NCBI RefSeq assembly: GCF_016756535.1 | Contig: NZ_AP023247.1 | Coordinates: 2,542,501 to 2,606,500 of the forward strand | Origin: Mesorhizobium sp. 131-2-1 | GTDB lineage: Bacteria > Pseudomonadota > Alphaproteobacteria > Rhizobiales > Rhizobiaceae | Reading direction: 5' to 3' | DNA: 64,000 bases | Part shown: piece after piece, positions 1-64,000 of the stretch | Layout: the number at the start of each line of letters is the position of its first letter | Position numbering within the stretch: the stretch's first letter is position 1 | Notes under the pieces: generated by a model | What the model was told of the DNA's origin: nothing | Database searches by the model: none | The model's input: the letters and a program-made list of their open reading frames with translations, nothing else | Made by a program: the position numbers and the translations under genes

Positions 1-2
1 TC

Positions 3-941
3 GGCGGCGCGGGCGGTGCGAACCGGCTCGCGGCGCTCGCCGGCGCCTGGCCGGACGCCGAGCTTCATGTTTTTGCCGACTCGGTCGCCACCGTGAACGC
101 ACTGGCGCAGGCCTGGCGCGCCAATGCGGCGCTTGCTCCGTTGCGCCTGCTGGTCGAGCTCGGCGCGGCGAGGGCGGGCGCTAGAACGACTGGCGAGGCC
201 GAGGCGATCGCCGATGCGATCGTAGCGACCGGCGGACGGCTGCTGATTGCCGGTGTCGCGACTTATGAGGGGGCTGCCGCGCAGCCCGATCCGGTGCGTA
301 CCGACGAGGTCGTGTCGGCGCTGCTGGCGAATGTCGGCGACATGCTCCTCAGGCTCCGCGCCCGCGTCGGCGGCGCTGCGCCATTGATCGCGACGGCCGG
401 CGGTTCGGTCTTCTTCGACAAGGTGGTCGCGGCGCTTTCGCCCATTGTCGCCAAGGACGGCAATGCGAGGCTGGTGCTACGCAGCGGCGCCATCTTCTTC
501 CACGATCATGGCGTCTACGACCGATCATTGGGGGCGGTCGATGCCCGCAACGGTTTTACCGTCGATGGCGCCAGCGTTTCGGCGCAGCGCTCGTTCCGCC
601 CGGCGCTGCGCATCTGGGCCGAGGTGCTGTCGCGGCCGGAACCCGGCCTCGCCATCTGCGGCATGGGGATGCGCGACGTCTCGTTCGACCAGGGTTTCCC
701 GAAGCCCTTGACGGTCTATCGCGCCGGCGAGCCGCTTGCGGCGCCGCCGAGAGCCGAGGTCATCAAGCTCAACGACCAGCACGCCTTCCTGTCGCTTCAG
801 CCGGGCGAGGACATCGCCGTCGGCGATGTCGTGGAGTTTGGCATCTCGCACCCTTGTACTTGCCTCGACCGCTACCGCGTCATCTTCGGCGTCGACGAAA
901 GCGGGCATGTGGCGCACGCCTTCCCCACCTATTTCGGCTGA
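3..941 (+). CDS. D-serine dehydratase/D-threonine aldolase-like PLP enzyme (5' partial)
   Basis: The reading frame is open from the first bases of the window, so the N-terminus, including the expected PLP lysine, lies outside. The visible 312 residues cover the end of an alanine-racemase-type barrel and the C-terminal D-serine-dehydratase-like domain. Near the end the motif SHPCTCLDRY carries the His and Cys that bind zinc in the DSD1/D-threonine aldolase family. Such enzymes deaminate or cleave D-hydroxy amino acids. It is followed 36 bases later by a RidA gene, which fits: lyases of this kind release reactive enamine/imine products that RidA hydrolyses. The exact substrate cannot be told. 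An internal GTG at 93 is possible but unnecessary, because the frame continues upstream of it. Confidence 0.8.
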   Translation, partial: GGAGGANRLAALAGAWPDAELHVFADSVATVNALAQAWRANAALAPLRLLVELGAARAGARTTGEAEAIADAIVATGGRLLIAGVATYEGAAAQPDPVRTDEVVSALLANVGDMLLRLRARVGGAAPLIATAGGSVFFDKVVAALSPIVAKDGNARLVLRSGAIFFHDHGVYDRSLGAVDARNGFTVDGASVSAQRSFRPALRIWAEVLSRPEPGLAICGMGMRDVSFDQGFPKPLTVYRAGEPLAAPPRAEVIKLNDQHAFLSLQPGEDIAVGDVVEFGISHPCTCLDRYRVIFGVDESGHVAHAFPTYFG

Positions 942-977
942 CCTGAGCCTCAGAATAGAACTTCGAAAGGATCCGAT

Positions 978-1322
978 ATGATCAAGTACTTCCAGTCCGG
1001 CTCCCGCATGTCGCAGGCGGTCGTCTATGGCGGCATGGTGCACATAGCGGGACAGGTCGCCAACGACCGCAAGGCCGGCATCGAGGCGCAGACGAGCGAC
1101 GTGCTGGCCAAGGTCGAGTCGCTGCTCGTCGAGGCCGGCAGCAGCAAGTCGAAGCTCGTGGCGGTCAACATCTTCCTGCCGCAGATCGGCGACTTCGATG
1201 CCATGAACAGGATCTACGATGCTTGGGTCGACCCGGCACGGCTGCCGGCCCGCGCTTGCGTCGAGGCGCGCCTGGCCGATCCGGACCTGCGCATCGAGGT
1301 TACGGCGGTCGCTGCCGTCTAA
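978..1322 (+). CDS. RidA/YjgF family enamine/imine deaminase
   Basis: A 114-residue protein of the usual RidA length. The C-terminal block PARACVEARL followed by IEVTAVA contains the conserved Arg that binds the carboxylate of 2-iminoacids and the terminal Glu region of the active site. RidA proteins hydrolyse reactive 2-enamino/2-imino acids made by PLP-dependent dehydratases to ketoacid and ammonia. A purine-rich ribosome site (GAAAGGA) lies just before the ATG. It sits between a D-amino-acid lyase-like gene and a deacylase gene in one tight plus-strand operon, so it probably detoxifies the product of its upstream neighbour. RidA paralogues are also found in specific catabolic pathways, so a dedicated role is possible. 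Confidence 0.88.
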   Translation: MIKYFQSGSRMSQAVVYGGMVHIAGQVANDRKAGIEAQTSDVLAKVESLLVEAGSSKSKLVAVNIFLPQIGDFDAMNRIYDAWVDPARLPARACVEARLADPDLRIEVTAVAAV

Positions 1323-1331
1323 GGGGGAGCC

Positions 1332-2342
1332 ATGCACACCGGCCTCGTCCACACGCTCGATTTCGACCGCGACGGCAAGACACCAGGGCATCTGAGCATT
1401 CCGTTCTCGATCGACCGCTCGCCCTATTTCCAGGTCAAGGTGCCGATCTGCCTGATCCGCAACGGCGAGGGCCCGTCGCTGCTTCTGATGGCCGGCAATC
1501 ATGGCGACGAATATGAGGGCGAGCTGTCGCTGGCAAAGCTGGTGCGCCGGCTCGATCCCAAGCGGATCAGGGGCCGCGTCACCATCCTGCCGATGGCCAA
1601 TGCGCCGGCGGTGATGGCCGCCAAGCGCTGCTCGCCGCTCGACGGCGGCAACCTCAATCGCGCCTTTCCGGGCGACCCTTCCGGCACGCCGACCAGCCGG
1701 CTCGCGAATTTCCTCGAGACGGAACTGTTTGCCCGTCACGACGTCGTCTTCGACATCCATTCCGGCGGCACCTCGATGGAACATCTGCCGACGGCGCTGG
1801 TCGAGCGCAATACCGACCCGGAGCGCCACCGGCGCGGCGTCGAGCTGATGCGCACGCTCGGCATGCCCTATGGCTTCATCGCCGACAACGGCCCGGCGTC
1901 GCCGACCTCGATGGGTGCCGCCCGGCGGGCCGGCGCGATCGGCGTCAGCGGCGAGTTCGGCGGTGGCGGCACGGCGACGGTGGATTCCATGGCGCTCACC
2001 GCCCGCGCGCTCGACAGGCTGATGGTGGCGCTGGGCTTGGTCGAGGCGCCCGTTCTGGCCCCGGAGGCCGAACCGGCGACGCCGACGCGCCTGCTTTCGC
2101 TCTCCCGCCACAGCCAGGGCATCTATGCCACGCGGCGCGGCTGGTTCGAGCCGGCGGTCAAGCTTGGCGACAATGTCAGCGCCGGACAGCTTGCCGGCTG
2201 GTATCACGACCTCGAACGGCTCGATCTCACCGAGGAAGCCCTGCATTTCGCCGAAAGCGGCATCGTGTTGTCGCGCCGGCTGCACACGATGTGCGAGGCA
2301 GGCGATTGCTTGATGCAAGTCGCCGAGCCGGTGGACAACTGA
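1332..2342 (+). CDS. Succinylglutamate desuccinylase/aspartoacylase family zinc deacylase
   Basis: 336 residues. The motif GNHGDEYEG supplies the first zinc-binding His and Glu, and FDIHSGG the second zinc His, as in the AstE/AspA branch of M14 metallopeptidases. These cytoplasmic enzymes remove an acyl group from the alpha-amino group of an amino acid (N-acetylaspartate, N-succinylglutamate, N-acetyl-diaminobutyrate). The C-terminal third (about residues 240-330) has the small beta-rich domain seen in DoeB-like deacetylases. It starts 9 bases after the RidA stop. Together with the PLP enzyme and RidA it suggests breakdown of an N-acylated amino acid. I do not assign DoeB because no ectoine-pathway partner is visible. 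Confidence 0.82.
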   Translation: MHTGLVHTLDFDRDGKTPGHLSIPFSIDRSPYFQVKVPICLIRNGEGPSLLLMAGNHGDEYEGELSLAKLVRRLDPKRIRGRVTILPMANAPAVMAAKRCSPLDGGNLNRAFPGDPSGTPTSRLANFLETELFARHDVVFDIHSGGTSMEHLPTALVERNTDPERHRRGVELMRTLGMPYGFIADNGPASPTSMGAARRAGAIGVSGEFGGGGTATVDSMALTARALDRLMVALGLVEAPVLAPEAEPATPTRLLSLSRHSQGIYATRRGWFEPAVKLGDNVSAGQLAGWYHDLERLDLTEEALHFAESGIVLSRRLHTMCEAGDCLMQVAEPVDN

Positions 2343-2375
2343 GACCAAACGCCGGGCGATGCAAGGAAGCCGAGC

Positions 2376-3560
2376 ATGATCATGCAGCTATCAATGTGGA
2401 CCTATCCCTGGGACATCCAGGACATCGGACTGGAGACGGTCGAGCGTGATCTCGCCCTGCGCGCCGGGCTCAACATGGTCAGCCTCGCCACGTCCTACCA
2501 TGCCGGCCGATTCCTGCAGCCGCGCAGCCCGCGGCGAAAGGCCTATTTCCCCGAGGACGGCACCATCTACTTCCAGCCGACAGCAGCGCGCTGGGCTGGC
2601 CTCGCCATTCGGCCCAAGGTTGCGGACGTGATCAGCGACGGCGGCGATGTGCTGCGCCAGCTTGTGCGCCGCCGCGAGGCAGGCGGGCCATGGGTCTCGT
2701 GCTGGACGGTGTGCCTGCACAACACCCGCCTCGGCATGCTTCACCCCGAGGCCGTTACCCGCAACGCCTTCGGCGATGCCAATTACTATAATCTCTGTCC
2801 CTCGCATCCGGACGCGCGCGCCTATGTCCGCGCGATGGTCGCGGACATTTCGCACGGCTACAGGCCGGACAGGATCGAGCTCGAGAGCCCATCCTTCATG
2901 GGCTTTGCCCATGAGTACCATCACGAAAAGGATGGTGTCGGCCTGACGCCGGAAGACGATTTCCTGCTGTCGCTGTGCTTTTGCCCGTCCTGCCTGGATC
3001 GCGCGGCCAAGGCCGGCGTCGATGGCGAGCCGGCGCGAAAGCTGGTCAGGCAATGGATCGGCGAGACCTGCGAGCGTGCGGTGCCGAAGCGGCGCTTTCC
3101 CGACTTTCCGGCAAGCGGGCTCGATACCTTCCTGCCGTGGCCGGAACTCCATGCCTATCTCGTCTGGCGCTTCGAGCCGGTGACCAGCCTGGTCGCCGAG
3201 CTGCGCGAGGTGGCGCATCCCGCGACGCGGGTTCTGATCATCGACCTCAAGGACGGCTGGCTGGGCGGCAGCGATCTCGCGGCGCTTGGCAAGGTCTGCG
3301 ACGGGGCGATCCTGTGCGCGTACGACATGCAGGCGGGCGATGTCGCCAGCCTGCTTGAGGCCGGCCGCGCGGCGCTCGGCCCGGACAAATTCCTAGGCAC
3401 TGGCTACCGGCTCTTTTACCCTGAAATGGCCAGCCCGGAAGTGCTGGCCGCGAAGGTCAAGCCGGCGATGGCGCCCGGCATCGACGGCATCAACTTCTAC
3501 AACTACGGGCTCGTTCCTGCCGCTCGGCTGGATTGGGTCGGCGCGGCGCTGTCCGCCTGA
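2376..3560 (+). CDS. Uncharacterised conserved protein, probably a TIM-barrel hydrolase-like fold
   Basis: 394 residues with no signal peptide. I do not recognise a characterised family. The alternating hydrophobic strands and helices, the early Trp-rich start (LSMWTYPWD), and the motif IELESPSF near residue 165 are reminiscent of glycoside-hydrolase-like TIM barrels. A Cys cluster, CFCPSCLDRA (about residue 205), could bind a metal or form structure. It is the fourth gene of an apparent operon with the PLP lyase, RidA and deacylase genes, 33 bases after the last, so it may act on the same compound. Start at ATG 2376; a second Met follows two codons later. It ends 9 bases before a convergent gene. 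Confidence 0.6.
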   Translation: MIMQLSMWTYPWDIQDIGLETVERDLALRAGLNMVSLATSYHAGRFLQPRSPRRKAYFPEDGTIYFQPTAARWAGLAIRPKVADVISDGGDVLRQLVRRREAGGPWVSCWTVCLHNTRLGMLHPEAVTRNAFGDANYYNLCPSHPDARAYVRAMVADISHGYRPDRIELESPSFMGFAHEYHHEKDGVGLTPEDDFLLSLCFCPSCLDRAAKAGVDGEPARKLVRQWIGETCERAVPKRRFPDFPASGLDTFLPWPELHAYLVWRFEPVTSLVAELREVAHPATRVLIIDLKDGWLGGSDLAALGKVCDGAILCAYDMQAGDVASLLEAGRAALGPDKFLGTGYRLFYPEMASPEVLAAKVKPAMAPGIDGINFYNYGLVPAARLDWVGAALSA

Positions 3561-3569
3561 ACGGATGCG

Positions 3570-4463
3570 TCAATCGTGCATGGCGAGGAAGCGGGCGACG
3601 GCGGCGAGGCAGTCGTCCTTCTCCTCGACATGCGGCATGTGGCTGGAATTGGGGAAGACCATGCCTTCGACGTCCGGAATACGGTCGAGGAAGGGCTGCA
3701 CGCAGGCTTCCGTAGCTTCGTCGTAGAACCCGCGGAACGCCAGGGTCGGCGCCTCAATCAGATGCAGGCGCTCGACGATGGTCCAGTTGCGCATGGTGCC
3801 GATGACGTGGAATTCGGTCGGGCCATTCATGGTGTGATAGACCGTCGGGTCGGCGTCGATCGCGGCAAAGGTCCGGGCAACTTCCGGCGGTGTCGGAACG
3901 ACGCGGCAGACGTGGCGGTCATAGAAGGCCTTGGTTGCCGCGAGATAGTCGGGGTGGTTGGTGGTTCCGGCCGCCTCGTGGCGGTCGAGCGCGTCGCGCA
4001 CATCCGCCGGCAGCGCGGCGCGCAACTGCAGCGCGCCCTCGATCCAGAGCGCCATCGAGGCTAGCGAATTGGCGAGGATCAGCGCCTTGAGACCCGCGGG
4101 GCGCCGCACCGCGTGCTCGGATGACAGCATGCCGCCCCAGGACTGGCCGAGCAGGGCGTAGCGGTGGGCAATGCCGAGATGCGCGAGCAGCGCGTCGAGC
4201 TCGCCGAGGAAAAAGTCGACGGTCCAGAAGTCGCCGCCCTTGTCGGGTAGATGCGTCGACTTGCCATTGCCGATCTGGTCGTAATGGATGACGGCGCGGC
4301 CGGTCGCGGCAAGCTCCTTGAAGGAATCCACATAGTCGTGGGTGCAGCCGGGACCGCCATGCGCGACGACCAATGGCAGCTTGCCCGAGCCGAGATCGCC
4401 GGTCACGCGGTACCAGGTCTTGTAGTCCTTGTAGCCGCTAAATCCTTCGGTATGTGCCGTCAC
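3570..4463 (-). CDS. Proline iminopeptidase-family alpha/beta hydrolase, partner of a LuxR solo
   Basis: 297 residues of the S33 (proline iminopeptidase/amino-acid amidase) family. HGGPG forms the oxyanion hole, GQSWGGM holds the nucleophile Ser, FYDE the acid, and SSHMPHVEE the catalytic His. No signal peptide, so it should be cytoplasmic. It lies directly downstream of, and in the same direction as, a LuxR-type regulator with plant-associated signature residues. A pip gene beside a LuxR solo is the arrangement known from Xanthomonas XccR/OryR and Pseudomonas PsoR/PipR, where the regulator activates the peptidase gene. With the neighbouring peptide transporter it could process imported peptides or amino-acid amides. 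The pip assignment is by family; the true substrate is open. Confidence 0.87.
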
Positions 4464-4497
4464 AGGTCCAACTCCGCATCACGGCACGGCAGGAACC

Positions 4498-4507
4498 AGC
4501 GATCGCT
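4498..4507. promoter_or_regulatory. Palindrome upstream of the iminopeptidase gene (possible LuxR-solo site)
   Basis: The ten bases AGCGATCGCT form a perfect dyad 35 bases before the hydrolase start. The half-site AGCGA also occurs in the 14-base palindrome between luxR and the transporter. It does not match the classical lux box (CTG...CAG arms) and is close to the start codon for an activator site, so the assignment is weak. Confidence 0.25.
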
Positions 4508-4577
4508 CCTCCCGGGCCTTGTTCGGGGTGGACGGTACTAAGCGACCCGGCGCTTTTACAGCTAGCACTATTTATAG

Positions 4578-4603
4578 GTTTGGCCGGCGACCTTCCGGCA
4601 AAC
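4578..4603 (-). terminator. Possible hairpin after the LuxR gene
   Basis: Read on the minus strand, a 9-base arm (GTTTGCCGG) pairs with CCGGCCAAAC, with one bulged base and a 7-base loop, just downstream of the LuxR stop. There is no clear T-run, so it may only weaken readthrough into the iminopeptidase gene. Confidence 0.3.
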
Positions 4604-4611
4604 AGTCGGGT

Positions 4612-5382
4612 TCAATGCTCCGGCTCGAGCAGCCGGTAGTGCGCGGCGAGCGCGATGGCGTGGAAGCGGTTTCGGGCGCCCAGCTTGCGCGTCGCCGCGT
4701 TGAGATGCAGCGTCGCCGTCGGCACGGTGCGGCCGATCTCGCGCGCCACCTGCTTTGCCGTCAGCCCGGCGGCGGCAAGCCGCAGGCACTGGCGTTCGCG
4801 TGACGTCAGATGGACATACTGGCAGGTGCGAAGCTCGGTGTCGAAACCGGCATAGACGGAATCATGCAGGAGATGGCCGAGATCGCCGATCTCGGCGATG
4901 AAGTGCTTCGCCTCCATCTCGAACCCGGCCTCGGGATCGGCGCGGATGGCGGTGAAGGTGGCAAGGTCCCCGCCGGCAAGGCGAATGGGCACGGTGACGC
5001 CGCAGGTCATCCTGGTGTCGAGCAGATAGTGGACCACGGGATCGTGCCTGGACTGCAGCACCCGCTGCATGACAGTGCTCTGAGTGCCCCGGTGCGACCA
5101 CAGGAACGGTCGCGACACGGCAAGTGCTGCTTCCTGCACGGGGTCGAGCTGATAGTATCCGCCCTTGCACCAGAGATCCTGCATGTCGCGCGGCACGTTG
5201 CGCAGAGCCATCAGTGAGGGCGTGATCAAGTCACCCTCATGGCTGACCGGCACCGGCGTGTAGTCGTAGATGAAGGAGGTGAAGCCTACGGGCTCCAGCA
5301 CATCGGCCGCCACCGCCATGGCGGCATCGATGCTCATCCCGGTCCGAAACCGGCTCTCCAGATCGCCTGAAAGGCCTTGCAT
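4612..5382 (-). CDS. LuxR-family solo regulator with plant-associated (OryR/PipR-type) ligand pocket
   Basis: About 256 residues from the chosen ATG at 5382; the frame is open further upstream to 5562 but that part looks non-homologous. An N-terminal autoinducer-binding domain (about 1-175) is followed by a LuxR helix-turn-helix (TSRERQCLRLAAAGLTAKQV) that keeps the invariant Glu, Leu and Gly. In the ligand pocket the residues equivalent to TraR Trp57 and Tyr61 are Met67 and Trp71, while Asp80, Pro81 and Trp95 (TraR Asp70, Pro71, Trp85) are kept. This M/W pair marks LuxR solos that answer plant compounds rather than acyl-homoserine lactones. There is no luxI in the window. It is flanked by an iminopeptidase gene and a peptide transporter, which it probably controls. 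Confidence 0.9.
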   Translation of the reverse strand: MQGLSGDLESRFRTGMSIDAAMAVAADVLEPVGFTSFIYDYTPVPVSHEGDLITPSLMALRNVPRDMQDLWCKGGYYQLDPVQEAALAVSRPFLWSHRGTQSTVMQRVLQSRHDPVVHYLLDTRMTCGVTVPIRLAGGDLATFTAIRADPEAGFEMEAKHFIAEIGDLGHLLHDSVYAGFDTELRTCQYVHLTSRERQCLRLAAAGLTAKQVAREIGRTVPTATLHLNAATRKLGARNRFHAIALAAHYRLLEPEH

Positions 5383-5422
5383 GAGAGCGACCTTACTCGC
5401 TGACCATTGCTTGTCAAATAGC

Positions 5423-5467
5423 CATTCTGGCCGAATGCCCAATAAATGGGCTAGAGCGAGCTCGCTC
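5423..5467. promoter_or_regulatory. Cluster of dyads in the luxR-transporter intergenic region
   Basis: The 253-base gap between the divergent LuxR and binding-protein genes contains three adjacent inverted repeats: CATTC-N5-GAATG at 5423-5437, GCCCA-N5-TGGGC at 5437-5451, and the perfect 14-base palindrome GAGCGAGCTCGCTC at 5454-5467. The location suits operators for the LuxR solo. None matches the classical lux-box consensus, so which one binds is unknown. I see nothing else firm in the rest of the gap (5468-5620). Confidence 0.4.
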
Positions 5468-5635
5468 GACCTATCTATCTTAATAGCTATCCGGTGCGGC
5501 TTGGGTGGCCGTACTGTTTTGCGGTTGGCCAAATGCCGTCCGCAGGCCAAAGACCAATTCATATCAGCCGCGCCGGGGTCGACGGACCGCGTTCAGCGCG
5601 GCAAAAGCGACACGCTTTCCAGAGGGACCCAAACC

Positions 5636-7303
5636 ATGCGACCCCACAAGGCACTTGCAGCGCTGATACCGGGCCTCGCCCTGCTCGGCATGACAATGAT
5701 GTCGCCGGCCGCCCTTGCCGCGGAAGGCAAGCCCGGCGGCACGCTTCGGTTGCTGGCCAATGCCGCGGCCGGCACCGCCGATCCGCACATCAACTACACG
5801 CTGCAGTATTTCCAGCTCAACTACATCCTCTATGATGGACTGGTGACCTACAAGAAGGCCGGCGACAAGACCGGCTTCGAGGTGGTCGCGGATCTCGCGG
5901 AAAGCCTGCCGAAGGTCGAGAACGGCGGCAAGACCTACGTCTTCAAGCTGCGCAAGGGCATCAAGTTCGCCGATGGGTCCGACGTCACCAGCAAGGACGT
6001 GGTCGCCTCATTCCAGCGCATGTTCAAGATCAGCGGCCCGACGACCGGCACTCTCTATAACGGCATCGTCGGTGCGGACGCGTGCCTGAAGACGCCGGCG
6101 ACCTGCACACTCGATGGCGGCCTGTCGGTAGACGACGCGGCTGGCACGATCACCTTCAACCTCACCCAGCCGGATGCAGAGTTCCTGCAGAAGATCGCCA
6201 TTCCGCACGCCTCGATCCTGCCGGCGAGCGCGCCGCTCAAGGATGCCGGCACCGATCCGATTCCCGGAACCGGACCCTACATGATCGCCAGCTATGATCC
6301 GAACAAGCTGATGAAGATTGTGCGCAATCCGTATTTCAAGGAATGGAGCAAGGAAGCGCAGCCGGCCGGCTATCCGGACGAGGTCGACTATGAATTCGGC
6401 CTCACCGACGAGGCCGCCGTCACGGCGGTCCAGAACGGGCAGGCGGACTGGATGTTCGATCCGCCGCCGGCAGATCGTCTGGCCGAGCTCGGCACCAAAT
6501 ACGCCAAGCAGGTGTCGGTGCATCCGCTGACGGCGATGTGGTATGCGCCGATGAACACCAATCTGGCGCCGTTCAACGACATCCGGGTCCGCCAGGCGGT
6601 GAACCTCGCTGTCGACCGCGCCGCAATCGTCAAGCTGTTCGGCGGCGGCAACCTGGCGCAGCCGGCCTGCCAGATCCTGCCGCCGGACTTCCCGTCCTAC
6701 AAGCCCTACTGCCCGTTCACCGCCAACCCGGGCGAAAAATGGTCGGCGCCGGACATGGCGAAAGCCAAGCAGCTGGTCACGGAATCCGGCACCGCTGGCC
6801 AGGAAGTGACGATCATCACCGAGGACACCACCGTCTCCAAGGCGATCGGCGTCTATCTGCAGGACGTGCTCAACCAGCTCGGCTACAAGACGTCGGTCAA
6901 GCCGATCTCGCAGAACATCCAGTTTACCTATATCCAGAACACCAACAACAAGGTGCAGATCTCGATCTCGCAATGGTTCCAGGACTATCCGGCGCCATCC
7001 GACTTCCTGGACGTGCTGTTCAGCTGCGCCTCGTTCACGCCGGGCTCGGACGCCTCGGTCAACATTTCGGGCTTCTGCGACAAGTCGATCGACGCGTCGA
7101 TGGCGGAGGCGGAGACCACCACCATCGCCGATCCGGCCAAGGGTGCCGAACTGTGGACCGCCGTCGACAAGGCGGTCACCGACAAGGCGCCGGTGGCGGT
7201 GCTGTTCACGCCGAAGCGCGTCGACGTCGTTTCGTCCCGGCTGAAGAACTTCACCTTCAGCCCGCAATTCTACTGGATCATCAGCCAGTCCTGGGTGGAA
7301 TGA
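5636..7303 (+). CDS. Oligopeptide-type ABC transporter substrate-binding protein (family 5)
   Basis: 555 residues from the ATG at 5636, chosen because AGAGGGA sits 8 bases upstream and a clean signal peptide follows (positive MRPHK, hydrophobic core, cleavage after ALAA). A longer in-frame reading back to 5270 would overlap the regulator and hide the signal. The body is a typical Dpp/Opp-class periplasmic receptor (GGTLRLL start, FKLRKGIKFADG, GTGPYMI, RNPYFKEW, VRQAVNLAVDR). This class binds peptides, opines or related compounds and delivers them to the membrane permeases encoded next. It is divergent from the LuxR solo. A strong hairpin separates it from the permease genes, allowing more binding protein than membrane components. 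Confidence 0.92.
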   Translation: MRPHKALAALIPGLALLGMTMMSPAALAAEGKPGGTLRLLANAAAGTADPHINYTLQYFQLNYILYDGLVTYKKAGDKTGFEVVADLAESLPKVENGGKTYVFKLRKGIKFADGSDVTSKDVVASFQRMFKISGPTTGTLYNGIVGADACLKTPATCTLDGGLSVDDAAGTITFNLTQPDAEFLQKIAIPHASILPASAPLKDAGTDPIPGTGPYMIASYDPNKLMKIVRNPYFKEWSKEAQPAGYPDEVDYEFGLTDEAAVTAVQNGQADWMFDPPPADRLAELGTKYAKQVSVHPLTAMWYAPMNTNLAPFNDIRVRQAVNLAVDRAAIVKLFGGGNLAQPACQILPPDFPSYKPYCPFTANPGEKWSAPDMAKAKQLVTESGTAGQEVTIITEDTTVSKAIGVYLQDVLNQLGYKTSVKPISQNIQFTYIQNTNNKVQISISQWFQDYPAPSDFLDVLFSCASFTPGSDASVNISGFCDKSIDASMAEAETTTIADPAKGAELWTAVDKAVTDKAPVAVLFTPKRVDVVSSRLKNFTFSPQFYWIISQSWVE

Positions 7304-7315
7304 TTTTCGCAACCG

Positions 7316-7356
7316 ATGCGACGGAGCGTCCCTGGCGCTCCGTCGCATTTCCTTTT
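7316..7356 (+). terminator. Strong hairpin between binding-protein and permease genes
   Basis: A perfect 13-base stem (7316-7328 with 7336-7348, arm ATGCGACGGAGCG) closes a 7-base loop and is followed by TTCCTTTTCC. It lies 13 bases after the binding-protein stop and 60 bases before the first permease. It should act as a partial terminator or 3'-end stabiliser that raises the ratio of receptor to permease mRNA. Confidence 0.75.
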
Positions 7357-7409
7357 CCGCCTATTCGGCGCATCTTCTTGGCCGAGATCTTTCCTAGGCA
7401 ATCCTGTCC

Positions 7410-8438
7410 ATGGTCAATGTCATTGCGGACCAGCCCGCCGTTCCGGTCCGCCGCGTACCCGATGGTCCATGGCGCTCGGCTTGGCGCAAGCTGAAGAGCG
7501 ACCGTTCGGCGCTGTCGGCCTTTGCCGTGCTGGTGGTGATCGTCATCGCCTCGCTGGCCGCGCCGCTCTACGCGCGCTACGTCGCCGGCACCGATCCGTT
7601 CGTCACCAACCTGAACGGCGAGATCGTCATCGACGGAACGTCACAGCCGGTGCTGCAACCTTCCACCGAGGGGCTAGGCCTCGGCACAACCCCGATCGGG
7701 CCGACCTGGCGTTTCGGCCCTTACATGCTCGGCGCCGACAATCAGGGCCGCGACGTTGCCGCGCGGCTGCTCTATGGCGGGCTGAACTCGCTGCTGATCT
7801 CCGGCGCCGCGGCGGTGCTGTGCCTGGTGCTGGCGACATTCCTGGGCGTCGTTTCCGGCTTCTTCGGCGGTCTGGTCGATGTCGGCCTGTCGCGTATCCT
7901 CGACGTGCTGTGGGCCTTCCCGATCTTCCTGCTGGCGATCTCGCTGTCGATCGTGCTGATCTCGCAGAGCATCCGGATCGGCCCGATCGAGATCCGCTCC
8001 GGCAGCTTGTGGCTGCCGGTCTTTATCATCGGCATTGTCTACGTGCCCTATGTGGCGCGGCCGATCCGGGGCCATGTGCTGACCCTGATGCAGGCCGAAT
8101 TCGTCACCGCGGCGATCGGGCTCGGCGCATCGCCGTGGCGCATCCTGTGGCGCGACATCATGCCCAACGTGGCGACGCGCATCATCGTCTTCGTGCCGCT
8201 GATCCTCGCCCTCAACATGATGACGGAATCTTCGCTCTCGTTCCTGTCGATCGGCGTGCAGCCGCCCGACGCCAGCTGGGGCACGATCATCCAGGACGGC
8301 CAGGGCCTGCTCTATTCGAGGCCGATCGTGGCGCTGGCGCCCGGCCTGGCGATCGTCATCACGGTGCTTGCCCTCAACATACTGGGTGACGGCGTGCGCG
8401 ACGCGCTCGACCCGAAATCCTCGCCGAGGGGTGTCTGA
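7410..8438 (+). CDS. Oligopeptide ABC transporter permease (DppC-like)
   Basis: 342 residues. A short cytoplasmic N-terminus with the OppC/DppC-type WRKLKSDRSAL block leads into a first membrane segment (about 35-55), a long periplasmic insert, then five further segments. The permease loop EFVTAAIGLGASPWRILWRDIMPN (about residues 230-252) is the EAA motif that contacts the ATPases. It forms the membrane channel with the next gene product. The order here, C-like before B-like, is the reverse of the usual dpp/opp order. Its stop overlaps the next start by one base (TGATG). Confidence 0.9.
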   Translation: MVNVIADQPAVPVRRVPDGPWRSAWRKLKSDRSALSAFAVLVVIVIASLAAPLYARYVAGTDPFVTNLNGEIVIDGTSQPVLQPSTEGLGLGTTPIGPTWRFGPYMLGADNQGRDVAARLLYGGLNSLLISGAAAVLCLVLATFLGVVSGFFGGLVDVGLSRILDVLWAFPIFLLAISLSIVLISQSIRIGPIEIRSGSLWLPVFIIGIVYVPYVARPIRGHVLTLMQAEFVTAAIGLGASPWRILWRDIMPNVATRIIVFVPLILALNMMTESSLSFLSIGVQPPDASWGTIIQDGQGLLYSRPIVALAPGLAIVITVLALNILGDGVRDALDPKSSPRGV

Positions 8439-9412
8439 TGCTGGCCGCGCTCGGCTTCCGGCTCGGCCAAATGGTGCTGGTCATGTTCGGGATCAGCGTA
8501 GTCGCCTTCCTGATCTTCTTCGGCACGCCCGGCGCCGATCCGTCGGCGCGCATTGCCGGCCGCAACGCTTCGCAGGAGACCCTGGCCCAGGTGCGCCACG
8601 ATTTCGGCCTCGACCGGCCGCTGCCGGTGCAATACGGGCTGATGATGGACCGGCTGTTCGTCAGCCGCGATCTCACCTCCTTCGTCAATCGCGGCCAGCT
8701 GGTCGTTCCGACGGTGGCGAGCGCCATCCCCGTCACGCTGTCGCTGGTCGGCGGCGCCGCGGTGCTTTGGGTGCTGGGCGGCCTGGTCGTCGGGGTGATC
8801 GCCGGGGCGACGCACGGCACCTTCATCGACCGGGCGCTGATGATCCTGAGCCTGGTCGGCGTCTCCGTCCCGGTGTTCTGGCTGGGCGAGGTGGCCAATC
8901 TGCTGACGCAAAGCCGATGGCACGACACCTGGCTGTTCTCCTGGGTTCCGCCGCTTGGCTACATCGCCCTCACCGAGGATCCCTGGGGCTGGTTCAAGGC
9001 GCTGATCATTCCCTGGATCACGCTGGCGACCCTCTATGTCGGCCTCTACGGCAGGGTGCTGCGGGCAAGCCTGATCGAGATGATGCAGGAGGATTTCATC
9101 CGCACCGCGCGGGCCAAGGGGATCGGCGAGCGCAGGGTGCTGCTGCATCACGGCCTCAGGACCTCGCTGGTGGCGTTCGTCACCATGTTCGGGCTCGATT
9201 TCGGCGCCCTGGTCGGCGGCGGCGCGCTGCTGACGGAAGTGGTGTTCGGATTGCAGGGCGTTGGCAAGCTGACCTACGAGGCGTTGCAGACCCTCGACCT
9301 GCCGATGATCCTCGCCACGGTGATCTACGCCGCCTTCTTCGTGGTGCTGGCGAATTTCGTCGTCGACATCGCCTTCGCCATCATCGATCCGAGGGCGCGC
9401 GATGTCCGCTGA
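8438..9412 (+). CDS. Oligopeptide ABC transporter permease (DppB-like)
   Basis: 324 residues with about six membrane segments. The N-terminal stretch typical of DppB/OppB (GQMVLVMFGISVVAFLIFF) is followed by the conserved QETLAQVRHDFGLDRPLPVQY block and the EAA loop MQEDFIRTARAKGIGERRVLLHHGLR, seen in two parts around residues 210-240. With the DppC-like partner it makes the inner-membrane channel. The ATG overlaps the previous stop, and its own stop lies inside the following ATPase gene, so the genes are translationally coupled. Confidence 0.91.
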   Translation: MLAALGFRLGQMVLVMFGISVVAFLIFFGTPGADPSARIAGRNASQETLAQVRHDFGLDRPLPVQYGLMMDRLFVSRDLTSFVNRGQLVVPTVASAIPVTLSLVGGAAVLWVLGGLVVGVIAGATHGTFIDRALMILSLVGVSVPVFWLGEVANLLTQSRWHDTWLFSWVPPLGYIALTEDPWGWFKALIIPWITLATLYVGLYGRVLRASLIEMMQEDFIRTARAKGIGERRVLLHHGLRTSLVAFVTMFGLDFGALVGGGALLTEVVFGLQGVGKLTYEALQTLDLPMILATVIYAAFFVVLANFVVDIAFAIIDPRARDVR

Positions 9413-10420
9413 GGCTCCGCTTCTGGTCGTCAAGGATCTCAGCGTGTCGTTCCGCGGCGACGAAGGGCTGGTACGGGCGGTCGGCGGCGTCTCGTTCAGC
9501 GTCGAGCGGCGCGAGATTGTCGGGGTGGTGGGTGAGTCCGGCTCGGGCAAGAGCCAGACCCTGCTCGCCATCATGGGCCTGATCAACAGCCCCAATGCCA
9601 TCGTCTCCGGCTCGATCCGTTTCATGGGGCAGGAGCTGGTCGGCCTCAACCGGCGTGCGCTCGACGCCATTCGCGGCCGCCGGATCGCGATGATCTTCCA
9701 GGACCCGATGTCGGCACTGACGCCGGTGCACACGATCGGCAACCAGATCGGCGAGCAGGTGCGGGCCCATGAGAAAGCTTCGGCGCGCGCGGCGCGGGCG
9801 AGGGCGGTGCAACTGCTGGACGCCGTCGGCATCGCCAATCCGGGGCGAGTGGTCGATGCCTATCCGCACCAGCTGTCCGGCGGCATGCGCCAGCGCGCGG
9901 TGATCGCCATGGCGCTGTCCTGCAATCCGGCGCTGCTGGTCGCCGACGAGCCGACCACGGCCCTCGACGTCACCGTGCAGGCGCAGATCCTCGACCTGAT
10001 CGGGCGGCTGCGCGACGAGTTCGGCTCGTCGGTGATCCTGGTCACGCATGATCTCGGCGTCGTCGCCGAAGTCGCCGACCGGGTGCTGGTCATGTATGGC
10101 GGACGCTTCGTCGAGGAAGGCGGCAAGACCAGCGTGTTCCGCGCGCCGCTGCATCCCTACACATGGGGTCTGTTCGGCTCGATCCCGCCGATCGACGGCG
10201 CCCGCCCGGCCCGGCTCGCCGCCATCCCGGGGGCGCCGCCCTCGCTCTCCAACCTGCCGAAAGGCTGCGCCTTCGGTCCGCGCTGCGCCTACCGTCACGA
10301 GGCCTGCCTGACCCTGCCGCCGCCCATGGAGGGCAACGAGCATCGCGCCGCTTGCGTGTTGCCGGAGGCGCGGCGCAGGGAGATCAACATCCGCACGACC
10401 GCCGGCGTGGAGATGCGATC

Positions 10421-10424
<4 letters not shown>
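9402..10424 (+). CDS. Oligopeptide ABC transporter ATP-binding protein (DppD-like)
   Basis: 340 residues. Walker A GESGSGKS (about 44-51), Q-loop FQDPMSAL, signature LSGGM, Walker B LLVADEPTTALD and the H-loop THDLG are all present. The C-terminal oligopeptide-transporter domain has the Cys-rich pattern GCAFGPRCAYRHEAC, which in this subfamily can hold an iron-sulfur cluster. It hydrolyses ATP on the cytoplasmic face to drive uptake, as a heterodimer with the next product. The start overlaps the permease gene by 11 bases. Confidence 0.93.
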
Positions 10425-11413
<989 letters not shown>

Positions 11414-11563
11414 GTTCGTCGCGACGAGCAGTCGAGACTTGCCGGGAACCCTTCGACGCACCTGATGCTCGCGGGTGCGCTGTCTAGCCGTGGCGCAAGG
11501 ATCCGCCGGAACGATCTGCCGGCTGATGCATTTTGGCCCTGTGCCAATCAGCCCGGAGACATT

Positions 11564-12622
11564 ATGCGAATTGCCCATGTCGCGCCGCTCTACGAATCCG
11601 TGCCGCCGAAACTCTATGGCGGCACCGAGCGGATCGTCTCCTACCTGACGGAAGCGCTGGTCGGGCTAGGGCACGAGGTGACGCTGTTCGCCAGCGGCGA
11701 CAGCCGCACCTCCGCCAGGCTCGTACCTGGCCGCGAATGCGCGCTTCGCCTCGACCCGCGCCCGAAAAAATCCGAGATAGCCGCGCATCTGGCGATGCTG
11801 GCGGACGTCCGCGAGCGCGCGAGCGAGTTCGACCTCATCCATTTCCACCTCAGCCATTTCCTGCATTTCTCCTTCTTTGAGGATATGGCCGAACGGACGG
11901 TGACGACGCCGCATGGCAGGCTCGACTATGTCGACCTGGCGCCCGCCTACCGGCGCTTCCCACGCTTTCCGATGATCTCCATCTCGCGCAGCCAGAGGGC
12001 GGGCCTCGCAGAGGCGAACTGGCTGGCGACGATCCATCATGGATTGCCCATCGACATCTATCGGCCGACTTTCGAGACGGCAGGGGAACAGTACCTTGCC
12101 TTTCTCGGCCGGCTTTCGCGCGACAAGAGGCCGGACCGCGCCATCGAGATCGCCCGCCGCTCCGGATTGAAGCTGAAGCTGGCGGCCAAGATCGGCGACG
12201 ACGACCGCGCCTATTTCCACGACGTGATCGAGCCGCTGATCGACGGTGACCGCATCGACTATGTCGGCGAGATCGCCGAGGAAGGAAAGGCCGAGTTCCT
12301 CGGCAAGGCGGCCGGCCTGCTGTTTCCGATCGACTGGCCGGAACCGTTCGGCCTTGCCCCGATCGAGGCAATGGCGTGCGGCACGCCGACGATTGCCTGG
12401 AACTGCGGCGCCTTGCCGGAGATCATCGACAAGGGCGTGACCGGTTTTGTCGTCAATTCGATGGACGATGCGGTCAGGGCCGTGCCGGCGCTGCTTCAAC
12501 TCGACCGTCGAAAGGTGAGGGCGGCCTTCGAAAGGCGGTTTTCCGCCACCAGAATGGCGCGCGACTATGTGGCGGCCTATGCGCGCCTGATCGGTGGTTC
12601 GACCGACGCGAAAGCCTCGTGA
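11564..12622 (+). CDS. Glycosyltransferase family 4 protein
   Basis: 352 residues from ATG 11564, preceded by CGGAG; a longer upstream frame has no support. The N-terminus MRIAHVAPLYE-VPPKLYGGTE is typical of GT4 retaining transferases, and the C-terminal domain holds the E-x7-E nucleotide-sugar motif in EPFGLAPIEAMACGTP. It transfers a sugar from a nucleotide donor; acceptor and linkage cannot be read. It lies 44 bases before a glycogen-debranching-type glucosidase and close to otsAB, so glucan or compatible-solute metabolism is a reasonable guess. Of the 150 bases upstream, GGAAC at 11508 followed 16 bases later by CATT is only a weak EcfG-like match. Confidence 0.88.
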   Translation: MRIAHVAPLYESVPPKLYGGTERIVSYLTEALVGLGHEVTLFASGDSRTSARLVPGRECALRLDPRPKKSEIAAHLAMLADVRERASEFDLIHFHLSHFLHFSFFEDMAERTVTTPHGRLDYVDLAPAYRRFPRFPMISISRSQRAGLAEANWLATIHHGLPIDIYRPTFETAGEQYLAFLGRLSRDKRPDRAIEIARRSGLKLKLAAKIGDDDRAYFHDVIEPLIDGDRIDYVGEIAEEGKAEFLGKAAGLLFPIDWPEPFGLAPIEAMACGTPTIAWNCGALPEIIDKGVTGFVVNSMDDAVRAVPALLQLDRRKVRAAFERRFSATRMARDYVAAYARLIGGSTDAKAS

Positions 12623-12666
12623 GAGGTGCAGCCTGATTCGGGGGCGGAGCAAACGGGAAAAGACAG

Positions 12667-14829
12667 ATGACAGAGCTCGACGAGCGCAAGCTTGATCCCG
12701 CCGTAGCCCTTGCCTCCCTGGACGAGACCGCGCCGCGCGAGCCGCACCGGCTGTTCGCGCTGAAGCAGGGCGACTGCTTCGCGGTGGCCGACGCCTATGG
12801 CGATATCCGGGGCGCTGGCGACGGCTTCTTCCGCGACGACACGCGCGTGCTTTCGGAATTCCGGCTGACCGTCGGCGGTCGGCAGACATCGCTGCTTGGC
12901 GCCTCGCTCAGCCAGGACAATGTTCTGTTCACCAGCAACCTCACCAACCTGCCGGTTCAAAGCGTCGGCGGCCGCGACATTCCGCAGGGCGCGATCCACA
13001 TCGAGCGCGTCAGGCTGATCTGGCAGGACCGGCTGTTCGAGCGCATCACACTTTCCAACTACAGCCAGGAGACTTCGGCGATCCGGGTTTCGCTGCACTT
13101 TGCCGCCGATTTCCGCGACATGTTCGAGGTGCGCGGCTCGACAAGGGCAAAGCGCGGCACCGCGCATGCAGCCAAGATCGACGCGACGTCGGTGCTGCTT
13201 CGCTATGATGGGTTGGATGGGTTGGCGCGCCTTTCGGCGATATCGTTCTCGCAAGCGCCCGATCAGCTGGCGGAGAACTGCGCCGATTTCCTGGTCGCGG
13301 TGACAAAGCGCTCCAGCAAGGTGCTCTATGTCGAGGTCGGTTCGGAGGTCGTCGAGACGCCCGACCGCGACCGTTTTCGCGCCGCCGCGGCCCGGGCCCG
13401 TTTCGGCATGCGGGCAAAGCGCCGCCACGGCGCCACGGTGCGCAGTTCGGGCCGTGTCTTCAACGACTGGGTCGAGCGCGCCCGCGCCGATGTGGCGCTG
13501 CTCACCACCGAACTTGCGACTGGGCCCTATCCCTATGCCGGCATCCCGTGGTTTTCGACGGCGTTCGGCCGCGACGGCGTGATCTCGGCGCTGCAGATGC
13601 TCTGGCTCAACCCCGGCCTGGCGCGGGGCGTGCTTGCCTTCCTCGCCCAGCACCAGGCGACCGAGACCTCGCCGTTCAGCGATTCGCAGCCCGGCAAGAT
13701 CATGCACGAGACCCGCAAGGGTGAGATGGCGGCGCTGCGCGAGCTTCCCTTCGGCCGTTACTATGGCGGCGTCGACACCACGCCGCTCTACATCCATCTC
13801 GCCTGCGCCTATGCGGAGCGCACCGGCGACATGGAATTCATCGACATGCTGTGGCCGTCGCTCAAGGCGGCCGCCGAATGGACGGAAGAGGCGAGCCGGG
13901 AGACCGGTTTCGTCACCTATCAGCGCGCCGCCGAATCCGGGCTCGCCAATCAGGGCTGGAAGGACAGTTTCGACTCGGTCTTCCACGCCGATGGCCGCAT
14001 CCCCAAAGGTCCGATCGCGCTGGTGGAAGTGCAGGGTTATGTCTTTGCCGCGTTCCGGGGTCTGGCGGCACTCGCCCGCCGCCGGGGCGGATATGCTGAG
14101 GCCGAGCACTGGGAGGAGCGCGCCGAAGCCATGCGCGCGGCGGTGGAGCGCGATTTCTGGATGGACGATCTCGGCTTCTATGCGCTGGCGATCGACGGCG
14201 CCGGCGAACCCTGCAAGGTGCGGACATCGAATGCGGGCCATCTTCTGTTTGTCGGATTGCCTGAGCCGGAGCGGGCGAAGCTGGTCGCCGACCAATTGCT
14301 TTCGGCATCCTTCCATTCCGGCTGGGGATTGCGGACGCTAGCCGACGACGCTGTGTTCTTCAACCCAATGTCCTACCACAATGGCTCGATCTGGCCGCAC
14401 GACACCGCCATCTGCGGCGTCGGCCTGGCGCGCTTTGGCGAGCGCGAGAGCGTGGTGCGGCTGATGAGCGGCACGTTCGAATCCGCCGTGCATTTCAACA
14501 TGCGGCTGCCGGAGCTGTTCTGCGGCTTTACCCGCGCGCCGGGCGAGGCGCCGATCGCCTATCCGGTCGCCTGCCTGCCGCAGGCCTGGTCGGCCGGCTC
14601 GGCCTTCATGCTGATGCAGGCTTGTCTCGGCCTGGAAATCGATGGCTGGGAAGGCGAGATCCGCGTCACGCGGCCAAGGCTGCCTATCGGCATCGACACT
14701 CTCACGCTTCGGCACCTGACCGTCGGCGACAGAGCGGTGGACCTGACCTTCCAGCGCGTCGGCGACCGTGTCGTTGCCTTCCTTGCTGACCGGCATGAAG
14801 GTCTGGTGCCGCTCATCGTGCGCACCTGA
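12667..14829 (+). CDS. Amylo-alpha-1,6-glucosidase (glycogen-debranching-type)
   Basis: 720 residues. The N-terminal domain (about 30-230) matches the bacterial debranching N-terminal domain, starting with FALKQGDCFAVAD and FFRDDTRVLSEF. The C-terminal (alpha/alpha)6 catalytic domain (about 280-690) has the conserved FSTAFGRDGVISALQM, GGVDTTPLYI, GWKDSFDSV and SYHNGSIWPHDTA blocks. Such enzymes release glucose from alpha-1,6 branch points or act on related oligoglucosides. It has no signal peptide. Neighbours are a GT4 enzyme upstream and trehalose synthesis genes downstream, so the group probably makes and remodels storage glucan or trehalose under stress. Small RBS-like AAAAGACAG precedes the ATG. 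Confidence 0.9.
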   Translation: MTELDERKLDPAVALASLDETAPREPHRLFALKQGDCFAVADAYGDIRGAGDGFFRDDTRVLSEFRLTVGGRQTSLLGASLSQDNVLFTSNLTNLPVQSVGGRDIPQGAIHIERVRLIWQDRLFERITLSNYSQETSAIRVSLHFAADFRDMFEVRGSTRAKRGTAHAAKIDATSVLLRYDGLDGLARLSAISFSQAPDQLAENCADFLVAVTKRSSKVLYVEVGSEVVETPDRDRFRAAAARARFGMRAKRRHGATVRSSGRVFNDWVERARADVALLTTELATGPYPYAGIPWFSTAFGRDGVISALQMLWLNPGLARGVLAFLAQHQATETSPFSDSQPGKIMHETRKGEMAALRELPFGRYYGGVDTTPLYIHLACAYAERTGDMEFIDMLWPSLKAAAEWTEEASRETGFVTYQRAAESGLANQGWKDSFDSVFHADGRIPKGPIALVEVQGYVFAAFRGLAALARRRGGYAEAEHWEERAEAMRAAVERDFWMDDLGFYALAIDGAGEPCKVRTSNAGHLLFVGLPEPERAKLVADQLLSASFHSGWGLRTLADDAVFFNPMSYHNGSIWPHDTAICGVGLARFGERESVVRLMSGTFESAVHFNMRLPELFCGFTRAPGEAPIAYPVACLPQAWSAGSAFMLMQACLGLEIDGWEGEIRVTRPRLPIGIDTLTLRHLTVGDRAVDLTFQRVGDRVVAFLADRHEGLVPLIVRT

Positions 14830-14903
14830 GATGCATTGACATTCGGCCGGCCTGCAAATGGCGGCTTCCTGCGCTCTCGATCGTCCAAGGGCCGGAAAAT
14901 GTC

Positions 14904-14928
14904 GGAACCGATGCAGCGTTTGTGCGTT
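14904..14928 (+). promoter_or_regulatory. EcfG-type general stress promoter upstream of otsA
   Basis: GGAAC at 14904-14908 is followed after exactly 16 bases by CGTT at 14925-14928, the consensus spacing of alphaproteobacterial EcfG/RpoE2 general-stress promoters (GGAAC-N16/17-CGTT). It lies about 105 bases before the otsA start in a 203-base gap. Trehalose synthesis genes are known members of this regulon in rhizobia, so the match is meaningful. Confidence 0.65.
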
Positions 14929-15032
14929 GCACAACAAGACCGGCGCTCGGCATCTGGTCCGTCGACCGGCAGTGAATCCGAAAACAAGAAGACTGAGGCC
15001 TGCGGCAGGCCGGTGGCAAGTTGGCGTTTTGA

Positions 15033-16814
15033 ATGACAAATTATGGCAGCGACTTGCTGTGGATACTCCTCCTGGTAAGTCTTGGACTCTCCGCTCTCGC
15101 GGTGTTCTTCTCCGTATCGTGGCGCCATCGCAATTCCGCGCCCGCGGCGGTGCCTGTCGCCGGCGAGGACGTGGCCTCCGAGGCGGCACGCAAGGTGCTC
15201 AGGGAATTCGAGAAGAACGGTCAATCGGTCGATGCCGCGCTGGTGACGTGGTCGCCCGAAACCTTGCGCAAGATCCTTCACGAGGACCTGCCGGAGGCGC
15301 AGGTGATCGTGGTCTCCAACCGCGAACCTTACATCCACAACGAAAAGAACGGCGAGGTCGAACTGGTCGTGCCGGCGAGCGGACTGGTTTCGGCGCTGGA
15401 GCCGATCACGCGCGCCTGCGCCGGCACCTGGATCGCCTATGGCGGCGGCACGGCGGATCGCCAGATGGTGGATGGTGACGACCGGGTGCAGGTGCCGCCC
15501 GACAACCCGTCCTACACGCTACGCAGGGTGTGGCTGAGCGAGGAAGAATATCAAGGCTACTATCTGGGTTTCGCCAACGAGGGCCTGTGGCCGCTCTGCC
15601 ATATCGCCTTCACGCGGCCGATCTTCCGCGAGTCGGACTGGGAGGCCTACGAAGCCGTCAACCGCAAGTTCGCCGATACGGTGGTCGCCGAGGCGCGCAA
15701 CGAGCGGCCGATCGTGCTGGTGCAGGACTACCACTTCGCGCTTCTGCCGCGCATGATCCGCGAGCGACTGCCCGAGGCCATCGTCATCACCTTCTGGCAC
15801 ATCCCGTGGCCGAACTCGGAAGTCTACAGCATCTGCCCCTGGCGGGAGCGTATACTGGACGGACTGCTCGGCAGTTCGATCATCGGCTTCCATACCCAGT
15901 TCCACGCCAACAACTTCACCGAAAGCGTCGATCGCTTCCTTGAGAGCCGGATCGAGCGGGCGGACGCCGCGATCTCCTATGGCGGCCAGACGACGCTGGT
16001 CCACGCCTATCCGATCTCGATCGAATGGCCGCTGCAGCTTCTGGCCAAGCTGCCCGATGTCGCCGAGTGCCGCGCGCGCGTCCGCGACCGATTTGGACTG
16101 CCGGCGGACGTGAAGCTCTGCGTCGGCGTCGAACGTCTCGACTACACCAAGGGCATTCTCGACCGCTTCCACGCGCTGGAGGAATTGTTCACGAGGCACC
16201 CCGATCTGGTCGGCAAAGTCGTCTTCCTGCAGATCGCCGCACCGAGCAGGGGCACGCTGCCTGCCTACAGGCAATTGTACGACGAATGCATGCAGTATGC
16301 CGACGACCTCAACCAGCGCTATGGCAGTGACGGCTATCGCCCTGTCGTCGTCGTGGCCGAACATCACTCGCAAAAGGCGGTCTACGAGATCTACCGCGCC
16401 GCCGACATCTGCATGGTCACCAGCCTGCATGACGGCATGAACCTTGTCGCCAAGGAATTCGTCGCCGCGCGCGACGACGAGCAGGGGGTGCTGCTGCTCA
16501 GCACCTTCGCCGGCGCCTCGCGCGAATTGCTGGAAGCGCTGATCGTCAATCCTTACGACGCGGCGATGATGAGTGGGGCCCTGCTGCAGGCGCTGACCAT
16601 GTCGAGTGAGGAGCAGCGTGAGCGCATGCGGCGCATGCGCGAGATCGTGCGCGACAACAATGTCTACCGCTGGGCCGGCAGCATGCTTCTCGACGCCGCG
16701 CGCCTGCGCAAGCGCAGCGAGCTCGACCGTGTCACGGCCAGCGCAGAACGCTCGGCCGACCCCGACAATGTCGTTTCCATCTTCGAACGCAAACAGGTAG
16801 TCGGACTACGATGA
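15033..16814 (+). CDS. otsA: Trehalose-6-phosphate synthase (GT20) with N-terminal membrane segment
   Basis: 593 residues. The GT20 core (about 88-570) makes trehalose-6-phosphate from UDP-glucose and glucose-6-phosphate. Visible motifs are [22 protein letters not shown], the phosphate-binding ERLDYTKG (Arg and Lys of the active site), and [17 protein letters not shown] with the donor-binding Asp and Glu. Before the core is an extension of about 85 residues whose first part (residues 8-30) is a clear hydrophobic segment, so the enzyme may be membrane-anchored, unlike E. coli OtsA. No Met lies between the first codon and the core, which supports the long form. otsB overlaps the stop (ATGA). 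An EcfG-like promoter lies upstream. Confidence 0.93.
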
Positions 16815-17593
16815 ACATTCAGCCAGAGTTGACGCCCCGCCTCCCTGAAGGCCGCTGGGCAATGTTCCTCGACATTGACGGCACCTTGCTGGAGCACGCA
16901 GCCCATCCGGATGCCGTGTCGGTCAGTGAAGAGCTTCGCCTTTTGCTGCAGACGATCGAGCGCCGGCTGGACGGCGCGCTTGCCTTCATCACCGGCCGCT
17001 CAGTCTCGGCCGTCGACGGGCTGTTCGATCCGCTGAAGCTGCGCATTGCCGGTCTCTACGGGCTGGAGCACAGACTTGACCCGGACGGTCCGGTAGAGGC
17101 CGCCGACGAACCGGCGGACATGGCGGCGCTCGCCGATGAGATCGAACTGGAGCTGGCCAGCCAGGCCGTCTATGTCGAGCGCAAGGGTCCGGTGCTGGCC
17201 GTCCATACCCGTGCGGCTCCTCATCTGCTTGCCCGCGCGACGAAGCTGGTCGAGGCAGCGCTTGCCCGGCTGCCCAAAGGATACCGCGTGATCGCCGGCA
17301 ATGCCGGTGTCGAGCTGATGCCGCTCGAGGCGGCCAAGGGCGCGGCGATCCGGCGCTTCATGCGGCTCGATCCGTTCACCGGCCGACGGCCGGTGTTTCT
17401 CGGCGACGATACATCCGACGAAAACGGCTTCGAGACGGTCAATGCCGAGGGCGGGATATCCATCAGGATCAAGCCTCGGGGACCAACAGCGGCACGCCAT
17501 GTGATTGCCGACGTCGCCGGCGCGATCGGCTGGCTGCAGGCCAATTTTGGTGATCCCGCCAGCGACGCCGGACGTAGGGATGCTCTGGCATAG
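16811..17593 (+). CDS. otsB: Trehalose-6-phosphate phosphatase
   Basis: 260 residues of the HAD superfamily. MFLDIDGTLLE near residue 17 holds the nucleophile Asp and the acid/base Asp; FITGRS, GLYGLEHR, LEAAKGAAIRRFM and FLGDDTSDENGF are the further HAD and OtsB motifs. It removes phosphate from trehalose-6-phosphate to give trehalose, in the cytoplasm. The ATG overlaps the otsA stop, so synthase and phosphatase should be made together under the same stress promoter. I see no firm feature in the 161 bases after it. Confidence 0.94.
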   Translation: MNIQPELTPRLPEGRWAMFLDIDGTLLEHAAHPDAVSVSEELRLLLQTIERRLDGALAFITGRSVSAVDGLFDPLKLRIAGLYGLEHRLDPDGPVEAADEPADMAALADEIELELASQAVYVERKGPVLAVHTRAAPHLLARATKLVEAALARLPKGYRVIAGNAGVELMPLEAAKGAAIRRFMRLDPFTGRRPVFLGDDTSDENGFETVNAEGGISIRIKPRGPTAARHVIADVAGAIGWLQANFGDPASDAGRRDALA

Positions 17594-17754
17594 TCAGGTG
17601 CATCCGTTCTCGCTGTCGCCGATCGGTCCCATCGTGGAAAAAAAGTTCGTGGCGCCCAGGCGCGAAAGCCGATTGTTCCTTTTGTCGGGTCCTGAAGTCT
17701 ATGAAACTTGTAGACATTAAAGCGGGCCCACCCGCGGCGAGAAGGTGCCAGAGC

Positions 17755-18315
17755 ATGCCCAACCCAACCGTTGTCGGCTTTTCCGGCAATTTCACCCGGC
17801 CCTCCAAGACGCGGGGCTTTGTCGACCAGGTCGTGAGGGACATCGCCCGCCAGCACGGCTTGTCGGCCAGCTCCTATGACGTCGAGGATCTCGGCCCCTC
17901 GCTCGGCCACGCCAAATGGGCGCGCGATCTTGATGAGCAAGCCAGCGCCATTCTCGACAAAGTCGTCAATGCGGACGTGCTGGTGGTCGGCTCGCCGACC
18001 TACAAGGGCAGCTATACCGGTCTGTTCAAGCACTTCTTCGACCTTCTCGATCCGGCCGCCCTGCGCGGCAAGCCGGTGGTGCTCCTGGCGACCGGCGGCG
18101 GCGAGCGGCACGCGCTGATCGTCGAGCACCAATTGCGGCCGCTGTTCGGCTTCTTCGAGGCGCTTGCCCTGTCGACGGCGGTCTATGCCACCGACAAGGA
18201 TTTCACCGACGGCGTGTTGCGCTCCGAGCCGATCCTGAAGCGCGTCGCGCAGGCCGTGGGCGAGGTCGGGATGGTGCTTGCCAATCGCTCCAGCGCGAGT
18301 GTCGCGGCGGAATAG
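17755..18315 (+). CDS. NAD(P)H-dependent FMN reductase (flavodoxin-like)
   Basis: 186 residues from ATG 17755, chosen for the GAGAAGG ribosome site 8 bases upstream; an upstream ATG at 17701 would add an unlike 18-residue tail. The flavodoxin-like fold shows GFSGNFTRPSKTR for the FMN phosphate, GSPTYKGSYTGLFKHFFD and LLATGGG. Members such as SsuE and MsuE supply reduced FMN to monooxygenases of the luciferase type. A luciferase-like monooxygenase is encoded about 5 kb away on the other strand, but that operon has its own flavin reductase domain, so a link is only possible. It is convergent with the next operon, with a 16-base gap. Confidence 0.85.
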   Translation: MPNPTVVGFSGNFTRPSKTRGFVDQVVRDIARQHGLSASSYDVEDLGPSLGHAKWARDLDEQASAILDKVVNADVLVVGSPTYKGSYTGLFKHFFDLLDPAALRGKPVVLLATGGGERHALIVEHQLRPLFGFFEALALSTAVYATDKDFTDGVLRSEPILKRVAQAVGEVGMVLANRSSASVAAE

Positions 18316-18331
18316 GGCTGGCTGGAGGGGC

Positions 18332-19408
18332 TCAGGCGGGAAACAGGAACGCGGCGGCGGGGTCGAAAAAGACTTGCCGGCGCGCCGGCCCCGCGTCGTG
18401 CGATGCCATGGCCGAGGATGTCGGCCTGATGTCGATCTCCTGCCCGGCGGCGGTCCGCGCGACGATGCGCCGCCGCTCGCCGTAGAAGGCGACGTCGACG
18501 ATCTCGACCGCCAGCTCGGCGCTTTTCGGGCTGCGCTCCAGGCCGAATGCTTCCGGCCGGATCATCAGCCTGGCCTTCTGTCCGCTGCCGAAGCTGCCAT
18601 TGGCATTTATGCCCGACAGGACCGAGCCGTCGGCAAGGCGGATGGTCGCGGCACCGCCGACGGTTTCCAGATGTTCGGCTGGCAGGAAATTCGAATTGCC
18701 GATGAAGCCGGCAACGAAATCGGTGGCGGGCCTGAGGTAAAGGTCCTCGCCGGTGCCGATCTGCTCGATGCGGCCGTCCCTGAACAGGGCGATGCGGTCC
18801 GACAGGTGCAGCGCCTCTTCCTGGTCGTGCGTGACGTAGAGGATGGTGACGCCGGTCTCGCGGTGGATGCGGCGGATCTCGGCCTGGATCTCCTCACGCA
18901 GCTTCTTGTCGAGTGCGGATAGCGGCTCGTCCATCAGCAGGATCGGCGGGTCGTAGGCCAGTGCGCGGGCGAGTGCGACGCGCTGTTGCTGGCCACCGGA
19001 CAGCGCGCCGGGCAGCCTATCCGCGAAGCTTTCGAGCCTGACAAGACCCAGCATATCGGCGACCTTGCGCTTGACCTCGGCCTCGGGCCGGCGGCGGACG
19101 CGCAGCGGAAAGGCGACGTTTTCGGCGACGCTCAGATGCGGGAACAGCGTGTAGCGCTGGAAGACCATGCCGATGTTGCGCTTGTGCGAGGGCACGGCAA
19201 GCAACGACTTGCCCTGCAACAGGACATCGCCGGAGGTCGGGTCCTGGAAGCCGGCGATTGCGTAGAGCGTGGTCGACTTTCCCGAGCCCGACGGCCCGAG
19301 GAAAGTCAGGAATTCGCCCTTCGGTATCTCAAGCGTCACATCATGGACCGCCGTGAAGGCGCCGAAGGCCTTGCGCAATTTGCGGATCGACAGGAAAGGC
19401 TCGGTCAT
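18332..19408 (-). CDS. Pot-type ABC transporter ATP-binding protein
   Basis: 358 residues from ATG 19408, which overlaps the permease stop (ATGA). Walker A GPSGSGKST, Q-loop FQRYTLFPHLSV, signature LSGGQ, Walker B ILLMDEPLSALD and H-loop THDQEE are complete, and a TOBE-type C-terminal domain follows (about 235-355). This is the PotA/AfuC-like class that energises uptake of polyamines, iron or other small charged solutes. It is the last gene of an eight-gene operon led by the DUF1185 gene. The catabolic partners suggest that the substrate is the starting compound of that pathway rather than a polyamine. Confidence 0.92.
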   Translation of the reverse strand: MTEPFLSIRKLRKAFGAFTAVHDVTLEIPKGEFLTFLGPSGSGKSTTLYAIAGFQDPTSGDVLLQGKSLLAVPSHKRNIGMVFQRYTLFPHLSVAENVAFPLRVRRRPEAEVKRKVADMLGLVRLESFADRLPGALSGGQQQRVALARALAYDPPILLMDEPLSALDKKLREEIQAEIRRIHRETGVTILYVTHDQEEALHLSDRIALFRDGRIEQIGTGEDLYLRPATDFVAGFIGNSNFLPAEHLETVGGAATIRLADGSVLSGINANGSFGSGQKARLMIRPEAFGLERSPKSAELAVEIVDVAFYGERRRIVARTAAGQEIDIRPTSSAMASHDAGPARRQVFFDPAAAFLFPA

Positions 19409-20205
19409 GTCTGCAACTTTCGGCGCAAGAGTGCCGTCGCCACCATCAGGGCAAGCGTGAGCCCGACCAGCAAGCTGGAGGCGGCGGCGATGACGGGGGT
19501 GAGGTCGGAGCGGAGGCTGCCCCAGATCTTGACCGGCAAGGTCTGCAAAGTGGGGCTCGCCATGAAGATCGCCACGACCACTTCGTCCCAGGAGGCGAGG
19601 AAGGAAAAGATCGCGGCGGAGAAGATACCGATACGGATCCACGGCAAGGTGATCCTGAGCTTGGCCTGAAGCGGGCTGGCGCCACAGACAATGGCCGCGT
19701 CCTCGATCGACTTGTCGAAGCCTTCTAGCGCCGTGGCGATCGGGATGATGGCGAAGGGCAGTGCCAGCACGGTGTGGGCGATGACGAAGCCGCCTGTGGT
19801 GCCGCCGAGGCCGAGGCGCAGGAAGAAGGCGTAGATGGCGATGGCGAAGACGACGACTGGCAGCACCATCGGCGTCAGCAGCAGGCCGCGCAGGATCTCG
19901 CGCCCGCGGAACTGGCCACGAACCAGCGCAAAGGAGGCAAGGAGGCCGATGACGACGGCGAGCACCGCCGTCATCGTGGCGATGCGGGCGCTGGTCAGCG
20001 CCGCCTCGATCCAGGACGGGTCGGCGAACAGCTCCTGGTACCATTTCAGCGTCCAGCCGGGCGGCGGAAAGGCCAGCCAGCGCGACGAGCCGAAAGAAAG
20101 CAGCACGATGAAGACGACGGGCAGCAGCAGGAAGGCAGCGACACAAGCGGTGAAGGTCAGCAGCACAACCTTCAGCCAGCCCAGGCGGTCATAGTCGAGC
20201 AACAT
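19405..20205 (-). CDS. Pot-type ABC transporter permease (PotC-like)
   Basis: 266 residues with about six membrane segments, the first at roughly 12-34. The EAA loop is ALEGFDKSIEDAAIVCGASP (about 178-197). The start at 20205 shares one base with the upstream permease stop, and the stop overlaps the ATPase start; longer upstream readings fall inside the neighbouring permease gene. It forms a heterodimeric channel with the PotB-like protein. Confidence 0.9.
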   Translation of the reverse strand: MLLDYDRLGWLKVVLLTFTACVAAFLLLPVVFIVLLSFGSSRWLAFPPPGWTLKWYQELFADPSWIEAALTSARIATMTAVLAVVIGLLASFALVRGQFRGREILRGLLLTPMVLPVVVFAIAIYAFFLRLGLGGTTGGFVIAHTVLALPFAIIPIATALEGFDKSIEDAAIVCGASPLQAKLRITLPWIRIGIFSAAIFSFLASWDEVVVAIFMASPTLQTLPVKIWGSLRSDLTPVIAAASSLLVGLTLALMVATALLRRKLQT

Positions 20206-21119
20206 CAGGCGCCTCCCGCGGCTCGCTTCGAGCCGACAAGGCGCAGCTGCAGCGCGTAGAGCGCCATGGTGACGACGAGCAGGATGAAGGCGGCTGCGCT
20301 GCCGAGGCCCCAGTTGAGCAGCGACTGGATCATCTGCGCGATCATTTCGGCGAGCATCATGTTCGACGTGCCGCCGAGCAGCGCCGGCGTGACGAAATAG
20401 CCGAGCGACATGACGAAGACCATCAGCCCGCCGGCGGCGATGCCGGGCAGCGAGAGCGGCAGCAGGATGCGGCGGAAGGCGGCGAGCGGGCTGGCGCCGC
20501 AGAGGGCGGCGGCGCGCAGCGTCATCGGATCGATCGCCCGCAAGGTGCCGACCAGCGGCAGGATCATGAAGGGCAGCATGATGTAGACCATGCCGATGGT
20601 GACGCCAGTCAAATTGTTGATGAGCGGCAACGGTTGGTCGATGATGCCGATGGCCATCAGCGCCCGGTTGATGACTCCGGTGCGCTGCAAGAGCACCATC
20701 CAGGCATAGGTGCGGGTCAGGAGATTGGTCCACATCGACAGGATGATGATGCCGAACAGGATCGAGGCGAGCGCCGGAGGCATGATCGCCAGCATCCAGG
20801 CGACCGGGAAGGCGACGAGCACGGTGACGACGGTGACGACGAAGGCGACGAGGAAGGTGTTGAAGAACACCCGCGCATAGGTGCCGTCGCCCAGCAGCGC
20901 CGCATAATTCTGCAGGCCGGGGGCAGGGTCGGTGACGCTGCGCAGCAGCAGCGCCAGCACCGGCACGACAAAGAAAAGCCCGATCAGGGTCAGCGCCGGA
21001 AGCAGGCCGCCGAGGCCTGCCGGGAGGCGCGTTATCGCAATGCTCTGCTCAGTTTCCACCGACATGGCGGCACCCCGGGTTGCGAAGCGGGACGGCGTCT
21101 GCCGTTCCGCTTCTGTCAC
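20205..21119 (-). CDS. Pot-type ABC transporter permease (PotB-like)
   Basis: 304 residues from a GTG at 21119; an ATG at 21065 (MSVETEQS) is a reasonable alternative and I cannot decide from the weak ribosome sites. Six membrane segments are visible, the first at about 36-60. The EAA loop is RAIDPMTLRAAALCGASPLA (about residues 197-216). It is the larger permease of the binding-protein-dependent importer, 13 bases after the receptor gene. Confidence 0.89.
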   Translation of the reverse strand: MTEAERQTPSRFATRGAAMSVETEQSIAITRLPAGLGGLLPALTLIGLFFVVPVLALLLRSVTDPAPGLQNYAALLGDGTYARVFFNTFLVAFVVTVVTVLVAFPVAWMLAIMPPALASILFGIIILSMWTNLLTRTYAWMVLLQRTGVINRALMAIGIIDQPLPLINNLTGVTIGMVYIMLPFMILPLVGTLRAIDPMTLRAAALCGASPLAAFRRILLPLSLPGIAAGGLMVFVMSLGYFVTPALLGGTSNMMLAEMIAQMIQSLLNWGLGSAAAFILLVVTMALYALQLRLVGSKRAAGGA

Positions 21120-21132
21120 GAGAGAGCGGGCG

Positions 21133-22137
21133 CTATTTCGCCTGCCATGCGTACCAGCGCGTGGCGATCTCGTCGCGATGCTCGGCCCAGTAGTTCATGT
21201 CGAGATTGATCTGGCCGTCGACATGGGCGTCGGGCAGGCCCTTGACCACGTCTGCGGGCATCTCGGCCTTCGCCTTGGTGTTGATCGGCGCATAGCCGCT
21301 CGCCTCGGCGAATTTCGCCTGGCCGGCGGCGCTGCTTGCGGCGGCGAGGAACTTCATCGCCGTGTCCTTGTTCTTGGCGCCCTTCGGCACGACCAGGACG
21401 TCGGCAGCGGTCAGGTTCTGGCTCCAGGATACGCCGACATCGGCGCCGTCCTTTTCCAGCGCGAAGACGCGGCCGTTCCAGAGCTGGCCGAAGGCCGCCT
21501 CGCCGGAGGCGATCAACTGTTGCGACTCGGCGCCGCCGCTCCACCAGACGATGTCGGACTTGATGGTGTCGAGTTTCTTGAAGGCGCGGTCGAGATCGAG
21601 GGGATAGAGCTTGTCGGCCGGCACGCCGTCGGCGAGCAGCGCGATCTCGATGACGCCAGGTGCCGACCATTTGTAGAAGGTGCGCTTGCCGGGGAATTTC
21701 TTGGTGTCGAACATGTCGGCCCAATTGCTCGGCTCACCGGAGACCGAGCCCTTGTTCCAGGCCAGCACGAAGGAATAGTAGAAGCTGCCGATTGCGTGCT
21801 CGTTGCTGAAGCGCGGGTCGAGATCGTCCTTCGGCACGACGGCGAAGTCGATCGGCTCGAGGAGGCCGTCCTTGGCCGCCTTGATGGCGAAATCCATCTC
21901 GACGTCGACGACGTCCCAGGTGACGTTCTTGGCGTCGACCATGGCCTTCAGCTTGCCGTAGTCGGTCGGGCCGTCCTGCAGGACCTTGACGCTGGACGCG
22001 GCCGTGAACGGCTCCGCCCAGGACTTGGTCTGGGCTTCCTGGGTCGTGCCGCCCCAGCTGGTGAACACCATGTCCTCGGCCCTGGCGGCCGTCGTGGCCA
22101 TCAAACCGGCAAGGATGCCGGCGAAAATCAGTTTCAT
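21133..22137 (-). CDS. Pot-type ABC transporter substrate-binding protein
   Basis: 334 residues. Signal peptide MKLIFAGILAGLMATTAARA, then the mature protein EDMVFTSWGGTTQEAQ typical of PotD/PotF-like family 1 binding proteins. Conserved pieces include DVVDVEMDFAIKAAKDGLLEPID and SGEAAFGQLWNGR. It captures the substrate in the periplasm. The acidic residues that bind diamines in PotD are not obvious, in line with a different ligand. An AGAGGAG ribosome site stands just before the ATG. It follows the aldehyde dehydrogenase gene after 63 bases. Confidence 0.9.
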   Translation of the reverse strand: MKLIFAGILAGLMATTAARAEDMVFTSWGGTTQEAQTKSWAEPFTAASSVKVLQDGPTDYGKLKAMVDAKNVTWDVVDVEMDFAIKAAKDGLLEPIDFAVVPKDDLDPRFSNEHAIGSFYYSFVLAWNKGSVSGEPSNWADMFDTKKFPGKRTFYKWSAPGVIEIALLADGVPADKLYPLDLDRAFKKLDTIKSDIVWWSGGAESQQLIASGEAAFGQLWNGRVFALEKDGADVGVSWSQNLTAADVLVVPKGAKNKDTAMKFLAAASSAAGQAKFAEASGYAPINTKAKAEMPADVVKGLPDAHVDGQINLDMNYWAEHRDEIATRWYAWQAK

Positions 22138-22200
22138 GTCGTTCTCCTCTGATTGGTGTGTTCTGTTTCTTGTTCTTCAGTGCACCGTCGCCATGTCGCC

Positions 22201-23676
22201 TCAGCGCATGACGAAGGGATCGGGGATCGGCTCGTCCGAGGTACGGATCCACACCGACTTGGAGCGCGTGTAGTCGCGGATGGCGTCGAGACCGCCTTCG
22301 CGGCCGAGGCCGGAGAGGCCGTAGCCGCCGAACGGAACCAGCGGCGAGACGGCGCGGTAGGTATTGACCCAGACCACGCCGGCATGGATGCCGCGAGCCA
22401 TGCGGTGCGCCTTGGCGAGATTGGTGGTGAAGATGCCGGACGCGAGCCCGAAGGGCGTGTCATTGGCGATCGCCAGCGCCTCCGCCTCGCTGTCGAAGGC
22501 CAGCGCGCTCAGCACCGGGCCGAACAGTTCCTCGCGCACGCAGGCGAGGGCCTGATCCTGCGCTTCGATGATGGTCGGCGCGTAGTAGAACCCGTTCGCC
22601 TTGTCCCTGGGACGCGCGCCGCCAGTGATCAACCGGCCGCCGCCGGCCAGGCTTTCAGCGACGATCGTTTCAATCCGTTCGCGCTGACGCGCGGTCGCGA
22701 GCGGCCCCATTTCGGTGGCGGGATCCTGCGGATCGCCGATGACGATGGCCTCGGCCTTCTGTTTCAATCGGGCGAGGAACTCATCCTTGACCGAGCGCTC
22801 GATCAACAGCCGCGAGCCGGCGACGCAGCTCTGGCCGGTCGCGGCGAAGATGCCGGCGACAACGGCATTGGCGGCACTGTCCAGATCGGCGTCGGCGAAG
22901 ACGACGACCGGGCTCTTGCCGCCAAGCTCGAGCGTCGTGAAGGCAAGGTTCTCCGCCGTGTTGGCGACAATCTGGCGGGCGGTCGAGGGGCCGCCGGTAA
23001 AGGCGACGCGGGCGACGAGCGGATGGCTGGTCAGGCGGCGCCCGCAATCGTGGCCGAAGCCGGTCAGGATGTTGACGGCACCCGCCGGGAAGCCGGCCTC
23101 TTGGACGAGCTCGGCGAAGGCGAGCAGCGGCGCCGGGCCATCCTCCGAAGCCTTGAGCACGACGGTGCAACCCGCGGCAAGCGCCGGGCCGAGCTTGACC
23201 GCCGACAAAAAGAGCTGCGAATTCCAGGGCACGACCGCGGCAACGACGCCGATCGGCTCCGGCCGCACCGTGACCTCCATGTCGGGCTTGTCGATCGGGA
23301 TGAAGGCGCCTTCGTGCTTGTCGGCGAGCCCGCCATAGTAACGGTAATAGTCGCCGACATAGGCGATCTGGGCGCGGGTCTCGCGGATGATCTTGCCGGT
23401 GTCGCGGGTCTCCAGCTCCGCCAGCCGGCTGGCATTGGCGGCGACGAGGTCGCCGAGCCTGACCAGCAGCTTGCCGCGCGCCGTTGCCGTCAGCGATGCC
23501 CAGGGACCCGAGCGCAGCGCCCGGTGCGCGGCCTCGACAGCGCGGTCGACATCGGCGACGGTCGCGGCCGGCATCGTCGCCCAGGGCGCGCCCGTCGACG
23601 GGTCGACGCTATCGAAGGTCGCGGTGGCTTCGGCGAACTGGCCGTCTATGTAGTTCCTGAAGACGGCGCTGCTCAT
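22201..23676 (-). CDS. NAD(P)-dependent aldehyde dehydrogenase
   Basis: 491 residues from ATG 23676, which overlaps the monooxygenase stop (ATGA); an upstream extension to 23772 lies inside that gene. The general base Glu is in TTLELGGKSPVVVFADAD and the catalytic Cys in GQSCVAGSR; the cofactor loop AFTGGPSTARQ is present. It oxidises an aldehyde to an acid, by a hydride transfer to NAD(P). In this operon it probably handles an aldehyde released by the flavin monooxygenase or the hydrolase. The family is broad, so the substrate is unknown. Confidence 0.92.
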   Translation of the reverse strand: MSSAVFRNYIDGQFAEATATFDSVDPSTGAPWATMPAATVADVDRAVEAAHRALRSGPWASLTATARGKLLVRLGDLVAANASRLAELETRDTGKIIRETRAQIAYVGDYYRYYGGLADKHEGAFIPIDKPDMEVTVRPEPIGVVAAVVPWNSQLFLSAVKLGPALAAGCTVVLKASEDGPAPLLAFAELVQEAGFPAGAVNILTGFGHDCGRRLTSHPLVARVAFTGGPSTARQIVANTAENLAFTTLELGGKSPVVVFADADLDSAANAVVAGIFAATGQSCVAGSRLLIERSVKDEFLARLKQKAEAIVIGDPQDPATEMGPLATARQRERIETIVAESLAGGGRLITGGARPRDKANGFYYAPTIIEAQDQALACVREELFGPVLSALAFDSEAEALAIANDTPFGLASGIFTTNLAKAHRMARGIHAGVVWVNTYRAVSPLVPFGGYGLSGLGREGGLDAIRDYTRSKSVWIRTSDEPIPDPFVMR

Positions 23677-24725
23677 CGCGAACTCGCCTCCTGGAAGGCC
23701 GGCATCACCCTGTCGATGAACAGCTGCAGCGACTTCTTCTTGCGCTCGTGCGAGAGGCCACTGTCGATCCAAATCGAATACTGGTCGTAGCCCTGCGCTT
23801 CGTAGGTCTTCAGCCTGGCGATCACCTCGTTGGCCTCGCCGATGACGAGGTTCTGCCGGATCTTATCCGGCGCGTATTGCGGCATGGCCGCGATCTCTTC
23901 CCCGGTCAGCGGCTCCAGGATGCCCTGATGCACCGGCTTCTTGTTCTGGAACCAGGCGCCGAACTGGCAGTAGAACAGCGACAGGTCCTGCGCCAGGCGG
24001 TCGGCGTCGGCGGCGTCCTCGGCCACGAATGTGTGCATCAGGAGCATGATTTCCGGCCGCCTTGTCTCCGGGTGGGCCTGGCAGGCGGTGTTGAAGCGCT
24101 CCATCAGGCTCGCTACCTCGCCATCGCCGGAGGCTAGCGGCGTCACCTGCACATTGCATTTGTTGGCGACCGCGAAGTCGTGCGAGTTCGGGTCACGCGC
24201 AGCCACCCAGATCGGCGGGTAGGGTTTTTGCAGCGGCTTGGGCGAGGAGGTGGTCGGCGGGAAGGACCAGAACTCGCCGGAGAGCTCGAAATCGCCGTCC
24301 CAGAGGCCGCGCAGCGCCGGCACCATCTCGCGCATGCGCTGGCCTGCGCCCCAGGCGTCGAGCCCTGGGAAGAGCCGCTGGTACTCGTAGCTATAAGCGC
24401 CGCGCGCAATGCCGATGTCGAGCCGGCCGCCGGTGATGATGTCGGTCATCGCCGCTTCGCCGGCGAGTTTGATCGGGTGCCAGAAGGGCGCGATGATTGT
24501 GCCGGTGCCGAGACGGATGCTTGTCGTCTTGGCGGCAAGATAGGCGATGTTGACGAACGGGTTCGGCGAGATGGTGAATTCCATGCCGTGATGCTCGCCG
24601 ATCCAGGCGGCCTCAAAGCCTGCCTGCTCGGCCAGCACGACGAGTTCTTCCAGCTCCGCCAGCAGTTCGGATTGAGGCTTGGCCAGGTCCGAGCGCTCCA
24701 TGTGGACGAAAAGCGAAAACTTCAT
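23673..24725 (-). CDS. Luciferase-like (LLM) flavin-dependent monooxygenase
   Basis: 350 residues from ATG 24725, preceded by GGGTGAG; a GTG three codons earlier overlaps the fusion gene stop. The sequence has the luciferase-like TIM-barrel hallmarks: MKFSLFVHMERSD, AAWIGEHHG, RLGTGTIIAPFWHPIKLA, GRLDIGIARGAY and the late IWVAARDP. Such class C monooxygenases use reduced FMN supplied by a separate reductase to oxidise carbonyls, amines or N-heterocycles. The reductase is probably the C-terminal half of the fusion protein encoded immediately upstream. By position it resembles RutA of the pyrimidine pathway, though sequence identity to RutA cannot be judged here. Confidence 0.9.
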   Translation of the reverse strand: MKFSLFVHMERSDLAKPQSELLAELEELVVLAEQAGFEAAWIGEHHGMEFTISPNPFVNIAYLAAKTTSIRLGTGTIIAPFWHPIKLAGEAAMTDIITGGRLDIGIARGAYSYEYQRLFPGLDAWGAGQRMREMVPALRGLWDGDFELSGEFWSFPPTTSSPKPLQKPYPPIWVAARDPNSHDFAVANKCNVQVTPLASGDGEVASLMERFNTACQAHPETRRPEIMLLMHTFVAEDAADADRLAQDLSLFYCQFGAWFQNKKPVHQGILEPLTGEEIAAMPQYAPDKIRQNLVIGEANEVIARLKTYEAQGYDQYSIWIDSGLSHERKKKSLQLFIDRVMPAFQEASSR

Positions 24726-24730
24726 CGGTC

Positions 24731-26521
24731 TCACCCGTGGCCGGAATGGATTGCTGCTGTCGGCGCGGCCTTGGCGAGCGGCCGGACCTCGCCTTCGACC
24801 TCATTGCCGACATAGACGCCGAACTGGTCCTCGGTGCGCTCTCGCGCATAGCGGGCGAGCATCGAACGCACCGCCGGATCGGCGATCTTGAGATCGGCCA
24901 TCCGGTCGATGTCGACAAGCCTGATGTGGCCGTCGCCGGACAGGGGGGCGCTCACCGTGCCGCGATAGTAGACATGGGTGCGCGAGGCATCCGTCGCATC
25001 GTCCCAGACCGCGTAGAGGAAGCCAAGATCGGCGTCGATCACCTTGGCTGCAAGCGTTCCCCTGAGGCTGCGGGGATCGCTCGCGGCACCGAGGCCGCGT
25101 CCGGCCGGCAACTGGTGGGACCCGTCTGCAGCCTCGAAGAAGAGCACGCGGCCATCGCTTTCGAGGATGGCGCCGACCTCCGTTCCGGGCGGGGCGGCCG
25201 CGAGCGCTTCCTGGCTGAGGCCGGGCGTGACATAGGTGCCCCGGCAGTAGCCCAATGGCTGGGTGCCACTGTGGGTGAAATCATGGACGCGGCCGATGAG
25301 GATCGAATGATCGCCGGCGTCCACCAGCTGCTCCATGCCGCAATCGAAGACCGCAACAGAACCGTCGATCACCGGATTCCCGGTCTGGCCCGGCTGCCAG
25401 ATTACCGACGCGAACTTGTCGGCCGCCTTGGAGGCAAAAATGCCGGACGCGGCCTTCTGGTTTTCCGACAGGATGTTGATCGCGAACCCCCTGGAGGTCG
25501 AGAAGGCCTGGTGCCCCAGCGCCTTCTTGGCGATGCAGACAAGCACCAGCGGCGGCTCGAGCGAGACGGAGGTGAAGGAGTTGGCGGTGAAGCCGCGCGG
25601 ATCGCCTGCCTCGTCGACCGTGGTGACGATGGTGACGCCGGTCAGGAAGGAGCCGAGCGCGCGCCGGAATTCAATGACGTCGAATGCCGAATCGGCTTCG
25701 GCACTTGCGGAGACATCGGCCCGGTCGAGAAAAGCGGTGATATGTTGAGTCACCTTTTTAGGCGAAGCAATTGTCATCATGTGCTTTTCGCCGGTCAGCA
25801 CCAGGCATTGACCTGACGGCGCGAGCCGCGCCATCGCGGCCGACATTGCGGGGGTGGAATTGCGGTCTTCCGAACCGGTCATGAACAGCGCTGGCGCTGA
25901 GAGCCCGGCCAGGCGATCGGCATGCGCCGTGTCGGCGTGGGCAAATAGCCGATAGGTGCGGGCGTAGCCTTCGGCATCGACGCTTTCGAGCGCTGTACGC
26001 GCCGTGGCGGCGGCATCGGCCAGGGCAGGCGGGATCGGATCGCCGAACCAGCGGGCGATCGTCGCAGCGATGGCCTGGGGGTCGCCATGGCCGCCGAGCG
26101 CCGCCGCCCGTTCGCGCACCGCTTGCGCAAGTTCCGGGGGACGGCGGAAGACGGCGTTGAGGCAGACGACGGAGCTGACACGCGACGGAGCACGCAGCGC
26201 GATTTCCTGCGCGACCAGCGCGCCCATGGAATGGCCAACGACCGCCGCGCGGTCGAGGCCAAGATGGTCGAGCAGGCGGATCGCCTGGTCGGCGAAGTCG
26301 GCCAGCCCGGCATTCTGCGGCGGCAGCGGCGAGACGCCGTGGCCGAGCATATCGATGGCGATCAGGTCGAAGCGGTCCTGCATCAGGGCGATCTGCGGCT
26401 GCCAGATGGCAGCGCTCATGCCGACGCCGTGAATGAACAGAACCGGCGCGCCGGAACCGGCCCGGATGAAGCCGGTGCCGTCGGGAGCCTTGCTCGGGAC
26501 CATTGCGGCGGCGTCAGCCAT
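24731..26521 (-). CDS. Alpha/beta hydrolase-flavin reductase fusion protein
   Basis: 596 residues in at least two enzymes. Residues 1-268 are an alpha/beta hydrolase: oxyanion region FIHGVG, nucleophile Ser98 in VGHSMG, acid Asp219 in GSEDRN, His247 in GEKHMM. Residues about 283-445 are a flavin reductase of the HpaC/RutF type, with FRRALGSFLTGVTIVT and GFTANSFTSVSLEPPLV. Residues about 450-596 form a further region with a DxxYAVWDDA-like stretch that I cannot name. The frame is continuous with no sign of a stop or shift, so the fusion looks real. It would couple FMNH2 supply to the neighbouring LLM monooxygenase with hydrolysis of an ester, amide or carbamate product. Confidence 0.88.
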   Translation of the reverse strand: MADAAAMVPSKAPDGTGFIRAGSGAPVLFIHGVGMSAAIWQPQIALMQDRFDLIAIDMLGHGVSPLPPQNAGLADFADQAIRLLDHLGLDRAAVVGHSMGALVAQEIALRAPSRVSSVVCLNAVFRRPPELAQAVRERAAALGGHGDPQAIAATIARWFGDPIPPALADAAATARTALESVDAEGYARTYRLFAHADTAHADRLAGLSAPALFMTGSEDRNSTPAMSAAMARLAPSGQCLVLTGEKHMMTIASPKKVTQHITAFLDRADVSASAEADSAFDVIEFRRALGSFLTGVTIVTTVDEAGDPRGFTANSFTSVSLEPPLVLVCIAKKALGHQAFSTSRGFAINILSENQKAASGIFASKAADKFASVIWQPGQTGNPVIDGSVAVFDCGMEQLVDAGDHSILIGRVHDFTHSGTQPLGYCRGTYVTPGLSQEALAAAPPGTEVGAILESDGRVLFFEAADGSHQLPAGRGLGAASDPRSLRGTLAAKVIDADLGFLYAVWDDATDASRTHVYYRGTVSAPLSGDGHIRLVDIDRMADLKIADPAVRSMLARYARERTEDQFGVYVGNEVEGEVRPLAKAAPTAAIHSGHG

Positions 26522-27101
26522 GCAGATCCCCGAGTTCCTTCAGGTCCTGGTAGCGGTCGCCGATGCGATGATGTGGGCGGCCGCCGATCGACGCACCGAG
26601 CGCCACCACCAGCTCGTCGGGCGCCGGCGCGTCGCCGATCTGGAAATGCACCGTGAGATAGTGCGAGCGGCGGCCTTCGTCGTTCTTGTCCATCAGCGGG
26701 ATCATGATCGGCGTGTTCGGCCCGCCGCGCAGATTGGTGAAGGCGAGATAGGTCTTGGCGCCGACGGCGCGGCGATAGTGGTTGCCGAAATGCAGCGTGT
26801 GGATCAGCGCCGATGCATGCTCGACTTCGCCCGACGTGCCGCAGATGGCGGCCTTGCCATAGCCCTCGATCGCTTCGCCGGAACCCGCGACGCCGATGAT
26901 TTCATGCGTCAGCGTTTCGCCGAGCACCGGGGCAATGGCGCGGATCTCGGGCGAGAGGTCCTCGGCGAAGCCGCGTCCGGCCCATGGGTTGGTCAGCACC
27001 GCCGCGACGCCGATCAGGCGCAGCGGCCGGGGCGCTGCCTTGCCGCCTTCGATCAGCGTGTTCTCGACATAGGTCACGATCTTGCGGATGGCCGGTTTCA
27101 T
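26514..27101 (-). CDS. DUF1185 (amino acid synthesis family) protein
   Basis: 195 residues, full length for the DUF1185/AA_synth family: it begins KPAIRKIVTYVENTLIEGG, with GRGFAEDLSPEI and GKAAICGTSGEVEHASA following. No biochemical function is established for the family that I know of; the Pfam name is a guess from context. It overlaps the fusion gene by 8 bases and is the first gene of the catabolic operon. It starts 245 bases from the divergent GntR gene, with a palindromic operator in between. Its position makes it a candidate first enzyme of the pathway. Confidence 0.85.
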   Translation of the reverse strand: MKPAIRKIVTYVENTLIEGGKAAPRPLRLIGVAAVLTNPWAGRGFAEDLSPEIRAIAPVLGETLTHEIIGVAGSGEAIEGYGKAAICGTSGEVEHASALIHTLHFGNHYRRAVGAKTYLAFTNLRGGPNTPIMIPLMDKNDEGRRSHYLTVHFQIGDAPAPDELVVALGASIGGRPHHRIGDRYQDLKELGDLHG

Positions 27102-27155
27102 GAAATTCCTCGGACGAAACGGCGTGATGCGGCTTCGTCATTTCTGTATCGTCTT

Positions 27156-27167
27156 ATGGTATACCAT
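27156..27167. promoter_or_regulatory. GntR/FadR-type operator between divergent genes
   Basis: The 12-base perfect palindrome ATGGTATACCAT lies between the DUF1185 operon and the GntR gene. FCD-type GntR regulators typically bind short dyads with a TGGTATACCA-like core, so this is the likely site of autoregulation and operon control. I see no gene in the remaining 245-base gap (27102-27346). Confidence 0.65.
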
Positions 27168-27346
27168 GATATGGAGAGCCATGAGCCTTGTCAATCGGCC
27201 ATGGAATCTGTTTTTGTGGCGAGGCGAGAGCATCTCACCGTTTCATGGAAACGGCGAACCGCTCTATCTCTTTGTTTTGAAACGCAATTCCTGACGGAAA
27301 ACCGCTGCACACTTTTCCTGGAATTGCTCTAGGGGCGGAAGAAAAG

Positions 27347-28024
27347 ATGGCTGACGACACGCTTCGGATCGACCGCTCTGCCAAGACGCTGCGGACGCTG
27401 GCGCTGGAGCGCATGCGTGAGGCGATCATGGATTTTCATTTCCAGCCCGGCGAAAGGCTGGTCGAGCGGCCGCTCTGCGACCAGCTTGGCGTCAGCCGTT
27501 CGGTGGTGCGCGAGGTGTTGCGGCAGTTGGAGGCCGAAGGCTTGGTGCAGATGGTGCCGGGCCATGGGCCCGCTGTGGCCAAGCCGGATCTCGGCCGCAC
27601 CGACGAGATCTACGAATTGCGGGCGCTGCTGGAAGGCATAGCGGCGCGGGCCTGCGCGACGTCGGCCAGCAAGGAGCAGATCGCCTTGCTCGATGCGGCA
27701 CTGGAAAAACTCCTCGAAGCCTGGGCGTCAGGCGCGCCGGTCGAGGTGATGCGGGCGACGGCCAGCTTCTACGAGGTGCTGTTCGAGGCCGCCGACAAGC
27801 GTATCGCCTGGGAGATCGTCACCGGACTCAACGTCCGCATCAACCAGCTGCGCTCGATGACGATCGCGTCGGAGAACCGCCGCGAGCCGGCGATCGCCGA
27901 GATGAACGCCATCATGGACGCGATCCGGGCGCGCAAGCCTGAAGAGGCGGAGGCGGCGGCAAGGCGGCATGTCGAATCCGCCTGGCGCATCGCCCGCGAT
28001 GCGCTCCGGCTGGGGTCGCTGTGA
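27347..28024 (+). CDS. GntR family regulator (FCD/FadR subfamily)
   Basis: 225 residues. The N-terminal winged helix (about 10-75) includes ALERMREAIMDFHFQPGERL and LGVSRSVVREVLRQLEAEGL; the all-helical FCD ligand domain (about 85-215) begins EIYELRALLEGIAARA and has the RHVESAWR end with a metal-binding His. FCD regulators usually repress catabolic genes until a carboxylate or amino-acid-like effector binds. It is divergent from the DUF1185/LLM operon, which it very likely controls through the palindrome in the shared gap. Confidence 0.92.
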   Translation: MADDTLRIDRSAKTLRTLALERMREAIMDFHFQPGERLVERPLCDQLGVSRSVVREVLRQLEAEGLVQMVPGHGPAVAKPDLGRTDEIYELRALLEGIAARACATSASKEQIALLDAALEKLLEAWASGAPVEVMRATASFYEVLFEAADKRIAWEIVTGLNVRINQLRSMTIASENRREPAIAEMNAIMDAIRARKPEEAEAAARRHVESAWRIARDALRLGSL

Positions 28025-28040
28025 GCCTGCCCGGCCAAGC

Positions 28041-29072
28041 CTAGTTCTTGTCGACCGGCTTGGAGCGCATCCGGGAGACCGTCTCGCGTTCGGCGCGCTT
28101 GGAACGCATCGGGGGCAGGCCGCGGTCGATCAGGTCCATGTCTTCCAGCACCATGTCGCCCATGCGCTTGAAGGCGATGTCGAGCGCGCCGGCGCGGTGC
28201 GCCGAGCGCAGGAAGCCGGGCAGGGTGCGCACCGGATGGTCCCTGGCCAGCGGCTCCTCGGGGAAGACGTCGCTGGCGGCGACGATGTGGCCGCTCCGCA
28301 CCGCCTCCATCAGCTCCGGGAAATCGACGACGCCGGCGCGGCTAAGCAGGATGAAGGCGGCTCCTTTTCGCATTTTGGCGAAGGCGTCGGCGCCGAGGAA
28401 GCCCTGGTTCTCACTGGTCACCGAGGCGACGACGAAGACGAAATCGCTCTCCGACAGCACTGTGTCGAGCGACGCGGGCTCGACGCCATGCTCGACCAGC
28501 ACGGAAGGCGGCAGCCAGGGATCGAACACCTTGGTGCGAGTGCGGAAGCCGGCCAGCAAGCGGTTCAGCGCGCGGCCGAGATCGCCGAAGCCGACGATGC
28601 CGACATCGGCACCGGAGAGCAACCGCGCGGTCGCATTGCCGTCGCCGCCCCACAGCTCGTTGCCCTGCCGGAAGGCAAGGTCGGCGTCGACGATGTCGCG
28701 CGCCAGGTTGAGCGCCATGGCGAGGCCGAGCTCGGCCACCGGCTCGGCGAACACCAGGCCGGTGGTGACGACATGGATGCCGCGCTGAAACAGCGTCTCG
28801 TAGGGCATGTTGTTGACGAGATTGGTCTCGACATTGAAGATGCAGCGCAGCGCCTTGAGCATCTCCAGCGTCTCGGAACCGATCGGCGGCTGACCGACGA
28901 TGTAGCGCGCCTCGGCCAGCATGTCGGAAGGCAACCCTGCGACCCCCTCAGGCGTTGTTTCGACGATGCGATATTTCTTGCGAAAGCGTGCCAACTGCGG
29001 CGGTGTGAAGATCAGGTCGAGCGTGCGCGGCTCGGGCGCGCTGATGACCAGCGGCAAGGCATTGTTTGACAT
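28041..29072 (-). CDS. D-isomer-specific 2-hydroxyacid dehydrogenase
   Basis: 343 residues. The NAD-binding Rossmann motif GIVGFGDLGRA lies near residue 155, and the catalytic triad Arg (LLSRAGVVD), Glu (FPEEPL) and His (SAHRAG) is complete. It reduces a 2-ketoacid or oxidises a 2-hydroxyacid; some members act on sugar acids. It is divergent from the LacI gene, with AAATCGATTT-type dyads in the shared region, so it probably belongs to the same sugar regulon. The C-terminal 35 residues are basic and longer than usual. It ends 17 bases from the convergent GntR gene. Confidence 0.88.
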   Translation of the reverse strand: MSNNALPLVISAPEPRTLDLIFTPPQLARFRKKYRIVETTPEGVAGLPSDMLAEARYIVGQPPIGSETLEMLKALRCIFNVETNLVNNMPYETLFQRGIHVVTTGLVFAEPVAELGLAMALNLARDIVDADLAFRQGNELWGGDGNATARLLSGADVGIVGFGDLGRALNRLLAGFRTRTKVFDPWLPPSVLVEHGVEPASLDTVLSESDFVFVVASVTSENQGFLGADAFAKMRKGAAFILLSRAGVVDFPELMEAVRSGHIVAASDVFPEEPLARDHPVRTLPGFLRSAHRAGALDIAFKRMGDMVLEDMDLIDRGLPPMRSKRAERETVSRMRSKPVDKN

Positions 29073-29130
29073 GATGTTTCCTCCCGGCGTGACCGGACCG
29101 TGCCATTCACAACCGTGTTTTACTCCGGAT

Positions 29131-29176
29131 TAAACGATTTACAACCGCGAAAAATCGATTTATCGATTGGTTTAAC
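29131..29176. promoter_or_regulatory. Candidate LacI-type operators
   Basis: In the 142-base gap between the dehydrogenase and LacI genes, TAAACGATTTA (29131-29141) and the perfect dyad AAATCGATTT (29152-29161) lie 20 bases apart, and a related half-site continues to 29176. The same dyad, extended to 12 bases, recurs at the beginning of the binding-protein gene downstream. LacI-family sites are of this size and symmetry. Confidence 0.55.
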
Positions 29177-29214
29177 AAGGCAGTGAGCGGCTGCCTGCCC
29201 TCGGGAGGAGGACA

Positions 29215-30288
29215 ATGGCGAACAGGGAGGCCCAGCAGCGGCGTGCGTCGATCCACGACGTGGCAAGCCGCGCCGGCGTGTCCGCCGCCACCGTCTCCAA
29301 GGTGCTGGCCGGCGTCACCACGGTGAAGCCCGAAAACGCCCAGCGGGTCTTCGATGCCGTCGAACTGCTCGGCTACCGCGTCGATCCGCTGGCCTCCGAC
29401 ATGCGCCGGGCCAAGCGCCGCATCATCGGCGCCATCATGCCCGAGTTCGAAAGCGAGTTCTTCGGCCAGATGGTCAGCGAGCTCGAGGGTCTTGCCGAGC
29501 AGCGCGGTTTCACGCTGGTCGCCGCCTCCAGTCGTGAATCGGAAGCGCGCGAGAAGGAGATCCTTGCCCGCATGCACGACTGGCGTGTCGCCGGCGTGGT
29601 GCTGGCGCCGGTGCGCAACGAGCATGGACCGGCGGCCGGCTTCATGAAAGCCAACGGCATGACCGGCGTGCTGATCGACCGCGTGCTCGCCGACGACGCT
29701 TTCGACACGGTTTCGGCCGACAGCGCCGCGGCAAGCGCCGAGGTGGCGCGCGCGCTTATCGGCAAGGGCCATCGCCACATACTGGTCGTCGGCCTTGGCC
29801 AGCAGGCAGCGACGGTGCGTGCCCGCCTCGAAGGATTTCGCAATACCGCGCTGGAGCTTGCCCCGGACGTCCGCATCGACGTCGTGCTTTCGGAAAGCCA
29901 GGTGGAGCCGCTGCGCGCGCTGCTTCGCGACTATTTCAGCGAGGGCGCCAATCGGGGCGAACGCCCGACGGCGGTCTATTCGCTGTTCCTCAAGGGCACG
30001 CTCGTGGCGCTGTCAGAATTCCGCCGGCGCGCCTGGCACTGCCCGGACGACATTTCGCTGGTCGGCTTCGACGACGCCGAATGGATGCAGGTGACATGGC
30101 CGGCGATCGCCGCCGTCGTGCAGCCGGTGCGCGAGATCGCCAGCAACGCGATGGACGTGCTGTTTCGCAGGATCGAGGGAGAGGGCGGCCCGCCAACGGC
30201 GCGGCTCGAACCCTGCAAGGTGTTGATGCGGGAATCCGTTGGCTCGCCAGGCAGCGGCCCGCATTCCGGGGGAGGAAACCGACAATAG
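29215..30288 (+). CDS. LacI family transcriptional regulator
   Basis: 357 residues. The N-terminal helix-turn-helix SIHDVASRAGVSAATVSKVL is followed by a hinge and a periplasmic-binding-protein-like sensor domain (about 65-345), with MRRAKRRIIGAIMPEFES and LVGFDDAEWMQVTWPAI near the ends. Such regulators respond to sugars or phosphorylated sugars. A strong GGGAGGAGG ribosome site is present. It precedes a Rbs/Frc-type sugar transporter and sugar epimerase genes by 75 bases and is divergent from a 2-hydroxyacid dehydrogenase gene, so it probably represses both until the imported sugar appears. Confidence 0.92.
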   Translation: MANREAQQRRASIHDVASRAGVSAATVSKVLAGVTTVKPENAQRVFDAVELLGYRVDPLASDMRRAKRRIIGAIMPEFESEFFGQMVSELEGLAEQRGFTLVAASSRESEAREKEILARMHDWRVAGVVLAPVRNEHGPAAGFMKANGMTGVLIDRVLADDAFDTVSADSAAASAEVARALIGKGHRHILVVGLGQQAATVRARLEGFRNTALELAPDVRIDVVLSESQVEPLRALLRDYFSEGANRGERPTAVYSLFLKGTLVALSEFRRRAWHCPDDISLVGFDDAEWMQVTWPAIAAVVQPVREIASNAMDVLFRRIEGEGGPPTARLEPCKVLMRESVGSPGSGPHSGGGNRQ

Positions 30289-30363
30289 CCCCCATTGTCG
30301 AAAACCAAGTGGCGCCGCACCTGGCTTTGGCTCGTGGCACGTGACATCAACAGGGAGGAAGAC

Positions 30364-31353
30364 ATGACAGCATTTGTTCTAAAGATAAATCGATTTACGA
30401 TGGCTCTGGGCATCGCTTTGGCGATGTCGGCCGTCGGCGTCGCAAAGGCTGAGGACGGCGAATACGGCGTGCTGATGAAGACGCTGGCCAACCCGTTCTG
30501 GGGCGCGATGGGCCAGGGCGTCGAGGACGGCGCCAAGGAAGCCGGCGTGAAGTACTTCCAGCAGGCGGCCGAGAGCGACCAGGCGGCCGAGCCGCAGCTC
30601 AACCTCTGCAACACCATGCTCGAGCGCAAGCCGGTGGCGATGATCACCGCCGCCATCAACTCGACCAACCTGCTTCCCTGCCTGAAGGCGGCGCAGGATG
30701 CCGGCGTCAAGGTCGTCGACCTCGACGGGAATCTCGATCCGGCGGTGCTCGACAAGGAAGGCATCAAGATCACCTTCCGCATCGGCTCCGACAATGTCGC
30801 GGCCGGCGGGCAGGGTGCCGAGTATCTGGTCTCCAAGCTCGGCAAGGACGCCAAGGGTCCGGTGCTGGTGATCGAAGGACTGTCCGGCAACATCACCGGC
30901 GCGAAGCGCGCCAAGGGGTTTGCCGACAAACTCAAGGAATTGGCGCCGGGGCTGGAAATCGTCGCTTCGCTGCCCGGTGACTGGGATCGCGGCAAGGCGG
31001 CCTCGATCGCCACCGACACGCTGACCGCGCATCCCGACCTCGTCGCCATCTTCTGCGCCAATGACGGCATGGCGCTGGGCGCGGTGGAATCGGTTTACGC
31101 GGCCGGCAAGGGCGAGCAGGTGACGATCATTGGCGTCGACGGCAATTCCGATGCGGTCAAGTCGATCAAGGAAGGCCGGCTCAACGCTTCCGTTGCGCAG
31201 CTTCCCTACCTTGTCGGCAAGCAGGCGGTCGAGAACGTCAAGAAGGCGCTCGCCGGCGAGAAGGTCGAGGAAAGCATCGCCGTGCCGACCCTGGTACTGA
31301 CCAAGGACGTGCTCGACGCCGGCAAGGAGCCGATGCTGCAGTATGTGAAATAG
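30364..31353 (+). CDS. Sugar ABC transporter substrate-binding protein (ribose/fructose class)
   Basis: 329 residues from ATG 30364, supported by GGGAGGAAG just upstream. The signal peptide is long (MTAFVLKINRFTMALGIALA and on to AKA), and the mature part starts EDGEYGVLMKTLANPFWGAM, typical of RbsB/FrcB-like receptors. Internal NTMLERKPVAMITAAIN and IIGVDGN are family features. It binds a monosaccharide in the periplasm. A 12-base palindrome lies inside codons 8-12, so repression may act within the gene start. A start at Met13 (30400) would leave that palindrome outside the gene but lacks a ribosome site. Confidence 0.92.
   Translation: MTAFVLKINRFTMALGIALAMSAVGVAKAEDGEYGVLMKTLANPFWGAMGQGVEDGAKEAGVKYFQQAAESDQAAEPQLNLCNTMLERKPVAMITAAINSTNLLPCLKAAQDAGVKVVDLDGNLDPAVLDKEGIKITFRIGSDNVAAGGQGAEYLVSKLGKDAKGPVLVIEGLSGNITGAKRAKGFADKLKELAPGLEIVASLPGDWDRGKAASIATDTLTAHPDLVAIFCANDGMALGAVESVYAAGKGEQVTIIGVDGNSDAVKSIKEGRLNASVAQLPYLVGKQAVENVKKALAGEKVEESIAVPTLVLTKDVLDAGKEPMLQYVK
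30386..30397. promoter_or_regulatory. TAAATCGATTTA palindrome inside the binding-protein gene start
   Basis: A perfect 12-base dyad in codons 8-12 of the sugar-binding protein, sharing its core with two dyads upstream of the LacI gene. It could be a roadblock operator or the second site of a LacI repression loop spanning about 1.2 kb. The match could also be chance, but exact recurrence in one cluster favours a real site. Confidence 0.5.
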
Positions 31354-31365
31354 TCCTCCCAGACG

Positions 31366-31400
31366 GGCTGGCGCGGGTTTAGCCTGCGCCAGCCGATCTT
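31366..31400 (+). terminator. Intercistronic hairpin between receptor and permease genes
   Basis: A perfect 9-base stem (31366-31374 with 31386-31394, arm GGCTGGCGC) with an 11-base loop is followed by GATCTTTT. It lies just after the binding-protein stop. As with the peptide transporter, it probably lowers permease expression relative to the receptor. Confidence 0.55.
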
Positions 31401-31418
31401 TTGCACAAGCGAGGCAAC

Positions 31419-32407
31419 ATGGCTTCCGAAATGGCGCAGCCCGGCTTTTGGGCTCGGGTACAGCGCGCATCCGTCGAAAGGCTCCACATCAGGCTGGAGT
31501 CGCTGCTGGTGCTTGTGGCGCTGAGCGCGGCGATGGCGCTGCTGTCGCCCTTCTTCCTGTCGCTCAGCAATTTCCTCAACATCCTGCTGGCGACGTCGAC
31601 GATCGGCGTGCTGGCGATCGCCGCCACTTTCGTCATCGGCTCGGGCGGACTTGATCTTTCGCTGGGCTCGGTCATGGGGCTGGCCGGCGTGGCCGGTGCC
31701 TTCGTCGCTGTCAATCTCGGCTGGCCCTCGGTGTTTGCGGTGATCGCCTGCATTCTTGCCGGCGGGATTGCCGGCTATATCAACGGCCAGCTCGTCACCC
31801 GCGCCTTCGTGCCGGCCTTCATCGTCACGCTCGGCATGCTCGGCCTGGCGCGCGGCCTGGCGCTCGTGATCTCGCAGGGCAGGGCGATCTACGGCCTGCC
31901 GGCGGCGATCGTCTATATCGGGCAAGGGAGGCCGTTCGGCATTCCGATGCCGGTGATCATCCTGGTTCTGACGGCGATCGTCGCGCATTGCGTGCTTGCC
32001 TATACGCGCTTCGGCCGCCACACGCTGGCGCTTGGCGACAGTGAAGGCGCGGCGCGCGCCGCCGGCATCCGCGTCGAGCATCATCGCCGCATCATCTATA
32101 CACTGTCCGGCGCGCTTGCCGGCCTCGCCGGCCTGCTGTTCACCGCCCGCGTCAATGCCGGCGATCCGACCGCCGGCATCAACTATGAGCTCACCGCTAT
32201 CACCGCGGCGATCATCGGCGGCACCAATCTGTTCGGTGGCCGCGCCTCGATACTCGGCACGATGATCGGCGCGCTGATCATGGGCGTGCTGCAGAACGGG
32301 CTGACGCTGCTCGCCGTGCAGTCCTACTACCAGCAGATGGCGATCGGCGCGGTGCTGATCCTCGCCGTCTTCATCGACCAGTACCAGGTCCGGAAGGAGT
32401 CGCGCGT

Positions 32408-32411
<4 letters not shown>
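31419..32411 (+). CDS. Sugar ABC transporter permease (RbsC/FrcC-like)
   Basis: 330 residues from ATG 31419 (GAGG upstream); a TTG at 31401 is less likely. About eight to ten membrane segments. The family motif GSGGLDLSLGSVMGLAGV, the loop ALGDSEGAARAAGIRV and the late LFGGRASILGTMIGALIMG are typical of RbsC-class permeases. It dimerises to form the sugar channel. Its stop overlaps the ATPase start (ATGA). Confidence 0.92.
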
Positions 32412-33184
<773 letters not shown>

Positions 33185-33189
33185 AGCTT

Positions 33190-34044
33190 ATGAACATTTT
33201 TGGACTGCATACTTTCGCTATCGCCCCGGTCTGGGACCTTGCCCGCATCGAGCCGCAGATGGACCGGCTGAAGGAACACGGCATCGGCCTGATGGAGATT
33301 CCGCTGCTGCGCCCTGAGGAGATCGACACCAGGCGCACGCGCGGCTTTGCCACTCACTATGGCGTCGAGCTGATCCCGTCGCTCGGCCTGCCGCGTTCGC
33401 TCGACGTGGTCGAGCGGCCTGACGAAGCGCTCGACTTCCTGCAGCCGGCCTTCAAGGTCTGCAACGAGGTGGGCAGCGAGGCGCTCGGCGGCGTCACCTA
33501 CGGCACGATCGGCAAGACCACCGGGCGAGCGCCGACGCGCAAGGAGATCGACGGCATGTGCCGCTTCCTCGAACGGGCGGCGAAGGCGGCGAAGTCACGC
33601 GGGCTGAAGCTCGGCATCGAGCCTTGCAACCGCTACGAAACGCATCTCATCAACCGCGGCATCGACGCGGCGCGGATCATCGAGCGGGTTGGGGCCGACA
33701 ACATCTTCATTCATCTCGACACCTACCACATGCATATCGAGGAGGAGAGCTTCGCCTCGGGCTTCGAGGCGGCTGCGCCCTTCCTCGGCTATGTGCATGT
33801 GTCGGAAGCCAATCGCGGCGTGCCAGGTCGCGGCATGATCAACTGGGCGGCCTGCATGAAGGCGATCGCCGACATCGGTTATGAGGGGCCGATCACGCTT
33901 GAAAGCATGAACCATGTCGATGTCGACATCGCCGGCGGACTGGCGGTGTGGCGTCCGGTAGCGGAAGACCCGCGTGACGTCATCGAGGTCGGCCTGCCAT
34001 TCCTGCGAGAAGAAGCGAGGAAGGCAGGGCTGAAGCTTGGCTAA
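33190..34044 (+). CDS. D-tagatose/D-psicose 3-epimerase-like sugar epimerase
   Basis: 284 residues, TIM-barrel AP-endonuclease-2 fold. The metal site matches the ketose 3-epimerase family: Glu in LGIEPCNRYE, Asp in HLDTYHMHIEE, His in YVHVSEANRG and Glu in ITLESM; GVPGRG is the family substrate loop. These enzymes invert C3 of free ketoses such as fructose/psicose or tagatose/sorbose. It follows the transporter directly, so it probably acts on the imported sugar. Related proteins include hydroxypyruvate-isomerase-like epimerases, so the exact ketose is open. Confidence 0.87.
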   Translation: MNIFGLHTFAIAPVWDLARIEPQMDRLKEHGIGLMEIPLLRPEEIDTRRTRGFATHYGVELIPSLGLPRSLDVVERPDEALDFLQPAFKVCNEVGSEALGGVTYGTIGKTTGRAPTRKEIDGMCRFLERAAKAAKSRGLKLGIEPCNRYETHLINRGIDAARIIERVGADNIFIHLDTYHMHIEEESFASGFEAAAPFLGYVHVSEANRGVPGRGMINWAACMKAIADIGYEGPITLESMNHVDVDIAGGLAVWRPVAEDPRDVIEVGLPFLREEARKAGLKLG

Positions 34045-34148
34045 GCAGGCCACCTTACATGGGTTGCTGACGCACTGAGGCCTGGTTCAAACAATAACTT
34101 TACAAACATCTTCGATTGTGTGAAGTGGTGTCCATCAAGGGACGCTGC

Positions 34149-35135
34149 ATGACAACCTCTCGTTTTGCCACTCGCCTCAATTCCTTTGCCTCTCGGCCAC
34201 AGGCCGAGTGGCCCGGCCTTACCGGCAAGCCGTCGCTGATGCAGATGGCGGCGCGCGCCGCCAAGGTCGAGGGGCTCACCGATCTCGATCTCAACTTCCC
34301 CGACCATATCAATGCAAACCCTCGAGAAATCGCCCGCCAGCTCGCCGATCTCGGCCTTTCCGTCAACGGCTTTGCCATGCGCTACTACTCCAGCCCGGCC
34401 TTCAAGCTCGGTGCCTTCACCAACCCCGATCCGGCGGTGCGCCGCGAGGCGATCGACCTGACCAAGGCCGGCATCGACGCCGCGCGCGAGGCGGGTGCCG
34501 GGCTGATGACGCTGTGGCTCGGCCAGGATGGTTTCGACTACGCCTTCCAGGCCGACTATGCGACCCTCTGGCAACACGAAATCGATGGAATTCGTGAAGT
34601 TGCGGCGCATGATCCCGATTGCTGGATCAGCCTTGAATATAAGCCAAACGAGCCGCGCTCCTACAGTCTGATGCCGGACGCCGCGACCACTTTGCTGGCC
34701 ATCCGCGATGTCGGCCTGCCCAATCTCGGCGTCACTCTCGACTTCGCCCATGTGCTCTATGCCGACGAGCAGCCGGCCTTTGCCGCCGCGCTCGTCGCTC
34801 GTCACAGCAAGCTGCTCGGCGTTCATCTCAACGATGGTTACGCCAAGCGCGACGACGGCCTGATGGTCGGCGCCGTGCATACGCTGCAGACGATCGAGCT
34901 TTTGCGGCAGATCCGCCGCGACGGCTACTCCGGCGCCATCTATTTCGACACGTTTCCCGACATGACCGGGCTCGATCCGGTGCGCGAATGTGAAGTCAAC
35001 ATCGCCACGGTCAAGCGCATGCTCGGCATCGTCGAACGCATTGAGAATGACAACCGCCTGTCGTCAGCCATCGACCGCCAGGACGCGGTCGCCTCGCAGG
35101 CCATCGTCCAGGAAATCATGCTCGGCACGCCGTGA
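34149..35135 (+). CDS. Sugar isomerase/epimerase, RhaI/xylose-isomerase-like TIM barrel
   Basis: 328 residues from ATG 34149, chosen for AAGGGA 6 bases upstream. A second metal-dependent TIM-barrel sugar enzyme: Glu in ISLEYKPNEPR, Asp in VTLDFAHVLY, His in GVHLNDGYAKRDD and Asp in IYFDTFPD are the likely ligands, in the order seen in L-rhamnose isomerase (RhaI type) and related aldose-ketose isomerases. Its length is shorter than characterised RhaI. It is separated from the epimerase by 104 bases in which I see only an AT-rich stretch that may hold a promoter. A RpiR regulator gene follows after 13 bases. Confidence 0.8.
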   Translation: MTTSRFATRLNSFASRPQAEWPGLTGKPSLMQMAARAAKVEGLTDLDLNFPDHINANPREIARQLADLGLSVNGFAMRYYSSPAFKLGAFTNPDPAVRREAIDLTKAGIDAAREAGAGLMTLWLGQDGFDYAFQADYATLWQHEIDGIREVAAHDPDCWISLEYKPNEPRSYSLMPDAATTLLAIRDVGLPNLGVTLDFAHVLYADEQPAFAAALVARHSKLLGVHLNDGYAKRDDGLMVGAVHTLQTIELLRQIRRDGYSGAIYFDTFPDMTGLDPVRECEVNIATVKRMLGIVERIENDNRLSSAIDRQDAVASQAIVQEIMLGTP

Positions 35136-35148
35136 TGAGGGGACGTGA

Positions 35149-36018
35149 ATGACCTCGATGGATCTGAAAGCTGTGGGACCGCGCATCCGCATGATGATGC
35201 CGCAACTCACCCCGCTGGAGGCAAAGGTGGTGGAGACCGTCTTCGGCCGGCGTGGCTTTGACGAGACGATCCCCTTGAAGCAGATCGCCGAGGAGGCCGG
35301 CGTGTCGGAGGCGATGGTGGTCAAGATCGCCAAGAAGCTCGGCTTCTCCGGCTATCGCGACTTCCGCTCCGCCGTTTACGAATACAGCCGTCTGCCCACC
35401 GCCGAGATGCACCAGGAGCTCTCGGCCGACGACAACTCCCGCGAGATCGTTCAGAAGGTATTTCGCACCTCGATCCAGGCGCTGGAGGAGACGCTGGCCA
35501 TCCTCGACATGGAGGATTTCGACCGCGCCGCCGATCTGCTCTACCGCGCAAGGGTTCGCGACTTCTATGGTGTCGGCGGCTCGGCCCAGATCGCCCGCGA
35601 CGTCTCGCACAAATTCCTGCGCATAGGCATCCGCGCAGCGGTCTATGACGACTCGCACATGATGCTGATGTCGGCCTCGCTGCTCGGTGCCGACGATATC
35701 GCCGTCGGCTTCTCGCATTCGGGCAACTCCAGCGCCGTCATCGACGCCATCCAGCTTGCCAGGAAGAGCGGCGCCCGCACGCTTGCAATCACCAATTACG
35801 GCAACTCGCCGCTCGCTGCCGCGGCCGACATCGTGCTTTGCTCGACCGCGCAGGGCTCGCCGCTGATGGGCGAAAACGCGGCCGCTCGCATCGCCCAGCT
35901 CAACATCCTCGACGCGCTGTTCGTGGCGGTGGCGCAGCGCGACTACCAGGCGGCCGAGCGCAATCTCGGCCGCACCATGTCGGCGGTGATCTCGAAACGA
36001 CGGGATAGGGGCACATGA
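35149..36018 (+). CDS. MurR/RpiR family transcriptional regulator
   Basis: 289 residues. The N-terminal helix-turn-helix domain (about 1-85) includes TIPLKQIAEEAGVSEAMVVK-like sequence, in two parts, and LGFSGYRDFRSAV; the C-terminal SIS domain (about 125-265) has FYGVGGSAQIARD and GFSHSGNSSAVID, which bind phosphosugars. RpiR regulators sense a sugar phosphate made in the pathway. It sits between a sugar isomerase and a PfkB kinase whose start overlaps its stop, so it probably monitors the kinase product. The cluster therefore has two regulators, LacI at its start and RpiR here. Confidence 0.92.
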   Translation: MTSMDLKAVGPRIRMMMPQLTPLEAKVVETVFGRRGFDETIPLKQIAEEAGVSEAMVVKIAKKLGFSGYRDFRSAVYEYSRLPTAEMHQELSADDNSREIVQKVFRTSIQALEETLAILDMEDFDRAADLLYRARVRDFYGVGGSAQIARDVSHKFLRIGIRAAVYDDSHMMLMSASLLGADDIAVGFSHSGNSSAVIDAIQLARKSGARTLAITNYGNSPLAAAADIVLCSTAQGSPLMGENAAARIAQLNILDALFVAVAQRDYQAAERNLGRTMSAVISKRRDRGT

Positions 36019-36920
36019 CGCCTGCGGTCACGGTCTTCGGCAGCTTGCATTACGACATCATGGTGGAAGCGCCTGACCGCCCGCGCAAGGGCGAGACCTT
36101 GACCGGTCATTCCTGGCACCCCAAATGCGGCGGCAAGGGCGGCAACCAGGCGGTGTCAGCCGCCCGCGCGGGCGCTCGCGCGGCGATGATCGGCGCGGTC
36201 GGCGACGACGATTTCGGCCACGCGCTGCTTGACGATCTCGATCGCTGCGGCGTCGACCGGCAAGGCGTGCGCGTGGTGCCCGGCACCGGCTCCGGCATGA
36301 GCGTCGCGATCTTCGATGCGGGCGGCGATTACGGCGCTGTGATCGTCTCCGGCAGCAATCTCGCGCTGAGCGAACAGGACGTGGCGGCGGCGCGCGAGCA
36401 GATCGCCGGAGCCTCGGTACTGCTCTTGCAGAACGAGGTGCCGGAAGCCGCAAATATCGCCGCTGCCCGCGCGGTGAAAGCAGCAACCGGCCGCGTCGTC
36501 CTCAATGCGGCCCCCGCGCGCAAACTATCGTCCGAACTGATCGAGCTCGTGGACATTGTTATCGTCAACGCCATCGAGGCCGAATTCCTGGCCGGCGGCG
36601 ACGTGGTCAACACGCTCGAGGGGGCGTCGCAAGCAGCGCGGCGTCTCATCGCCGACTTCCCGGCGGCAATCGTCACTGCCGGCAGCGAAGGGGTGGCTTG
36701 GTGCAATCGCGAAGGCCGCGCCTTCGCGATTGCCGGCATTCAGGTCAAGGTTGTGAGCACCCATGGCGCCGGGGATGAATTCGTCGGTGCCTTCGCCGCT
36801 GGCCTCGCCCGCGGCGAGCCAGCTGAAATCGCGCTGGCCGCCGCCAACGCCGCCGCGGCGCGCCTGGTGGCGGCGCCGGAACAGCAGCGCCAGGCGAATG
36901 GTCCTGCGACCGGCGCATAA
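36015..36920 (+). CDS. PfkB/ribokinase family sugar kinase
   Basis: 301 residues. The N-terminal PfkB signature GGKGGNQAVSAARAGA (about 36-51) and the C-terminal anion-hole motif STHGAGDEFVGAFAAG with catalytic Asp are both present. It phosphorylates a sugar with ATP, as ribokinase or a ketokinase would. The ATGA overlap with the RpiR gene shows translational coupling. By context it phosphorylates the product of one of the two epimerase/isomerase enzymes. It ends 38 bases before a convergent gene, with no clear terminator. Confidence 0.91.
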   Translation: MTPAVTVFGSLHYDIMVEAPDRPRKGETLTGHSWHPKCGGKGGNQAVSAARAGARAAMIGAVGDDDFGHALLDDLDRCGVDRQGVRVVPGTGSGMSVAIFDAGGDYGAVIVSGSNLALSEQDVAAAREQIAGASVLLLQNEVPEAANIAAARAVKAATGRVVLNAAPARKLSSELIELVDIVIVNAIEAEFLAGGDVVNTLEGASQAARRLIADFPAAIVTAGSEGVAWCNREGRAFAIAGIQVKVVSTHGAGDEFVGAFAAGLARGEPAEIALAAANAAAARLVAAPEQQRQANGPATGA

Positions 36921-36958
36921 CGCTTAGGGCGGGAGGCGTGGTCTGTGGGACTGGTTCC

Positions 36959-38404
36959 TCAGAACGGATAGTGCTGGCCCGGATCCTCGATCGTCACCCA
37001 GCGCAGGTCGGTGAACTCGGCGATCGAGGCCTTGCCGCCGAACCGGCCATAGCCTGAACCCTTGACGCCGCCGAAGGGCATTTGCGCCTCATCGCCGACG
37101 GTCGGGCCGTTGATGTGGCAGATGCCGGCCTGGATGCGCGCGGCGACGGCCATGGCGCGCTTGATATCGCGGCTGAAGACGGCCGACGACAGGCCGTATT
37201 CGGTGTCGTTGGCGACGCGCACGGCCTCGTCCTCGCCCTTGACGCGGATCACCGGCTTGACCGGTCCGAAGGATTCTTCTGAATAGACGCGCATGGTCGG
37301 GGTGACGTGGTCGAGCAGGGTCGCTTCCACCACGGTGCCGGTGCGCTTGCCGCCGGCGACAAGTTTCGCGCCCTTGGCGACGGCGTCGGCAACCAGCTCC
37401 TCCATCTTGTCGGCGGCCTGGCTGCTGATCAGCGAGCCGAGCACGACATGACCGCGCGGGTCGCCGGCCGGCAGTTGCGAGGCGCGGGCGGCGAGCTTCG
37501 CCACAAACTCGTCGGCGATCCTTTCATCGACGATCAGCCGTTCGGTCGACATGCAGATCTGGCCCTGATGCATGAAGGCGCCGAAGGTCGCGGCGTTGAC
37601 CGCCGCGTCAATGTCGGCGTCGTCCAGCACCAGGAGCGGCGCCTTGCCGCCGAGCTCGAGCAAAGCCGGCTTGAGATGCCGTCCCGCAAGCTCGGCGATG
37701 ATCCGGCCGACCTTGGTCGACCCGGTGAAGTTGACGCGCTTGACCGCCGGATGCGCGACCAGCGCCTCGACGATGCCTGCCGCGTCCTTCGGGTCGTTGG
37801 TGACGACGTTGACGACGCCCTTGGGCAGGCCGGCTTCGACCAGAACCTGGCCGATCAGACGGTGCGTGCCGGGACACATTTCGGAGGCCTTCAGCACGAC
37901 GGTGTTGCCGCAGGCGAGCGGCATCGCCAGCGCGCGGGTGCCGAGGATGACAGGCGCGTTCCATGGCGCAATGCCGAGGCAGACGCCGGCCGGCTGGCGG
38001 ATTGCCATGGCAAGCGTGCCGGGCTTGTCCGAGGGGATGATCTCGCCCGAGATCTGCGTCGTCATCGCCGCTGCCTCGCGCAGCATGTTGGCCGCCAGCA
38101 TGACGTTGAAGCCGGCCCACGGACCGGTGGCGCCGGTCTCTTCCATCATCAGTTTCGTGAATTCGCCGACCTTGGAGGCCATGACGTCGGCGGCCTTGGA
38201 AAGCAGGGCGCGGCGCTCGCCGGGGCCGGTCTTCGACCAGGCAGGGAAGGCGGCCGCGGCGGCGTCGACGGCGGCATTGGCGTCGGCGATGCTCGCCGCC
38301 GCGGCGCGCGTCGCCAGCTTGCCGGTGAACGGGTCCAGGCGCTCGTACGAGGCCTTGCCGGTGGCCGCCCTTTCATCGCCGTCGATGAGAAGTCCGATAT
38401 CCAT
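36959..38404 (-). CDS. Aromatic aldehyde dehydrogenase (salicylaldehyde/vanillin dehydrogenase-like)
   Basis: 481 residues. General base Glu in LLELGGKAPLLVLDDADID and catalytic Cys in GQICMSTERLIVDE; the stretch around this Cys and the NFTGSTKVGRIIA loop are like NahF/DoxF and vanillin dehydrogenases. It would oxidise a benzaldehyde-type compound to the acid. It is the last gene of the transporter operon that reads from a PcaQ box, after a coniferyl-alcohol-dehydrogenase-like gene, so it probably converts an imported aromatic aldehyde to the acid fed into the protocatechuate pathway. GGGAGAG precedes the ATG. Confidence 0.88.
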   Translation of the reverse strand: MDIGLLIDGDERAATGKASYERLDPFTGKLATRAAAASIADANAAVDAAAAAFPAWSKTGPGERRALLSKAADVMASKVGEFTKLMMEETGATGPWAGFNVMLAANMLREAAAMTTQISGEIIPSDKPGTLAMAIRQPAGVCLGIAPWNAPVILGTRALAMPLACGNTVVLKASEMCPGTHRLIGQVLVEAGLPKGVVNVVTNDPKDAAGIVEALVAHPAVKRVNFTGSTKVGRIIAELAGRHLKPALLELGGKAPLLVLDDADIDAAVNAATFGAFMHQGQICMSTERLIVDERIADEFVAKLAARASQLPAGDPRGHVVLGSLISSQAADKMEELVADAVAKGAKLVAGGKRTGTVVEATLLDHVTPTMRVYSEESFGPVKPVIRVKGEDEAVRVANDTEYGLSSAVFSRDIKRAMAVAARIQAGICHINGPTVGDEAQMPFGGVKGSGYGRFGGKASIAEFTDLRWVTIEDPGQHYPF

Positions 38405-38445
38405 TTGTCTCTCCCTCGCTCCTGGTGGAGCGTTGCAAGTTCAGA

Positions 38446-39231
38446 TTAGAAGCCGAGCACCTCGGCGTTGATCGATGCTTCGAGGCCGCCATCGACAGGC
38501 ACGTTGGCGCCGTTTATCCACCGGGCGCCGTCCGAGCACAGGAACAGCACCACCGGCGCGATGTCGCCGGAGGTGCCGGCGCGACCCACCCGCGCAATGT
38601 CGCTGTCGACGCGGGCGTCGCCGAGCACGCTGCGGAACTGCTTCAGGATCGGCGTCTCGACCGGGCCGGGGCTCACCGCGTTGACGCGGATGCCGCGGCT
38701 CTTGAACTGCTCCTGATGCGCTGCGCGGAACGTCCACAAGAGCAGCAGTTCTTTCGAAACCGGGTAGCCTTCCTCGTTCTTCACCGCATGGTCGGCGACG
38801 ACCTTGGCGATATCGGGAAAACCTTCGATGCCGACCATCGAGGCGGCACGGTTGAGATTGGCGCGCCAGCCGAAGCCGGCGATCGAGGCGACGTTGACGA
38901 TAGCGCCGCCTTCGCGAAGTTTCGGGGCCAGCGCTTCGGAAAGCGCACGCAAGCCGTAGAAGTTGACCGCGAGCGTCGACACGGCGCCGGTGTTGCCGGA
39001 GAGGCCGGCGACGTTGCAGAGCGCGTCGAGGCGCGGCGGCAGCCGCGCGACCAGATCGTCGACGCCGGCCTTCGACGAGATGTCGGCCTTGACGAAGAAG
39101 CCCTGATGTCCGGCAGGTTCACGCATGTCGACGCCGATCACGTCGGCGCCGAGCTGGCCGGCGAGTTCGGCCGTGCGGGCGCCAATGCCGGAGGCGACGC
39201 CGGTGATGAGGATCGTCTTGCCGAAAAGCAT
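38446..39231 (-). CDS. Short-chain dehydrogenase, coniferyl-alcohol dehydrogenase-like
   Basis: 261 residues from ATG 39231; a longer frame runs into the permease gene. NAD motif TGVASGIG, Asp in GVDMRE for NAD preference, NVAGLSGN in place of NNAG, and the catalytic Tyr/Lys in YPVSK. The inserts and the end (RWINGANVPVDGGL) resemble coniferyl alcohol dehydrogenase CalA of Pseudomonas. It would oxidise a phenolic allylic or benzylic alcohol to the aldehyde handled by the next gene product. It follows the permease gene after 2 bases. CalA-type function is an inference from similarity I recall, not a search. Confidence 0.8.
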   Translation of the reverse strand: MLFGKTILITGVASGIGARTAELAGQLGADVIGVDMREPAGHQGFFVKADISSKAGVDDLVARLPPRLDALCNVAGLSGNTGAVSTLAVNFYGLRALSEALAPKLREGGAIVNVASIAGFGWRANLNRAASMVGIEGFPDIAKVVADHAVKNEEGYPVSKELLLLWTFRAAHQEQFKSRGIRVNAVSPGPVETPILKQFRSVLGDARVDSDIARVGRAGTSGDIAPVVLFLCSDGARWINGANVPVDGGLEASINAEVLGF

Positions 39232-39233
39232 GG

Positions 39234-40295
39234 TCAGGCCTTCTCCCGAGATGTCGTTGTCTGTACCGGCGAGGCGATCTCGCCGGTCGTGTCGGTCGCA
39301 TTGATGGGAAGCCTGACGCGATAACCGACCGGCAACAGCCGCCAGCCAAAACGCTCCTCCAGCGTGCCCCACAGGCCGCGCGGCAACAGCAGCGAGAAGA
39401 CAAGCGCTGTGGCGCCGAGGCCGATCAGGTACCAGACGCCGGCGCTGCCGAACCAGGTCTCGATGAGGAAGAAAAGCAGCGCGCCGAGGATGGCGCCCTC
39501 GAAGGTGCCGATGCCGCCGACCAGCACCATGAAGATCATGTAGGCCGTCCACTGGACGTTGAAGTAGGTCTTCGGCTGGAAGGTGATCGAGGTCGCCAGC
39601 CACAGTGCGCCGGCAATGCCGATGCCGAAGGCGGCAAGCACGAAAAGCAGTCGCTTGGTGCCGGTGACGCGCACGCCGATGGAAGCGGCCGCATCCTCAT
39701 TGTCGCGGATGGCGCGGATGGCAGCGCCGGTGCTGCCGCGCAGCAGGCCGAACAGGACGGCGAGCAGGGCGGTCATCGACGCCAGCGCCAGCCAGTAGAT
39801 CGTCACCCGTCTGGTCGATGCGTCATAGACGTTGAGCGAAATCAGCGAGGTGCCTGTCTCGCCCTGCACTAGCCGGTCGAGATTGACGAGGAGATGGGTG
39901 AGCGCAGCGATGACCCACATGCCGATGGCGAACTCGCCGTTCTTCAGGCGAAGCATGAAAAGGGAGATCGGCCAGGAGGCGGCGCCGACGACGATCGCCG
40001 AGACAAACAGCGCGACGAACGGATTGAGGCCGGCATTGGCCAGGCGAATGGAGAAATAGGCGCCGAGACCGAAGAACACCTGCTGGCCGACCGAGACCAG
40101 CCCGCCGAAACCGGCGAGCGCGTTCCACATCGCGGCCAGGATCACATAGATGAACAGAGCGGTTATGCGGTCGACCGCGCCGGCCGAGAGGAACTGCGGG
40201 GCGATCGCCAGCAATGCGATGATGAGGGCCGCCGCGATCGCGGCAATGCGCGAAGTGGCGGTGCCGCGCTCGATGAGGGGAGCGACGGCGCTCAT
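39234..40295 (-). CDS. Branched-chain-type ABC permease (LivM-like; protocatechuate-type transporter)
   Basis: 353 residues from ATG 40295, overlapping the previous stop (ATGA). About nine membrane segments; family signatures are GLVSVGQQVFFGLGAYFS and the loop RAIRDNEDAAASIGVRVT. It is one of two permeases of a Liv-type importer whose receptor gene has a PcaQ box upstream. In Sinorhizobium meliloti a PcaQ-regulated Liv-type system (PcaMNVWX) imports protocatechuate, and this is the likely equivalent. Gene letters are not assigned because I cannot align the subunits. Confidence 0.89.
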   Translation of the reverse strand: MSAVAPLIERGTATSRIAAIAAALIIALLAIAPQFLSAGAVDRITALFIYVILAAMWNALAGFGGLVSVGQQVFFGLGAYFSIRLANAGLNPFVALFVSAIVVGAASWPISLFMLRLKNGEFAIGMWVIAALTHLLVNLDRLVQGETGTSLISLNVYDASTRRVTIYWLALASMTALLAVLFGLLRGSTGAAIRAIRDNEDAAASIGVRVTGTKRLLFVLAAFGIGIAGALWLATSITFQPKTYFNVQWTAYMIFMVLVGGIGTFEGAILGALLFFLIETWFGSAGVWYLIGLGATALVFSLLLPRGLWGTLEERFGWRLLPVGYRVRLPINATDTTGEIASPVQTTTSREKA

Positions 40296-41188
40296 GATGC
40301 CTTCCTCGCGGGCAAACGCAGCAAGCCGCGCAGGCCGAGGCCGGAGGCGGACAGGCGTATGAACAGCGCGATCAGGAACGCGACATGGCCGCCGATCAGG
40401 AAGCCCTGCGGATGCACCTGCGCGCCGAGCGTCTGGGCGAGCGCCAGCACGATGCCGCCGATCAGCGTGCCCCACAGCGAGCCGGCGCCGCCGATGACCG
40501 CCGCCTCGAAGGCGAACAGGAGCTGCGGCGCGCCGGCATAGGGATCGAAGGTGGCGCGCATGCCGAGGAAGGCACCGGCGAGGCCGACCGTCACCATGGC
40601 GATGGCGGCGGCGACCGCCATGGCGCGGCGCGCATCGACGCCGACCAGGCCGGCTGTATCAGGGTCCGCCGAGGTGGCGCGGATCGAGCGGCCAAGCCCG
40701 GTGTGGGTAAGGAAGAGCTGCAGCCCGCCAAGCAGCACCACGGCAGTCATGAAGATGATGACGGCGAGCTTGCCGACATAGATATTGCCCGGCCATTCCC
40801 AGGAATCGTAGGACAGGCTGCCGATGAAGGGGGCAAGCGAGCGCGTGTCGGCGCCGAACTGCTCGAACAGCAGATTGTCGATGACGATGGCGAGGCCGAA
40901 CGTCGTCAGGATCGGCAGCAGCGCGCCGCCGCGCGCGCTGCGTTCGAGCAGGAAGCGCTGCAAGGCCCAGCCGATCGCAGCCATCAGCGGCAGGACGATG
41001 AGCAGCCCAAGGAATGGCGAGATGTGGAAGCGCGAGGCAAGCAGCCACAGCGCGAAGGCCGACAGGACGGCCAGGCTGCCATGGGCGAGGTTGATGATGC
41101 GCATGACCGAGAACATGAAGGAGAGGCCGCAGGCAATCAGCGCGTAATAACCGCCGAGCAGGATGCCCTGGATGATCTGGTTGCTCAT
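40292..41188 (-). CDS. Branched-chain-type ABC permease (LivH-like; protocatechuate-type transporter)
   Basis: 298 residues with about eight membrane segments. LivH features are GILLGGYYALIACGLSFMF at the N-terminus, IINLAHGSLAVLSAF, and RATSADPDTAGLVGVDARR as the ATPase-contacting loop. It pairs with the LivM-like permease whose start overlaps its stop. The start overlaps the stop of the LivF-like gene, so the five transport genes are tightly coupled. Confidence 0.9.
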   Translation of the reverse strand: MSNQIIQGILLGGYYALIACGLSFMFSVMRIINLAHGSLAVLSAFALWLLASRFHISPFLGLLIVLPLMAAIGWALQRFLLERSARGGALLPILTTFGLAIVIDNLLFEQFGADTRSLAPFIGSLSYDSWEWPGNIYVGKLAVIIFMTAVVLLGGLQLFLTHTGLGRSIRATSADPDTAGLVGVDARRAMAVAAAIAMVTVGLAGAFLGMRATFDPYAGAPQLLFAFEAAVIGGAGSLWGTLIGGIVLALAQTLGAQVHPQGFLIGGHVAFLIALFIRLSASGLGLRGLLRLPARKAS

Positions 41189-41913
41189 GCCGGCACGCCT
41201 CCGGCGCTTTTCCGATGCAGGCCGAAGTAGGCTTTCGTCACCTCTTCGCGCGTCACGCTCTTGCTGTCTCCCGCGAGCGCGATCCTTCCTTCCAGCATGC
41301 AGATGACCTTGTCCGAGACCGCAAGCGCCCGGTTGAGGTCCTGCTCGACAAGAATAATCGTCGTGCCCGAACTGATCAGCCCCTGCAGCGAGGCGTAGAC
41401 GCGGTCGACGACCAGCGGCGACAGGCCGAGCGAGACCTCATCGAGCAAAAGCAGGTCCGGATTGCTCATCAACGCGCGGCCGATGGCAGTCGCCTGCTGC
41501 TCGCCGCCCGACAAATGGCCGGTCCTGGCATGGCGGCGCGGCTTCAGGTTCGGAAACGTCTCGAGCACCCTGTCGACCGTCCAGTCGCCGGGGCGACCCG
41601 CGGTTCGTCCGAGCAGGAGGTTCTCCTCGACCGTCATCTCGACGAACAGTTTCCTGCCTTCGGGCACCAGCGCGATGCCCATGCCAACGCGCTTGTGCGA
41701 GGGCGCCCCGGAAAGGTCGGTGCCGTCGAACAGCACTCGGCCCGATGCCTGTGGATGCGCGCCGGCGATGGCTCTCAGCAACGTCGTCTTGCCGGCGCCG
41801 TTGGCGCCGACGAGCGCCAGCGTCTCGCCGCGCTCGACGTTGAAACTCACGCCACGCACGGCTTGCAGGAGGCCGTGCCGGACAACAAAATCCTCGACCG
41901 ACAGCAGGCTCAT
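41185..41913 (-). CDS. Branched-chain-type ABC ATP-binding protein (LivF-like)
   Basis: 242 residues, the usual LivF length. Walker A GANGAGKTT, signature LSGGEQQ, Walker B LLLLDEVSLGLSP and the LVEQDL H-loop variant typical of LivF are present. It forms the ATPase pair with the LivG-like protein encoded just before it (ATGA overlap) and powers uptake of an aromatic acid or related substrate by the PcaQ-linked transporter. Confidence 0.92.
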   Translation of the reverse strand: MSLLSVEDFVVRHGLLQAVRGVSFNVERGETLALVGANGAGKTTLLRAIAGAHPQASGRVLFDGTDLSGAPSHKRVGMGIALVPEGRKLFVEMTVEENLLLGRTAGRPGDWTVDRVLETFPNLKPRRHARTGHLSGGEQQATAIGRALMSNPDLLLLDEVSLGLSPLVVDRVYASLQGLISSGTTIILVEQDLNRALAVSDKVICMLEGRIALAGDSKSVTREEVTKAYFGLHRKSAGGVPA

Positions 41914-42650
41914 TTCGGGCCTCCGCCGAGATAGGCGCTGATCACCTGCGGGTTGGCCATCACCGCTTGCGGCTCGCCGTCGGCGATGATCTTTCCCGCA
42001 TCCATACAGATCAGCCGTTCGGCCACCTGCAGCAGGATGTGGACGATATGCTCGATCCAGACGATGCCGATCTTGCGGCGGCGCAATTCCCTGATGGTCT
42101 CGACCAACTCGCCAGCCTCGCCGTCGGTCAGGCCGCCGCCAATTTCGTCGAGCAGAAGCAATGTCGGCCTTGCCGCGAGCGCGCGCGCCAGCTCAAGCCG
42201 CTTGCGATCGAGCAGGCCGAGCGTCTCGGCGCGCCGGTTGGCAACGCCCAGCATGCCGCAGAGTTTCAGCGAGGCAAGTGTCTCCTCATAGGCTTCGTCG
42301 CGCTTGAGTCGCGCGCCGTGCGAAGCGGCGACGAAGACATTCTCGAACGTCGTCATGCCGCCGAATGGTTTCGGCACTTGATGGGTGCGCACGAGGCCGA
42401 GCCTGCAGCGCTGCGTTGCCGGCAGCGACGTCACGTCGCCGCCCTTGAAGGCGACGGTGCCGGCGCTCGGCGGAAAAGCGCCCGACAGGACGCTAAGCAG
42501 GGTCGTCTTGCCGGCACCGTTCGGTCCGACAATGCCGACGGCCTCGTCGGCTTGCATGGCGAAGTCGATGTCATCCAGCACCACAAGCGCGCCGAAGCGC
42601 TTGTGGATGCCGGCGGCGCTGAGGATCGCAGCATTTGGTGAGCCGTTCAC
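41910..42650 (-). CDS. Branched-chain-type ABC ATP-binding protein (LivG-like)
   Basis: 246 residues from a GTG at 42650. Walker A GPNGAGKTT, a degenerate signature region (GLLDRKRLELARAL, as is common in LivG), Walker B LLLLDEIGGGL and IEHIVH H-loop. It follows the receptor gene after 25 bases. Function is ATP hydrolysis for the Liv-type importer described in the neighbouring entries. Confidence 0.91.
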   Translation of the reverse strand: MNGSPNAAILSAAGIHKRFGALVVLDDIDFAMQADEAVGIVGPNGAGKTTLLSVLSGAFPPSAGTVAFKGGDVTSLPATQRCRLGLVRTHQVPKPFGGMTTFENVFVAASHGARLKRDEAYEETLASLKLCGMLGVANRRAETLGLLDRKRLELARALAARPTLLLLDEIGGGLTDGEAGELVETIRELRRRKIGIVWIEHIVHILLQVAERLICMDAGKIIADGEPQAVMANPQVISAYLGGGPK

Positions 42651-42675
42651 GATGCGATCCCCGTCAGCGATCCAA

Positions 42676-43992
42676 TCAGCCGTTATAGGGCTGGAGCTTG
42701 GCTTCGACCGGCACCTTCGGGTCGGTGGCGTTCTCGGTCACGACATAGTCGAGCGGGAACTTGGCTCCTTCCTTGGCCGCCACCCACTGCGTGCCGATGA
42801 TCGGGCCTGGCGAGACGTTGGCGACGGGGCCGCTGGTGAAATCGACCTTGCCGATCATGGTCTCTGTCTTGAGCGTGCTCAGGGCCTTGGCCACCGCCGC
42901 CTTATCCTTGGCGTCCGTGCTTGCCTTCAGTGCCTCGAAACCGGCGTCGAGCAGCGACATCGAAGCGCCGAGCTGCTGCGTCCACTGCTTGCCGCTCGCT
43001 GTCTCGTAGCCGTCGGCAAGCTCGGTTCCCGAAACGCCGGTGAGCGGCGACTTGTAGGGGAAGGCCTTGTGCCAGTAGGCGGCGCTGGAAATCTTCATGC
43101 CGAGGTCGCCGAGCGCCTCGATGTCGGAGGGGAACAGCCCGGTCTTGGCGACCTGGGCGATCTTGATCTGTCGGGTCAGGCCCTGCTGCGCCGCCTGGCG
43201 CCAGAAGGCGGCGAAGTCCGGCGGGATCGGGAAGGAGTTGAAGATCTCGACACCCTCCTGCTTGAACAGCGCGATCTGCGAGGAATAGTCGGTGGTGCCG
43301 GTCTCGTAGGCGCCGGGATCGACGATGGTGAAACCCTGCTTGGCGAGCAACGGCGCCAAATGGGCGCGGATGGCGTTGCCGTCGGCGTCGTTCGGGTACA
43401 TGACGCCGACCTTCTTGTTGGTCTCGATCAGATTCCACTGCGAGACATAGGCCTTGAAGAACTCCTCGACGCCGAAGCCGAAATGATAGGTCCACTTGAA
43501 GGGGGAGGGCGCGCCGGGCTTGGCGCCGCGGCCGAAATACCAGGCTTCCCACGGCATGACCGTCGACAGGCATGGCACGCCGGCCGCCTCGCAGGCGTCG
43601 GCCACCGGATTGATCACTTCAGGCGTCGACACGGCAAGCATCAGGTCAATGGCCTGGTTGTTGATCAGGTCCTTGGCGAGTTGGCCGGCGCGCGAGGGGT
43701 CCGACTGCGTGTCCTGATCGAGGATCTCGACGCTGTATTTCTTGCCGCCGAGCTCGATGCCATTGGCCAGCGCCTTGCGGGCGAGGTCGAGCACATAGCC
43801 GTCGGTCTCGCCGAAGCCGGCGAGCGGCCCGGTGCGCGGGCTGACGAAGCCGACCTTGAGCGTGTCGGCGGCCTGAGCGAAGGCCTTGCCTCGGCCGAGC
43901 GCAAGGGCCGCGCCGCCGGCCACCGAGGTGGCGATGAACTGGCGCCGCGACATGCCGCGAGCGATGGATTTGCTGCCGATAGAATGGGTCAT
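42676..43992 (-). CDS. Liv-type ABC transporter substrate-binding protein, Tat-exported
   Basis: 438 residues from ATG 43992, preceded by AGAGGGAGGAG. The signal MSRRQFIATSVAGGAALALG carries a twin-arginine motif, so the receptor is probably exported folded by Tat. The mature protein (from about TLKVGFVSPRTGPLAGFGE) is a LivK/family-6 receptor, with VLDLARKALANGIELGGKKY and YPNDADGNA. It should bind protocatechuate, 4-hydroxybenzoate or a related aromatic. A PcaQ box lies 138 bases upstream, in a promoter nearly identical to that of pcaD. It is the first gene of the seven-gene operon running to the aldehyde dehydrogenase. Confidence 0.91.
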   Translation of the reverse strand: MTHSIGSKSIARGMSRRQFIATSVAGGAALALGRGKAFAQAADTLKVGFVSPRTGPLAGFGETDGYVLDLARKALANGIELGGKKYSVEILDQDTQSDPSRAGQLAKDLINNQAIDLMLAVSTPEVINPVADACEAAGVPCLSTVMPWEAWYFGRGAKPGAPSPFKWTYHFGFGVEEFFKAYVSQWNLIETNKKVGVMYPNDADGNAIRAHLAPLLAKQGFTIVDPGAYETGTTDYSSQIALFKQEGVEIFNSFPIPPDFAAFWRQAAQQGLTRQIKIAQVAKTGLFPSDIEALGDLGMKISSAAYWHKAFPYKSPLTGVSGTELADGYETASGKQWTQQLGASMSLLDAGFEALKASTDAKDKAAVAKALSTLKTETMIGKVDFTSGPVANVSPGPIIGTQWVAAKEGAKFPLDYVVTENATDPKVPVEAKLQPYNG

Positions 43993-44061
43993 TTGCTCCT
44001 CCCTCTGAGGCCGTTCCATGCAGCGGCAACCGGTTTTCCGGTTGGGGCCAAACAGCGCGGC

Positions 44062-44145
44062 TTTCGATCCTCCAGGGTCACATTGCACTAGCGGTTTGGT
44101 TCGGTAAAATGATATTTTGCGGTGTTTTATTAACCTACAGGTTAT
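44062..44145 (-). repeat. Inverted copy A of the pcaD promoter-leader
   Basis: Read on the minus strand, these 84 bases match 45099-45182 on the plus strand at 69 of 84 positions by hand count, with no gaps. A 29-base block (44094-44122) is identical. The copy includes the PcaQ box at one end and a remnant of the pcaD ribosome site (GGAGGATCGAAA) at the other, although no gene starts there. It serves as the promoter of the transporter operon. Confidence 0.88.
44130..44145 (-). promoter_or_regulatory. PcaQ box of the transporter operon
   Basis: On the minus strand this reads ATAACCTGTAGGTTAA, an exact match to the PcaQ-binding consensus ATAACC-N4-GGTTAA known from Sinorhizobium meliloti. It points towards the receptor gene that starts at 43992 and predicts activation by PcaQ with a protocatechuate-pathway inducer. 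Confidence 0.85.
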
Positions 44146-44174
44146 GAAAAGTCGCGCCGGACGGAGTCCATCGC

Positions 44175-45092
44175 TCAGGCGTTGTGCCGCGCCGCCTCGC
44201 GGATCGTCTGCAGCATGATGGAAAAGGCAGGCGAGGGGGCGGTGTCGGTGCGCATCGTCAGGCCGACCGGTCCCTTGGTCTCCTCGGTGTCGACCGGCAA
44301 GGCGACGAAGGCGCCGCTGGCGATCTCGTTGGCGACGACACCGGCCGAGATGATCCACACCGCATTGCTCTGGCGCATGAAGGAACGGCCGAAGGAGTCC
44401 GAAACGGTCTCGATTTCTGTTGCCGGCGCGGTCATGCCGTTGGTGATGAACAGGCGGTCGACGAAGGGGCGGATGACGGATTCCCGTGTCGGCATCAGGA
44501 CCGGGAATTCATCCAGCCGCGCGAAAATGTCTGCTCCCGGTTCCAGCAGCGGATGCCCGGCCCGCACCACGAACAGAACCTGTTCGGAATAGAGATGCTC
44601 GAAGAAGAAGCCGGTCATGTTCTCCGGCGCTGCAAGCCGGCCGACGACGAGGTCGAGCGCGCCGACGCGCAATTGTTCGAGCAGCACCGCGTTCTCGCCG
44701 GTGACGATCTTGATGGCGGCGCCAGTGTTCTCGCTCAGGAACAGGCTCATGGCGAGCGGCATAACCCGCGCAGATACCGTCGGCAGGGCGCCGATACGGA
44801 TCGGATGGCGATTGACGGCGCCGTCCTGCCGGACCGAATCGACGCCGCGCTTCAGCGCGGTGATCGCCGTGCCGGCATGGCCAAGGAAGATCTCGCCGAG
44901 CCGCGTCACGCGGATGCCGCGCCCGTCGCGTTCGACGACGGCGATGCCGAGCGCCTCTTCCAGCTCGCGCAATGTCTTGGTCACGGCCGGCGCGCTGACA
45001 TGCAGGAACTCGGCCGCCCTTGCCACACTGCCTTGCCGTGCCACTTCGAGAAACGCCTGCAGGTGTCGGAAGCGGATACGGCTTTCGGCCAC
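44175..45092 (-). CDS. pcaQ: LysR-type activator of the pca genes
   Basis: 305 residues from a GTG at 45092. The LysR helix-turn-helix is at the N-terminus (FRHLQAFLEVARQGSVARAA, then SAPAVTKTLRELEEALG), with a ligand-binding domain from about residue 95. It has the PcaQ-like RIGALPTVSARVMPLAM start of that domain. It is divergent from pcaDCHGB with a PcaQ box in between and has a second box behind its 3' end facing the transporter. PcaQ activates pca genes in response to beta-carboxy-cis,cis-muconate or related intermediates in rhizobia and Agrobacterium. The position between two copies of its own target promoter is unusual. Confidence 0.92.
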   Translation of the reverse strand: MAESRIRFRHLQAFLEVARQGSVARAAEFLHVSAPAVTKTLRELEEALGIAVVERDGRGIRVTRLGEIFLGHAGTAITALKRGVDSVRQDGAVNRHPIRIGALPTVSARVMPLAMSLFLSENTGAAIKIVTGENAVLLEQLRVGALDLVVGRLAAPENMTGFFFEHLYSEQVLFVVRAGHPLLEPGADIFARLDEFPVLMPTRESVIRPFVDRLFITNGMTAPATEIETVSDSFGRSFMRQSNAVWIISAGVVANEIASGAFVALPVDTEETKGPVGLTMRTDTAPSPAFSIMLQTIREAARHNA

Positions 45093-45098
45093 GGTTCG

Positions 45099-45114
45099 AT
45101 AACCCCCAAGTTAA
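45099..45114 (+). promoter_or_regulatory. PcaQ box of the pcaD operon
   Basis: ATAACCCCCAAGTTAA matches ATAACC-N4-GGTTAA at all but one arm position. It lies 70 bases before pcaD and 6 bases from the divergent pcaQ start, so PcaQ bound here could both activate pcaD and repress its own gene. A TATCAT hexamer at 45130-45135 is a possible -10. Confidence 0.8.
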
Positions 45115-45182
45115 TGAAATGCCGCAAAATATCATTTTACCGAACCAAACGCCTAGTGCAAGCTAACAGCGGAGGATCGAAA
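45099..45182 (+). repeat. Inverted copy B: pcaD promoter-leader
   Basis: The functional pcaD promoter and leader, from the PcaQ box to the ribosome site GGAGGATCGAAA, which sits directly before the GTG start of pcaD. It is the plus-strand partner of the repeat at 44062-44145; the identical 29-base block here is 45122-45150. Because only this copy uses the ribosome site for an adjacent gene, it is probably the parent copy. Confidence 0.88.
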
Positions 45183-45184
45183 TC

Positions 45185-45994
45185 GTGCCATTCGTCAGCA
45201 TCGGCGGCGTTACGCTGCACCATCGCTACAAGCCGGGGACTGGCAAAGTGCGCCCGATCATATTCATGAATTCGCTCGGCACCGACTTCCGGATCTGGGA
45301 CGAGATTGTCTCGTCGCTCGGCGATGAGATGCCGACGCTCGTCTATGACAAGCGCGGCCACGGGCTCTCCGATATTGGCGGTGTCAGTTCGATCGACGAC
45401 CATGTCGACGACCTCTGCGGCCTCATCGATCACTTCGGTCTGGACAAGGTCGTGCTGTGCGGACTGTCGGTCGGCGGCATGATCGCGCAAGGGTTCTATG
45501 AGCGGCGCCCCGACAGCGTCGAGGGCCTGATCCTGAGCGATACCGCGCACAAGATCGGTACGGTCGAAAGCTGGAATACCCGCATCGCGACGGTCGAAAG
45601 CAAAGGCATCCAGGAGATTGCCGACGGCGTGCTCAAAGTGTGGTTCACCCCTGCCTTCCACGCGGAGCGTTCCGCCGATCTCGACGGCTGCTGGAACATG
45701 CTGACCAGGCAGCCGCTCGCCGGCTATATCGGCACCTGTGGCGCTGTTCGCGATGCCGACTTCACCGAGGCCGCGCGCCGAATCGCGGTGCCGACGCTCT
45801 GCATCGTCGGCGACCACGACGGCTCGACGCCGCCCGCCTTGGTGCGCTCGCTGGCCGATCTCATTCCCGGCGCGCGCTTCGAGGTGATCCGCGATGCCGG
45901 GCACATTACCTGCGTCGAGCAGCCGGAGGCGTTCACCGCTCTGATCCGCGATTTCGTCGCCTCGCTTCCCAGCGGAAAGCAAACCCATGGATGA
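45185..45994 (+). CDS. pcaD: 3-oxoadipate enol-lactonase
   Basis: 269 residues from a GTG just after GGAGGA. Alpha/beta hydrolase with nucleophile Ser in CGLSVGGM, acid in GDHDGSTP and His in DAGHITCVEQ; FMNSLGTDFRIWD is the typical PcaD oxyanion region. It opens 3-oxoadipate enol-lactone to 3-oxoadipate, the last ring-derived step before CoA activation by PcaIJ. It is first in the operon pcaDCHGB-pobA and overlaps pcaC by 8 bases. PcaQ control is expected from the box upstream. Confidence 0.95.
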   Translation: MPFVSIGGVTLHHRYKPGTGKVRPIIFMNSLGTDFRIWDEIVSSLGDEMPTLVYDKRGHGLSDIGGVSSIDDHVDDLCGLIDHFGLDKVVLCGLSVGGMIAQGFYERRPDSVEGLILSDTAHKIGTVESWNTRIATVESKGIQEIADGVLKVWFTPAFHAERSADLDGCWNMLTRQPLAGYIGTCGAVRDADFTEAARRIAVPTLCIVGDHDGSTPPALVRSLADLIPGARFEVIRDAGHITCVEQPEAFTALIRDFVASLPSGKQTHG

Positions 45995-46400
45995 TGTCTC
46001 CTCAAAGAACCCAACCCGGTACCGCACCGGACTTGACGTCCGGCGATCCGTGCTCGGCGATCCGCATGTCGACCGCGCCGAGGATGCCGCCACCGATTTC
46101 GACCGACCGTTCCAGCACCTGATCACCGAGGCTGCGTGGGGAACCGTGTGGGCCCGTCCCGGCTGGTCGAAGCGCGAGCGCTCGATCGTGACGCTGGCGC
46201 TGCTCGCGGCCCTTGGCCATGATGAGGAGGTAGCGATGCATGTGCGCGCCACCGCCAACACCGGCGCCTCGCGCGACGATATCTGCGAGGCCTTCCTGCA
46301 TGTCGCGATCTATGCCGGCGTGCCGGCCGCCAACCGCGCCTTCAGGATCGCCAAGGAGGTGTTCGCGCAGATGGACGGAGCCGAGAATGCCCATGCCTGA
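45987..46400 (+). CDS. pcaC: 4-carboxymuconolactone decarboxylase
   Basis: 137 residues, the normal length of a stand-alone Pca[21 protein letters not shown] and [20 protein letters not shown] are the family blocks, and the helical CMD fold is full length. It decarboxylates 4-carboxymuconolactone to the enol-lactone used by PcaD. It overlaps pcaD at its start and pcaH at its end. In some bacteria PcaD and PcaC are fused as PcaL; here they are separate. Confidence 0.95.
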
Positions 46401-47145
46401 GCCAGGCTCCAACCGGACGCCGGAGACCGGCGCCTTCTTTCAGCGCGATCGCCTTTGGCATCCGCCTGCGCTGACGCCGGCCTACAAGAGTTCGGTGCTG
46501 CGCTCGCCGCAAAAGGCGCTGCTTTCATTCGACAACACGCTGTCGGAACTCACCGGCCCGGTGTTCGGGCACGCGTTGCTGGGTGAACTCGACAACGACC
46601 TGATCCATAATTTCGCCAAGTCTGGCGAGAGCGCCATCGGCGAGCGCATCATCGTCCACGGGCGCGTGCTCGACGAACGCGGCAAGGGCGTGCCCGGCGT
46701 GCTGCTCGAGTTCTGGCAGGCCAATGCCGGCGGCCGTTATCGCCACAAGAAGGATGGATATCTGGCGCCGCTCGATCCGAATTTTGGCGGCTGCGGCCGC
46801 ACCATCACCGACGAGAATGGCGGCTATGCCTTTCGCACCGTCAGGCCCGGGCCCTATCCCTGGCCGAACGGCCCGAATGACTGGCGGCCTGCCCACATCC
46901 ACTTTTCCGTGTTCGGCCACGGCTTCGCGCAGCGGCTGATCACCCAGATGTATTTCGAAGGCGATCCGCTGATCTGGCGTTGCCCGATCGTCGGCGGCAT
47001 TTCCAACAGGGCTGCCGTGGAGGCACTGATTGCCCTGCTCGACATGCAGTCGACCGTCCCCATGGACGCACTCGCCTACAAGTTCGATATCGTGCTGCGC
47101 GGGCGGCGCTCGACGCTGTTCGAGAACAGGCCGGAGGGCAACTGA
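46387..47145 (+). CDS. pcaH: Protocatechuate 3,4-dioxygenase beta subunit
   Basis: 252 residues from ATG 46387, chosen because GGAG lies 6 bases upstream; the second Met at 46393 is possible. The ferric iron ligands of intradiol dioxygenases are visible: Tyr118 (GGRYRHKK), Tyr157 (PGPYPWP), His170 and His172 (PAHIHFS). With PcaG it opens protocatechuate between the hydroxyls to 3-carboxy-cis,cis-muconate, using oxygen. It overlaps pcaC by 14 bases and pcaG by one. Earlier in-frame starts would lie inside pcaC. Confidence 0.96.
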
Positions 47146-47759
47146 TGGCCCAGTCGCTCGACCGGCTGAAGGAAAGCCCATCGCAGACCGCCGGGCCCTA
47201 CGTGCATATAGGGCTGACGCCGAATTTCTGCGGCATCGATGGCGTCTATGAGAGCGATCTTGGTTCGACCATGGTCAACGACCAGGCCAGGGGCGAGCGC
47301 ATCGAGCTGCGTATCCGCGTTTTCGACGGTGGCGGGGGGCCGCTCAAGGACGCGTTGATCGAGATCTGGCAGGCCGATGCCAATGGATTCTACAATTCGC
47401 CGGCAGAGTTGCGTGGCGCGGCCGACCCAAACTTTTCGGGCTGGGGCCGGCAGCCGACCGACATGGAAACCGGCGTCTGCCTGTTCCGGACGATCAAGCC
47501 GGGCCGCGTGCCGTTCCGCGACGGGCGGTTGATGGCGCCGCACATCACGCTGTGGATCGTGGCGCGCGGCATCAATATCGGCCTGCATACGAGGCTCTAT
47601 TTCTCGGACGAGGAAAAGGCCAATGGCGAGGATCCGATCCTTTCCCGCATCGAGCATCGCCTGCGCGTGCCGACGCTGATCGCCGAACGCCAGGGCGACA
47701 CCTACGTCTTCGACGTCCATCTGCAGGGCGAAAAGGAGACGGTTTTCTTCGATAGTTGA
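47145..47759 (+). CDS. pcaG: Protocatechuate 3,4-dioxygenase alpha subunit
   Basis: 204 residues from the ATG that shares one base with the pcaH stop (TGATG). SPSQTAGPYVHIGLTP at the start and IEIWQADANGFYN are typical of PcaG; it lacks the full iron ligand set, as expected for the alpha subunit. It pairs with PcaH in the dioxygenase. pcaB follows after 11 bases. Confidence 0.96.
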   Translation: MAQSLDRLKESPSQTAGPYVHIGLTPNFCGIDGVYESDLGSTMVNDQARGERIELRIRVFDGGGGPLKDALIEIWQADANGFYNSPAELRGAADPNFSGWGRQPTDMETGVCLFRTIKPGRVPFRDGRLMAPHITLWIVARGINIGLHTRLYFSDEEKANGEDPILSRIEHRLRVPTLIAERQGDTYVFDVHLQGEKETVFFDS

Positions 47760-47770
47760 CCGACCGCCAC

Positions 47771-49995
<2,225 letters not shown>

Positions 49996-50008
49996 TCGGC
50001 GGAAGCCG

Positions 50009-51214
50009 TCACACACGCTCCAGCGCGATCGCAATGCCTTGCCCGACACCGATGCACATGGTGGCGAGCGCATAGCGGCCGCCGCGTTCACGCAACTCGA
50101 GCGCCGCCGTGCCGGTGATTCGGGCGCCCGACATGCCGAGCGGGTGGCCGAGCGCGATCGCGCCGCCATTCGGATTGACGTGCGCGGCGTTCTCCGCGAT
50201 GCCGAGCTGGCGCAGCACCGCGATGCCCTGCGAGGCGAAGGCTTCGTTCAATTCGACGACGTCGAACTGTTGGGGTGTCAGGCCGAGGCGGGCGCAGAGT
50301 TTCTTCGTGGCCGGGGCAGGGCCAATGCCCATGATGCGTGGCGCGACACCCGCCGTCGCGCCGCCAAGGATGCGGGCGATCGGCGTCAGGCCATGTTTCT
50401 TCGCCGCTGCTTCCGAGGCGACGATAAGCGCGGCGGCGCCGTCATTGACGCCGGAGGCATTGCCGGCGGTCACCGTGCCGCCTTGCCGGAATGGCGTCGG
50501 CAATTTGGCCAGCGCCTCGATCGTCGTGCCGGCGCGGGGATGCTCGTCCTTGCCGACCACAACCGCATCACCTTTCCTCTGCGGGATCGTCACCGGCGTG
50601 ATCTCCTTCGCCAGCCGGCCATTGGCCTGCGCGGCGACGGCCTTGTCCTGGCTGCGCACGGCGAAGGCGTCCTGGTCTGCTCGGCTGACGGAAAAGTCCT
50701 CGGCGACGTTCTCGCCGGTTTCCGGCATGGAATCGACGCCGTACTGCTTCTTCATCAGCGGATTGATGAAGCGCCAGCCGATGGTGGTGTCGTGGATCTC
50801 GGCGTTGCGCGAGAAGGCGGTGTCGGCCTTGGGCATGACGAAGGGGGCGCGGCTCATCGATTCCACGCCGCCGGCGATCATCAGCTCGGCTTCTCCGGCC
50901 TTGATGGCGCGCGCGGCGATGGTGACGGCATCCATGCCGGAGCCGCAGAGGCGGTTGACGGTCGAACCCGGAATGTCCTGGGGCAGGCCGGCAAGCAGCA
51001 ATGCCATGCGCGCCACGTTGCGGTTGTCTTCGCCGGCCTGGTTGGCGCAGCCATAGACGATGTCGTCAACCGCCGCCCAGTCGACACCGGCATTGCGCTC
51101 GACCAGAGCCTTTAGCGGGATGGCGCCGAGATCGTCGGCGCGTACCGAGGAGAGCGAGCCGCCAAAGCGGCCGATCGGCGTGCGGATGTAGTCGCAGATG
51201 TAGGCGTCGGCCAT
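50009..51214 (-). CDS. pcaF: 3-oxoadipyl-CoA thiolase
   Basis: 401 residues. Thiolase nucleophile Cys in VNRLCGSGMDAV, the SMSRAPFVM block, His in ALGHPLGMSGARI and the second Cys in CIGVGQG. It cleaves 3-oxoadipyl-CoA to succinyl-CoA and acetyl-CoA, completing the pathway. It abuts pcaJ directly (start at 51214, pcaJ stop at 51215-51217), so pcaIJF is one operon, divergent from pcaR. Confidence 0.95.
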   Translation of the reverse strand: MADAYICDYIRTPIGRFGGSLSSVRADDLGAIPLKALVERNAGVDWAAVDDIVYGCANQAGEDNRNVARMALLLAGLPQDIPGSTVNRLCGSGMDAVTIAARAIKAGEAELMIAGGVESMSRAPFVMPKADTAFSRNAEIHDTTIGWRFINPLMKKQYGVDSMPETGENVAEDFSVSRADQDAFAVRSQDKAVAAQANGRLAKEITPVTIPQRKGDAVVVGKDEHPRAGTTIEALAKLPTPFRQGGTVTAGNASGVNDGAAALIVASEAAAKKHGLTPIARILGGATAGVAPRIMGIGPAPATKKLCARLGLTPQQFDVVELNEAFASQGIAVLRQLGIAENAAHVNPNGGAIALGHPLGMSGARITGTAALELRERGGRYALATMCIGVGQGIAIALERV

Positions 51215-52018
51215 CTATGCAGCTTTCCCTTTGGCGGTCCCTTCATGCGCCGCCTTGGTGCGGGCCTGAAGATCGCGCAATGTCTTCAGCTCGAGCTCCG
51301 TCGGCGCCGGCGTCTCGTCAAGGGCCTCGGCGAACTTGACCGTCCAGCCACAGGTCGCCTGCACCTGCTCGCGGCTGACGCCGGGATGCAGCGATACGAC
51401 GGTGAATTCCTTAGTGACGGGATCTGGCTTCCACACGGCGAGGTCGGTGATCAAAAGCGTCGGGCCGGCTGTATTTATGCCCAGGCGCTTACGATGGTCG
51501 CCGCCTTCGCCATGGCCGAAGGAGGTGAAAAAGTCGATCTTCTCGACCATACCGCGCTTCGACTGCGCCATGGTGATGTAGATTTCCTTCGACGAGGTGG
51601 CGATCTCCGGCGCGCCGCCGCCGCCGGGCAGGCGGGTCTTGGGATGCGCATAGTCGCCGATGACGGTGGTGTTGATGTTGCCGAACCTGTCGAGCTGCGC
51701 CGCGCCGAGAAAGCCGATCGAGATGCGCCCGCCCTGCAGCCAGTAGCGGAACATCTCCGGCACCGCGACGGTGGTGACCGCCGTCTCGCACAATTCGCCG
51801 TCGCCGATCGACAGCGGCAGGACATCAGGCGCGGTGCCGATGGTACCGCTCTCGTAGATCAGCGTGATGTCGGGCGCATGCGTCAGCCGCGCGACATTGC
51901 AGGCGGCGGAGGGCGCGCCGATGCCGACGAAGCAGACGTCATCGCTCTTCAGCGCACGGCTGGCGGCGATCGTCATCATCTCGTTGGGCGTGAAGCCCTG
52001 ATTTTCAGCGTCGCTCAT
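51215..52018 (-). CDS. pcaJ: 3-oxoadipate CoA-transferase beta subunit (glutaconate-CoA-transferase type)
   Basis: 267 residues from ATG 52018, which overlaps the pcaI stop (ATGA); an upstream extension is not supported. The catalytic Glu lies in IYESGTIG, and VGIGAPSAACNVARL is the CoA-transferase start. It is longer than Pseudomonas PcaJ (about 213 residues) and looks like the glutaconate-CoA-transferase beta class. Place next to pcaF supports transfer of CoA from succinyl-CoA to 3-oxoadipate, but a different dicarboxylate cannot be excluded by sequence alone. Confidence 0.88.
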   Translation of the reverse strand: MSDAENQGFTPNEMMTIAASRALKSDDVCFVGIGAPSAACNVARLTHAPDITLIYESGTIGTAPDVLPLSIGDGELCETAVTTVAVPEMFRYWLQGGRISIGFLGAAQLDRFGNINTTVIGDYAHPKTRLPGGGGAPEIATSSKEIYITMAQSKRGMVEKIDFFTSFGHGEGGDHRKRLGINTAGPTLLITDLAVWKPDPVTKEFTVVSLHPGVSREQVQATCGWTVKFAEALDETPAPTELELKTLRDLQARTKAAHEGTAKGKAA

Positions 52019-52872
52019 GCGGCTTTCCTCAAATGCTCGACACGGGCGGCAAAGTCGTCCGCGCTGCTCTCGATGACGTTCTTCCGCATCCAGGCCTGGA
52101 AACGGTCGCGGTCGGCGGCGATCTCGTCCCATTCGAGATAGGCGGCGTTGTCGCGCGCATAGTAGCCGTGCGTGTAGGAGGGATGCGAGCCGCCCGGCAC
52201 GACCGAGATCGCCGCGATCGTCCAGCTCGGCAGCACGGTCAGGTTGGGATGGAGGTCGTCGAAATTGTCGACCACTTCCTCCACCGTCACCACGGCGCGT
52301 TTTGCCGCCAGTACCGCTTCCTTCTGGATGCCGATGATGCCTTCGACCAGAACATTGCCCTTCCGGTCGGCCTTCTGCGCGTGGATGAAGGTGACGTCGG
52401 GCCGGATGGATGGAACAGCGGCGAGCGCTTCGCCGGTGAACGGGCAGGTGATGGATTTGATGTTCGGGTTGACCGCGGCAAGACCCGCGCCGCGATAACC
52501 GCGGAAGACGGCGCAGGGCAGGCCGGCTGCGCCCGCCTCATAGGCGTTGGCCATGCCGGCGTGGCTGTGCTCCTCGACCTCGATGGCGCGCGGAAAACCA
52601 TTCTCTATGGCGTCGCGGGCGCGCCTCAGCAGGCCGACGCCCGGATTGCCCAAATAGGAGAAGACGATCTTCCTCGCCATGCCCATGCCGATCATCTGAT
52701 CGTAGATCAGGTCCGGCGTCATGCGGATCAATGTCAGGTCGCGAAAACCCTGGCGGATGGCCTCATGCGCGGCCGCGGTCGGGATCAGATGGGTGAAGCC
52801 CTCGAAGGCGACCGTATCGCCATCGTGCAGATTCTCCGCCACGGCCTCCTTCAGCGGCAGGAACTTCACCAT
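52015..52872 (-). CDS. pcaI: 3-oxoadipate CoA-transferase alpha subunit (glutaconate-CoA-transferase type)
   Basis: 285 residues. LKEAVAENLHDGDTVAFEGF and DLTLIRMTPDLIYDQMIGMG are typical of glutaconate-CoA-transferase-type alpha subunits, which are longer than enteric or Pseudomonas PcaI. It forms the enzyme with PcaJ. GGAG lies before the ATG, and an IclR-type operator is 25 bases upstream. It is the first gene of pcaIJF. Confidence 0.88.
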   Translation of the reverse strand: MVKFLPLKEAVAENLHDGDTVAFEGFTHLIPTAAAHEAIRQGFRDLTLIRMTPDLIYDQMIGMGMARKIVFSYLGNPGVGLLRRARDAIENGFPRAIEVEEHSHAGMANAYEAGAAGLPCAVFRGYRGAGLAAVNPNIKSITCPFTGEALAAVPSIRPDVTFIHAQKADRKGNVLVEGIIGIQKEAVLAAKRAVVTVEEVVDNFDDLHPNLTVLPSWTIAAISVVPGGSHPSYTHGYYARDNAAYLEWDEIAADRDRFQAWMRKNVIESSADDFAARVEHLRKAA

Positions 52873-52896
52873 TCTTCGGGCTCCGGTTTTAGAAAA

Positions 52897-52911
52897 GTTC
52901 GCATTGCGAAC
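52897..52911. promoter_or_regulatory. PcaR/IclR-type operator
   Basis: GTTCGCATTGCGAAC is a perfect dyad (7-base arms, one central base) in the 119-base gap between pcaI and pcaR. IclR regulators of protocatechuate genes bind sites of this size with GTTCG-like arms. It is well placed to control pcaIJF and pcaR. Confidence 0.65.
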
Positions 52912-52991
52912 ATATGTTTGCTATGACATACTTTTATGCCGGGTGGCCGTATCGAGTCAATCCCGACGCGGCAGTCGTTTGTGGGGATCAA

Positions 52992-53762
52992 ATGGAAGAC
53001 GAAGGCGCTTCGCGTGACCATGTCGGCTCGCTGGAACGCGGGCTCGCGGTCATGGAGATCCTGGCCCGCCACCCGGCCGGCATGACGCTGACCGAGATGG
53101 CGGAGGAGGCGGGCCTAACGCGCGCCGGCGCCCGCCGCTTCCTGCTGACGCTGACTGCGACCGGCTACGCCACGCAGTCGGGTCGGCTGTTTTCACTGTC
53201 GCCGCGCCTGCTGACCGTCGCGCGGACCTGGCTCGGCGGCGCGTCGCTGTGGACCTTCGCGGCGCCGATCATGCGTGAGGTGGCGGGGCAGTTCGACGAA
53301 GCCTGCAACGCGGCGGTGCTGTCGGGCGAGGACGTCGTCTACGTTGCCCGCATCCCCGGCCGCCGGATCTTGAGCGTTGCGCTCGACGTCGGCACCAGGT
53401 TGCCCGCCTACTGCACCTCCATGGGGAGGGTGCTGCTCTCCGGTTTGGATGCGATTGAACTGAAGGCCTTCCTCGCTGCGGCAAAGATCGAGCGGCGGAC
53501 GCCGAAGACGATCATCAGCCGTGCCGCGCTCGGCAAGGCGATTGACGTGGCGAGGGCGGCAGGGTTCGCCATCGTCGACGAGGAATTGGAGCTTGGCCTG
53601 CGTTCGATCGCCGTGCCGATCAGCGACCGAACCGGCCATATCGTCGCCGCCATCAACGTCTCGACCCAATCGGCCCGCTTCTCCGTCGATGCGATGGAGC
53701 GCGAAATCGTGCCGTCGCTGCGCAAGGCAAAGCTGCGCATCGAGGAGTTCTTCTTCGTCTGA
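52992..53762 (+). CDS. pcaR: IclR-family regulator of the pca genes
   Basis: 256 residues from ATG 52992, with GGGGA just upstream; the frame opens further up to 52914 but would run through the operator region. The IclR winged helix (about 14-75: VGSLERGLAVMEILARHP, TLTEMAEEAGLTRAGARRFL) is followed by the effector domain with VARIPGRRILSVALDVGTRLPAYCTSMGR, quoted in part. Divergent from pcaIJF, it fits PcaR, which activates these genes with 3-oxoadipate. The 147 bases after it contain only weak dyads and the GntR repeats noted separately. Confidence 0.9.
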   Translation: MEDEGASRDHVGSLERGLAVMEILARHPAGMTLTEMAEEAGLTRAGARRFLLTLTATGYATQSGRLFSLSPRLLTVARTWLGGASLWTFAAPIMREVAGQFDEACNAAVLSGEDVVYVARIPGRRILSVALDVGTRLPAYCTSMGRVLLSGLDAIELKAFLAAAKIERRTPKTIISRAALGKAIDVARAAGFAIVDEELELGLRSIAVPISDRTGHIVAAINVSTQSARFSVDAMEREIVPSLRKAKLRIEEFFFV

Positions 53763-53871
53763 GCGACTCCGACGGCTTCTGCCATCAAATTCTGGAGGCA
53801 ACCAGCCGGTCCACAGCTGGATAGGCTGCTGTCAGGCCTGGGCCGTTGACGTCGCCTTTCAAATGCAGTAT

Positions 53872-53903
53872 TGAACAGGATTATACAGGTTCACTGAACA
53901 GGT
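53872..53903 (+). promoter_or_regulatory. Repeated GAACAGG-like sites before the GntR gene
   Basis: TGAACAGG at 53872-53879 and TGAACAGGT at 53895-53903 are direct repeats 23 bases apart, with ATACAGGT between them, immediately before the GntR/HutC start. They could be autoregulatory binding sites that also cover the ribosome site. Evidence is only the repetition and the location. Confidence 0.4.
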
Positions 53904-53909
53904 ATCGAT

Positions 53910-54635
53910 ATGGCCCGTCGCGTTGCGCAGCTTACTCCCGGCACGGGCAAGCCCGAGCAGATCGCGACAGTGCTGGAGCATGAGATCCGCTCCGGCGTGC
54001 TGGGCTTCGGCGACCGCCTGCAGAGCGAGAACGAGCTCGTCCAGCGCTTCTCCGTCAGCCGCAACACGGTCCGCAAGGGGCTGGAAGAACTGTCGAGCCG
54101 GGGTTTGATCACCACCAGGGTCGGCATCGGCTCCTTCGTCACCTTCGACGGCATGCCGGTCGATGACGCCATCGGCTGGTCGCGGGCGCTCGCCAATGCC
54201 GGCGCCAATGCCGAGACGCGCACGCTGCGGCTCGAAGTCATCGAGGACGCAGACCTCGCCGCCAGGCTCGGCGTCGACAATCCAGCCTTCATCGCCGTCG
54301 ATCGCGTTCGCAGCAATGCCGTTGACGGCCACGCCATCTCGATCGAGCGCAGCCGCCTGCCGCTATCGCCGGAACTGGAAGACGTGCCGTTGCGCGGCCT
54401 GCGCGAAGGCTCGCTGCACCAGACTTTGCGCGGGGCGGGGCTCGTTCCCGATCATGGCGAGGAATGGGTCGACATCGAGATGCTGAGTGCCGAGGACGCC
54501 ACCATCCTAGACTGCGCGCCGGGCACGCCGTTCCTGCGCACGCGGCGCCTGACGCGCGCTGCCGACGGCCGCGCCATCGAATTCGTCACCAGCCTGCTCA
54601 ATCCGGCGCATTTCGCCCTTCATCTGGAGTTTTGA
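53910..54635 (+). CDS. GntR family regulator (HutC/UTRA subfamily)
   Basis: 241 residues. The winged helix (about 10-78) contains LQSENELVQRFSVSRNTVRK and the UTRA ligand domain (about 95-235) the RVRSNAVDGHAISIERSRLP stretch. HutC-type regulators respond to small metabolites such as urocanate, sugars or nucleosides. It starts an operon: the ADP-ribosylglycohydrolase gene follows after one base, then a PfkB kinase and a Pot-type transporter. It is therefore probably the local repressor of this uptake and breakdown operon. Confidence 0.92.
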   Translation: MARRVAQLTPGTGKPEQIATVLEHEIRSGVLGFGDRLQSENELVQRFSVSRNTVRKGLEELSSRGLITTRVGIGSFVTFDGMPVDDAIGWSRALANAGANAETRTLRLEVIEDADLAARLGVDNPAFIAVDRVRSNAVDGHAISIERSRLPLSPELEDVPLRGLREGSLHQTLRGAGLVPDHGEEWVDIEMLSAEDATILDCAPGTPFLRTRRLTRAADGRAIEFVTSLLNPAHFALHLEF

Positions 54636-54636
54636 G

Positions 54637-55674
54637 ATGACGGACACGGCCGGGATGATCGACCGGGCGACAAGCGCGCTCATCGGCGGCGCGCTTGGCG
54701 ACGCGCTGGGCATGCCCACGCAGCTCTTGTCGCCCGACCGCATCGCCGCGCTCTACGGTCATGTCGAGGATTTCGTCGCGCCCGCCGCCGACCATCCGGT
54801 GTCAAAGGGCCTAGTTGCCGGCACCATTACCGACGATACGGAACAGGCGCTGCTGCTCGGCCGCATCTTGATCGAGTCCGGCAAGCGCTTCGATCATGCG
54901 CGCTGGGTCAACGCGCTGCTCGATTGGGAGCGCGAGGTAAAGGCGCGGGGCAGCTACGATCTACTCGGCCCGTCGACCAAGCGCGCCATCGACGCCATCA
55001 ATGGCGGCGTCCCGCCCGAGGAAGCCGGCAGCGGCGGCGACACCAATGGCGCGGCGATGCGCATCGCGCCGGTCGGCATCATGATGCCGCTGGCTCCGCT
55101 CGACGTGCTGGTCGCCAAGGTGGCGGAAACCTGTCGTGCCACGCACAACACCTCGATCGCCATTGCCTCGGCTGCAGCGGTCGCGGCGGCAGTCAGCAGC
55201 GGAGTCTCAGGCGCAGACTGGCGCGCGGCTTGCGAGCGCGCCGTGATGGCAGCGCGGCTCGGAGCAACGCTCGGGCACTGGGTCACCGGCGGCGATATCG
55301 CCACGCGGATCGCCTGGGCGCAGGACCTCGTGCGCGGCAAGACGGAGAAAGAGGCGATCAGGCTGATTGTCGATCTGGTCGGTACCGGCGTCGCCAGCCA
55401 GGAATCCGTTCCGGCGGCGTTTGCCGTGCTGGAGGTTGCGCAAGGCGATCCCTGGCGGGCCGCCGTCATCAGCGCCAATCTCGGCGGCGACACCGACACG
55501 ATCGGCGCCATCGCCGCCGGCATGGCTGGGGCCGCGGCCGGCCTGTCGCGCCTGCCGCAGGATCGCATCGCGAAGTTGCACGGCATCGATCTCACCGAGG
55601 TTCGCGTGCTGGCCGCCGATCTCGTCGCGGCGCGGCAGGCGAAGATCCGCTCCGGCAAGGAGGCAGCCGCATGA
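54637..55674 (+). CDS. ADP-ribosylglycohydrolase family protein
   Basis: 345 residues, all-helical DraG/ARH fold. The dinuclear magnesium site is visible as TITDDTEQ (about 65-72), GGDTNGAAMRIAP and the late GGDTDTIGAIAAGMAGA. The family removes ADP-ribose from proteins or small molecules, or hydrolyses related N-ribosyl bonds. Here it is inside an operon with a PfkB kinase and an importer rather than with a nitrogenase regulator, which argues for a small-molecule substrate. The kinase start overlaps its stop (ATGA). Confidence 0.9.
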   Translation: MTDTAGMIDRATSALIGGALGDALGMPTQLLSPDRIAALYGHVEDFVAPAADHPVSKGLVAGTITDDTEQALLLGRILIESGKRFDHARWVNALLDWEREVKARGSYDLLGPSTKRAIDAINGGVPPEEAGSGGDTNGAAMRIAPVGIMMPLAPLDVLVAKVAETCRATHNTSIAIASAAAVAAAVSSGVSGADWRAACERAVMAARLGATLGHWVTGGDIATRIAWAQDLVRGKTEKEAIRLIVDLVGTGVASQESVPAAFAVLEVAQGDPWRAAVISANLGGDTDTIGAIAAGMAGAAAGLSRLPQDRIAKLHGIDLTEVRVLAADLVAARQAKIRSGKEAAA

Positions 55675-56645
55675 ACGGACGGCTCGTCCATGTCGGCAGC
55701 GCGGTGGTGGACTATGTCTACCGCATCGACGCCTTGCCGGCGCCGGGCACGGAAAAGACCGCGTCGAGCTATGCACGGGTTGCCGGGGGCGGCTTCAACA
55801 TGATGGTCGCGGCGCGCCGCACCGGCATGACAGTGGTGTACGGCGGGCAGCTCGGCACCGGTCCTGACGGTGACTTCCTACGCGCCGCCTTCGCTGCCGA
55901 AGGCATCAGGACGCTGACGCCGCCGTCGCCGTTGATGGACAGCGGCAATTGCGTCGCCATGATCAGTGGCGACGCCGAACGGACCTTCGTCTCCTGGCCG
56001 GGCGCCGAGAGCCGGCTCACCCTCGACATGATGGCTCCCGTCAAGGTGACGCCTGGCGACTGGGTGTTCGCGTCAGGCTATACGCTCAGCTATCCCGGCA
56101 GCCGCGATGCGCTCGCCGACTGGATCGAGGCGTTGCCTGCGGAAATTGCTTTCGTCTTCGATCCGACGCCGGTGATAGCCGAGATTCCGCGCCCGGTTCT
56201 GGACAGGGTGCTGGCGCGCACGACCTGGCTGAGCTGCAACACCAACGAGGCGGCAGAGATCGCAGGCGCCGGCGATGCGCAGACGGTGGCGATCCGGCTG
56301 CTCGCCAATCACTGTCCGAAAGCGGAAGGCGTCGTCATCCGCGCCGGCGCGCAAGGCTGCCTGGTGCGGCTGGCCGAAGGCGGCATAAGGGTCATACCCG
56401 GCTTCGAGGTCGACGCGATCGACACCAACGGTGCCGGCGATACCCATATCGGCGCCTTCGTCAGCGCCCTGTCGCGCGGCATGCTGCCTTGCGAAGCGGC
56501 CCGCTATGCCAACGCGGCGGCGGCCCTTTCCGTCACCCGCCACGGCGGCTCGTCGGCGCCGTCCGATGAAGAAATCCAGCAATTCCTTGCCCTTCGCGAT
56601 CAAGCGGCGATCGCACAGGACCGGGAACAAGAGGCCACAACTTAA
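55671..56645 (+). CDS. PfkB family carbohydrate/nucleoside kinase
   Basis: 324 residues from ATG 55671; longer frames are inside the upstream gene. VGSAVVDYVYRIDALPAPG and AGGGFNMMVAARRTGM are the N-terminal PfkB blocks, and DTNGAGDTHIGAFVSAL carries the catalytic Asp. It phosphorylates a sugar or nucleoside. Coupled to an ADP-ribosylglycohydrolase, it could phosphorylate the ribose or ribosyl product released. GNxA-type nucleoside specificity cannot be read. The transporter receptor gene follows after 39 bases. Confidence 0.88.
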   Translation: MNGRLVHVGSAVVDYVYRIDALPAPGTEKTASSYARVAGGGFNMMVAARRTGMTVVYGGQLGTGPDGDFLRAAFAAEGIRTLTPPSPLMDSGNCVAMISGDAERTFVSWPGAESRLTLDMMAPVKVTPGDWVFASGYTLSYPGSRDALADWIEALPAEIAFVFDPTPVIAEIPRPVLDRVLARTTWLSCNTNEAAEIAGAGDAQTVAIRLLANHCPKAEGVVIRAGAQGCLVRLAEGGIRVIPGFEVDAIDTNGAGDTHIGAFVSALSRGMLPCEAARYANAAAALSVTRHGGSSAPSDEEIQQFLALRDQAAIAQDREQEATT

Positions 56646-56684
56646 CAAGCCCGCAAACCGGGCGAACAATGAGAGGAAGAAAAC

Positions 56685-57746
56685 ATGCGCGTGCCCAGAC
56701 TGACCGCTTTTCTGACGGCGACAGCCGTCTTCGCTTCGACATTCACCCTCGCCGCCAATGCCGGCGAAGTGCACGTGCTCAACTGGAAGGGCTACGGCGC
56801 CGACGAGCCGTGGGCGATCGCCGCCTTCGAGAAGGCGACCGGCAACAAGGTGGTCAACGACTTCTTCAACTCCGAACAGGAAATGCTGACGAAGCTCAGG
56901 ACCAATCCCGGCCTCTACGACGTCGTCATGATCAATGCCGCCTTCAACGACCAGGCGATGGCCGGCAAGCTGATCCAGCCGATCGACGTATCGAAGCTTC
57001 CCAACTACGCCGACATCAGCAAGGACAAAGCCGGCTCACCGATGCTCAACCATGACGGCAAGGTTTATGGCGTGCCGTGGGTCTGGGGCCTGACCGCACT
57101 GGCCATCAACGAGAAGTCGTTCGACAAGCCGCCGACGAGCATCGCCGAGATGTGGGACCCGGCGCACAAGGGCCGCGTCATCATCCGCGACGACGCCGTC
57201 GAGGCGGTGCAGTTCGGCGCCATTGCCAGCGGCCAGAACATCAACGACATCAAGGATATGGAAGCGGTCAAGACGAAGCTCACCTCGCTGATGCCGCAGA
57301 TCAAGACCTTCTGGAGCTCGGAGAACGACTGGAACCAGATGGTCGCCTCCAACCAGATCGACATCGGCACCTACTGGAGCGGTTCGGCCGACCGCGCCAA
57401 GACGCATTTCAAGCTGCCGGTCTCACTGGTCATCCCGCAGGAAGGCGCTGTCGCCTGGCTCGATGCCTTCTCGATCCCGGCCGGCTCCAAGAATGTCGAG
57501 GGCGCCGAAGCCTTCATCAACTACATGATCGATCCAAAATTCTACGTCGAATGGGTCACCAAGGTCGGCGCGCCGGTTTCGGCCAACACCAAGGCGGTCG
57601 AGGCGCTGCCCGAGGATGCCTTCAACCGCAAGGTCATGGGCGATCCCGAGGTCGCCAAGCGCATCCAGTTCCAGGCGCCGGTCACCGACGAGCAGCGCGA
57701 GAAATACCTGGCGCTCTGGCAGGAGCTGAAGGTCGACGTGAAGTAG
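56685..57746 (+). CDS. Pot-type ABC transporter substrate-binding protein
   Basis: 353 residues with a signal peptide (MRVPRLTAFLTATAVFASTF, cleavage after AANA). The mature protein EVHVLNWKGYGADEPWAIAA is PotD-like, with VPWVWGLTALAINEKSF and SNQIDIGTYWSGSADRA. The second Pot-type receptor of the window and not closely like the one at 21133. The operon partners suggest that it binds a ribosylated compound or nucleoside-like solute rather than putrescine. A GAGAGGAAG ribosome site precedes the ATG. Confidence 0.91.
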   Translation: MRVPRLTAFLTATAVFASTFTLAANAGEVHVLNWKGYGADEPWAIAAFEKATGNKVVNDFFNSEQEMLTKLRTNPGLYDVVMINAAFNDQAMAGKLIQPIDVSKLPNYADISKDKAGSPMLNHDGKVYGVPWVWGLTALAINEKSFDKPPTSIAEMWDPAHKGRVIIRDDAVEAVQFGAIASGQNINDIKDMEAVKTKLTSLMPQIKTFWSSENDWNQMVASNQIDIGTYWSGSADRAKTHFKLPVSLVIPQEGAVAWLDAFSIPAGSKNVEGAEAFINYMIDPKFYVEWVTKVGAPVSANTKAVEALPEDAFNRKVMGDPEVAKRIQFQAPVTDEQREKYLALWQELKVDVK

Positions 57747-57774
57747 TCGGCGTCTTTCGGGGAGGAGAGGCAAA

Positions 57775-58644
57775 ATGGCCAACCAGCTTGCGATCGGTTC
57801 GCGCCGCGGACTGAAGCCGGCCCTGCCGCTTCTCCTTCCCGCCTATCTGTGGCTGACGGTGGCGATCTTCCTGCCGCTGTCGGCCATGGTCTTCTTCTCC
57901 TTCATGACCGACCTGCCGCTGGCCGGGAAGGAATGGGCGTTCACGCTCGACAACTACGCGGCCTTCTTCTCGCAGAGCCTTTATCTGACGCTTCTGCTCG
58001 CGTCGCTGCGGCTCGGCCTCGAGGTGACGCTGTGGTGCGTCGTCATCGGCTATCCGGCGGCCTATGTGCTGGCCAAGGTGCTGAAGGGGCGCAGCCGCGA
58101 GGCGATCTTCCTGCTGGTCATCCTGCCGTTCTGGTCGAACGGGCTGGTACGCATCTTCTCCTGGGCGATGGTGCTGCGCGAGGGCGGCATCCTCGACACG
58201 GCGCTCAACGCCGTGCTGCCGTTCAAGATCAATATCGACCTTATGTATTCCTATCCGGCCGTCATCATCGGCCTGGTGCACTCCTACGTGCCCTACATGG
58301 TGCTGACCTGCTACCTGACGCTGCAGGCGATCGACGATTCGCTGATCGAGGCGGGCCGATCGCTCGGAGCCTCGCGGCTGCAGGTGCTGAGGCGCGTGAT
58401 CATCCCGCTGTCAATGCCCGGACTGGTGGCAGGTGCGGCGCTGATCTTCGTGCCGGTCGTCGGCTCCTTCATGGAGCCGCGCATCCTCGGCGGCCGCACC
58501 GGCACCTTCTACGGCACGGTGATCGAGGATCAGTTCGTCGCCGTCTTCAACTGGCCGCTGGGCGCGGCGTTGTCCTTCATCCTGCTTGCCGTGGTGCTGG
58601 TGATCCTGGCGGCGGTATCGCCGGTGTTGAGGAGGGCCGCCTGA
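57775..58644 (+). CDS. Pot-type ABC transporter permease (PotB-like)
   Basis: 289 residues, six membrane segments, the first at about 16-40. EAA loop QAIDDSLIEAGRSLGASRLQ (about residues 183-202). GGGGAGGAGAGG precedes the start. It pairs with the next gene product, whose start overlaps its stop (TGATG), to form the importer channel. Confidence 0.91.
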   Translation: MANQLAIGSRRGLKPALPLLLPAYLWLTVAIFLPLSAMVFFSFMTDLPLAGKEWAFTLDNYAAFFSQSLYLTLLLASLRLGLEVTLWCVVIGYPAAYVLAKVLKGRSREAIFLLVILPFWSNGLVRIFSWAMVLREGGILDTALNAVLPFKINIDLMYSYPAVIIGLVHSYVPYMVLTCYLTLQAIDDSLIEAGRSLGASRLQVLRRVIIPLSMPGLVAGAALIFVPVVGSFMEPRILGGRTGTFYGTVIEDQFVAVFNWPLGAALSFILLAVVLVILAAVSPVLRRAA

Positions 58645-59432
58645 TGGCGACGACACGCATTCTCGAATGGCTCGGCCGGTTCTACATCGTCCTGCTGCTC
58701 GCCTTCCTCTATCTGCCGATCATCATCATGGCGCTGATGTCGTTCAACGTCTCGCCCTTTTACCAATTGCCGCTCGAGTGGACGACGGACTGGTACGCCT
58801 CGCTCTGGCAGAACGACCAGCTGATTTCGGCGACGTGGAACAGCATCGAGATCGCGGTCATCACCACTATCATCTCGACCGTACTCGGCTCGGCCGCCTC
58901 GCTGGCGCTCTACCGCTATGAATTCCCAGGCAAGAAAGTCCTGCAGGCGCTGCTCTTCCCGCCGATCGCCATTCCGTGGCTGATCACCGGCACGGCGATG
59001 CTGATCTTCTTCTTCGGCATCGGCATCGGTCGCGGGCTCGTCGCCATCCTGCTCGGTCACGTTGCGCTGGCGCTGCCCTATGTGATCGTCGTCGTCTCGG
59101 CCCGGTTGCAGACCTTTGCGCAGGAGCTGGAGGAAGCGGCGCGCTCGCTCGGCGCCAACCAGTGGCAGGTGACGAACCGCGTCACGCTGCCCTGGATCAT
59201 GCCCGGCGTGATCGCCGGCGGACTGTTCGCCTTCGCCGTGTCGTTCGACCAGTTCGTGGTCTCCTATTTCCTATCGACGCCTGGCCAGACGACGCTGCCG
59301 GTCGAAATCTATGCGGCGATCCGCAAGGGCTTCACGCCCGAGATCAACGCGGTGTCGACGATCATCATCGTGGTGTCGATGGCGCTGATGCTGCTCACGG
59401 CGCGCTTCTTCAAATTCGGCGGAGAGAAATAA
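58644..59432 (+). CDS. Pot-type ABC transporter permease (PotC-like)
   Basis: 262 residues from ATG 58644. Six membrane segments, with FYIVLLLAFLYLPIIIMALM the first and the EAA loop QELEEAARSLGANQWQVTNR (about 154-173). It completes the channel with the PotB-like protein. The stop shares one base with the ATPase start (TAATG). Confidence 0.91.
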   Translation: MATTRILEWLGRFYIVLLLAFLYLPIIIMALMSFNVSPFYQLPLEWTTDWYASLWQNDQLISATWNSIEIAVITTIISTVLGSAASLALYRYEFPGKKVLQALLFPPIAIPWLITGTAMLIFFFGIGIGRGLVAILLGHVALALPYVIVVVSARLQTFAQELEEAARSLGANQWQVTNRVTLPWIMPGVIAGGLFAFAVSFDQFVVSYFLSTPGQTTLPVEIYAAIRKGFTPEINAVSTIIIVVSMALMLLTARFFKFGGEK

Positions 59433-60499
59433 TGGCAGGCGTCCAGGTAGCGAACGTCTCCCGCAGTTTTGGCGCGCACCGGGCGCTGGACGATGTCTCG
59501 ATCGATTTTGCCGATGGCGGTTTCTATGCGCTGCTCGGGCCGTCGGGCAGCGGCAAGACCACGCTGTTGCGGCAGATCGCGGGTTTCGATTTTCCGGACA
59601 CCGGCCGCATCGCCATCGGCGGCGAGAGCGTCGAGCGCGTGCCGGTCGAGAAGCGCCGCATCGGCATGGTGTTCCAGAACTATGCGCTTTTTCCGAATAT
59701 GAGCGTCGCCGACAATGTCGCCTTCGGCCTTTCGGTGCGCGGCGAGGCCAAGGCGAAAATCGCGACTGAGGTTCAGCGGGCGCTCGACCTCGTGCAGCTC
59801 GGCAAGCTCGGTGGCCGCCGGCCGCATCAGCTCTCCGGCGGCCAGCGGCAGCGCGTGGCGCTGGCGCGCGCCATCGTCACCAAGCCGCGCGTGCTCTTGC
59901 TCGATGAGCCGCTCGGCGCGCTCGACAAGGCGCTGCGCGTCGACATGCAGATCGAATTGAAGCGCATCCAGCGCGAAATCGGCATCACCACCATCTTCGT
60001 CACCCACGACCAGGAAGAGGCGCTGACGATGAGCGACCGCATCGGCATCCTGCGCGACGGCAGGCTGGTGCAGGAAGGCCCGCCTGAGGAGATCTACGAC
60101 CGGCCGCAAAGCGAGTTCGCCGCGACATTCCTCGGGGATGCCAACATCTTTCGCGGCGACGCCACCGGCAACGGGATCCGGTTGCCCGACGGCACGACGA
60201 TCAATGCCTCGTCAGGCCCCTCGTTGGCGGTCGGCGCCAAGGCAAGCTGCGCGGTGCGGCCGGAGCGCATCCAGATCTCTACCGGTTCCGGGAGGTCTGA
60301 GGCAGGCAATGCCAATACGCTCAAGGGACAGGTGTCCAAGCGCATCTTCGCCGGCAACAACAGCACCTATTTCGTCGAGCGGGACGGTCAGACGCTGAAG
60401 GTGATCGTGCAAAACACCGGTGCCGAAAGGCCGGCTGAAGGTCAGCCGGTGGTGCTCAGCTGGTCGCCGGACAGTACTGTGCTGATCGCGGCGGGCTAA
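59432..60499 (+). CDS. Pot-type ABC transporter ATP-binding protein
   Basis: 355 residues. Walker A GPSGSGKTT, Q-loop FQNYALFPNMSV, signature LSGGQ, Walker B LLLDEPLGALD and H-loop THDQEE, followed by a TOBE-type C-terminal domain (about 240-350). It energises the importer and is the last gene of the GntR-ARH-kinase-transporter operon. The 74 bases to the convergent lyase gene hold no clear terminator. Confidence 0.93.
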   Translation: MAGVQVANVSRSFGAHRALDDVSIDFADGGFYALLGPSGSGKTTLLRQIAGFDFPDTGRIAIGGESVERVPVEKRRIGMVFQNYALFPNMSVADNVAFGLSVRGEAKAKIATEVQRALDLVQLGKLGGRRPHQLSGGQRQRVALARAIVTKPRVLLLDEPLGALDKALRVDMQIELKRIQREIGITTIFVTHDQEEALTMSDRIGILRDGRLVQEGPPEEIYDRPQSEFAATFLGDANIFRGDATGNGIRLPDGTTINASSGPSLAVGAKASCAVRPERIQISTGSGRSEAGNANTLKGQVSKRIFAGNNSTYFVERDGQTLKVIVQNTGAERPAEGQPVVLSWSPDSTVLIAAG

Positions 60500-60573
60500 T
60501 CGACGCCGTCGGGCGGTCATCTGAAGCGTGTCGCGCTGACGCCGATTCAAGCAACGCGGCTAACTCCTTGTTT

Positions 60574-62055
60574 TCAGGCCTGCCATGAGCCGTCGGCGAG
60601 CGCGGCGTGGAGCGCGTTGGCGTTGGCCCCGAGCGGCCTGTCTTCCTTGAGCGCCGGCACGTGCGTGCGGACAGCCGCATGGATGACACCCGTTGCCGGC
60701 GCCAGCGCGATCCCTTCACGCAGGTCAACGGCCTGGGCCGCCGCCATCAGCTCCAGGGCGATGAGGCGTCGCCACAGCACGATCATGTCTGCGCTTTTCG
60801 AAACCGCCAGAAGCGTTTGCGTTGCGTGATCCTCAACGCCTTCGGAGACCGGAATATAGTCGAGCATCACGGGATTGGCTTTGTGGCGGATGGCGGCCAG
60901 GATCGCCGCAACAGTCTTCTGCAGAGGCACGAAGCCGGCGGAGGCGCCGCCGACCGGCGACAGGTATTTGGGCAGGCCGTTGCGGCCCGAGCCGGTGAGC
61001 TGGATGAAGCGAGCGGCAGAGGCAGCCGCGCATTGAGCGATTGCCAGGCCAAGCGTCTCGAAGGCCAGCGCCAGCGATGCGGTGTGAAAATTGCCGGTCG
61101 ACATCACCAACGCATCATCAACGAGCACCAGCGGGTTGTCCGCGGCGGCGTTGAGCTCGATCTCGACCGCCAGCCTGGCATGATCGATCGCCTGGATCAG
61201 CGCTCCGTGGATGGAGGGCATGCAGCGGATCGACAGCGGATCCTGTAAGGTCGTCGGCGTCGTTTCCCGGTCGCGCGCGAGCAGGTCGCGCAGCGTCCTT
61301 GCCGCCAGCAGCTGGCAGGCCGCAGGCCGCGCGACCTGCAGGCGCGGATCGAGGATGGTGCGGTTGGCCCCAAGCGCTTCCATGGTCAGTGCGCCGGCCT
61401 GTTGCTGTTGTTCCATCGCCGACAGCGCGTCGACAAGCGCCAATGCGCCGGTGCCGGTGGAGACCGCCGAAGCATTGATCAGCGACAAGCCGTCCTTCGG
61501 CGCCAGGCTGACCGGAGGGAGGCGCGCCATCATCAGCGCCTTGGCCGACGGCATGCGCCGGCTCTGGTAATCGGCGTCGCCTTCGCCGATCAGCGTGTGG
61601 GCGATCGCCGTCATCATCACCAGGTCGCCGGCGCCGATCGAGCCGAGCGCCGGCATCACCGGATGCACGCCCGCGTTGAGCGCTTCGACCAGCGCCGTGA
61701 ACACATGCGGAGACAGGCCGGAGCCGCCCGCTGAAAGCATGGCGATGCGGGCAAACATCACCGCCCGCACGAGCTGGATGGGCAATGCGTCACCCACCGC
61801 GGCGCCGCGCCCGTCGAGAAGCTGGCGCTGGAAGGCGCCGGCGTCGCCCTCGACGGCGGTGCCGAGGTTGGCGCCGAGCCCGGTGTTCAGCCCGTAGATC
61901 TGCTGGCCGGCGGCGGCAGCTTCATCGAGGACTTTGCGCGCCTTGGCCAGGTGTTCCATGACGGTGGGCGTGACCTCGACCTTGGCCGCATTGCGCGCGG
62001 CGGCCGCCACATCCTCGATGCTGACGCCGGCGCCGGTGAGGACGAGCGGGCTCAT
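60574..62055 (-). CDS. Histidine/aromatic ammonia-lyase homologue lacking the MIO serine
   Basis: 493 residues, full length for the HAL/PAL/TAL family and alignable throughout. The Ala-Ser-Gly triad that cyclises to the MIO cofactor is altered: the canonical GSVGASGDL reads GSIGAGDL (residues 138-145), a one-residue deletion removing Ser. The residue at the HAL His83 position is Arg83 and that at Tyr280 is Leu277, while Tyr54, Asn197, Gln274, Arg280, Phe326 and Glu411 (HAL Tyr53, Asn195, Gln277, Arg283, Phe329, Glu414) are kept. It is therefore unlikely to deaminate histidine by the MIO route. It overlaps an ornithine-cyclodeaminase-family gene (ATGA). A MIO-independent lyase is my preferred idea; an inactive paralogue is possible. 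Confidence 0.88.
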   Translation of the reverse strand: MSPLVLTGAGVSIEDVAAAARNAAKVEVTPTVMEHLAKARKVLDEAAAAGQQIYGLNTGLGANLGTAVEGDAGAFQRQLLDGRGAAVGDALPIQLVRAVMFARIAMLSAGGSGLSPHVFTALVEALNAGVHPVMPALGSIGAGDLVMMTAIAHTLIGEGDADYQSRRMPSAKALMMARLPPVSLAPKDGLSLINASAVSTGTGALALVDALSAMEQQQQAGALTMEALGANRTILDPRLQVARPAACQLLAARTLRDLLARDRETTPTTLQDPLSIRCMPSIHGALIQAIDHARLAVEIELNAAADNPLVLVDDALVMSTGNFHTASLALAFETLGLAIAQCAAASAARFIQLTGSGRNGLPKYLSPVGGASAGFVPLQKTVAAILAAIRHKANPVMLDYIPVSEGVEDHATQTLLAVSKSADMIVLWRRLIALELMAAAQAVDLREGIALAPATGVIHAAVRTHVPALKEDRPLGANANALHAALADGSWQA

Positions 62056-63053
62056 GCGAAGCGCAGCCTCTGGCCGATGCCTTGCGCGCCGGCCTTGGCC
62101 AGCATCGCCTTGCCGAGCGCGATGTCGGAGAGCGACAGGCCGCGATGCCAGAACAGGATCGTCTCGCCGTCACCCTGGCGGCCGGGCTTCAGGCCGGCGG
62201 CGATCTGGCCGAGCTCGGCATGCAGCGTCGCCTCGCTCAGCCGCCCGGTTTCGACATGGGCGCGCAGCGAGCCGAACTTGCCGCCTTTGCACTGGCCCCA
62301 GTCGTCGACGACGATCTTCCCCATGATGTCGGTCAGGGACAGCTCCACCGCGCTCATCGTGCCGTAGGGCACGACCAGCGCGCCCGGCTTGATCCATTCG
62401 GTCTTGAGCAAGGGTTGCGGCTCGTTGAGGCGGGAGGCCTCGACGACGATGTCGGCACCCGCGACGCAGCTCTTCCAGTCGGCAACCGCCGTGACTTTCT
62501 TGCCGAGGTCGGCCGACAGTTTCGCGGCGAAGCTGTTGCGGCTTTCAGGCCGGCGCGAATGGACGCGGATCTCGTCGAAGTCGAAGAGATGATCGAGCAG
62601 GCGCACATTCCAGTAGGCGGTGCCGCGCGCACCGATATGGCCGAGCACCTTCGATGTTTTCTTCGCAAGGTGCTTTGCGCCGATGGCGGTGACGGCGCCG
62701 GTGCGCATGCCGGTGATGACGGTGGCGTCGAGGATGGCGCGTGGCGTGCCGGTGCGCGGATCGAACAGATTGAGGATGCCGAACTCGGACGGCAGCCCGT
62801 GCAGGTAGTTGTCGACATAGTCGCCGACGATCTTGACGCCGGCCGCGTCGAGCGGCGCAACGTAGCCGCGCAAAACATTGAAATGGCCGTGGAAAGACGG
62901 GTCCGGCTCGAGATGGACGCGCGGCTCGATCACCGTCTGGCCATGGCCCTGGGCAACGAGGCCGGCCTCGACCGCGCCGATTATCTCGGCATCGGTCATC
63001 GCCAGCGCCTCGATGTCGAGGGCGTTGAGATAGTCGATATAGATGGGCTTCAT
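62052..63053 (-). CDS. Ornithine cyclodeaminase/mu-crystallin family protein
   Basis: 333 residues from ATG 63053, with AGAGGGA 8 bases upstream; a TTG six codons earlier is less likely. The family fold shows RTGAVTAIGAKHLAKK, the Rossmann motif LGHIGARGTAYWN and the active-site Asp in VVDDWGQCKGG. Members include ornithine cyclodeaminase, alanine dehydrogenase and ketimine reductases, all NAD(P)-dependent and acting on amino or imino acids. Its coupling to the MIO-less lyase suggests consecutive steps on one amino-acid-derived substrate. The glycine-rich loop is GARGTA rather than the commoner GTGxQA pattern. The 113 bases to the divergent MFS gene may hold both promoters. Confidence 0.88.
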   Translation of the reverse strand: MKPIYIDYLNALDIEALAMTDAEIIGAVEAGLVAQGHGQTVIEPRVHLEPDPSFHGHFNVLRGYVAPLDAAGVKIVGDYVDNYLHGLPSEFGILNLFDPRTGTPRAILDATVITGMRTGAVTAIGAKHLAKKTSKVLGHIGARGTAYWNVRLLDHLFDFDEIRVHSRRPESRNSFAAKLSADLGKKVTAVADWKSCVAGADIVVEASRLNEPQPLLKTEWIKPGALVVPYGTMSAVELSLTDIMGKIVVDDWGQCKGGKFGSLRAHVETGRLSEATLHAELGQIAAGLKPGRQGDGETILFWHRGLSLSDIALGKAMLAKAGAQGIGQRLRFA

Positions 63054-63166
63054 CCCACTTTTCCCTCTCAAGCCCTACTCTCCCATAGCAGGCGGCGAGC
63101 CACCACGAAAGTTTGTTGGATAAACTCTGGACGGGACTGGCTCTATGCTGTTCAAACCGTTCCGTC

Positions 63167-64000
63167 ATGACCAGCATCCCCGACAATCAAGCCTTGTCCC
63201 AGCCGCCGACGGCGATGCCGGCGCGTCAGGCACGACGGGTGGCGCTGATCGTCGCTGTCGCCTTCTTCATGCAGCTTCTGGATTCGACGATCATCTCGAC
63301 CTCGCTGCCGCAGATGGGCCAATCCTTCGGCGTGCCGGCCGTGGCGATGAGCATCGGCATCACGGCCTATATGTTGACGATGGCGGTGTTCGTGCCGCTG
63401 TCCGGCTGGCTCGCCGACCGTTTCGGCGCGCGCAACGTCTTCCTTGCGGCCATCGCCCTGTTTACGCTGGCCTCGATCGCCTGCGGCTTCTCGCTGAGCC
63501 TTTCGCAGTTCGTCGCGGCCCGCGTGGTGCAGGGCCTGGGCAGCGCGCTGATGACGCCGGTCGGCCGCATCCTGGTGCTGCGCAACGCCTCGAAGTCGGA
63601 GCTGATCGCCGCCACCGCGCTGATCACCTGGCCGGCGCTGTTCGCGCCGGTGGTGGGCCCGGTGCTTGGCGGCTTCATCACCACCTATCTCTCCTGGCAC
63701 TGGAACTTCTTCATCAACATCCCGCTCGGCCTGGCCGGCCTGCTGCTGGTCGCCCGCTTCGTTCCGGGCGAGCGTGAAGCCGAGACCAGGCCGCTCGACT
63801 GGCCGGGATTCGTGCTCACCTCGTTCGCGCTCGCCGCGGTGCTTTATGGGCTGGAGCGCATCGCCCATCCCGAGGACGGCGCCTTGCCGAGCCTGGCGCT
63901 GATCGCCGCCGGCGTGCTGATCGGCTGGCTGGCGGTGCGGCACCTGTTGCGCACCCCGCACCCTCTGCTCGACCTCACCGCATTCAGGGTCCTGACCTTC
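63167..64000 (+). CDS. MFS transporter, DHA2 (multidrug) family (3' partial)
   Basis: The first 278 codons are in the window and the frame is open to the end. The start is ATG 63167. Membrane segments begin at about residue 25; the DHA2 motif QLLDSTIISTSLPQMGQSFG, motif A GWLADRFGARNVF and motif C-like ALFAPVVGPVLGGFI are visible. DHA2 proteins have 14 segments and export drugs or other hydrophobic compounds in exchange for protons; the rest lies beyond the window. It is divergent from the cyclodeaminase-family gene, but no functional link is evident. Confidence 0.9.
   Translation, partial: MTSIPDNQALSQPPTAMPARQARRVALIVAVAFFMQLLDSTIISTSLPQMGQSFGVPAVAMSIGITAYMLTMAVFVPLSGWLADRFGARNVFLAAIALFTLASIACGFSLSLSQFVAARVVQGLGSALMTPVGRILVLRNASKSELIAATALITWPALFAPVVGPVLGGFITTYLSWHWNFFINIPLGLAGLLLVARFVPGEREAETRPLDWPGFVLTSFALAAVLYGLERIAHPEDGALPSLALIAAGVLIGWLAVRHLLRTPHPLLDLTAFRVLTF

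Follow-up and report, generated by a model that had tools for sequence, protein, structure and literature searches.

The window, which is the whole 64,000-nucleotide stretch analysed here of DNA from Mesorhizobium sp. 131-2-1, a soil-dwelling member of the root-nodule bacteria, carries two overlapping genes on its minus strand. The first gene of the pair (62052..63053) encodes a reductase-like 333-aa protein of the ornithine-cyclodeaminase family (OCD, PF02423), which was identified by domain match and alignments. The second (60574..62055) encodes a 493-aa PF00221 lyase without the MIO-forming Ser, which was assigned to an Arg83 clade using a domain match, alignment with histidine ammonia-lyase (HAL) and ergothionase, and a tree. 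The lyase start codon overlaps the stop codon of the OCD in an ATGA at 62052..62055. The open reading frames, strand, lengths, and 4-base overlap are as given in an earlier reading made without database searches (the sequence-only reading).

In the alignment with HAL (1gkj), the lyase is gap-free from the His83 region to Ala142, after which the Ser of Ala-Ser-Gly (ASG) is gone and the motif reads GSIGA-GDL. The gap falls at the Ala142-Gly143 junction (61627..61632, minus strand, as are all codons below), between the codons of Ala142 (61630-61632) and Gly143 (61627-61629). The HAL His83 position is occupied by Arg83 (61807..61809) and the HAL Tyr280 position by Leu274 (61234..61236), a residue common to ergothionases, while Tyr54, Asn194, Gln271, Arg277, Phe323, and Glu408 (60832..60834) correspond to HAL Y53, N195, Q277, R283, F329, and E414. 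The loss of Ser alone, the two replacements, and the six retained substrate-site residues had been claimed in the sequence-only reading and are confirmed by this alignment. Lys380 (60916..60918), absent from that reading, was added by the present analysis; it is common to ergothionases and was found in none of the 26 ASG-bearing lyases compared.

Homologues with the same deletion were collected, and among the top relatives listed, which include the window protein itself, 120 of 120 have the gap together with the Arg, Leu, Lys, and Glu. Because all of these lack the Ser, the gap is not a sequencing error. The gene is full length and undecayed, as had been stated, and is under purifying selection (dN/dS 0.08-0.25 against 32 related loci). 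That the protein is an ordinary MIO enzyme, or the gene a decayed one or an assembly error, is hardly credible: its relatives do carry the NCBI-type name histidine ammonia-lyase, but the lyase scores 362.4 bits with the NCBIfam hutH equivalog, under the cut-off of 539. The dN/dS values, and the recurrence of the gap in the listed relatives and in many independent loci, led us to discard assembly error, gene decay, and chance as explanations.

The best PDB match of the lyase was ergothionase 6s7j (E 1.5e-68), barely ahead of HAL 7tqr (E 4.1e-68), and its identity with ergothionase is about 30%. Ergothionase is described as lacking MIO and is the solved PF00221 enzyme of this kind (PMC13405746). 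The Treponema denticola enzyme (ergothioneine trimethylamine-lyase, 6s7j / 6s7q) resembles the window lyase in its PF00221 fold, the absence of the MIO Ser, Leu in place of Tyr280, a Lys at position 384, and a Glu at position 411/414, and differs in that its His83, Ser195, and Glu at the Ala142 position are Arg, Asn, and Ala in the window protein. Among 120 ergothionase relatives listed, the gap, the Glu, and His83 are present in all 120, Leu in 118, Lys in 115, and Ser195 in 112. A catalytic role for this Lys and this Glu was reportedly described by Maurer et al. in 2019.

In the tree, a single branch (95/90) separates off 29 rows of ergothionase type and Arg83 type; within them the ergothionases group without the window protein (100/99) and the Arg83 side is recovered at 90/97. 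A further 27 relatives that do not fall in the ergothionase clade all have the gap and the Glu, while 26 have Arg83 (L100 has His) and 24 have the Lys (it is missing from L093, L095, and L102). The window lyase is not a member of the ergothionase clade proper, as shown by the tree and by the Arg, Asn, and Ala; it belongs to a sister clade and is tied to an OCD. HutH (1gkm, 7tqr, and the enzyme at C1:4169385-4170758 of the same genome) shares the fold and the Tyr53, Asn195, Gln277, Arg283, Phe329, and Glu414 positions, whereas the window lyase lacks the MIO Ser, has His83 and Tyr280 replaced, has gained the Lys, and falls short of the hutH score. The relationship to ergothionase suspected in the sequence-only reading therefore holds as kinship, through the shared gap, Leu, Lys, and Glu, and fails as placement within that clade. 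As to MIO-free chemistry, the MIO triad is absent by sequence and the full interpretation is partly supported. From these comparisons we infer that the protein cleaves C-N bonds without MIO and belongs to the ergothionase superclade.

The OCD scores 190.4 bits with PF02423, over the Pfam gathering score of 24. Thirteen of 13 NCBIfam OCD-family models were matched below cut-off (best 177 bits vs 409), and the equivalog cut-offs for ornithine cyclodeaminase, alanine dehydrogenase, EutC, and SbnB were not reached. Its closest solved relatives are the archaeal alanine dehydrogenase 1omo, the pyrroline-2-carboxylate reductase 6t3e, and the SbnB-like 4m54. With these and EutC, members of the OCD / mu-crystallin family, it has in common PF02423, the fold family by sequence, and Arg45 (62919..62921), Lys74 (62832-62834), and Arg117 (62703-62705), all minus strand; it differs from them in lying below the cut-off of every matched model. 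The three residues are invariant in 22 aligned OCDs, and we assign Arg45, with Lys74 and Arg117, to the anion-binding site of the family. The 22 sequences form one tight subfamily, in which 119 of the 333 residues are invariant, and dN/dS against the 32 loci is 0.06-0.13.

These 32 loci (74-94% identity; 31 named Mesorhizobium and one Hyphomicrobiales MAG) all have the OCD directly upstream of and overlapping the lyase, by ATGA in 31 and GTGA in one, so that the conservation check suggested for the partner bore out the pairing. In an Alphaproteobacteria sample, the OCD was present in 10/10 genomes with such a lyase vs 17/375 others, and in a sample of the order in 9/9 vs 10/288. The cyclodeaminase assignment is upheld as regards OCD family membership, but a putative enzyme of hydride transfer to an imidazole carbon is a better reading of the protein than a cyclodeaminase.

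Gene neighbourhoods were compared at other loci. In Paraburkholderia (L120), an OCD, a urocanate hydratase, and an ergothionase-type lyase lie on one strand. The hydratase scores 967 bits as ordinary HutU (cut-off 375), whereas its 688 bits with the model for thiourocanate hydratase and 701 bits with that for S-methyl thiourocanate hydratase are under the respective cut-offs of 930 and 880; being an ordinary HutU, it requires that urocanate arise upstream of it. Thiourocanate hydratase was considered as the next step and found no support, as the hydratases at both L118 and L120 come out as ordinary HutU and the window's own genome encodes one HutU-type protein, also ordinary, so that a thiourocanate-hydratase route is not visible there. 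This last result weighs against ergothioneine itself, the thione, as substrate, a route in which the lyase would be an ergothionase of rhizobia that forms thiourocanate, and the sulfur would be removed later, either by the OCD or by a monooxygenase of LLM type. This route is unlikely, although the kinship and common Lys and Glu with ergothionases favour it, as do the ergothionase-type lyase of L120 beside the same OCD subfamily and the LLM flavin monooxygenases ahead of the OCD in L063-L065, which could oxidise the sulfur; the replacement of all three ergothionase residues and the position outside its clade are further points against it.

Links to histidine degradation were found at several loci. 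The OCD lies inside a hut cluster in L118 and next to an ASG-bearing HutH in L118 and L125; L207 has HutH-like and HutG-like genes, the latter overlapping an Arg83-type lyase, in convergent orientation with cysD-cysNC-OCD. Five of five regulators tested from lyase or OCD loci exceeded the HutC equivalog cut-off and were under that of a second HutC model. Sulfur-type neighbours, all below curated cut-offs, are YeiH-like exporters (L066, L122), an SsuA-like binding protein (L118), and an SfnG-like monooxygenase (L132). Transporters vary among betaine, Opp, and ribose types, the betaine type being located at L063-L067 and L132. That superfamily includes the known ergothioneine importer EgtU (PMC9732360). 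The CoA-transferase, SDR, and MaoC-like genes carried by L066 and L071 would instead be in keeping with beta-oxidation of an acrylate. No lyase was recognised beside the OCD in L119, L121, and L123, the last having Ldh- and MR_MLE-type enzymes where the lyase would be, and of 34 further OCD loci, 25 had neither a recognisable hut gene nor a recognisable ASG-less lyase in the stretch compared. OCD neighbours in lyase-poor loci were of mixed families with no common theme (WD40/caspase-like, Opp-type binding protein, fatty acid desaturase, glycosyltransferase, amino acid permease, MFS, AI-2E).

Several of these observations would also fit another N-substituted amino acid, either a different betaine (of tryptophan or tyrosine, or hercynine) or a histidine with an opine-like N-alkyl group. 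The lyase would release the amine, and the OCD would oxidise that amine or cleave the N-alkyl bond in the manner of its alanine dehydrogenase or opine-type relatives. The nearest solved relatives of the OCD and the varied transporters are in line with such a substrate, the HutH beside the OCD would fit a histidine product, and the CoA genes of L066 a non-imidazole acrylate. Against it, an elimination without MIO is difficult, by established mechanism, when the neighbouring ring is not activated, the ergothionase-like Lys and Glu are kept, and sulfur-linked neighbours occur, including cysD-cysNC-OCD in L207; we regard it as unlikely.

The missing Ser, the residue pattern, the clade, the layout for co-translation, the conserved partner, and the neighbours are observed; on this basis we propose which substrate the pair uses, which groups leave, in what order, and by what mechanism. 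Its substrate is probably a histidine relative that carries sulfur, e.g. oxidised ergothioneine, which it would break down. The unusual amino acid, betaine, or imino acid of the sequence-only reading is narrowed, we infer, to a C2-sulfur-substituted histidine betaine. The lyase would take a histidine betaine with sulfur on imidazole C2, most likely ergothioneine sulfonate, and eliminate trimethylamine to give 2-sulfo-urocanate, with the ring activated by Lys380 and Glu408 as in ergothionase and Arg83, at the HAL ring-recognition position, pairing with the anionic C2 substituent. The co-translated OCD would then give hydride from NAD(P)H to C2, expelling sulfite; this C=N carbon bearing an anion would resemble the ketimine carboxylates reduced by OCD relatives. 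Urocanate would be left for the ordinary hut pathway, which is encoded at another place in the genome. MIO-free elimination from ergothioneine sulfonate, or a like betaine, followed by reductive desulfuration to urocanate has, in our judgement, close to an even chance of being correct. In its favour are the residues shared with ergothionases, the tree, the hut-, betaine- and sulfur-type neighbours at other loci, the co-occurrence of lyase and OCD, and the single ordinary HutU of the genome. Against it are the OCDs beside an ASG-bearing HutH or in loci with no recognised lyase or hut gene, the CoA-type genes of L066 and L071, the clade members that lack Arg83 or the Lys, the sub-cut-off sulfur matches, the result with the second HutC model, and the immediate surroundings of the window pair.

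The wider proposal is speculative and probably too strong as a whole: that this OCD subfamily is an NAD(P)H-dependent desulfonase of an unreported kind (hydride at C2 of imidazole-2-sulfonate, sulfite out), working together with MIO-free lyases that form a class of their own marked by Arg83, by which rhizobia and others tap oxidised ergothioneine for N, C, and S via hut. Judging by the title of their 2022 article in ACS Catal, Yan, Huang, and Zhang reportedly described an ergothioneine sulfonate catabolic pathway of Agrobacterium radiobacter; it names the substrate proposed here, concerns a related bacterial group, and may contain the present lyase and OCD already. Among the papers listed in literature searches, none was recognised as dealing with an Arg83-type lyase/OCD pair. 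If the proposal is true, many proteins that now bear the name histidine ammonia-lyase would be lyases that act without MIO on histidine betaines containing sulfur. Likewise, OCDs of a subfamily annotated as alanine dehydrogenase or ornithine cyclodeaminase would strip sulfur from a heteroaromatic ring without metal or oxygen. Ergothioneine or its oxidised form would gain a fate in plant-associated soil bacteria, and many annotations would be corrected. ASG lyases, ergothionases, and Arg83 lyases would offer a natural series for how this fold eliminates amines without MIO.

The window pair has no adjoining betaine-type transporter, hutC, or sulfur genes of the kind seen at other loci. The PotD-type transporter / GntR / ADP-ribosylglycohydrolase cluster at 53910-60499 was considered as the pair's transporter and set aside; within the flanks compared, its ATPase recurred (at least 90%) in 13 of the 32 loci. 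In the window's own genome, no EgtD-type methyltransferase for ergothioneine synthesis exceeded the Pfam cut-off (there was one sub-cut-off match), and a search with the L066 query gave no PhnD-like relative. This genome does encode relatives of the LLM and betaine-binding proteins of L064, but at a distance from the pair; the best match to the LLM protein is located near urate-oxidase and xanthine-dehydrogenase type genes.

The right end of the window carries a 333-aa ornithine-cyclodeaminase-family protein (OCD; PF02423, 63053-62052, minus strand) that is overlapped through ATGA by a 493-aa lyase (PF00221, 62055-60574, minus strand). The sequence-only reading had claimed that the Ser of the Ala-Ser-Gly (ASG) triad, which forms the MIO cofactor, is missing from this lyase, that the histidine ammonia-lyase (HAL) residues His83 and Tyr280 are changed to Arg and Leu, and that the substrate residues are kept, and alignment to HAL confirmed each point. 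The gap lies between A142 (codon 61630-61632) and G143 (codon 61627-61629) on the minus strand, Arg83 and Leu274 occupy the HAL His83 and Tyr280 positions, the remaining HAL substrate residues are retained, and Lys380 has been gained. All 120 homologues listed (the 120 highest-scoring of 2496 matches, the window's own protein included, those named being Mesorhizobium) share this gap together with the Arg, Leu, Lys, and Glu. In comparison with 32 loci (31 named Mesorhizobium and one Hyphomicrobiales MAG), dN/dS ranged from 0.08 to 0.25 in the lyase and from 0.06 to 0.13 in the OCD. Together with the conserved gap, the lyase values uphold the earlier description of a full-length gene without decay, and the absence of the MIO Ser is real. 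Conservation of the OCD partner, proposed as a check, was found in all 32 loci, where it lies directly upstream of the lyase (overlap ATGA in 31, GTGA in one); the pair is patchy, the lyase being present in six of eight same-genus genomes listed.

MIO-free chemistry within PF00221 is already known from ergothionase, which is described as lacking MIO in PMC13405746. The top PDB match of the window lyase was ergothionase 6s7j (235.3 bits), barely above the probable HAL 7tqr (233.8 bits). No NCBIfam ergothionase model was among the matches of the Treponema denticola ergothionase, which scores as hutH below cut-off, as the window lyase does. None of 120 listed relatives of the T. denticola enzyme had the MIO Ser, and all of them had His83 and Glu414; Leu occupied position 280 in 118, Lys the 384 position in 115, and Ser position 195 in 112. 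ASG-bearing lyases retained His83 and Tyr280 and lacked the Lys (26/26). The 27 non-Mesorhizobium relatives outside the ergothionase clade, which include near-duplicates (e.g. L014 and L066), all had the gap and Glu414; Arg83 was present in 26 (His in L100) and Lys in 24 (exceptions L093, L095, and L102). These three form an Arg83-side branch (family code f86) with His or Leu replacing Lys, and their genomes (G631, G555, and G330) carry the partner OCD elsewhere.

The suggested homologue tree including ergothionase was built from 49 lyases with the MIO columns omitted, and is unrooted with long branches. The 29 ergothionase-type and Arg83-type rows shared one side of a branch (95/90), which bears out the tentatively suggested kinship, and separated into ergothionases (100/99) and an Arg83 side (90/97). 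Two Ser-less paralogues in the 7.1 Mb own genome (G000), L002 (G000:C1:1160599-1161963, PF00221, motif GSAGYLTH) and L004/L005 (G000:C1:3219754-3221076, PF00221, motif GQGGAGEIL), also lack ASG, which is therefore absent from three of the four family members there. Since L002 and L004 fall outside the ergothionase/Arg83 clade, though L004 also has a one-residue gap, the MIO Ser probably disappeared on more than one occasion. Further ASG-less lyases near OCD genes were seen at L186:13445-16524 (GMGMDGET and ALGMDGEM in tandem) and L188:7280-8842 (GNGGAGEV), with motifs resembling neither ergothionase nor the Arg83 clade.

In ergothionase, the C2 sulfur would acidify the side-chain proton through the ring and so enable MIO-free elimination. 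Maurer et al. 2019 reportedly assigned roles to ergothionase Lys384 and Glu411 and found activity on the sulfonate. The window lyase would likewise eliminate an amine without MIO, and the retained Lys and Glu suggest the same ring activation. Because position 83 of HAL is part of the ring-recognition site, as known from HAL/TAL specificity work, Arg83 would suit an anionic substituent on the far side of the ring, namely a sulfonate. OCD enzymes deliver hydride to a C=N carbon bearing a carboxylate; C2 of an imidazole-2-sulfonate would be such a carbon bearing a sulfonate, with sulfite as a fair leaving group, and the predicted product, urocanate, would fit ordinary HutU (urocanate hydratase) and HutC neighbours. 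A 2022 publication deals with an ergothioneine sulfonate pathway of Agrobacterium radiobacter, and the chances that it describes an Arg83-clade member are about even. The defensible additions of the present analysis are the Arg83 clade, the link between this clade and a single OCD subfamily, and the neighbouring hut and sulfur genes.

The window OCD matched 13 NCBIfam OCD-family models, each with a score under its cut-off, and was 62-82% identical to homologues adjoining quite different lyases. Across 22 sequences, 119 of 333 residues were invariant, including Arg45, Lys74, and Arg117, which we take to be the anion-binding residues of the family. With OCD counted as present at E up to 1e-90, it occurred among 385 interrelated alphaproteobacterial genomes in 10 of 10 with an ASG-less lyase of the Arg83 or ergothionase type (six family codes) versus 17 of 375 others (Fisher 5e-13; 30 of 31 lyase hits motif-sorted, G329 left out), and among 297 interrelated genomes of the order in 9 of 9 lyase-bearing versus 10 of 288 others (2e-12). 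Lyases of this kind missed by the thresholds (G400 in the class; G070, G228, G247, G052, and G018 in the order) surfaced only when their OCD loci were opened. On a Streptomyces chartreusis plasmid (L122), an OCD (9956-11002) and an Arg83-type lyase (10999-12543) overlap through ATGA as in Mesorhizobium, which suggests that the pair was transferred as a unit.

Imidazole-pathway genes adjoin several homologues. In Paraburkholderia (L120), OCD, urocanate hydratase, and an ergothionase-type lyase lie on the same strand; the hydratase reached 967 bits with the HutU model, whose cut-off is 375, and stayed under two other cut-offs, with 688 of the 930 bits required for thiourocanate hydratase and 701 of the 880 required for S-methyl thiourocanate hydratase. 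The hydratase of L118, a Comamonadaceae locus with OCD inside a hutC-H-U ... D-I-F-G cluster, scored likewise. At L207 the Arg83-type lyase is overlapped by a HutG-like gene; a cut HutH-like gene lies at the edge, with one ORF between the two Hut-like genes. At L202, where a contig ends, OCD has a HutF-like neighbour, and at L132 HutU- and HutD-like pieces adjoin the lyase/OCD cluster. All five regulators tested (L066, L067, L118, L119, and L121) were above the TIGR02018 HutC equivalog cut-off and below that of a second HutC model. In the own genome, HutH lies in one place together with a single ordinary HutU and a single HutC that passes its cut-off, and no EgtD reached its cut-off, which would suit scavenging.

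Several observations speak against the model. An ASG-bearing HutH adjoins the same OCD in L118 and L125. No lyase was recognised in the OCD loci L119, L121, and L123, and, within the stretch examined, 25 of another 34 OCD loci showed neither a recognisable hut gene nor an ASG-less lyase; the neighbours tested at such loci shared no theme, and some of these genomes carry an ASG-less lyase on another stretch (G366, G382, G571, G585, G555, G330, and G631). CoA-transferase, SDR, and MaoC-like genes occur at L066 and L071. No hut, sulfur, or betaine genes lie beside the window pair itself; convergent with it, at 53910-60499, are a GntR/UTRA regulator, an ADP-ribosylglycohydrolase, an ORF judged by eye to have a PfkB-like kinase fold, and a PotD-type ABC transporter, whose ATPase is retained at 90% or above in 13 of 32 loci.

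Sulfur-related genes were found at other loci. At L207, OCD overlaps cysNC, which is preceded by cysD. YeiH-like putative exporters lie near L066 (above the Pfam cut-off) and L122, both below the NCBIfam cut-off, and sequence similarity points to others at L071 and L205; an SsuA-like binding protein (L118) and an SfnG-like monooxygenase (L132) were sub-cut-off. Betaine-type transporters occur at L063-L067 and L132, and the ergothioneine importer EgtU belongs to the same superfamily according to PMC9732360. A PhnD-like protein (PF12974), without a signal peptide visible by eye in the eight sequences, lies beside OCD or lyase at L063, L064, L066, L067, L068, L118, L123, and L125; a search of the own genome gave no match to it. 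Among solved structures, the L118 copy is closest to the arsenite- and arsenate-binding proteins AioX and ArrX, and our guess is a cytoplasmic oxyanion binder, perhaps of sulfite. At L063-L065, OCD is preceded by two LLM monooxygenases. The own genome carries, at L085:7921-10124 (G000:C1 about 444400-446600), an LLM monooxygenase that matches the L064-operon enzyme at 64-68%; it is split over two reading frames and flanked by purine-catabolism-type genes.
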